A DNA stretch of 25,536 nt from a virus: the IMG/VR virus record IMGVR_UViG_3300020060_000025, positions 1 to 25,536 of that record. One strand, written 5' to 3'. Every line of letters starts with the position of its first letter. Within the stretch, counting starts at the first letter, position 1. Both the position numbers and the translations under genes were made by a program. The notes beneath the pieces are model-generated. The model had not been told where the DNA came from. It saw nothing but the letters and a program-made list of their open reading frames with translations, and searched no databases. This document shows, in pieces, positions 1 through 25,536 of the stretch.

Positions 1-1
1 G

Positions 2-49
2 GAAACGATCATAAAGGCGCTGAATGCCTTGCTACCTGCAAGCGGCTAG
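2..49 (+). CDS. Possible 3' end of an upstream plus-strand gene (partial)
   Basis: Reading from base 2, the plus strand gives 15 sense codons (ETIIKALNALLPASG) and then TAG at 47-49. The amphipathic composition looks like a protein C-terminus, and a plus-strand gene with a good ribosome site begins downstream at 173. The start lies outside the window and no family can be named from 15 residues. Another frame is also open from the window edge, so this is only a suggestion. Confidence 0.3.
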   Translation, partial: ETIIKALNALLPASG

Positions 50-172
50 TCGTTTCAAATCGACTCCTGAAAGCTCATCGCCACGTCGTAGTACTGCTGG
101 CCGCCACCTCGGCACTACCAATCTTCACATTATCGGTAGTACACTTTTCCCAACGCGCTAGGGGAGGGGTCC
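50..172. other. Short intergenic region with weak inverted repeats
   Basis: No gene is seen here. Two weak inverted repeats are visible: AGTCG/CGACT at 48-65, overlapping the TAG of the partial upstream frame, and ACTACC/GGTAGT at 114-140, followed by ACACTTTT. The second could be a poor terminator for the upstream frame or an operator. No convincing -35/-10 pair for the gene at 173 was found. Bases 161-167 (GGGGAGG) form a strong Shine-Dalgarno site for that gene. Confidence 0.4.
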
Positions 173-484
173 ATGCCGCGCTTAGGGGTTGTCGCTCTTG
201 GGGTTCTCTTGGCAGCGTCTGCGAGTGCGGACGTGCTGACCGTGAACAATCGTAACGTCGGCCATATCTATGCCGGGGATGGGCTGGCCATTGGCGCTGG
301 CGTCGTCTGGATATCGGTGGAGGACGAGGCTATTGCGGACGACTGGGGTGGGGTTGTGTTCCGCTCCAGCTTCGATGCCGTGCCGTGGGAGTGGCGCCTG
401 GACTACAGGACGCACATGAGCTACGGATCTGGGCTGTGCGTGATGAGTGCCGGGCCGACTGAGGCGATGCTAAATTGTGAATGA
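173..484 (+). CDS. Small predicted exported protein, function unknown
   Basis: This is a 103-residue protein of no family I recognise. Residues 1-19 look like a Sec signal peptide: a short basic start, a hydrophobic stretch (VVALGVLLAASA), and a likely cleavage site after ASA, before Asp20. The mature part is about 84 residues, rich in Gly, Trp and acidic residues. It has only two cysteines (C89 and C102), which could form one disulfide in the periplasm. The ATG has a strong ribosome site, GGGGAGG at 161-167 with about 5 bases of spacing. The gene converges on the tail operon, with only 2 bases between its TGA and the stop of the minus-strand gene. Small exported phage proteins next to late genes are often accessory genes, for example for superinfection exclusion, but nothing here proves that role. 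Confidence 0.5.
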   Translation: MPRLGVVALGVLLAASASADVLTVNNRNVGHIYAGDGLAIGAGVVWISVEDEAIADDWGGVVFRSSFDAVPWEWRLDYRTHMSYGSGLCVMSAGPTEAMLNCE

Positions 485-486
485 CT

Positions 487-1365
487 TCACGTCGCTTCCT
501 GAAACGTCGGATTCCAAGTCCACTTCGGCGCCTTCGTCATGGTGATCTGACCGACGCTGGTAGGCCGCGCCAGATACCAGTTTGGCTGCATGAAGTCCTG
601 ATCGAACCGGATGCCATTGCTTGAGCTACCGGCCCCCTGTCCTGCGTTCGGCGTATCGCATACCGCGCAGACGCTTCCTGTTGCCAGCAACCCCCGCAGC
701 GTCCTGATGTCTATCGTTCCCGCAGGGTTGCCGCCGTCCGGCAAGTCGGATGCCGATCCGCCCTTGGCCTGAGCCGTGGTGAACAGCCCCATTGGCCCCG
801 AGATGAGCCCGTAGGGCTTGCGCATCGTCTGCCAGAGTTGGCCGCCCGCAGATCGCTGGAACGCCGTGGGGTCCGTGAGGTCGGACGATGGCGAGCTGTT
901 CAGCAGCGTGCAAAGGCTGATGACGCGGCCGACGAAAATTTCTCCGATGAAGAACTCGGCAGCGGCAACGATCGGAGACGTTCCGAAGACATCGTTGTAG
1001 ATGCGGATGACGCAGGTATTGCCTGTTGCGAATGGCAGCGCCCAAGCGTTCAGCTCGAGCCGTTCGCCGGCTACCAGCCTCTGCTCGACTCCGGCAATAA
1101 CCAGCTTGGTTCCTTCGGGCAAGCCTTGAACGTTGCAGACACCTACGACACCCTGCGCCGCAGTCGCATCCAATGGGCTGCTGAGCGTAGCCGTGATCTG
1201 CACGTAGTCTGCTGTGCTTTGCGTGCCGTTCGTCCAGCGTAGCGTCGCTCCGCTGCCGGTGCGGCCATCGTTGAGCGCGGCGGAGTCCGTCAGGAACGCC
1301 GCGCCGGATCCAGACTGGCCGGTGACGGCAAAAGTGAGTTGTAGATTACCGTACCCAATGAGCAT
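487..1365 (-). CDS. Distal tail protein, possible fibre or receptor-binding protein
   Basis: This 292-residue protein lies at the end of the tail operon. The first ~150 residues are Thr/Ser/Gly/Val-rich with alternating beta-type patterns (for example YVQITATLSS and TCVIRIYNDVF). The second half holds LWQTMRKPYGLISG and ends in a Trp-rich tail (TKAPKWTWNP). Its position after the hub-like gene suggests a minor tail or receptor-binding role; this rests on context, not on a recognised domain. The ATG at 1365 is only 14 bases from the divergent HNH gene and has just a weak upstream GGGGC. An in-frame TAG lies a few codons upstream, so no longer form exists. Its mRNA must read through the antisense strand of the HNH gene, or start from an unseen promoter. 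Confidence 0.7.
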   Translation of the reverse strand: MLIGYGNLQLTFAVTGQSGSGAAFLTDSAALNDGRTGSGATLRWTNGTQSTADYVQITATLSSPLDATAAQGVVGVCNVQGLPEGTKLVIAGVEQRLVAGERLELNAWALPFATGNTCVIRIYNDVFGTSPIVAAAEFFIGEIFVGRVISLCTLLNSSPSSDLTDPTAFQRSAGGQLWQTMRKPYGLISGPMGLFTTAQAKGGSASDLPDGGNPAGTIDIRTLRGLLATGSVCAVCDTPNAGQGAGSSSNGIRFDQDFMQPNWYLARPTSVGQITMTKAPKWTWNPTFQEAT

Positions 1366-1373
1366 GATATAAT
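1365..1373 (+). promoter_or_regulatory. Extended -10 promoter for the HNH gene, predicting a leaderless mRNA
   Basis: Bases 1365-1373 read TGATATAAT, which is TGn followed by a perfect TATAAT at 1368-1373. The best -35 is poor (TTACCG at 1346-1351, 16-base spacer), as is usual for extended -10 promoters. Six bases after the TATAAT comes the ATG at 1380, so the expected transcription start falls on or next to the start codon. No Shine-Dalgarno sequence lies between (TTGCCCC). Confidence 0.6.
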
Positions 1374-1379
1374 TGCCCC

Positions 1380-2162
1380 ATGAAATATTGCTCTAAATGC
1401 GATACCACAAAGCCCATCGAATATTTTTCCGCGAATAAGAAAAGCGCCGATGGATTGGATTGCAGGTGCCGTGCATGCGCTGTTGTGGCAGCTAGGGAAT
1501 GGCGACTTAAGAATCCAACCTATGACAAGGTGGCGCGCGCCTCTCACTACCTGACTAATCGCACATCAATACGTTCGAAACAACGACTTGGGTATTACAA
1601 GAATCATGAAGAAAGCAAGGCGAAACGCAGGGCCTATTACGCTGCCAACAAGCACTCTGTTCTAGAGAAGAACAGGGTTTATAGTAAACGCAGGCAACAA
1701 GGCTTGGCTGGTCTACCGAAGCCAATATTGCCTGTGACTATTCATAAGGCACGGAAAAGAACGTTTGCATCAGCGGAAGAACGTGAGGCATGGATTCGAC
1801 ATCGCAACGCTACATATATGCGTGAAGTAATGCGAAAGAGGCCCGGTATGGCATTGGCATTTTCTATGCGAAGAGCAATATGCAAGATATTCAAAGATAG
1901 AGGAATGCGTAAACGAGCTGCCACATTCGAATTGCTCGGATACACACCGGATGAACTAATATGTCATATGGAGAAGCAGTTTTTGCGAGGTATGACTTGG
2001 CGCAATTACGGCGATTGGGAATGCGACCATATAATCCCACTGTCATCTTTCGATTTGACCTCAGATCATGAAATCGTACGAGCAAATGCCTTGACGAATC
2101 TGCGCCCACTTTGGAAGAGTCAGAACAGGAAGAAGTACGCCAAGCGTCTCCATCTAATATGA
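1380..2162 (+). CDS. HNH endonuclease with N-terminal Cys cluster (homing type)
   Basis: This 260-residue protein opens with a treble-clef-like cysteine set: C4-x2-C7, then C30-x2-C33. A long Lys/Arg-rich middle (about 35-180) is probably for DNA binding. The C-terminus matches the phage HNH type: GYTPDEL at 187-193, GMTWRNYG near 204-211, DHIIPL at 216-221, LTNLRPLW at 238-245 and a final Asn249 in SQNRKK. Such enzymes cut DNA and often spread as free-standing homing endonucleases. It is on the opposite strand to the tail operon, with 14 bases to the start of one tail gene and 3 to the stop of the other. It is visibly AT-richer than its neighbours, which suggests recent arrival. Expression probably comes from the TGATATAAT promoter just before the ATG. 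No terminator is seen after it. Confidence 0.9.
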   Translation: MKYCSKCDTTKPIEYFSANKKSADGLDCRCRACAVVAAREWRLKNPTYDKVARASHYLTNRTSIRSKQRLGYYKNHEESKAKRRAYYAANKHSVLEKNRVYSKRRQQGLAGLPKPILPVTIHKARKRTFASAEEREAWIRHRNATYMREVMRKRPGMALAFSMRRAICKIFKDRGMRKRAATFELLGYTPDELICHMEKQFLRGMTWRNYGDWECDHIIPLSSFDLTSDHEIVRANALTNLRPLWKSQNRKKYAKRLHLI

Positions 2163-2165
2163 GGC

Positions 2166-4334
2166 TCAGTAGAAGCCGGTAACGACGAGTCGTTTGCTGA
2201 ACGGAAATATCTCCCACCCCACAACCTCAACAGGCGTGTTGATGAACCCATGCCGCGGATAGTTGAGAGTGACGACATGGCCGAACATGATGTCCGTGAC
2301 GGCGCAGGTTGTGCTGACACCGATGCTGTCCGGATCGTCGAATAGCGTGGTGAATGTCGTGAACCGGCGCTTCCCGGTGATGATGGTCCCGTCGTCGTAG
2401 ACCTTCGGCGACCAGATGCCAGCGACCCGATCAATCTCGATCTGCGCATCCGCTGGGTCGTCAATTACGGAATGGAATATCGCGGCGCCGCGAACGAAGT
2501 CGTACTGCCCGGCCGGCGATGCGCTGGAGGTCAGCGTGTACTGCGATTGTTTCTTGAATCGCGTCCTGACATCTGCCGGAACGGTGTCGTAGTTGGTAAC
2601 GAAGTCGCTGTCCGAGAATGGAGACTGATTCCTGCGCGCACCAATGACCGTGGTCAGGTTCTCGGCGTTGTCCGGCACGAACGATATGGGCCTGACTACG
2701 TTCGTTTCGTCGAAGTTCGCGACGACGGTCCCTAACTTCGGATCGATCAGGCGCCCCGTTCTTATGACGCCATCGGCATCAGTCCAATGCGTAGCGCAAT
2801 AGGAGTCCGTTACATCGCGCAGGCATTGCAGGATGTTCGGCTGCTCGTCGTAGTGGATGCCAAACTCGTAACCGGTCTCAGTGTCGAGGTCGGTTAGATC
2901 GGTGACGTTGTAAATGGAATCGTCGCAGCCTGCGCGGTTGATCAGGATTTCAAAGAAGTATTGCTCGAGGTTCATCCCTGTAAGAGGAAGCTCAAGGTAC
3001 TCGCCCAAGAGCTCCAGCTTCACGTCATAGATGAGGCCCCCTCCTCTGCCGATGTCTTCACCGGAGTTGGGGCCGCCCTGAGCCGTCGTCGCGATGAAGT
3101 AGAGCTTTCGATCGGCTCCAACGGGAACGCGGAACTCGAAGACATAGGACTGCCGGCCCATGAACGGAACTGTCAGCGCGTGCCCATGATCACTTATGGC
3201 GTCTTCGGCGAGATTGCTGATGGCTGAGCGCACCATGATCCCGCCGAATTCGCCATAAGTGTAATACGGTGCCGGACTGAAGGTCTGATAGATCTTGAAC
3301 GTGATTCGATAGGCCTTCCCGCTTTCTAGGACATCGGCTTCGGTGGCGAGCTGGTCACCGTATTTCCCGAAAGATGGGTTCCAGCTGATCTCGGAAGTCA
3401 TCCCCGCAATGTTGTCGACGCGATAACCTTGGGCCGTTCCAAGATGTTGCAGCAGACTGCCGGCGTTGTTCGACCAATCCCAATCCTCGGGGACGCCTGG
3501 TGCCAAGTCCCAGTTGACGAACTCGCCGATGCCGTTCAGGACATCGATGTCACCGGGGATGACGACTTGGGCACCTACGCTGGAGCAGTCAAAGGTGAGC
3601 TTCCCCTCCGGTAACACTGCCAACTGAACACCAGATGCACTCAGCGCAGGCGTGTACTGCGGCGGCGTAGCATTAGGATCAAGTATCGCCGCCATATCCC
3701 TGCCGGCCGCGATATTGGTTAGAGGCCCATCATGTAATTGACCAATCCGATTCGCTTCATCGATCAGTAGCCATGGCGTATTCCGGCACGCACCGAAGCT
3801 GAGCGGCACCATGCGATTAGCTGCGCCGGAATCCACAAACGGCGGATTGATACGGATAGGCAGCGGCTTATCCAGCAGAGCCAGCGTGTCCTTCAGCGTG
3901 ATCGTGATCACGTCTTCGTTGTCACAGGTGACGTTATCGAGAACCGCGGTGCAGATGATTGGAGCGTCTTCAATCAGCGTTGCCGAGCCGAAGGCCATGG
4001 CGCGCGGCATCTTGATGGTTACGATCGTGTCGCGAAGATCTGCCCCAACAAGGAACCCGTAGAAGCCGTCGTAGTTATCGAGTTGAAGCTGACCGAAGGC
4101 GGCCATCTGTATGGAGGTGTCACCCCACGGCCAGACGATCGGGCTGCGCTTTATCGAGAACTGTTCGGCGTTGAGTACGCGCGCCTTGTAGACCTTGGAC
4201 GGAGGATCATCTGTGCTCGCCGTGACGATCGCTTCATCGGTGATCGTCAGGTAGAGGTTGGCGATACCCTCGGTGTTGATTTCGTACCAGCCATCGAAGA
4301 ACTCGGTATTGTCCCAACCCGGAAACCCGGTCAT
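2166..4334 (-). CDS. Tail tip/hub-like protein with an inserted sandwich-like domain
   Basis: This 722-residue structural protein probably forms the tail tip or baseplate hub. Residues 50-160 show a hub-like pattern (FGQLQLDNYDGFY near 80-92). Residues 174-205 (MVPLSFG, then QLHDGPL) and 455-560 (NLEQYFFEILI, ending TDADGVIRTGRLIDP) match a family of siphophage tail proteins I recognise by pattern. Between them, at about 263-447, lies an aromatic-rich stretch (NWDLAP, DWDWSNN, YRITFKIYQTF, YVFEFRVPVG) that looks like an inserted beta-sandwich, perhaps carbohydrate-binding; that reading is inference. The gene starts ATGA-overlapped with the SPRY-like gene and ends 3 bases from the HNH stop. 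Confidence 0.75.
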   Translation of the reverse strand: MTGFPGWDNTEFFDGWYEINTEGIANLYLTITDEAIVTASTDDPPSKVYKARVLNAEQFSIKRSPIVWPWGDTSIQMAAFGQLQLDNYDGFYGFLVGADLRDTIVTIKMPRAMAFGSATLIEDAPIICTAVLDNVTCDNEDVITITLKDTLALLDKPLPIRINPPFVDSGAANRMVPLSFGACRNTPWLLIDEANRIGQLHDGPLTNIAAGRDMAAILDPNATPPQYTPALSASGVQLAVLPEGKLTFDCSSVGAQVVIPGDIDVLNGIGEFVNWDLAPGVPEDWDWSNNAGSLLQHLGTAQGYRVDNIAGMTSEISWNPSFGKYGDQLATEADVLESGKAYRITFKIYQTFSPAPYYTYGEFGGIMVRSAISNLAEDAISDHGHALTVPFMGRQSYVFEFRVPVGADRKLYFIATTAQGGPNSGEDIGRGGGLIYDVKLELLGEYLELPLTGMNLEQYFFEILINRAGCDDSIYNVTDLTDLDTETGYEFGIHYDEQPNILQCLRDVTDSYCATHWTDADGVIRTGRLIDPKLGTVVANFDETNVVRPISFVPDNAENLTTVIGARRNQSPFSDSDFVTNYDTVPADVRTRFKKQSQYTLTSSASPAGQYDFVRGAAIFHSVIDDPADAQIEIDRVAGIWSPKVYDDGTIITGKRRFTTFTTLFDDPDSIGVSTTCAVTDIMFGHVVTLNYPRHGFINTPVEVVGWEIFPFSKRLVVTGFY

Positions 4335-4915
4335 GAGTTCACCAGATGCGGCTGGTTATCGAAGGCGCGTTGTCCGAAGTTGACGAACGCGGAGACATCA
4401 CCAGCTACGGATAGATCGATGCCGATAGCCGGAACGTAGAACGGGCTTCCCGATGAAGTGACGTTCATCACCACGCTTGCGTAGAAGCTGCCATCGGTAA
4501 AGAACGTCAGCCTTGGTCCTCCGGGAGAGTCGAATTGAGCGCATACGCCGATGCAGATGCGTTCGGCTATGGGATCACCGGAGACAATCAAGGCACCGTC
4601 GTTCCAGATACCTCCATCCGCCGGCCGGAATCCCCATGTGTCCAGTCCGTCGCCTACGCGCTGATCGAGGTCAGCAGATACTTCAGCAAGTCCTACACTG
4701 AGCAGTCCCGATAGATCGCCGCGCGAGGTCGAGTAGAAATAGGTTTCGAAATAGGCGTGCCCAACGGCCTTTGGAATCGTGCCGAATACGCAGCAGCTAC
4801 TACTGGCGCTGCCGAGCGAGTCCTGACTGGTGGTTACTACGAGGTTTCCGAGGTCAAGCGCTAGCCCTGAACCCATGGCGTTCGGGTTCAGGGTGGCAAA
4901 GGTGCGGGAAGTCAT
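4331..4915 (-). CDS. SPRY (B30.2)-like tail protein
   Basis: This 194-residue protein resembles the SPRY/B30.2 fold, a concanavalin-like beta sandwich used for protein or glycan recognition. The supporting pattern runs in order: AYFETYFYS (about 53-61), LLSVGLAEVS (about 71-80), TWGFRPADGGIWNDG (about 93-107), IGVCAQFDS (about 122-130), LTFFTDGSFYASV (about 135-147) and the typical ending VNFGQRAF (about 178-185). Its position in the tail-tip cluster suggests a surface-exposed binding module. The ATG overlaps the stop of the 55-residue gene by ATGA, and its own stop overlaps the hub-like gene the same way, so the three are probably co-translated. The SPRY call comes from pattern memory, not a database search. 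Confidence 0.75.
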   Translation of the reverse strand: MTSRTFATLNPNAMGSGLALDLGNLVVTTSQDSLGSASSSCCVFGTIPKAVGHAYFETYFYSTSRGDLSGLLSVGLAEVSADLDQRVGDGLDTWGFRPADGGIWNDGALIVSGDPIAERICIGVCAQFDSPGGPRLTFFTDGSFYASVVMNVTSSGSPFYVPAIGIDLSVAGDVSAFVNFGQRAFDNQPHLVNS

Positions 4916-5079
4916 CCGAAGCTGTATGTCCAGATGACGCTTTCTTGGGTTGCACCAAATGAAGCTGGGAATTCCATGTTGATGATGAACACGGTACGTC
5001 CCGGCAGAGTTGTAAGACCAGCGCAGTTAACGTCGTTGACGCCAGTCGAATCGGCGGGTGGGCTTTGGATGTTCGCCAT
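4912..5079 (-). CDS. Small 55-residue tail-cluster protein, unknown function
   Basis: This short gene fills the gap between two tail genes. It begins ATG GCG AAC ATC CAA, three bases after the TAG of the preceding gene, and ends TGA inside the ATGA start of the SPRY-like gene. A GGGAG Shine-Dalgarno site lies 6 bases before the ATG. The protein (MANIQSPPADS..., ending VIWTYSFG) has a Pro-rich start and a beta-like second half, with a single Cys. No family is recognised. Tight spacing, ribosome site and coupling are the evidence that it is real. It may be a small tail-tip or adaptor protein. Confidence 0.7.
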   Translation of the reverse strand: MANIQSPPADSTGVNDVNCAGLTTLPGRTVFIINMEFPASFGATQESVIWTYSFG

Positions 5080-5082
5080 GCG

Positions 5083-5964
5083 CTACTCCCAGATGAAAGC
5101 AATACCTGAGGCGGTCAGATTGCTGGCCTGCTGCATAGAAAGGCCGAGCGATACAAAGGTGTGATCTGTGATGCTCCCGGACTCACCGGCAAAAGACGTT
5201 CCAACCGGGTACTCAGCAGCAATGACGGAGACAACCCCGACAATTGGGCGAGCGAGAGGGTATGCCGCGAAGTGGCGGAAGTACTGCGCATTACCGCCGA
5301 CCACGGATGAGGTGATCCCGTATGGGATGAGGCATGTTCCATTTGCTGATCCGGGGGCGACATTCCCTGAGAAGATTGTACCGGTGCTGAGATTGACAGA
5401 CTGTGCAAACTGTCCAGTGCTAGTAAGGCTGGTGTACTGCACGAAACCGTCATTGTTGTAGATGCCGGCATCCGTCACAGAACGATAGACGCCGAAATAA
5501 CCACCGCTCTGCGTTCCAACTCCGCGTGACAGTGTTTTCCACCCAAGGGAGACGGCTCCGGCAACAACGCATAGATAACTGGTGTAGTTCGTCACTGCGG
5601 ATACGGGGGCCGTGCCAACTGCCCATGTGCTCCGCGCAGTGATAATGCCAGTGAGAGTCCCCGCTCCATTGGTGCCTGTGCCAACGGTCAGCCACCCCAT
5701 TGGAATGTTAGCACTCGTACCCGTGCCCGGCTCGATCTTGAAATACAGGATCGTATGGCCGTCATCGAACTTGAATATCCAATAGCCGGCTGCGGTGTTG
5801 ATGGCCGGACGCGCAGCGCCGGCACCAAGCTGTCCGGTATCGGCAGTTTGTACGAACAGGGCCGCGTTGATCGCTATTAGCTGAGCCAGAAGCTCGCCAT
5901 ACCACGCTTGAAACCCTGCGTTACCACTGTGATCGAGTGGAGTTGACCAGACTGCTGTACTCAT
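5083..5964 (-). CDS. Tail structural protein, unknown family
   Basis: This is a 293-residue protein rich in Gly, Ser, Thr, Ala and Val. After a helical N-terminus (about 18-42, AWYGELLAQLIAINAALF), the rest alternates like beta structure, for example YWIFKFDDGHTILYFKIEP near 61-79. No signal peptide or catalytic motif is seen. It lies between the Ig-repeat protein (ATGA overlap at 5961-5964) and the 55-residue gene, so a tail-tip, fibre or chaperone-like structural role is likely from context. It ends SGIAFIWE before TAG. Confidence 0.65.
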   Translation of the reverse strand: MSTAVWSTPLDHSGNAGFQAWYGELLAQLIAINAALFVQTADTGQLGAGAARPAINTAAGYWIFKFDDGHTILYFKIEPGTGTSANIPMGWLTVGTGTNGAGTLTGIITARSTWAVGTAPVSAVTNYTSYLCVVAGAVSLGWKTLSRGVGTQSGGYFGVYRSVTDAGIYNNDGFVQYTSLTSTGQFAQSVNLSTGTIFSGNVAPGSANGTCLIPYGITSSVVGGNAQYFRHFAAYPLARPIVGVVSVIAAEYPVGTSFAGESGSITDHTFVSLGLSMQQASNLTASGIAFIWE

Positions 5965-7424
5965 CCGACTCTCTTGCCTATGAGATTGAATAAAAGGAAC
6001 GTCACTACATCGTTGCTGCGGATGTAGATCTGGAAGAAGTTGCGTTTGGCCAGGTCAGTTCCGGCCCACCCGGAAGTGGTTCCGGTGTTCGTGGCACCAC
6101 CGGTTGTCTCTGGGTAATTTCCGCCAACGATGGAATCGCCAGCATCTGGCTCGGAGGTTCCGAACAAGCTGTAGCGCACGTCTATCTCTATCGATCCCGG
6201 AGGCGACGCGTACATATCCCAATCGGACAGGTCGCCGTAGGAAGCCGGCAACGAAACCGTGCGAGACGTTCCTGAGAGAAGAAGCGGCCCGTTGGGTCGG
6301 CCGACCATCAGACTCACGCCGCCGGAGTTCTGCGCGTTTAGATCAAGATCGCCGTTGCTATCTATCCCGACCCCAATAGAGTCGTCCGTCGAAACTACGG
6401 TTACGCCGCCTCCGCCACCAACAGCGATAAGGTCAATCTCGCCGCCAGACGATGGCGTTATGGTTATCGACCCATCGGAGGAGATGAGATTAATGTTCCC
6501 GAACTGGCCCGGCGACGGCGTGGTCCCATTGATCCCCGCCATCGCTAAGATTTGCTTGAACGAAAGCTCAACAGCCACTGTTGCGCCTAGAGCATCCCGG
6601 ACTATCCCTGTGATCGTCTGGTCAAAACCTATCTGCGAACCATCCGGTGTTCCAGAAAACGTCTTCGCGTTGTAGTCGAACGTCAGCCACGGATAATCCG
6701 TCAGGTTGTCCCATCTATATCGGTATGGGATGGCGCCGCCAGTCGGAAATAGCGTTGGGCGCAGTCCTTCTACAGGAACCCCCGCATACAACCGATAGTT
6801 GTCCTCAACCGCGAAGGACAGCAGGGGTGTATAGACGAGGATACTTATACGTATATCGAGCGAGTCCGTCCCGGTGTCGACATTGATCGTGGCGTAGCTG
6901 ATGCCTATCGCTACGAATGTCGGCGTACCTGAGATCAGGCCGGCCGAGTTGATCGTCAGGCCGTCAGGAAGGTTTCCGCTGGCAAGCGTGTAGCCGGAAG
7001 TGACGGTAGAGCCAGCGCCGTCCCGCACAATCATCTGGTACGAGTACGGGAGGATGTTTTCTCCCGGTGTCGGTGTGACGGCGACAGGGAAAAGGTTCGG
7101 GACTATCTCGATTGCGAACCGTTGCGGGTACGTGGCCGATGCGGCGTCACTGACTCGCGCAACAAACTGGTAGTGGCCGGCAACGGATGGCGTCCCGGAG
7201 ATAATGCCGGTCAGCGCATCCAGAGATAGCCCTGTTGGAAGCACGCCAGCACCAGACACCAACGAATAGGCGTAGGGTGGCGTTCCTCCCCTGCCGACAA
7301 GCGCCAAGCCGCTTACAGGAATGCCGTTGACGAATGGCCCTCTGCCGACAAGATCCAGCAGCAGTGGGTTATCGCCTCCCGGTGTCGCAATCTTGATTGC
7401 GAGAGTGCGGCGGAAGTTAGGCAC
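5961..7424 (-). CDS. Tail protein with three putative Ig-like (He_PIG-type) domains
   Basis: This 487-residue protein has three successive Ig-like units. The first (about 38-108) carries LPTGLSLDALTGIISGTP, the hallmark of the putative Ig (He_PIG) family. The second (115-198) has LPDGLTINSAGLISGTP, and the third (205-290) the more diverged WLTFDYNAKTFSGTP. Residues 305-367 then hold short repeated beta strands (SSDGSITITPSSGGEIDLIA), and the last ~110 residues form a separate domain. Ig-like domains are common on phage tails and capsids, where they aid weak adhesion. The start is GTG at 7424, overlapping the tape-measure stop by 8 bases. It may be a tail-tip fibre or an adhesion decoration. 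Confidence 0.8.
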   Translation of the reverse strand: MPNFRRTLAIKIATPGGDNPLLLDLVGRGPFVNGIPVSGLALVGRGGTPPYAYSLVSGAGVLPTGLSLDALTGIISGTPSVAGHYQFVARVSDAASATYPQRFAIEIVPNLFPVAVTPTPGENILPYSYQMIVRDGAGSTVTSGYTLASGNLPDGLTINSAGLISGTPTFVAIGISYATINVDTGTDSLDIRISILVYTPLLSFAVEDNYRLYAGVPVEGLRPTLFPTGGAIPYRYRWDNLTDYPWLTFDYNAKTFSGTPDGSQIGFDQTITGIVRDALGATVAVELSFKQILAMAGINGTTPSPGQFGNINLISSDGSITITPSSGGEIDLIAVGGGGGVTVVSTDDSIGVGIDSNGDLDLNAQNSGGVSLMVGRPNGPLLLSGTSRTVSLPASYGDLSDWDMYASPPGSIEIDVRYSLFGTSEPDAGDSIVGGNYPETTGGATNTGTTSGWAGTDLAKRNFFQIYIRSNDVVTFLLFNLIGKRVG

Positions 7425-10400
7425 GCGTACGAGCTCTCGAGCTGCGTGGTAGTGATGCAGCGGTTACGTCGCGGAAGCCACGCGCCATTTCCTGGCCGAC
7501 TTGGTGCGGCACCATGTGGCCGCTATGCCCGCGCCGTATCGGAGCACTTTCATCCGTTCCACCCGGTAGATCATGTGTGGAGTGACCGCGCGGCGTTCCA
7601 CCAACTGCCGTAACTACATCGTCGAAACCCTGTTGCAGTGCCTCGACAATGGTGCGCGTGTTCTCGTCGTTGTCATCCAGCAAAGCCTGCTGCGCATCGA
7701 TGTAGCTATCGGTTTGCTCGTCGGTCATCTGCAAGCCGGCTTCGAAGTCGGCGATGTTGATGCCCATCTGCTCCAAGACTTCGCGCCAGTCCTCGCCCTT
7801 GGCTGAAGCGATTTCTGCGATCTGCTTGGCTAGCGTCTGGTACTGCGCAAGCTGTGCCGCGGCTTCTAGGGTCTGCTGTTCCTTCAAGAGATCCGAGAGG
7901 CGCTGGCGTTCGGCAGCCGTCAGACCACCACCAGACGCGCTGGAGCCGGTAGGCCCACCGCCCCCCACGCTCGCCGTACCGCGGCGCCCCATAGACGTGA
8001 CCATGGAGAACAGATCGTTGTAGGCCTGCGAGGATGCGTACAGGCGCCGTCCGATCTGCAACACCTGTTCCTGACTTACGGTGCCAGCCCTCAAGCCCTC
8101 CAGCGCCTTCTGGAGCTTCGTCTGGTCGTTGAGCGGGGAGAGATCGCCGAGCAGTAGGTTGATGGCGTCGCTGGCCTGCTGAGCCGCGCTCTGCATGGCG
8201 TTGCCGAAGCCTTGGACCGAACTCGCTCCGGTATTGGCCTTACCCTGCAACCGCGCGATCTCGGAATTGACCTGATCCAGGCTCCCGATCGTGGTCAGGC
8301 CAAGACTGAAGGCGAGACCTTGCGCGCTCTGCTCGAGCGCCATCAATGCCTGAGCGGCTTGCTCGGCGGCATAGCGATGGATGTTGGCGAGATCCTTCTC
8401 GCTCGCTCCCGCGGCTCCCGCTGCTATCGCCAGCTCGTTTGCCTGCTTGATGTTCGCGAGCCACGATGTCTTGATGCCCGACATCGCAGCTTCGAACTCG
8501 TTTACAAATTGAGTCTGCGGCTTGAACTGCGAAACGAACTGGTCGTATTGCGCCTGCGCCTGAATCAGGCGTTGGATGGCATCTCCGATCAGCTCGCCGC
8601 CGTGCGCCATACCCTCTGCTAGCGTGACAACGGCCGAGAGCGTCTGCTCACCAGTGACGGCAAGGAACTGGCCACCATTCGCCAGCATGTCCTGAGCCTG
8701 CGAGAGGCCCGCGGCAATGCTGTTGAGTTCTTCGACGCTATCCAGGTACTGGTCTATCGTTCCCTTGAGCTTGTCGTCAAACTGGGAAAGTACTTCAAGC
8801 TGGTTAGCGGATACGTAGGCTTGCGAGAATCCTTGCTCATCGAGTCCGGTGTATTCATGCCCCGCAATGATGGAGTTGGTTTCGCCAGTGAGCTTGCCGT
8901 CCTTATCGAACTTCTGTTCGAACGAGGCGCTGAGAAGAGCTCCGGCGTCTACGCCGTAATGCTCGGCGTACTCCGTCATGGTCTTCGTCATGCCGTCGAA
9001 GTACTTCTTCGCAGCTTCAGCCTGCTCCGCTGTTTGCGGTATATCCTCCCAAGTCCATTTCGCTCCGCCGAATAAGGCTTTCTGCCCCTTGAGGCTAATG
9101 CCAGTGCTGTAGTTGGCGCCTTCCGCACCGATGTTGAGTGCGGTGCTGCCTCCCTTCATCTCTCCCTTGGTGCCGAACAGCTTGCCGCCGCTGAACATGT
9201 CGACCAGCATCAGGGCAATCGCAATCCAGCCAACGACAGGGATAGCGGCCATGCCGGCCATCATCCCCATGCCTGCCGCATAGGTGCCGTATCCGTACGC
9301 AGCGGCTCCAGCGGCTCCCGCTACGCCTCCGTCACTCTGCTGGTAACGGTTGTACCCGGCGTAGACACCGCCCGCTATGCCGAGGCCTTGACCAAGAGCG
9401 GAGCCGTAGCCGCCATACGAACCAGCGGTGCCAGTGCCGACACCACTCGGGCCACCCATGTTCATGGTGCCCGTGTAGCCGGATACGCCCGATGATCCAT
9501 TCCACATCGTGTTGAAACCGGACTTGAATCCGTCCCACATCGATGTGCCGGTTTGATAGGCGGAACCCACCTGGCCAATGGCTCCGTTGCCTCCGGAACC
9601 TCCGGTGTAGGAGCCGATGAGGCCGCCAATTCCACCGCCGCCACCACCGCCACCCGTGTAAGCAGAGACGCCTGCGCTGACGAGAGAACCCCAGCCACCT
9701 CCCCCGCCACCGCCGCCCATCATCGACTGCATCGGGCCGATGATCTTCAACTGCATGTACTGCGAGATGATCTGCGCGACCATCTGCTTGGCGATCTGTA
9801 CTAGCTGGCTGCCGAAGTCTTTCCAACCCTTGATCTGGCCGGTGAAGAGTTGGCCGAATAGGTCGGAGATGGACTTGGCGCCGTTCTCCCAGATCGACTG
9901 CCATTCGCGGGCGGCTTCCTGCGAGGCCTTTGCAGCTTCGGACATGTCGTAGAAGCCTGCTGCTGCGGCCTCTGCACCTGACGTGACTTCGGCAAGCGTG
10001 TTTGGCATCTTGTTGCCGGCGTCTGCTAGCTTCTGCCATTCAGCGGCCGCCTCTCTCGATGCTTCGGCCATCTCCCTTTGGCGATCCGTCATCCCGATCA
10101 AAGATGCTTGGTCGGCATACTTCCGCTGTAGGCGACCGAGCACGTCCGCTTGGTCATTGATCTTGTCGATGCTGTCATCCAGCACCTTGTTCGCACCGGC
10201 CGTGGCCTGCGCTACCACCTTTTGCGCGATCGCGAAGCCTTCCGCTGCCTTCCCGCCCTTCGTGTAAGCGGTGATGATGTCCTGACCGATCTTGTTGGCC
10301 TGAATGATCGTGGAGACGTAATCCTGATACGCCTTATCGACTGGGCTGATCTGGCCCTGAAGCTTGCTGAGGAACTGCGCCGCCTTATTGAGCGACGAAT

Positions 10401-11691
10401 TCATATCCTCTTGGGCTTTGGTTGCTGCGCCAGTGGCCTCGGCATTGGCGACCAGCGGAGCATTGAGCATGCCGACAGACTTCGCCGTCGTCTCAGCGCC
10501 ACTGCCTACGTTCGCGAATGTGCCGAAGAGAGCGTCATAGGCCCCGATAGCAGCGGCGACAGAATCAGTGGCTTGCGTCTTTACCGCGGAGCCAATCGCC
10601 TGGAACTTGCCGGCGACTTCGCTACCGATCTGGGCTATGGCTGCGCCGAATCCTGCCGCAGCTGCTTGGACGCGAGCACCGTCGAGAGTGAGTGCGCCGA
10701 GGATCGTTTCCTTTACCGTCGATCCCCACGCCATGATGAACTCGGCGGAGGCTTTGAACGACGTGACTATGGCATCGTAGAAGGCGCCCATGATGGCGGC
10801 GCCGGTCTTGATGGTTTCGCTGACAATGGTGAGGCCAAGCACGATGCTCTTGATGGCATCTGCGACAACGGTTGCCGTCGTTCCGAACCCTTCGTTGGTC
10901 TGTCCAGCGGTGACCATCGCTCCGGTGTAGTTGTTCAGAGCCGGGAGCAACTGAGCCGTGACCGCTGCCGCAAATCCTTGCGCTTCCAGCTTGAGTTTCG
11001 TCAGGTTGTCGTTGAACTCTTCCGAAGCCTTGGCAACATCGCCCGTGATGACCTGGCCGTATTTCTCGGCTTCCTCGCGAACCGCAGCGAAGCCCTGAGA
11101 CCCCAGCTGATTCAACAGCGGGATAAGGTCAGCGCCTGATTTACCCAAGAACTCTTGGGCTAGGGCAGTCTTTGCCGCGCTGTCACGATACCCAGCGAAT
11201 TTTCCGGACAGCAACTCCAGCAACTGATCCATGTGCTGGACGTAGTAGGCGGCATCCTTGGACGACAGCCCAATTGCTTGGAACGCTGCTACTTGCGCCT
11301 TGCTTCCAGAGGCAGCTTCGGCTGTGTTCCGGGCGAGCTTGGCAATGCCACCTTGGAGGGATTCAATCGCTACATCTGAAAGCTGCGCTTGGACTCTCAG
11401 TGCCGAAAGTGTCTCCGTGGAGACGCCAATCTTCTGCGACATCTTGCCGATTTCGTCGGCGGTGTTGATGGCCTGTTTCGAGAGCGCGACGAACGCTCCG
11501 ATACTGAACGCAGAAACGAGACCGGCGGCAAACTGCTCAACGGTCGATTTCATACCACCGATAGCGCCCTCGAACGAGCGGCGCATCTGGTCAGCACTGC
11601 GCTGAGCTATTGCATTCGCACGGCCGAGATCGCCTTGGAGATTCGCAACGTCAGCAGACAGGCGAATTACAAGGCTCGACAGATCTGCCAT
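7417..11691 (-). CDS. Tail tape measure protein
   Basis: At 1424 residues this sets tail length and is expelled into the host envelope during DNA entry. The N-terminus (about 1-250) is Ala/Gln-rich helix of the phage tail tape-measure type (LVIRLSADVANLQGDLGRA). Residues about 590-660 look like the lambda-type tape-measure C-terminal domain (DLFGQLFTGQIKGWKDFGSQ). A Gly-rich stretch follows (about 657-697), and hydrophobic segments near 794-830 (MAAIPVVGWIAIALML) could cross a membrane. The C-terminal third has more helices (LKEQQTLEAAAQLAQYQ). No lytic enzyme motif was found. By the usual rule of about 0.15 nm per residue, the tail would be roughly 200 nm. Its ATG overlaps the stop of the frameshifted chaperone by TAATG. 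Confidence 0.95.
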   Translation of the reverse strand: MADLSSLVIRLSADVANLQGDLGRANAIAQRSADQMRRSFEGAIGGMKSTVEQFAAGLVSAFSIGAFVALSKQAINTADEIGKMSQKIGVSTETLSALRVQAQLSDVAIESLQGGIAKLARNTAEAASGSKAQVAAFQAIGLSSKDAAYYVQHMDQLLELLSGKFAGYRDSAAKTALAQEFLGKSGADLIPLLNQLGSQGFAAVREEAEKYGQVITGDVAKASEEFNDNLTKLKLEAQGFAAAVTAQLLPALNNYTGAMVTAGQTNEGFGTTATVVADAIKSIVLGLTIVSETIKTGAAIMGAFYDAIVTSFKASAEFIMAWGSTVKETILGALTLDGARVQAAAAGFGAAIAQIGSEVAGKFQAIGSAVKTQATDSVAAAIGAYDALFGTFANVGSGAETTAKSVGMLNAPLVANAEATGAATKAQEDMNSSLNKAAQFLSKLQGQISPVDKAYQDYVSTIIQANKIGQDIITAYTKGGKAAEGFAIAQKVVAQATAGANKVLDDSIDKINDQADVLGRLQRKYADQASLIGMTDRQREMAEASREAAAEWQKLADAGNKMPNTLAEVTSGAEAAAAGFYDMSEAAKASQEAAREWQSIWENGAKSISDLFGQLFTGQIKGWKDFGSQLVQIAKQMVAQIISQYMQLKIIGPMQSMMGGGGGGGGWGSLVSAGVSAYTGGGGGGGGIGGLIGSYTGGSGGNGAIGQVGSAYQTGTSMWDGFKSGFNTMWNGSSGVSGYTGTMNMGGPSGVGTGTAGSYGGYGSALGQGLGIAGGVYAGYNRYQQSDGGVAGAAGAAAYGYGTYAAGMGMMAGMAAIPVVGWIAIALMLVDMFSGGKLFGTKGEMKGGSTALNIGAEGANYSTGISLKGQKALFGGAKWTWEDIPQTAEQAEAAKKYFDGMTKTMTEYAEHYGVDAGALLSASFEQKFDKDGKLTGETNSIIAGHEYTGLDEQGFSQAYVSANQLEVLSQFDDKLKGTIDQYLDSVEELNSIAAGLSQAQDMLANGGQFLAVTGEQTLSAVVTLAEGMAHGGELIGDAIQRLIQAQAQYDQFVSQFKPQTQFVNEFEAAMSGIKTSWLANIKQANELAIAAGAAGASEKDLANIHRYAAEQAAQALMALEQSAQGLAFSLGLTTIGSLDQVNSEIARLQGKANTGASSVQGFGNAMQSAAQQASDAINLLLGDLSPLNDQTKLQKALEGLRAGTVSQEQVLQIGRRLYASSQAYNDLFSMVTSMGRRGTASVGGGGPTGSSASGGGLTAAERQRLSDLLKEQQTLEAAAQLAQYQTLAKQIAEIASAKGEDWREVLEQMGINIADFEAGLQMTDEQTDSYIDAQQALLDDNDENTRTIVEALQQGFDDVVTAVGGTPRGHSTHDLPGGTDESAPIRRGHSGHMVPHQVGQEMARGFRDVTAASLPRSSRARTRA

Positions 11692-12346
11692 TACCAGTTC
11701 CCTCTCGCCAGCAACTCTTCGATATCCATGTCGTCGGCTTCGTCTTCCTGGTTATCGGGATGGAACGGCATGAACTTTGTTATCGCGAACGCAGCAGCGC
11801 CTTCCTTGCGATGCGTGTTCATGTAGAGCGCAGCGAGTTGTGCCATCGGGAATTGATGGTTGGCTTCGTCGTCAATGGGATTGCGGGCGCAGTAGGCGTG
11901 CAGCTCGCGGACTTCGCGGGCTGAGTAACGCCTTTTGAGAACGCGCGGTGGGACGCCAGTCCTTACGGATAGCGCCCACCAGATGCGTTCGCTGCCCGCT
12001 ACGCGTTTTTTGCTTCGTTTCCGCCTTCGGTGTTGAGACCGTTGAAGGTCAGCACCGCCTGTTCGAGCTGCTTGGAAAGGGCCACGCGGAAGCCAGAGGC
12101 TTCGTCGAACGTGATTTCGCGGCCGTCTCCGCGCTTGACGCATGCGGCGATGATTCGCGCCTGCGCGTCACGTTGGGCCTGCGCCTTCTTGGCTGCGTCC
12201 TGATGATTCAGTGGGGCCAGCAACTGATTCATTGCGGCCGAGGAAACGTCGTGGATGAGATAGGTGGCGGTCTTGCCACGCACGGTGATTTCCACCGCTT
12301 CCTCTTCCGGAGTTTCGAAGTCGTCGAGCTTGGTTTTGTCGTTCAT
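11691..12346 (-). CDS. Tail assembly chaperone, frameshifted long form (GT-type)
   Basis: This is the extended product made when ribosomes slip back one base at A AAA AAC (12011-12005). It joins the first 113 residues of the short chaperone to 105 residues from the -1 frame, about 218 in all. The downstream part reads RVAGSERIWWALS, then RYSAREVRELHAY and AKF-like MNTHRKEGAAAF, ending MDIEELLARGNW. That frame has no start or ribosome site of its own near the junction. It sits between the short chaperone and the tape measure, exactly where siphophages keep the T segment. The long and short forms escort the tape measure during tube assembly. Coordinates give the outer span; the junction is near 12008. 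Confidence 0.85.
11999..12346 (-). CDS. Tail assembly chaperone, short form (G-type)
   Basis: This 115-residue protein starts ATG at 12346 behind AGGACT (about 8 bases of spacing). It is acidic at first (DDFETPEEEAVEI, about 8-20), then helical (QDAAKKAQAQRDAQARIIAA, about 49-68), and ends with EGGNEAKNA. Size, position between tail tube and tape measure, and the slippery site at its last codons identify it as the G-type tail chaperone of siphophages. It should be made in excess over the frameshifted form and bind the tape measure before tube polymerisation. It is separated from the tail tube gene by about 100 bases containing inverted repeats. Confidence 0.85.
   Translation of the reverse strand: MNDKTKLDDFETPEEEAVEITVRGKTATYLIHDVSSAAMNQLLAPLNHQDAAKKAQAQRDAQARIIAACVKRGDGREITFDEASGFRVALSKQLEQAVLTFNGLNTEGGNEAKNA
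12005..12011 (-). other. -1 programmed frameshift site (A AAA AAC)
   Basis: On the minus strand the short chaperone reads GCA AAA AAC GCG TAG. The heptamer A AAA AAC is a classic slippery site in the correct X XXY YYZ phase and lies one codon before the stop. Slipping back gives AAA AAA CGC GTA and opens the 105-residue downstream frame. No clear stimulating pseudoknot was identified by eye. Confidence 0.85.
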
Positions 12347-12372
12347 GCTGGGAGTCCTGCCGTTAGGGAGAT

Positions 12373-12435
12373 GCAGTCGACGCTACGCACGCGCCACGGC
12401 AAGGGGACGCGCTTAGAACGCGTACCGCCGACTGC
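12373..12435. repeat. Inverted repeat between tail tube and chaperone genes
   Basis: GCAGTCG at 12373-12379 is the exact complement of CGACTGC at 12429-12435. Inside are nested short pairs (ACGCG/CGCGT and TACGC/GCGTA on the minus strand). The 104-base gap could fold into a branched hairpin ahead of the chaperone ribosome site. There is no T-run, so it is not a simple terminator. It may control message stability or chaperone output. Confidence 0.4.
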
Positions 12436-12450
12436 AAGGGGTGAGAGCCG

Positions 12451-12918
12451 TTACCAGTTGTGACGAGTGCGCGGGCCGCTGCGCTGGACCTGCATCGTCG
12501 ACTTGACGAGGGAGTTGATGGCGAAGTCGAGCGGAAGATCCGCAACGTAGCCTTCGAACGAGATGTACTTGCGGCCGCCGGGATAGGTGATGCTTCCCGC
12601 CGTGTCCACAACCGGAGGTGCGGTCGAGTCGCGAAATCCGATGACCCACGTAACGGTGTCGCCGGTTTCGAACAGATCCCAGAGTTCCAGATGCGAAATC
12701 TTTGCGGGATCGAAGTTGAGGTTGACGGTGACCTGACCGGGATTCGCCATGCCGGCCAGATATTCCATTTCCTCGGAGTCGAGGCAGCTGTCGTCCAGCT
12801 GTGCTCGGGAACCGCCGAGTCCGGTAAGTCCAGTCGGGCAACCGACCTTAATCATTGAGTAGCCGGCACTGTCCTGCAGTCGCAGGAACAATTCCGTACC
12901 TTGGGTGCGAGTACCGAT
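12451..12918 (-). CDS. Major tail tube protein (unusual start)
   Basis: This protein polymerises into the tail tube. The sequence holds GTRTQGTELFLRLQDSAGY, then CPTGLTGLGGSRAQLDDSCL, DSEEMEYLAGMANPGQVTV and LWDLFETGDTVTWVIGF, all typical of siphophage tail tubes. The start is uncertain. A strong AGGAG site lies at about 12928-12932, but the frame behind it holds GGA GAA CGT GTT ATC GGT ACT, with no ATG, GTG, TTG or CTG until TTG at 12891 (146 residues). The conserved TQGTEL lies upstream of that TTG, so the real start is probably near ATC at 12918 (155 residues). Alternatively, GTG at 12923 could be the start if one base is missing. It follows a terminator and palindromes and is likely separately controlled. 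Confidence 0.85.
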   Translation of the reverse strand: MGTRTQGTELFLRLQDSAGYSMIKVGCPTGLTGLGGSRAQLDDSCLDSEEMEYLAGMANPGQVTVNLNFDPAKISHLELWDLFETGDTVTWVIGFRDSTAPPVVDTAGSITYPGGRKYISFEGYVADLPLDFAINSLVKSTMQVQRSGPRTRHNW

Positions 12919-12930
12919 AACACGTTCTCC

Positions 12931-12959
12931 TTACATCGATGTAATGGGCAAATTGCCCA
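12931..12959. promoter_or_regulatory. Adjacent perfect palindromes before the tail tube ribosome site
   Basis: TTACATCGATGTAA at 12931-12944 is a perfect 14-base palindrome. TGGGCAAATTGCCCA at 12945-12959 is a 15-base palindrome with a one-base centre. They abut, and the first touches the AGGAG of the tail tube gene. On the minus strand the first also contains ATG directly followed by TAA (12936-12931). They could be an operator, or RNA hairpins that gate translation. Confidence 0.45.
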
Positions 12960-13184
12960 GAACGATCGCTTGCCCGATCGGACTCTCGACGGAGCGCTCC
13001 GCCGAATTTCGCCCAACAAAAAGGCCCGCACATGGCGGGCCTCTCTGCTGATGAATTGGTGCCGCTATCGCTGCGGCTGCGCCGGATTTGCTAGCTACCG
13101 AATCGCTCGCTTACCGGAGGATGGGATACCGCGGTTACCCATCCCATCGCGCAGCGTCGCCCATCGTTGCCGGACGGCGTGCGG
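12960..13184. other. Non-coding spacer rich in inverted repeats
   Basis: No credible gene lies between the DUF3168-like gene and the tail tube gene. Besides the terminator at 13017-13042, it holds CGATCG pairs (12963-12980), the palindrome CGGAGCGCTCCG (12990-13001), GCCGC/GCGGC (13061-13077), and the long repeat GGATGGG...CCCATCC (13119-13144) with an inner paired core. A 17-codon frame overlaps the upstream stop by ATGA but is probably chance. No clear -35/-10 pair was seen, although a tail promoter is expected here. Confidence 0.5.
13017..13042 (-). terminator. Rho-independent terminator upstream of the tail tube gene
   Basis: On the minus strand GGCCCGC (13041-13035), loop CATGT and GCGGGCC (13029-13023) are followed by TTTTTG. 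A perfect 7-base GC stem with a five-T run is a standard intrinsic terminator. It lies after the head and neck genes and before the tail genes, so it would separate the two transcripts or dampen read-through. Confidence 0.8.
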
Positions 13185-13541
13185 TCATCTTGGATTCCAA
13201 ACCTCGAGGTCGAAGGACCATCTATGCAAACCGGTCTCAGCCTCGTATGCGTACCAAGGACCAAACACGATGTGTCCTATACCTTCCGCGGCATTGACGC
13301 CTGCAATCATCATCTGCCGGCACTGAGATTGATTCGCGCTGTAGAAGTCGATCTGTACGCGCTGGTCATCATCTTCCGGGCTTCCATGAAGTTGGTTCTC
13401 AGGAACCGCCGTGGAGATGAACCAAATCACGTAGGGACGCGTCTGATCCTGCGGCGCGATGCCTTGCGAGATACGATCGCCGACGATGGTAACCAGCGCC
13501 GTAGAGCCCTCTAGCGCCGGCTGGACCGGAGGAATGATCAC
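13185..13541 (-). CDS. Tail completion/terminator protein (DUF3168-like)
   Basis: This 118-residue protein matches the DUF3168 style of tail completion protein: VTIVGDRISQGIAPQDQTRPYVIW-like strands near 17-41, then QRVQIDFYSANQSQCRQMM near 60-79, and a C-terminal ETGLHRWSFDLEVW. Such proteins cap the tail tube at the end that meets the head. The gene follows the HK97-gp10-like gene with an ATGA overlap, the usual order in siphophages. Transcription probably ends at the hairpin about 140 bases beyond its stop. Confidence 0.8.
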   Translation of the reverse strand: MIIPPVQPALEGSTALVTIVGDRISQGIAPQDQTRPYVIWFISTAVPENQLHGSPEDDDQRVQIDFYSANQSQCRQMMIAGVNAAEGIGHIVFGPWYAYEAETGLHRWSFDLEVWNPR

Positions 13542-14023
13542 CGCTTCAGCCTTGCAACCGATCGATCAATCGCCGCCGCGAGTTCCGACTTGATGATTTC
13601 CGGCAGCGTGCCCTTGTTCTCATCGAAGGCGGGGCGAAGGAACGGATACGGATTCATTCGGGATGTTCCGAACTCGAGGAAGCGCGCATAGAAGAGTGGG
13701 CCGTAGTAGTTGTATTCCAAGCCGATCCGACCCTGCCGAACGTTCGAAGAGTTGGACTTGTAGGCCTTCGCCTTTGCGCGAACCGTCACCTTTACCGAGA
13801 GCTGTCCATTGGGCGGCTTGCGATCGTTGGTGACGATAATGTTCTCTGCGAGCGTTCCTGTCTTGCGACGAACGCGAGCGATGGCTGATTGCTGCACCAC
13901 CTTTCCAGCCTTGCGCAGTGCCGCGCGGACAGGACTCAGCGCAGCCTTTGCGCCATATTCCTCGCCAAGCGCGCGCAGCTTTGCTTCCAGTTCCTTCAGG
14001 CCTAGGACTTGGACGGTTTCCAT
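13538..14023 (-). CDS. HK97-gp10-like neck/tail completion protein
   Basis: With ATG at 14023 this is 161 residues. It resembles the HK97 gp10 family: an N-terminal METVQVLGLKELEAKLRALG, the core ALRKAGKVVQQSAIARVRRK (about 34-53), then TGTLAENI, and the late motif ARFLEFGTSRMNPYPFLRPA (about 113-132). The family acts in head-tail joining and tail completion. The chosen ATG overlaps the TGA of the upstream glycosyltransferase gene by one base; a longer frame upstream starts inside that gene and is not needed. It resumes the standard neck order after the six-gene sugar cassette. Confidence 0.85.
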   Translation of the reverse strand: METVQVLGLKELEAKLRALGEEYGAKAALSPVRAALRKAGKVVQQSAIARVRRKTGTLAENIIVTNDRKPPNGQLSVKVTVRAKAKAYKSNSSNVRQGRIGLEYNYYGPLFYARFLEFGTSRMNPYPFLRPAFDENKGTLPEIIKSELAAAIDRSVARLKR

Positions 14024-14676
14024 CAGTACACAGCCTGCGATGCCGCATGTTCCTTGCGCCACAGTTCCGATCCCGGCGCATCCTTGTAGCGTTCAAACGC
14101 CGGGATGCCTGCCGTCCAGTGCATCAGCTTCGCGCCATAGACAGAATGGCCTTCATCGACCATGCGGTTCCACTCATCCGGAAGCTCGCCTATTTCTTCA
14201 TCCTTGCAGTGCGTCAGGCGCAACGCATCGACGGTTGCCGTCTCTGCCAGATTCATACTGCGCCATGACTCATGACCGCAATTTACGATCATCAGCGATG
14301 CCCAGTTCTTCCTCTCGTAGTTCAGGTTCGGGCACTCCATCGAAGTGCCCTTGTATTTGATCTTGTGCGCGGTCTTGTACTTCGGATGCTTGACCACTTG
14401 GACGGCGTACTGCGGATCGAAAAGCCCATCAAGTTCCGCAACGTCAGACAGCATCAGCATGTCGCAGGCGTCGGCGAAAATCGCGTGACCTTGGTAGCCC
14501 ATAAGGCTTGGCACAAGGAACCGTGACAGCGTGAAGGTGTTGGACCCTTCCGGCATTCCCATTGCCGAGAGCGGAACGATGGATACCGGCTCACTCGCGC
14601 GCTGGATGACGCTATGCGTGAACACGTGGAAGCCAACGCCCTCGCGCTGGTCGTACCCGCAAAACAGGTTGATCAT
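14023..14676 (-). CDS. Phage glycosyltransferase, GT-A type
   Basis: With ATG at 14676 this is 217 residues. The sequence fits a phage glycosyltransferase family: INLFCGYDQREGVGFHVF at 2-19, SRFLVPSLMGYQGHAIF near 51-67, then the metal-binding-like stretch ADACDML (68-74). Further marks are KHPKYKT near 96, ERKNWASLMIVNCGH at 121-135, ELPDEWNRMV near 164-173 and HWTAGIPAFERY at 186-197. It should transfer a sugar from a nucleotide donor in the cytoplasm; donor and acceptor are unknown. The start overlaps the methyltransferase stop by ATGA, and its stop shares a base with the gp10-like gene, so it is made together with neck proteins. Confidence 0.85.
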   Translation of the reverse strand: MINLFCGYDQREGVGFHVFTHSVIQRASEPVSIVPLSAMGMPEGSNTFTLSRFLVPSLMGYQGHAIFADACDMLMLSDVAELDGLFDPQYAVQVVKHPKYKTAHKIKYKGTSMECPNLNYERKNWASLMIVNCGHESWRSMNLAETATVDALRLTHCKDEEIGELPDEWNRMVDEGHSVYGAKLMHWTAGIPAFERYKDAPGSELWRKEHAASQAVY

Positions 14677-15248
14677 CTCCAGACAACCGCGAGCCGCGTC
14701 ATGCCGCCGTGATTGCACAGGTCTGCGACAGGGAGAATGTCCACCCTAGCGCCTGCTGCGATCAATTCATCCACCACGGCATTCGCCCCATATTCTGAAA
14801 GGTCAGGAACCCTGCCGTCGTGGCCAGCGCTATAAAAGTCATCGAAAACTATGCAGTCCGCATCCACTGAGCGGTAGTCACTGCGGATCGCCTCGACGCG
14901 GTGATCGCCGTCTATGAATGCGAAGTCAGCCGCAACGTGGCGACCGTGCAACGTCTCGCGCGTATCACCGATGACAAGTTCATAGGTGAACCCAGTCGGC
15001 ATCGCGTCCAGTACCTTCCTCGCCTCGCGTTCCGTTGGCGTTCCCTTGCCATTGAGCGCTTGCGCCTGGAACTCTTCGCCCATGGTGTCGAACACGTCAT
15101 AGCCGATGTAATGGACTTCCGGCGAACACTTCAGCGCCTCTCGGCATAGCTTGCTGGCACGAAGCGCCCGATGAACTCCGACTTCGACAATGGTCCGCGG
15201 CTTCACCTGTGTGATCAGTACAAGCATTTGGTCGTAGCGCTTAGCCAA
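14673..15248 (-). CDS. SAM-dependent class I methyltransferase
   Basis: This 191-residue protein starts with TTG at 15248, supported by GAGGGG about 8 bases upstream; the alternative is ATG seven codons in. It has a Rossmann methyltransferase layout: motif I TIVEVGVHRALRAS (19-32), an acidic strand end at YIGYDVFD (48-54), GDTRETL near 94-100, and the post-motif FAFIDGDHRVEA (109-120), common in sugar or small-molecule methyltransferases. The second Gly of motif I is not obvious. Within the sugar cassette its likely substrate is a transferred sugar or its precursor, but a protein target is possible. Confidence 0.85.
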   Translation of the reverse strand: MAKRYDQMLVLITQVKPRTIVEVGVHRALRASKLCREALKCSPEVHYIGYDVFDTMGEEFQAQALNGKGTPTEREARKVLDAMPTGFTYELVIGDTRETLHGRHVAADFAFIDGDHRVEAIRSDYRSVDADCIVFDDFYSAGHDGRVPDLSEYGANAVVDELIAAGARVDILPVADLCNHGGMTRLAVVWR

Positions 15249-15939
15249 GCCAGTACCCCTCGGTACGCGGACGCATCAAATCCGATTTGTGAGAACGTCC
15301 GGCAGACTTCCGCTTGCCCTTCAGGTGGTCAAGGCATGCACCAAGCGGACCATTTACCAGCGGGTGTCCAGTGGCCTCCGCATCGCCAGAGAGCGATACC
15401 GAACGAATGCCTGTCTCTTCCCTCACGCTGTCGATCGCCATGCAGTCGTGCCATTCCGGAAGATTGAATAGGCGATCGGTTCGGTACAGACGGACCACTT
15501 CCGCTACGAGCTCGGCCCCCTTGGGATTCCTGCGAATCATCATGAAGCCGGTTTCTGAATACTTCTTGGCGCGGCGCAGATAGCCGAAGTCGGCGTCACC
15601 GAGCAAGCCCGACAACCATGCCGCCGTCACGGGCGAATGCGTCACGCAATCGGCATCGATCCAGATCAGCACATCGCCATGCCCAACCCGGAACGCGAGT
15701 TGGATGGCAGCGACCTTATGCGCGAACCGGATGGCGTCGAACCGATAGTTATACGTCGGCAGATGGGAATGCCTGAGCTTGAACTCCGGCAGCCAGTCCG
15801 ACGCATCCTCTAGCGCCTGATCGTTGTACGTTCGAAGTTGGGTTGAGCCCCAGTGCTTGCGGAAAGTCTCCACGCATCGGTGCGCGTATTCGTTCCAATG
15901 CCTATCGGCGTATGTCGTCACGGCGTCGAAGGTCAGCAC
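15241..15939 (-). CDS. Glycosyltransferase with a DAD motif
   Basis: With GTG at 15939 this is 232 residues. AAGGGGA lies about 5 bases upstream of the GTG, which overlaps the previous stop by 7 bases. The GT-A pattern is clear: VLTFDAVTTYADRHWNEY at 1-18, KVAAIQLA near 75-82, the catalytic LIWIDADCVT at 91-100 (D95, D97), then YSETGFMMIRRNPKG at 127-141, WHDCMAID near 163-170 and GACLDHLKGKRKSAGRS near 200-216. The last motif recurs in a phage glycosyltransferase family I recognise. The DxD residues would bind a metal and a nucleotide sugar. A longer upstream frame was rejected, as it would overlap the neighbour by 170 bases. Confidence 0.85.
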   Translation of the reverse strand: MLTFDAVTTYADRHWNEYAHRCVETFRKHWGSTQLRTYNDQALEDASDWLPEFKLRHSHLPTYNYRFDAIRFAHKVAAIQLAFRVGHGDVLIWIDADCVTHSPVTAAWLSGLLGDADFGYLRRAKKYSETGFMMIRRNPKGAELVAEVVRLYRTDRLFNLPEWHDCMAIDSVREETGIRSVSLSGDAEATGHPLVNGPLGACLDHLKGKRKSAGRSHKSDLMRPRTEGYWLG

Positions 15940-16727
15940 AGCAATCCCCTTTCCTTCATGTGCGCCCAAGCCTGTCCAGACCGCATCTCGTCCAGCGTCC
16001 ATTGCAACCACGCGACATCGGCCAGGAACTGTTCCCGGCCTTCCAGTAATGGCGGGTCCGCGATCTGATCCATCGGCACGCTGAAGGCTGCCGCGGCGCC
16101 AGTAGCGCAATGGACCGGGACACCAGCCGTCAATGCGTCAATGGCTGAGTTCGAATGGTGCGTTACCCATGCCCACGCCGATTTCAGCGCCTCCGCAAGC
16201 GGGCGATCGTCGTAACCGAATCCTTCCATCAGCCGCGCGTTCTTGTCCTTCGGCTTGGGCCGGTACACAACCCGCTTGCCGCAGTCCTGCAAGGCCTCGG
16301 CTACCCTTCGCTCCCAGCCCATGTAACTGAACCCGTGCTCGGCGCAGGACTTCGCTGTTGAGCCGGCAATGACAATCTCATCCCCGCTCGAGCGCCACGG
16401 CTTGACCGAGACACCGAAGCCGCTGAGCCTGGAATCCGATAGCCCTGCCTTGACGTAGCGATCAGGACTCCAGCCGTTGATGCTGAATCGGTAGTGCGAC
16501 TCCCGGTGCCAGTACCCAAGATCCGCATAGATGAATCGCGGATACCGTTCCAGCGTCAGATGCCGCTTCCACCCGTAGGCTACGGCGCAATCGACGCCCG
16601 GCGACATCGGCGCAGTGATCTCGCGAATGATCGGCACGTCACCGCATGCCGCTATCCCCTTAGCCATTGCCTCAGCAATGTCTCGGTATCGGTGCAGGCG
16701 ATGATGGGTAAGGCAGGCGACCTTCAT
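15933..16727 (-). CDS. Putative glycosyltransferase-like protein, paralogue B
   Basis: This 264-residue protein has a two-domain look. The N-terminal half includes YPRFIYADLGYWHRESHYRF (about 62-81) and GFGVSVKPWRSSGDEIVIAG near 102-121. The C-terminal half has KRVVYRPKPKDKNARL near 149-164, then HHSNSAIDALTAGVPV near 188-203, ending WLQWTLDEMRSGQAW. The HHSNSAIDALTAGVP segment resembles the nucleotide-sugar-binding loop of GT-B or capsule-export-like proteins. It shares three motifs with the upstream gene, so the two are probably paralogues. ATGA-type overlaps join it to its neighbours. No donor or acceptor can be named. Confidence 0.65.
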   Translation of the reverse strand: MKVACLTHHRLHRYRDIAEAMAKGIAACGDVPIIREITAPMSPGVDCAVAYGWKRHLTLERYPRFIYADLGYWHRESHYRFSINGWSPDRYVKAGLSDSRLSGFGVSVKPWRSSGDEIVIAGSTAKSCAEHGFSYMGWERRVAEALQDCGKRVVYRPKPKDKNARLMEGFGYDDRPLAEALKSAWAWVTHHSNSAIDALTAGVPVHCATGAAAAFSVPMDQIADPPLLEGREQFLADVAWLQWTLDEMRSGQAWAHMKERGLLC

Positions 16728-17434
16728 TGCGCGAAGCCGTCCAGCAAACGGCTGAACGCTTCGCCTGATCGAATTTCGCTAAGGCTCGACTGCCCCCACG
16801 CCAATTCCCTGAACATGCGCAACCGATCCTCGTCCGTGTTTTTTTGAGTGCCGATCCAATGCGGCATGTGCGATTCAACAGGGATGCCCCACAGCAGCGC
16901 CTTGATGGCCGCGCCGCTTCCCCACGTCACAACCTTCCCGGCGTTTGCAAGATCGTCTTGCAGCGGCTTTGGCTTCGATCTGGCCGGATGCGGCCGGATC
17001 CTCCCGGCTTGGTGCGCCGGCCAGTTCCTTGGCATCCCGTTTGCCCCGATCCCTCTTGATGGCAGCACAACGGTTTCGCCGCTCGTCCGCCACGGCTCCA
17101 ATTCGACGCCCAGAGAATCCCAGCGTTCCGGACCGCCCACAGGAAACATCCCGGCGGTGTTGTGGTAGTTCCGGGCCAGCGTGTACCAGTTCTGGCCGGC
17201 GAGCTCGTTACCCCAGCTCGCGTTCTCCGTCACGATGACCGGAAGGCCGCGCCTTTCGAACTCCTGCGCCGCCATCTGGCCTGACCCGATTCGGTTCCAT
17301 GTACAAAGCACGTCGCCGCGCTTCGGCTGCGTCGTGCAGCCCTCGCACACCGAATAGCCAAGCCGCGTCAGGCCTTCTATGAATACCGCCCTGCGCTCAG
17401 GTACGGTGTACCGAAGATTCAGCCATGCGCGCAT
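16724..17434 (-). CDS. Putative glycosyltransferase-like protein, paralogue A
   Basis: This is a 236-residue protein with ATG at 17434, overlapping the upstream gene by 16 bases. It shares with its downstream neighbour the motifs LGVELEPWRTSGETVVLPS (about 108-126), WGSGAAIKALLWGIPVESH (about 171-189) and the ending LAWGQSSLSEIRSGEAFSRL. It also has WNRIGSGQMAAQEFERRG near 46-63 and IVTENASWGNELAGQNWY near 67-84. The match to paralogue B is strong in the C-terminal half, where GSGAAIKALLWGIP would be the sugar-nucleotide loop. Function is inferred from context only. Confidence 0.6.
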   Translation of the reverse strand: MRAWLNLRYTVPERRAVFIEGLTRLGYSVCEGCTTQPKRGDVLCTWNRIGSGQMAAQEFERRGLPVIVTENASWGNELAGQNWYTLARNYHNTAGMFPVGGPERWDSLGVELEPWRTSGETVVLPSRGIGANGMPRNWPAHQAGRIRPHPARSKPKPLQDDLANAGKVVTWGSGAAIKALLWGIPVESHMPHWIGTQKNTDEDRLRMFRELAWGQSSLSEIRSGEAFSRLLDGFAQ

Positions 17435-17949
17435 TCTGCCAACGCTTCGTCCAGTGACATTTTAGGAAAGCACTCCAGCGCGGAATCCGGAGTGCAGTTG
17501 ATCACTTCGGCGCGAGGCGGCGTCTTCCCGACCCTCGCGAACTGGACTTGGAAATGCTTGAACCGGTGCGGCGGTGTATTCCGCAACGGCTCCGGATGCG
17601 GCCCGAAGTAGTGCGTGCCTTGCATGTCGAAGCCGAGCAACAGAATCCGGGTGGCGCCCAGCATCTTCGCGACATGGATAGCGAGAACCCCGGAACTGCT
17701 GCCCGTCGAGATATCGCCGGCATTCGTTACCTGATCGACGCCAGTTATCCGGTTCGTCGAGAACTTGCGTCCCTTGAAATCGTGCGCGTCCTTGTGGTGC
17801 CGCCACCATCCTGCATCCTGCGCCACCAAGGCCATCGCGTCAGGACGAAGGCGGAAGGCATCGTTGACAACGATCGTCGGAATATCGCGCACGCTGTCGG
17901 CTACGGCCTGAGACATGCTCGGGCCAGTGGCGAGGATCGCGACGATCAT
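17419..17949 (-). CDS. DUF115/Maf-like putative glycosyltransferase
   Basis: This 176-residue protein begins VAILATGPSMSQAVADSV, the GPS loop of DUF115-type and Maf-like proteins. Known relatives modify flagellin with sialic-acid-like sugars or resemble sialyltransferases. Further marks are IPTIVVNDAFRLRPDA (about 23-38) and the late core STGSSSGVLAIHVAKMLG (about 81-98), then ATRILLLGFDMQGTHYF (about 99-115). It is shorter than flagellin Maf proteins and may be the catalytic core alone. It starts the six-gene cassette, its ATGA overlapping the end of the head-closure gene, so it is translated straight after a neck gene. Confidence 0.7.
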   Translation of the reverse strand: MIVAILATGPSMSQAVADSVRDIPTIVVNDAFRLRPDAMALVAQDAGWWRHHKDAHDFKGRKFSTNRITGVDQVTNAGDISTGSSSGVLAIHVAKMLGATRILLLGFDMQGTHYFGPHPEPLRNTPPHRFKHFQVQFARVGKTPPRAEVINCTPDSALECFPKMSLDEALAECAHG

Positions 17950-18278
17950 GTGATGACGCCAGCACTCACCGGCAGAGTCAGATATTCGAGGCCGGACACC
18001 GGATCCGAAAGCATGCCTTCGATATTGAACACCGTGCTGCCGTGCAGAATCCGCATGGACGCCTTCAAGCCCGGCCTATGCCGAATCGTGATACGTGCCG
18101 ACACTTTGGACTGAACCTGCTGCGCTGCGATGAACTCGCGCGCGGACAGTGGTTCGATTGACGCCCATACCGTGGCGAAGTGCGCCCAGTAGGTATCGTT
18201 CTCTCCGAAGCTGTTCTTGGTGGTGACCTGTTCCTCTATCACCACGCGATGGCGGAGTTTCCCGGCCGCGATTGCCAC
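17946..18278 (-). CDS. Head closure protein (SPP1 gp16/HK97-type adaptor)
   Basis: With GTG at 18278 this is 110 residues. The GTG shares one base with the TAG of the upstream connector gene. The sequence fits the head-tail joining family: GKLRHRVVIEEQ at 6-17, YWAHFATVWASIEPLSAREF near 30-49, a strand KVSARITIRHRPGL near 57-70, and the end GLEYLTLPVSAGVIT. It closes the filled head and offers a surface for the tail. A longer reading frame upstream starts inside the neighbouring gene and was rejected. Confidence 0.85.
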   Translation of the reverse strand: MAIAAGKLRHRVVIEEQVTTKNSFGENDTYWAHFATVWASIEPLSAREFIAAQQVQSKVSARITIRHRPGLKASMRILHGSTVFNIEGMLSDPVSGLEYLTLPVSAGVIT

Positions 18279-18688
18279 TAGGCCACCGTCGACTTCCGAA
18301 GCGCCGCAAGCAAAGCCGTAGCCCCATTGCAAAGCGTGTAGCCATATCCCGCGTCGGCAGGAACAGAGTTCGTCCCATCGCCCTCGCGGAATCGGAATTG
18401 CGAGGCGAGCTCCACCAGTACCGCTGCTCGGACAACCGGCTTGACCGTGAAGGCGCCGCTCGAGTCCTCGATGGGGATGGGTTCGCCGGAACTGTCCTCG
18501 ATTACGTTGCCGTCCGCGTCCGTTTCCAACACGTAGAGGCGCCACTCGTCTTTCAGCCAGCGCGCAACGGACTCCGAAATCGCAGGAATGAAGATCGACA
18601 ACCACGGGTCATCCGCGCCGCCGTTGCTATCGATCTCGTCAAGGCGAAGCTGCGCGCGAGCGTCGGCTTGGGTGACGAGCTCAAGCAT
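18278..18688 (-). CDS. Head-tail connector protein (gp6-like)
   Basis: At 136 residues, this matches the phage head-tail connector (QLRG/gp6-like) family. The N-terminal helix LVTQADARAQLRLDE (about 4-18) carries the AQLRLDE mark. IFIPAISESVARWL (about 32-45) follows, and late in the protein VVRAAVLVELASQFRFREGD (about 85-104). A ring of this protein sits under the portal. ATG at 18688 overlaps the collagen-like gene by 8 bases. The extra DADGNVIEDSSGEPIPIEDS segment (about 57-76) is a probable surface loop. Confidence 0.9.
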   Translation of the reverse strand: MLELVTQADARAQLRLDEIDSNGGADDPWLSIFIPAISESVARWLKDEWRLYVLETDADGNVIEDSSGEPIPIEDSSGAFTVKPVVRAAVLVELASQFRFREGDGTNSVPADAGYGYTLCNGATALLAALRKSTVA

Positions 18689-19592
18689 TGCCGTTCACCA
18701 ACTTCACGGGCTCGTCTGGCTTGAATGCCTTTCCAGGCTCGCCACGTTCGCCGTCACGGCCCTTGCGCGCGCCTATGCGCCAATCCGGGCTCTCGCGGCA
18801 CGGCTTCGCATCGGTATCCCGCTTCGCAATCCACCAGCTACCGTCGTTTGTCCAGCCGTCTCCAGCCTTCGCCTTGGTGCCTTCGCGCCAGTAGCCGCGA
18901 TCTATGACAGTCGGGACGATGAAAGTCTTCGTGCGCTCGACTTCGCCGCGCTTCCATCGGAATGTGAAGCTGCGCTCGCCGTCGAAGTCGATATCTAGGT
19001 CGTCGAATCCGAGACCGTCGATTCCGTTTTCGCCGTTGCCGCCATCCTTACCGACGACGACGCCCAACTTGATCGGATCGCCCTTGGTTGTCGTGACGAT
19101 CAGACAGCCTTCGCGGTCGATCATTGCGCCGGCTAGGCCGCAGCCGTCTGCTCCAGAATCACCCTTCTCGCCACGTTCGCCAGCAATGCCTTGATCGCCG
19201 TCGTTGCCGTCCTGGCCGTGCTGCACAGGGTTGTTCTCGAAATGCTTCTGCACCGCTTCGGCGACATGCATATCCACCAGCGTCTTGATTTCCGTGCAGG
19301 TCAGCAGTTCGTAGACCACCTCCTTTACATCGATCGGATCGGCGTCGCGTCCGGCCGTACCTGCTTCTCCCTTCTCGCCTTGCAGTCCCGTCGCTCCGGC
19401 ATCGCCTTTCTCGCCGGCAACGCCAATTGGGCCGACGTCACCCGGCGTTCCCTGCGGACCAGCATCGCCCTTCTCGCCGCGCTCAGGCTGGCGCGCCTCC
19501 AATTCAGCAATGCGCTTCACCAGCGGGTCCGTCACTTCGCGGATAAGGTCACCCACTGACCGGCCAAACTCGACGGGATCAAACTCGGTCAT
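18681..19592 (-). CDS. Collagen-like fibrous protein, probable head fibre
   Basis: This 303-residue protein is a trimer-type fibre. Residues 1-36 are likely coiled coil (DPLVKRIAELEARQ). A collagen Gly-X-Y run spans about 39-83 (GEKGDAGPQGTPGDVGPIG), and another about 126-152 (GQDGNDGDQGIAGERGEKG), with shorter ones near 181-193 and 278-288. The C-terminal part holds GYWREGTKAKAGDGWTNDGS then WWIAKRDTDAKP and DWRIGARKGRDG, a small domain seen in other phage head-region proteins and similar to carbohydrate-binding modules. It lies between portal and connector genes, coupled by ATGA to the portal. Its place suggests a head or neck whisker; glycosylation by the nearby cassette is conceivable but unproven. 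Confidence 0.8.
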   Translation of the reverse strand: MTEFDPVEFGRSVGDLIREVTDPLVKRIAELEARQPERGEKGDAGPQGTPGDVGPIGVAGEKGDAGATGLQGEKGEAGTAGRDADPIDVKEVVYELLTCTEIKTLVDMHVAEAVQKHFENNPVQHGQDGNDGDQGIAGERGEKGDSGADGCGLAGAMIDREGCLIVTTTKGDPIKLGVVVGKDGGNGENGIDGLGFDDLDIDFDGERSFTFRWKRGEVERTKTFIVPTVIDRGYWREGTKAKAGDGWTNDGSWWIAKRDTDAKPCRESPDWRIGARKGRDGERGEPGKAFKPDEPVKLVNGNA

Positions 19593-20977
19593 TGCAGTAC
19601 CCTTGTTCGCATGGCGTCGGCAGCCTTTCGTGAGTTCACGTAGCTCAATAGCCGTTTGTTTTCGTCTGCCGTAGCTGCAATTGCGGGATCAGGTTCCGGA
19701 GCTGGCGCAGGCAGCGCTGGCTGCATATTCGGATCCCAATCGGCGCGATCGGCCAGCATGCCCAACGGGTAATCCTGATTCTGGCCCCACAGCGTATCGC
19801 CGCCGCCAGTCGGCGCGAGGTTGAACCGCAAACGCGCTTCGTCCGGCGTCTTGATCTTGCCGCTTACGAGCGCGGTTTCTACCTCTGCCTGCTTGCCAAC
19901 GTCCATGCGCAAAAGCGGCTCTGTGTCCATCCAGATACCCAGCTTCGAAGGAATCGAAAGCCCCTCGTCCAGCAGGTTTTCCATGGACTCGATCGGCCCG
20001 CTCAGCGCGTCGTCGTAGTACAGGAGGTTGATGGCATCCACACCAAGCCCGGCCGGAATCGAACCGATACCGATCTTGAACGGAGGAATCCCGAAGGGCT
20101 GGCAAATCTGCTCGTCGCTGTAGCGCATCTGCTCGACGAGCTGAGAGTCGGCAGACTTCATCGCGAACGGCGTGAACTTCATATCGGCGCCGATCACAGC
20201 GATCTTGCCGGTATTGGCGCCACCGTAATTCTTATTCCAGTAGGCCTTGATGGCTTCGGCGTCTGGATCCGACATGCCTGCAGGCGCGGTCAGGATGCCG
20301 CCAGGCTGCGAGTTGTTCGCGAAGAAATCGGCAGCACTCTTGAGGATCTTGAGATTCTTGATCGCCGGCCAGTGCGCTGCGCACAGCGGCGGCACGCCGA
20401 TAAGCTGATGGTGGAAACAGTTCAGGCGATCGTGAATGATTTCGCGGGCAGGAATGATCAGCTGCTCGGCTGGGTAGTTCGCCGGCAACAGGTTCTCGGC
20501 GGTCGAATAGTTGAGCTGATAGAACACGTCGCCGCTGTCCGACACCAGCGGAAGAACGCTGCAAGGATCCAGCACGTACAGGCGCGTTACGACATTGCGA
20601 TCGTCGCGCCCCTTGAGGATGTAGGCATTGCCATGGATCATCCGCGACAGCGCCCAAGCCTCGCGGAACTGTTGCGCAGTCTGGTAGTGATTGGGCTTCT
20701 TGAGGACCGGCGAGTACGAAGGATTCTGGACTACCTTCTCCGTCCCGTTGTCCTGCATCGCCTTCAAGAGGAACGGCAGCTTGCCGATGTCCTGAGAGAT
20801 GCGATTAAGGCAGGCGTATAGCGTCGGGTAGCACAGCAACGTGCTCCGCTTTTCCTCAACGTTCATTTGCCACGCGCCGGAAAACGGTTCCAATATCCGC
20901 CGCCATCCGTCGCGCCAGCCGGAGACGGCATGCAGAGCTTTCTCCACTCGCCGTATCTCCAACCCGAATAGTTTCAT
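19589..20977 (-). CDS. Phage portal protein (HK97-type)
   Basis: This 462-residue protein forms the dodecameric portal for DNA passage. HK97-type marks appear in order: LCYPTLYACLNRISQDIGKLPF (about 48-69), then the FREAWALSRMIHGNAYIL zone, LYVLDPCSVLPL near 128-139, SADFFANNSQPGGIL near 211-225, and QICQPFGIPPFKIG in the middle. The C-terminal part has a long helical stretch and ends ADAMRTRVLQ. ATG follows the upstream stop directly (TAA then ATG). The gene stands after the capsid gene and before the connectors, unlike the common order in which the portal comes first. Confidence 0.93.
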   Translation of the reverse strand: MKLFGLEIRRVEKALHAVSGWRDGWRRILEPFSGAWQMNVEEKRSTLLCYPTLYACLNRISQDIGKLPFLLKAMQDNGTEKVVQNPSYSPVLKKPNHYQTAQQFREAWALSRMIHGNAYILKGRDDRNVVTRLYVLDPCSVLPLVSDSGDVFYQLNYSTAENLLPANYPAEQLIIPAREIIHDRLNCFHHQLIGVPPLCAAHWPAIKNLKILKSAADFFANNSQPGGILTAPAGMSDPDAEAIKAYWNKNYGGANTGKIAVIGADMKFTPFAMKSADSQLVEQMRYSDEQICQPFGIPPFKIGIGSIPAGLGVDAINLLYYDDALSGPIESMENLLDEGLSIPSKLGIWMDTEPLLRMDVGKQAEVETALVSGKIKTPDEARLRFNLAPTGGGDTLWGQNQDYPLGMLADRADWDPNMQPALPAPAPEPDPAIAATADENKRLLSYVNSRKAADAMRTRVLQ

Positions 20978-21253
20978 TTACTCGGCAGCCGGTGCGCGGC
21001 CGGGACGCTTGCGCGGCGTGCCGTCTGCCTTGAAACCGTAGGGAGCTTCCTCGTCCGCAACCACGGGCGCGGGAGTTGACACCACGGCAACAGGCTCGGC
21101 CTGCATCATTCGTGTCTGGTAAACAGGAGCGCTCGGATGCACGGCCTGAAGCGTTCCAATCTTGATGAAGACCTTCGCCATCTTGTCCGGCAATTCGAAT
21201 TCATCGCCCGGCGCGTACTTGCCGAACTTCTTTTTGGTCGGTGTGACTTTCAT
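20978..21253 (-). CDS. Small conserved head-region protein, unknown function
   Basis: With ATG at 21253 this is 91 residues, beginning MKVTPTKKKFGKYAPGDEFE and then LPDKMAKVFIKIGTLQAV. The Ala/Pro-rich middle is probably flexible, and the basic end reads FKADGTPRKRPGRAPAAE. GAGGTG lies about 7 bases before this ATG, which is why it is preferred over the longer frame running through the terminator. Similar short proteins occur between capsid and portal genes of siphophages, but I know no function. It is the first gene past the terminator-like hairpin. Confidence 0.75.
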   Translation of the reverse strand: MKVTPTKKKFGKYAPGDEFELPDKMAKVFIKIGTLQAVHPSAPVYQTRMMQAEPVAVVSTPAPVVADEEAPYGFKADGTPRKRPGRAPAAE

Positions 21254-21262
21254 GCAGCACCT

Positions 21263-21290
21263 CAAAAGAGAGGCGGCCCGAAGGCCGCCA
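21263..21290 (-). terminator. Intrinsic terminator after the major capsid gene
   Basis: On the minus strand GGCGGCC (21289-21283), a TTCG loop and GGCCGCC (21278-21272) are followed by TCTCTTTTG. The perfect 7-base stem with a UUCG loop is very stable; the T-run is imperfect, so it may let some polymerase through. It sits between the capsid and portal genes and could lower portal output relative to capsid. Confidence 0.75.
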
Positions 21291-21312
21291 CTCAAGTTGG
21301 ATTGCAATTGAA

Positions 21313-22749
21313 TCAGCAGGCGGACGGGAATCCGTCGATCCACTGGATGGCGCCGCTCCGGCGGAAACCCCACCAGATGAAACGTTCAGCACGAAGTGCA
21401 ATGCTGTTCGTTTGGAACATGTTGACGAACGGCGAACCGTTTGACGTGACGGTAGCCGAGCTCGAGCCAACCGGCACATCCGACATTTCAATGGTCGCTT
21501 CGGTCGAAGCGTCGAGAGTCACAGTGCCGTCGTCGGCCAGATAGACTTCCGACTCGTCGACAAGGATGAACGGTGAGCCGCCAGAACCGCCGTTGTTCGC
21601 GAGATACTGCGAAACACGTACCGGAATACCGTCCAAGGTGCCGCCCTGCGCGGTCATGCCGGGGAACGCGACATTGCCCAACGCGTCGCGCATGAAGGCG
21701 AGGAAGCGAGCAACGGCAGGCGTGGTGTAGTACGCCGGGCGAGCGCCCATGAAGGTTGCATCCCACGGAGCCCACAGCCGCATCAGCGCACAGCGGATGT
21801 CGTCCGGATCCGTACCGGTCGGGCCGGTCACCGGGACAACGCCGTTCAACAGGCCGGCTGGATTGACGTTGGCAACCGCCGCAACGTCCGGATCGAACAG
21901 ATCCGAGTCGATGCGCTCGATCACCGTATCGCCCAACTGGTCACGTACCAGCGCTTCCGCAGAAGGGTCAGAGAACCGGGCCAATTCCTGCGTGATAACC
22001 GTGATACCTGCCACTTTGGTGAACGCAGTGGTGACGGCGTCGTAGTCGAACTTGGTTACCGGCTTGGATTTACCCTGCCCGACCCAACGGGAGCTGCCGC
22101 CCGAGGTCTGGCGCGGGATGCGGACGTTGAACGGAATCGGTCTGAAATTTGCCTGACCGATCAGGGTACGCGGACGAAGCCACTCGATGAAATCCAGAGA
22201 GGTCGTGTTCGCGTAAACCAGAGGAGCCGCCCAAGTGGAATCCGTGGTCGTACCGGCCGGAATCGTGGTCTTCAACTGCATGATTTCGGACAGGTTGGCA
22301 CCGTTGGCCTGCGCCTTGAGCAGCTTCACCACGTTTTCAGTCTGCGGGTAATACTTTTCCGCGAACTGTGCGGCCTTGCCGTAATCGCCCTTTGCCCGAA
22401 TCAAGCAGATGGCATGGCGTGCCATTGCGATGCCGGGCGCCAGCTTCTCGGTCGTCTTGATCTGAACGGTCTGCACGCCATCGGCGCGGATGACAGCGTT
22501 CTCCGATGCCTTGGCGACTTCGGACACGCCCTGCGCGTTTGCCGCCTGGATACGCTCCATCTTGCGCAGGCGCACAAGATCCGCATCCAGAGCCTTGATT
22601 TCCGTTTCGAGGGTGTCGAATTCCTCCGACTCCGCAGTGTCCGTCGAACGGTTCTCGTCCAACGATTTCTGCATGACTTCGTTCATACGAGCCGACTTGG
22701 CCTCGCGCGTCGCTTCGAGAGCGACGATCTGTTCACCAAACGTCTTCAT
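21313..22749 (-). CDS. Major capsid protein (HK97 fold)
   Basis: This is a 478-residue protein. The first ~70 residues form a charged coiled coil (EEFDTLETEIKALDADLVRL), acting as the delta domain that scaffolds assembly, and are probably removed by the protease encoded just upstream. The core carries HK97-type marks: STWAAPLVY near 169, EWLRPRTLIG near 187-196, SSRWVGQGKSKPVTKFDYDA near 217-236, ITVITQELARFSDPSAE near 247-263, and an ending FQTNSIALRAERFIWWGFRR. A good AGGAAAG precedes the ATG. The terminator just after its stop suggests high, separate expression. Confidence 0.95.
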   Translation of the reverse strand: MKTFGEQIVALEATREAKSARMNEVMQKSLDENRSTDTAESEEFDTLETEIKALDADLVRLRKMERIQAANAQGVSEVAKASENAVIRADGVQTVQIKTTEKLAPGIAMARHAICLIRAKGDYGKAAQFAEKYYPQTENVVKLLKAQANGANLSEIMQLKTTIPAGTTTDSTWAAPLVYANTTSLDFIEWLRPRTLIGQANFRPIPFNVRIPRQTSGGSSRWVGQGKSKPVTKFDYDAVTTAFTKVAGITVITQELARFSDPSAEALVRDQLGDTVIERIDSDLFDPDVAAVANVNPAGLLNGVVPVTGPTGTDPDDIRCALMRLWAPWDATFMGARPAYYTTPAVARFLAFMRDALGNVAFPGMTAQGGTLDGIPVRVSQYLANNGGSGGSPFILVDESEVYLADDGTVTLDASTEATIEMSDVPVGSSSATVTSNGSPFVNMFQTNSIALRAERFIWWGFRRSGAIQWIDGFPSAC

Positions 22750-22813
22750 TTACTTTCCTGTGAGCAATAGCAGCCCTACGGTCTCCCGCAACAAAGGGGA
22801 AACGGATGCCTGC

Positions 22814-23374
22814 TTAAGCGGGAGTGATGAGTCGGACTGCGCCGCCGGGAAGTGCTTCCGCGGCGGTTTTCTTCGGTTGAAGCAGGCGCACGGCACCGGT
22901 CCTATTCGGACGGGTGTCCATCGCCTTGATGGTTTGAATCGTGGCGGATGCGTTCGCCGGGACCGTGACCAAAGAAAGCTCCATGATTTCTGTCTTGGCG
23001 AAGAGCATTCCGCCGCCGTCAATGTAATTGCGCTCAAGCGACCGGAAACCGATCGATACGCCGCGGACGAGCTTGGCCTTGACGGACTGCCACGCCATGT
23101 CCACGAGGTCTTTCAGCATGCCGGCCTGCTCGATGATCGGCAGCGTTGCCTTGAACTTGATGCCGTTCTTCGTGGGCTTATCCAAAACGACGGTGCCTAC
23201 GGGCATGTCGTGCCGGTGCTGCCAGAGCAACGGGAGAGGATTCGCAAACGTCGCCCCGAGCGAGTCCACAATATCGCCGATGCGATCCGGCTCCGGCGTT
23301 GTCGCAATGCCGGTAATGACGCGTTGATCGTCGTCAACCGCTTTGATCTCAAGCACCGAGTAGGCGCGATTCAT
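22814..23374 (-). CDS. Prohead maturation protease (HK97 gp4-like, S78)
   Basis: With ATG at 23374 this is 186 residues. It fits the HK97 prohead protease family: RVITGIATTPEPDRIGDIV at 18-36, PLLWQHRHDMPVG at 48-60 (catalytic His is H53 or H55), LVRGVSIGFRS near 102-112 (catalytic Ser107), and the helix end MELSLVTVPANASA near 131-144. It cleaves the capsid scaffold domain during head maturation. The ATG overlaps the stop of the 46-residue gene by ATGA. Another ATG two codons upstream (23380) is also possible. Confidence 0.93.
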   Translation of the reverse strand: MNRAYSVLEIKAVDDDQRVITGIATTPEPDRIGDIVDSLGATFANPLPLLWQHRHDMPVGTVVLDKPTKNGIKFKATLPIIEQAGMLKDLVDMAWQSVKAKLVRGVSIGFRSLERNYIDGGGMLFAKTEIMELSLVTVPANASATIQTIKAMDTRPNRTGAVRLLQPKKTAAEALPGGAVRLITPA

Positions 23375-23511
23375 TTCCATTTCTTCGTCTCTTGGGGAGC
23401 CTGCATTCTTTCCAGGCGCGCTTTCGCCTTCCGGCATAGCGCGCTATCCGGTTTCTTGCACAGCAGTCGAACGATCTTGCGTTGCCGGCTGATGCAGCCT
23501 TGGCAGGGCAT
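23371..23511 (-). CDS. Small Cys-rich protein between terminase and protease
   Basis: This 46-residue gene is coupled at both ends. Its ATG shares a base with the terminase TGA (TGATG), and its TGA overlaps the protease ATG (ATGA). The protein starts MPCQGCISRQRKIVRLLCKK and then PDSALCRKAKARL, with Cys at 3, 6, 18 and 26 and a Lys/Arg-rich body. Four cysteines with a CxxC pair suggest a possible zinc knuckle, and the charge suggests nucleic acid or terminase binding. The function is unknown. The double coupling is the main evidence that it is translated. Confidence 0.7.
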   Translation of the reverse strand: MPCQGCISRQRKIVRLLCKKPDSALCRKAKARLERMQAPQETKKWK

Positions 23512-25190
23512 CAGCTGCCAACCATGAACATTTGGAGTTTCTTTCGGCGCGGCTGCGGGTTCAGAGCCATCAATGCCGCGGCGTTGAATGTCGCCATCAG
23601 CGGATCTATCTTGGCCTGCCCCGCCGTCTGCTTGGTGATGATGATCGCGTTCCCCCGCGGCTCGACCTTGGCGTTGCTGACACACCAAGCCATCAAGCCC
23701 GTAGCGCCGTGAGCCATCGCGCCCTCGGCCAACTTCCGCTCCGTCGTCTTGATGGAGCTCGTCATCTTCCAGCCTTGGGAGATGCCTACCATCCGCTCCG
23801 GTTTGAACTTCCGTTCCTGAAGGACATCGACGATATCGCCGACTGCCGCCGGGTCCAGTCCGATCCGATCCAGCAATCCCGCTTGCTCGCAACGTTCCAC
23901 GTAGTCGGCCAGTTCCTCCATGTCCTCGCCGATGTTCTGGACGATGGTCAGGTCACCGGCCTTGGCGAAGTCTTCGAACTTGGAAACAGATCCCTTGTTC
24001 CGCTCGAGAGCGACCGGATGAACCCATGCATGCGCCCAATGCAACCAGCGGCCGGTATCGATCTCCCTACCGATTGCCGCGGCGCCTAGCATGTCGTCAA
24101 GGCCGCCGCCGTCTATCCCGAATACGACGACATCGCTGCGTGCGAGCACGGCGTCGAGGGTCAAACCGACTTCCCCGCTGCGCTCCCAGAAGTCGGCGCC
24201 GGCCCAACGGTTGGAACGCAGGCCAAGCCCCACCTCCACGTTCGCGTGCTTGGCGAGGAACCCGACAAGTTGCTGCTCGCCCTCTTCCTGCGCCTTGCGA
24301 AACCCGCGCTCCAAGAACTCGGCATCCACCGAAGCCCCGAGGTTTGGATTCGTGATGTAGAAGTTCTTCGGATCCCGGTGCTCGCCAGACTTGACCATTG
24401 CCTCCGGGTGTTCGTAGATCACCGGGAGGAATCTCTTGTCATCTATCCGTCCATCGCGGACGCCTCGCGCATAGGCGAGCTTCGACTTGTAGACACCGGC
24501 CGGCGGCTCGTCCGACTTCGTAGTCAGATAGACCGTGAACCCTTCCGGCCTGGATGCCTGTCCGCCCGTCGCCTCGCGGAGCATGTTGTCGGCGTTGGAC
24601 CGCTTGCCGAACAACCAGAGCTCGTCGATCAGAACCCCGATGCCCTTCTTGCCGCCGACCGTCTCAGCGTCCGCTGCGATGACCTTCAGCAGCGCCCCGG
24701 TGTTCCGGTGCGTTATCGTTCGAAGATGATCCTGCACATGGAACAGGTCGGACAGCTCCTCATCCGCGCGCACCATGTCGCGAGCCGGATAAAACGAGTT
24801 CTGCGCAATCTCGATGGTCGGCGACAGAATGAAAAACTCACCCGTCTGCCGCCAGTTCCGAATAAGCGCGGTCAGCATGATTCCGGCGGCGAGGCCGCTC
24901 TTGAAATTCTTCTTCGACACGTCGAGGAAGAATTCCGAGATCAGCCTGCGCCCGAGATCCGGGTCATAAGCCCCGAAAACGGAGGCCACGAACTCGAGGA
25001 TCCACGGCCGGCAGATTTCTCCCATGGTGGGAGAGCCCTGCACATCGACAACCCGCAGCGCCTTGAAAACCTCTAGGGCTTGCTCAGCCTCAGCGGGAAA
25101 CAGTGGCGCGCAAGGGATGAGCGATTCGACTGCGACAATCCGCCGCTCCCAATCGGGACACGCCGTTGTCCACTTAGGCTGCTTTGCCAC
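23511..25190 (-). CDS. Terminase large subunit
   Basis: This 559-residue motor packages DNA into the prohead. The ATPase half has a Walker A-like SKKNFKSG at 92-99 (Lys97), Walker B GVLIDE at 185-190 and the coupling motif YLTTKSDEPP at 221-230. The nuclease half has VVFGIDGGGLDDM near 355-367 (Asp360), then IGLDPAAVGD near 443-452 and KIDPLMATFNA at 528-538, a plausible RuvC-like acidic set. The order and motifs fit the HK97-like terminase family. GTG at 25190 with AAGGTGG upstream overlaps the small subunit gene by 17 bases. Confidence 0.95.
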   Translation of the reverse strand: MAKQPKWTTACPDWERRIVAVESLIPCAPLFPAEAEQALEVFKALRVVDVQGSPTMGEICRPWILEFVASVFGAYDPDLGRRLISEFFLDVSKKNFKSGLAAGIMLTALIRNWRQTGEFFILSPTIEIAQNSFYPARDMVRADEELSDLFHVQDHLRTITHRNTGALLKVIAADAETVGGKKGIGVLIDELWLFGKRSNADNMLREATGGQASRPEGFTVYLTTKSDEPPAGVYKSKLAYARGVRDGRIDDKRFLPVIYEHPEAMVKSGEHRDPKNFYITNPNLGASVDAEFLERGFRKAQEEGEQQLVGFLAKHANVEVGLGLRSNRWAGADFWERSGEVGLTLDAVLARSDVVVFGIDGGGLDDMLGAAAIGREIDTGRWLHWAHAWVHPVALERNKGSVSKFEDFAKAGDLTIVQNIGEDMEELADYVERCEQAGLLDRIGLDPAAVGDIVDVLQERKFKPERMVGISQGWKMTSSIKTTERKLAEGAMAHGATGLMAWCVSNAKVEPRGNAIIITKQTAGQAKIDPLMATFNAAALMALNPQPRRKKLQMFMVGS

Positions 25191-25497
25191 CCGCCACCTT
25201 CTGGCCGTTCACCGCAGCCAGACGCGGACCCGATGTAGGGGCAAACCTCCCCTCACCAGCAACCTTGGCGGCGTCACCCTTGGTCAATTTCTTACCCACC
25301 TCGCCGACCTTGGCATGAACGTACTGAGCGGCAGCAATCGCTGACCGCACCTGCAAAGCGTTCGCTTCGATGGCGCCGGCCATGACCCCGCGCAGGAATT
25401 CGAGCGGGTCCATTTCGGGAGCGACCTGCGCAGCCGGCTTGGGCTTTCGGCCCGCGCCTTCCCGCTTGCCGCCGCTACGTCCGGGCTTTCCAGACAT
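25174..25497 (-). CDS. Terminase small subunit
   Basis: With ATG at 25497 this is 107 residues; a GTG at 25506 would add three. It begins GKPGRSGGKREGAGRKPKP, a basic start typical of phage small terminases, then DPLEFLRGVMAGAIEANALQ (about 33-52), and an AAAQYVHAKVGEVGKK helix, followed by a loose Gly/Ala-rich tail. It recognises the packaging site on phage DNA and controls the large subunit. It is the first gene of the operon in this window; 30 bases upstream are visible and no clear promoter is seen. Confidence 0.85.
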   Translation of the reverse strand: MSGKPGRSGGKREGAGRKPKPAAQVAPEMDPLEFLRGVMAGAIEANALQVRSAIAAAQYVHAKVGEVGKKLTKGDAAKVAGEGRFAPTSGPRLAAVNGQKVAGGKAA

Positions 25498-25536
25498 TTG
25501 ATTCACTTTTGATAAGGGAAAAATTCTGTGAACGAG

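Follow-up and report, generated by a model that had tools for sequence, protein, structure and literature searches.

Virion-operon glycan cassettes are known from mycobacteriophages. Virion glycosylation is documented in a few of these phages, with Che8, Corndog and Myrna named (PMC12363180). In Corndog (cluster O, with an Actinobacterial host), methyl- and glycosyltransferase genes lie inside the virion structural operon, where gp35-gp38 encode an O-methyltransferase, two glycosyltransferases and an N-acetylglucosaminyltransferase (PMC4351075). The locus described here resembles the Corndog/Che8 type in placing phage-encoded glycosyltransferases within the structural operon, in this case between Hc1 and gp10. 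However, the Corndog genes occupy a different position, between portal and protease, and the sections of these papers that cover Corndog describe no site of alternative enzyme sets (PMC4351075; PMC12363180). Glycosylation of the Corndog virion is reported (PMC12363180), and the present set is likened to that of Corndog by gene content and placement in the structural operon. The open-licence literature yielded no earlier account of the neck site as a glycan hotspot. What stands out here is the modular turnover of the set and its presence in well-studied phages.

The DNA analysed (the window), 25,536 bases long, is a virus record from IMG/VR, and none of 50,697 phage records matches it closely at the DNA level. 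Its late genes are encoded on the minus strand and comprise terminase, protease, HK97-type capsid (PF05065), portal, a collagen-like protein, Ad1 and the head closure gene Hc1 (17946..18278; Phage_HCP PF05521, 1e-29; PHROG head closure Hc1, 2e-31). Following Hc1 on the same strand are six genes (G1-G6, 17949-14023), the HK97 gp10-like/Neck1 tail completion gene (13538..14023; HK97-gp10_like PF04883, 1e-10; PHROG 5 Neck1, 4e-25), tail completion gp17, a lambda-type tail tube (PF16460), the tape measure and the tail-tip genes. The initial annotation had seen in this interval a six-gene glycan and methyl transfer cassette joined by overlaps of 1-16 bases, and all six minus-strand frames are confirmed. 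Successive overlaps measure 4 bases (Hc1/G1), 16 (G1/G2), 4 (G2/G3), 7 (G3/G4), 8 (G4/G5), 4 (G5/G6) and 1 (G6 stop/gp10 ATG), and the starts of G1-G6 are backed by orthologues, including the GTG of G4 at 15939, which is shared by eight of them, and the TTG of G5 at 15248. Such tight packing is nothing out of the ordinary in the late operon of a phage: Hc1 begins with a GTG that shares 1 base with the stop of Ad1, and the junction between gp10 and the tail completion gene is likewise overlapping. Recent foreign insertion of the cassette was considered and rejected, as its GC content (57-62%) equals that of the structural genes (58-61%).

Each cassette family has orthologues with conserved motifs in independent contigs, mostly at ~50-70% identity, so the cassette is not a product of chance, and the family profiles of G1-G6 agree with the glycan and methyl character first proposed. 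G1 (17419..17949, minus strand; 176 aa) can be placed no more narrowly than in a broad fold class, that of putative DUF115/MptE-like Rossmann enzymes distantly resembling GT42 sialyltransferases. The MptE-like family PF01973 is matched in 16 of 30 G1 family members, with the window's own G1 below the gathering score, and a weak profile match to the GT42 enzyme CstII (E 0.009) covers an SG...GxDM stretch. The structural neighbours of the AF2 model (pLDDT 95) in a viral library include DUF115/MptE-like proteins or domains. Against the PDB the same model gives no match at E<=0.001, the closest entries being thiamine pyrophosphokinases, which superpose poorly and represent general Rossmann folds. 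The resemblance to Maf noted at the outset is supported. The label of PHROG 4603, which G1 matches at 1e-37, is ‘alpha-2,3-sialyltransferase’; it is not accepted at face value, because fold and profile back just the wider class. Homologues of G1 are found in P1 (PmgO), PAJU2 (ORF010) and D3 (orf7), and the conserved motifs are enzyme-like. DUF115/Maf-type relatives of G1 transfer sugars onto flagellin.

G2 (16724..17434, minus strand; 236 aa) is predicted to have the GT-B fold of KpsC/WbbB-type CMP-Kdo transferases, and G3 (15933..16727, minus strand; 264 aa) would share it by paralogy, G2 alone having been modelled. In a Foldseek search the G2 model (AF2, pLDDT 94) matches KrkA (1.4e-4) and KpsC (2.5e-4) with a probability of 1.00 each. 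In all, 11 of its 12 matches at E<0.001 are KrkA, KpsC or WbbB, with probabilities of 0.99-1.00 and a query TM of only 0.41-0.52. The G2 family profile matches KpsC at 4e-4, beginning after the KpsC D160 region, and no counterpart of the nucleophile Asp of KpsC was located in G2 or G3. G2 resembles these enzymes in its fold and C-terminal donor-site region; it differs from them in being shorter, and identity is 10-14%. The two genes had been called paralogous and glycosyltransferase-like from the start, and indeed iterative search places them in a single profile family (~22% identity), G3 also having a weak match to the DUF6716 putative glycosyltransferases.

The remaining three genes belong to other families. 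G4 (15241..15939, minus strand; 232 aa) is a GT-A type glycosyltransferase (Glycos_transf_2, 0.044) in which W87, D89 and D91 of a WxDxDxV motif, containing the DxD, are invariant across nine sequences. G5 (14673..15248, minus strand; 191 aa) is a SAM-dependent methyltransferase of the Methyltransf_24 type (PF13578, 1.3e-4) with invariant ExG, D44, FIDGxH and DD motifs. G6 (14023..14676, minus strand; 217 aa) is a GT8-like GT-A glycosyltransferase. It matches PHROG 28018 at 9e-28, PF01501 (Glyco_transf_8) is matched in 7 of 23 family members (best 5e-9), and the G6 profile finds WbbM (3e-3) and GT8 (1e-2). Its metal motif is DxxD (DACD) in the clade of the window and DxD (DCD) in the sister clade.

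How common is such an insert? Phages were gathered from viral contigs and GTDB genomes by portal protein alone, since selection for the cassette itself was to be avoided, and portals merged at 95% identity were counted as lineages, the 46 readable across the site being a sample and not a census. The site between Hc1 and gp10 is filled in 25 lineages, empty in 19 (no ORF of at least 120 aa, with a few such lineages carrying G1 elsewhere nearby) and found in both states in 2. These counts derive from automated ORF chains and profile labels, and therefore individual loci may be misread. Of the 27 lineages whose site is filled or mixed, 26 have G1 inside the insert; the sole one without it is a Paracoccus locus with unrelated ORFs. 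Profile scans with G1, G2, G3, G4 and G6 recover contigs of the same neck arrangement, and orthologous or analogous cassettes occupy the Hc1/gp10 junction in dozens of contigs. The arrangement is thus conserved, and its position in the neck block is as the initial annotation gave it; the view that so large a set is unusual has to be tempered, given that inserts occur in about half of the related lineages and that D3 and PAJU2 carry small versions.

By family membership, G1 is the constant component and the rest of the insert reads as an exchangeable mix of unrelated glycosyltransferase and methyltransferase families. The partner glycosyltransferases belong to GT2, GT-B group 1, GT9, GT-D, GT8 and KpsC-like families, and the methyltransferases to Methyltransf_11/23/24 and FkbM; sugar-nucleotide epimerases are also found. 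Next to the window type (G1 followed by G2-G3-G4-G5-G6), there are a common short type (G1-Methyltransf_11-GT2), the PAJU2 type (G1-GT9-Methyltransf_23), a longer one (G1-G2-GT-B-G3-Methyltransf_11-G6) and others with GT-D, an FkbM methyltransferase or a sugar epimerase. With many relatives holding differing versions at the site and others holding none, the locus looks exchangeable. Clean excision as the origin of empty sites was rejected on the evidence of the pair L106/L095, which falls in one 95% portal group with 86% DNA identity. Homology between the two ends at the Ad1 stop, and the downstream neck and tail genes differ, so that the two are related by module exchange and not by deletion.

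Related sets occur in several named phages. Pseudomonas phage PAJU2 (ORF010-012) and D3 (orf7, orf12 and orf13) both combine a G1 homologue with a glycosyltransferase (GT9) and a methyltransferase. The PAJU2 set lies exactly between Hc1 and Neck1, as in the window, while in D3 the G1 homologue precedes Ad1 and the GT9-methyltransferase pair sits between Hc1 and Neck1. Both sets have just three genes, the glycosyltransferase and methyltransferase being non-homologous to those of the window, and for these neck genes the records give family names and no further function. Caulobacter phage CcrColossus carries G1-G2-G3-G6-methyltransferase-GT9 (gp126-gp131) in the order of the window; however, this is a giant phage in which the set, devoid of G4, directly follows the tail genes and precedes the lysis genes. 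In P1, the G1 homologue pmgO and the annotated glycosyltransferase pmgQ share one cluster, which differs from the window in also holding pmgP and a protein phosphatase, and both pmgO and pmgQ are dispensable (PMC10695390). Among 297 genomes of the Luteimonas family, all seven strong G1 matches fall within prophage head-tail operons, and five weak ones are parts of proteins of ~900-1,300 aa. One prophage in this family has G1-G2-x-G3-x-G6 upstream of Hc1-gp10. A search of host genomes by peptide patterns confirmed no G1, and the gene was found via prophages instead. The placements in CcrColossus, D3 and the Luteimonas-family prophages imply that the set tracks virion operons and not one insertion point. 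It is therefore not locked into the neck block, as had been supposed, since in other phages it precedes Ad1 or follows a tail gene.

No promoter-like site is present within 13100-19600, so the cassette is expected to be transcribed with the late genes and to stay silent in the lysogen. G2-G6 have no clear membrane segment, and no transporter, flippase or membrane polymerase is evident in the sets seen. Clusters of the gtr type, which act on O-antigen, include membrane proteins. The membrane flippase and glucosyltransferase genes and the own promoter of a gtr-type serotype-conversion cluster are not found here, where the cassette is embedded in a late operon. Together with the precedent of Corndog, Che8 and Myrna, the late placement and the lack of a transporter or membrane protein make cytoplasmic decoration of the virion the best reading. 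The probable product of the six genes is a methylated sugar chain, in all likelihood destined for the phage particle itself, and we regard it as on balance probable that they form an exchangeable late module decorating virion proteins in the cytoplasm during assembly. The cassette would be transcribed and translated together with the late head and tail genes, and such late-operon expression fits decoration of the virion. G1, as the only constant enzyme, could carry out the first step or the step adapted to the phage; G2 and G3 might draw nucleotide-activated sugars, Kdo-like or otherwise, from the host pool and add them, G4 and G6 might lengthen the chain with further sugars, and G5 might methylate one of them. 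Swapping of the outer glycosyltransferases and methyltransferases while G1 is kept would then alter the surface.

The main rival is late modification of the host surface, given the chemistry of the KpsC, WbbB, WbbM and GT9 relatives. Lipid A-core, O-antigen or capsule precursors would be altered during lytic growth, freeing progeny from debris or excluding siblings. An acceptor on the cell surface is plausible on chemical grounds, since KpsC, WbbB and several partner relatives work on glycans of the capsule or of LPS: G2 and G3 are similar to the Kdo transferases that serve LPS and capsule, the profile of G6 hits the O-antigen enzyme WbbM, and several relatives have the partner gene of PAJU2 and D3 annotated as GT9, the heptosyltransferase family. 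O-antigen conversion is a known trait of detreviruses, and a putative acetyltransferase is encoded elsewhere in PAJU2. Nevertheless, conversion genes act in the lysogen, where a neck-operon cassette with no promoter of its own is probably silent; the sets seen offer no evident flippase or membrane polymerase, and strong G1 matches in the 297 Luteimonas-family genomes are confined to prophage head-tail regions, with none in chromosomal surface loci. We consider modification of the host surface unlikely, at roughly one chance among several.

It is less probable still that G1-type proteins themselves belong, as minor components, to the virion or to its assembly and that the other enzymes are carried along as passengers. 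The G1 homologue is labelled ‘structural protein’ in PAJU2 (AP009624 ORF010) and in Klebsiella phage Eowyn, and P1 pmgO is filed as putative morphogenetic. However, the former are depositor labels, one perhaps copied from the other, the site is empty in ~40% of related lineages, and the motifs conserved in G1 are enzyme-like. The dispensability of pmgO and pmgQ in P1 likewise points to decoration more than to assembly. DNA can be a substrate of phage glycosyl- and methyltransferases, but modification of phage DNA or of a non-envelope target in the infected cell (e.g., nucleotide hypermodification or a defence-evasion target) is very improbable here: the weak secondary match of G5 to a PHROG named DNA methyltransferase (1e-6) is set against its Pfam placement in Methyltransf_24, which is no DNA methylase family, the sugar/protein/LPS-type families of the enzymes, and the fact that none of the cassette genes seen is one for base modification or nucleotide synthesis.

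If virion decoration is the function, which protein carries the sugar? Neck, fibre or tail proteins had been put forward, and in this respect the initial annotation is only partly supported, as nearest-neighbour tests single out none of them. All head and tail genes track the state of the cassette alike (36-41 of 45), MTP being highest and indistinguishable from the others. The collagen-like fibre (18681-19592, minus strand) was rejected as a candidate target, since Gly-X-Y runs of at least 6, present in 10 of 33 loci with a filled site and in 4 of 25 with an empty one, show no clear association. The acceptor is thus not revealed by gene order alone.

A wider and more tentative possibility, to which we give somewhat less than even weight, is that of a hypervariable virion-glycan locus common to temperate phages of Gram-negative bacteria. 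A conserved protein-modifying G1 would be kept at the neck operon while outer glycosyltransferases and methyltransferases turn over in the manner of O-antigen genes, so that every phage strain would have a particle ‘serotype’ of its own, made in part from CMP-ulosonic acids of the host. If the cassettes decorate virions, this modification would reach temperate phages that infect Pseudomonas, Stenotrophomonas, Luteimonas and further Gram-negative hosts, which would suggest that phages vary the surface of their particles through exchange of sugar genes at one place. Virion decoration also offers a testable function for the long-unassigned D3 orf7/12/13, PAJU2 ORF010-012 and P1 pmgO/pmgQ, for which P1 deletion mutants and empty-site relatives are ready-made controls. 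Stenotrophomonas phage SOVA965 (portal identity 64%) has a clean empty site in which Hc1 is joined directly to gp10 by a 4-base overlap.

Two phages, L106 and L095, whose portals fall within one 95% group, share DNA that is about 86% identical as far as the stop codon of the head-tail joining gene Ad1 (around 12585 in these phages), beyond which the two sequences are unrelated. This comparison places a sharp module boundary between Ad1 and the head closure gene Hc1.

For G6, the GT8-like glycosyltransferase (window 14676-14023), residues 69-72 read DxxD in the window's clade, with the variants DACD, DASD and DGSD, while the sister clade and the Caulobacter phage CcrColossus carry DxD (DCD) at the same position. 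The replacement of DxD by DxxD in this clade is an unusual alteration for a metal-binding motif. Homologues of G1, the DUF115/MptE-like gene, are labeled “structural protein” by their depositors both in the Pseudomonas phage PAJU2 (AP009624.1, 7780-8349) and in the Klebsiella jumbo phage Eowyn (LR881104.1, 2303-2875). Among the related cassettes, that of L031 has a homing endonuclease gene (400-1071) between Hc1 and G1, and that of L194 (G233 prophage) contains one in-frame TGA within the match to G2, the GT-B gene.

Immediately after the portal comes a collagen-like protein (window 18681-19592), whose C-terminal region has matches to portal families in PHROG and whose long Gly-X-Y runs are present in some relatives and missing from others. 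A 260-aa ORF (1380-2162, plus strand) lies on the strand opposite to the tail genes; CxxC pairs and an HNH-like end were recognized by eye, and a Pfam search of the ORF returned zero matches. The gene following the tape measure (7424-5961) encodes Ig-like He_PIG domains (2e-23), which are frequently associated with surface binding.
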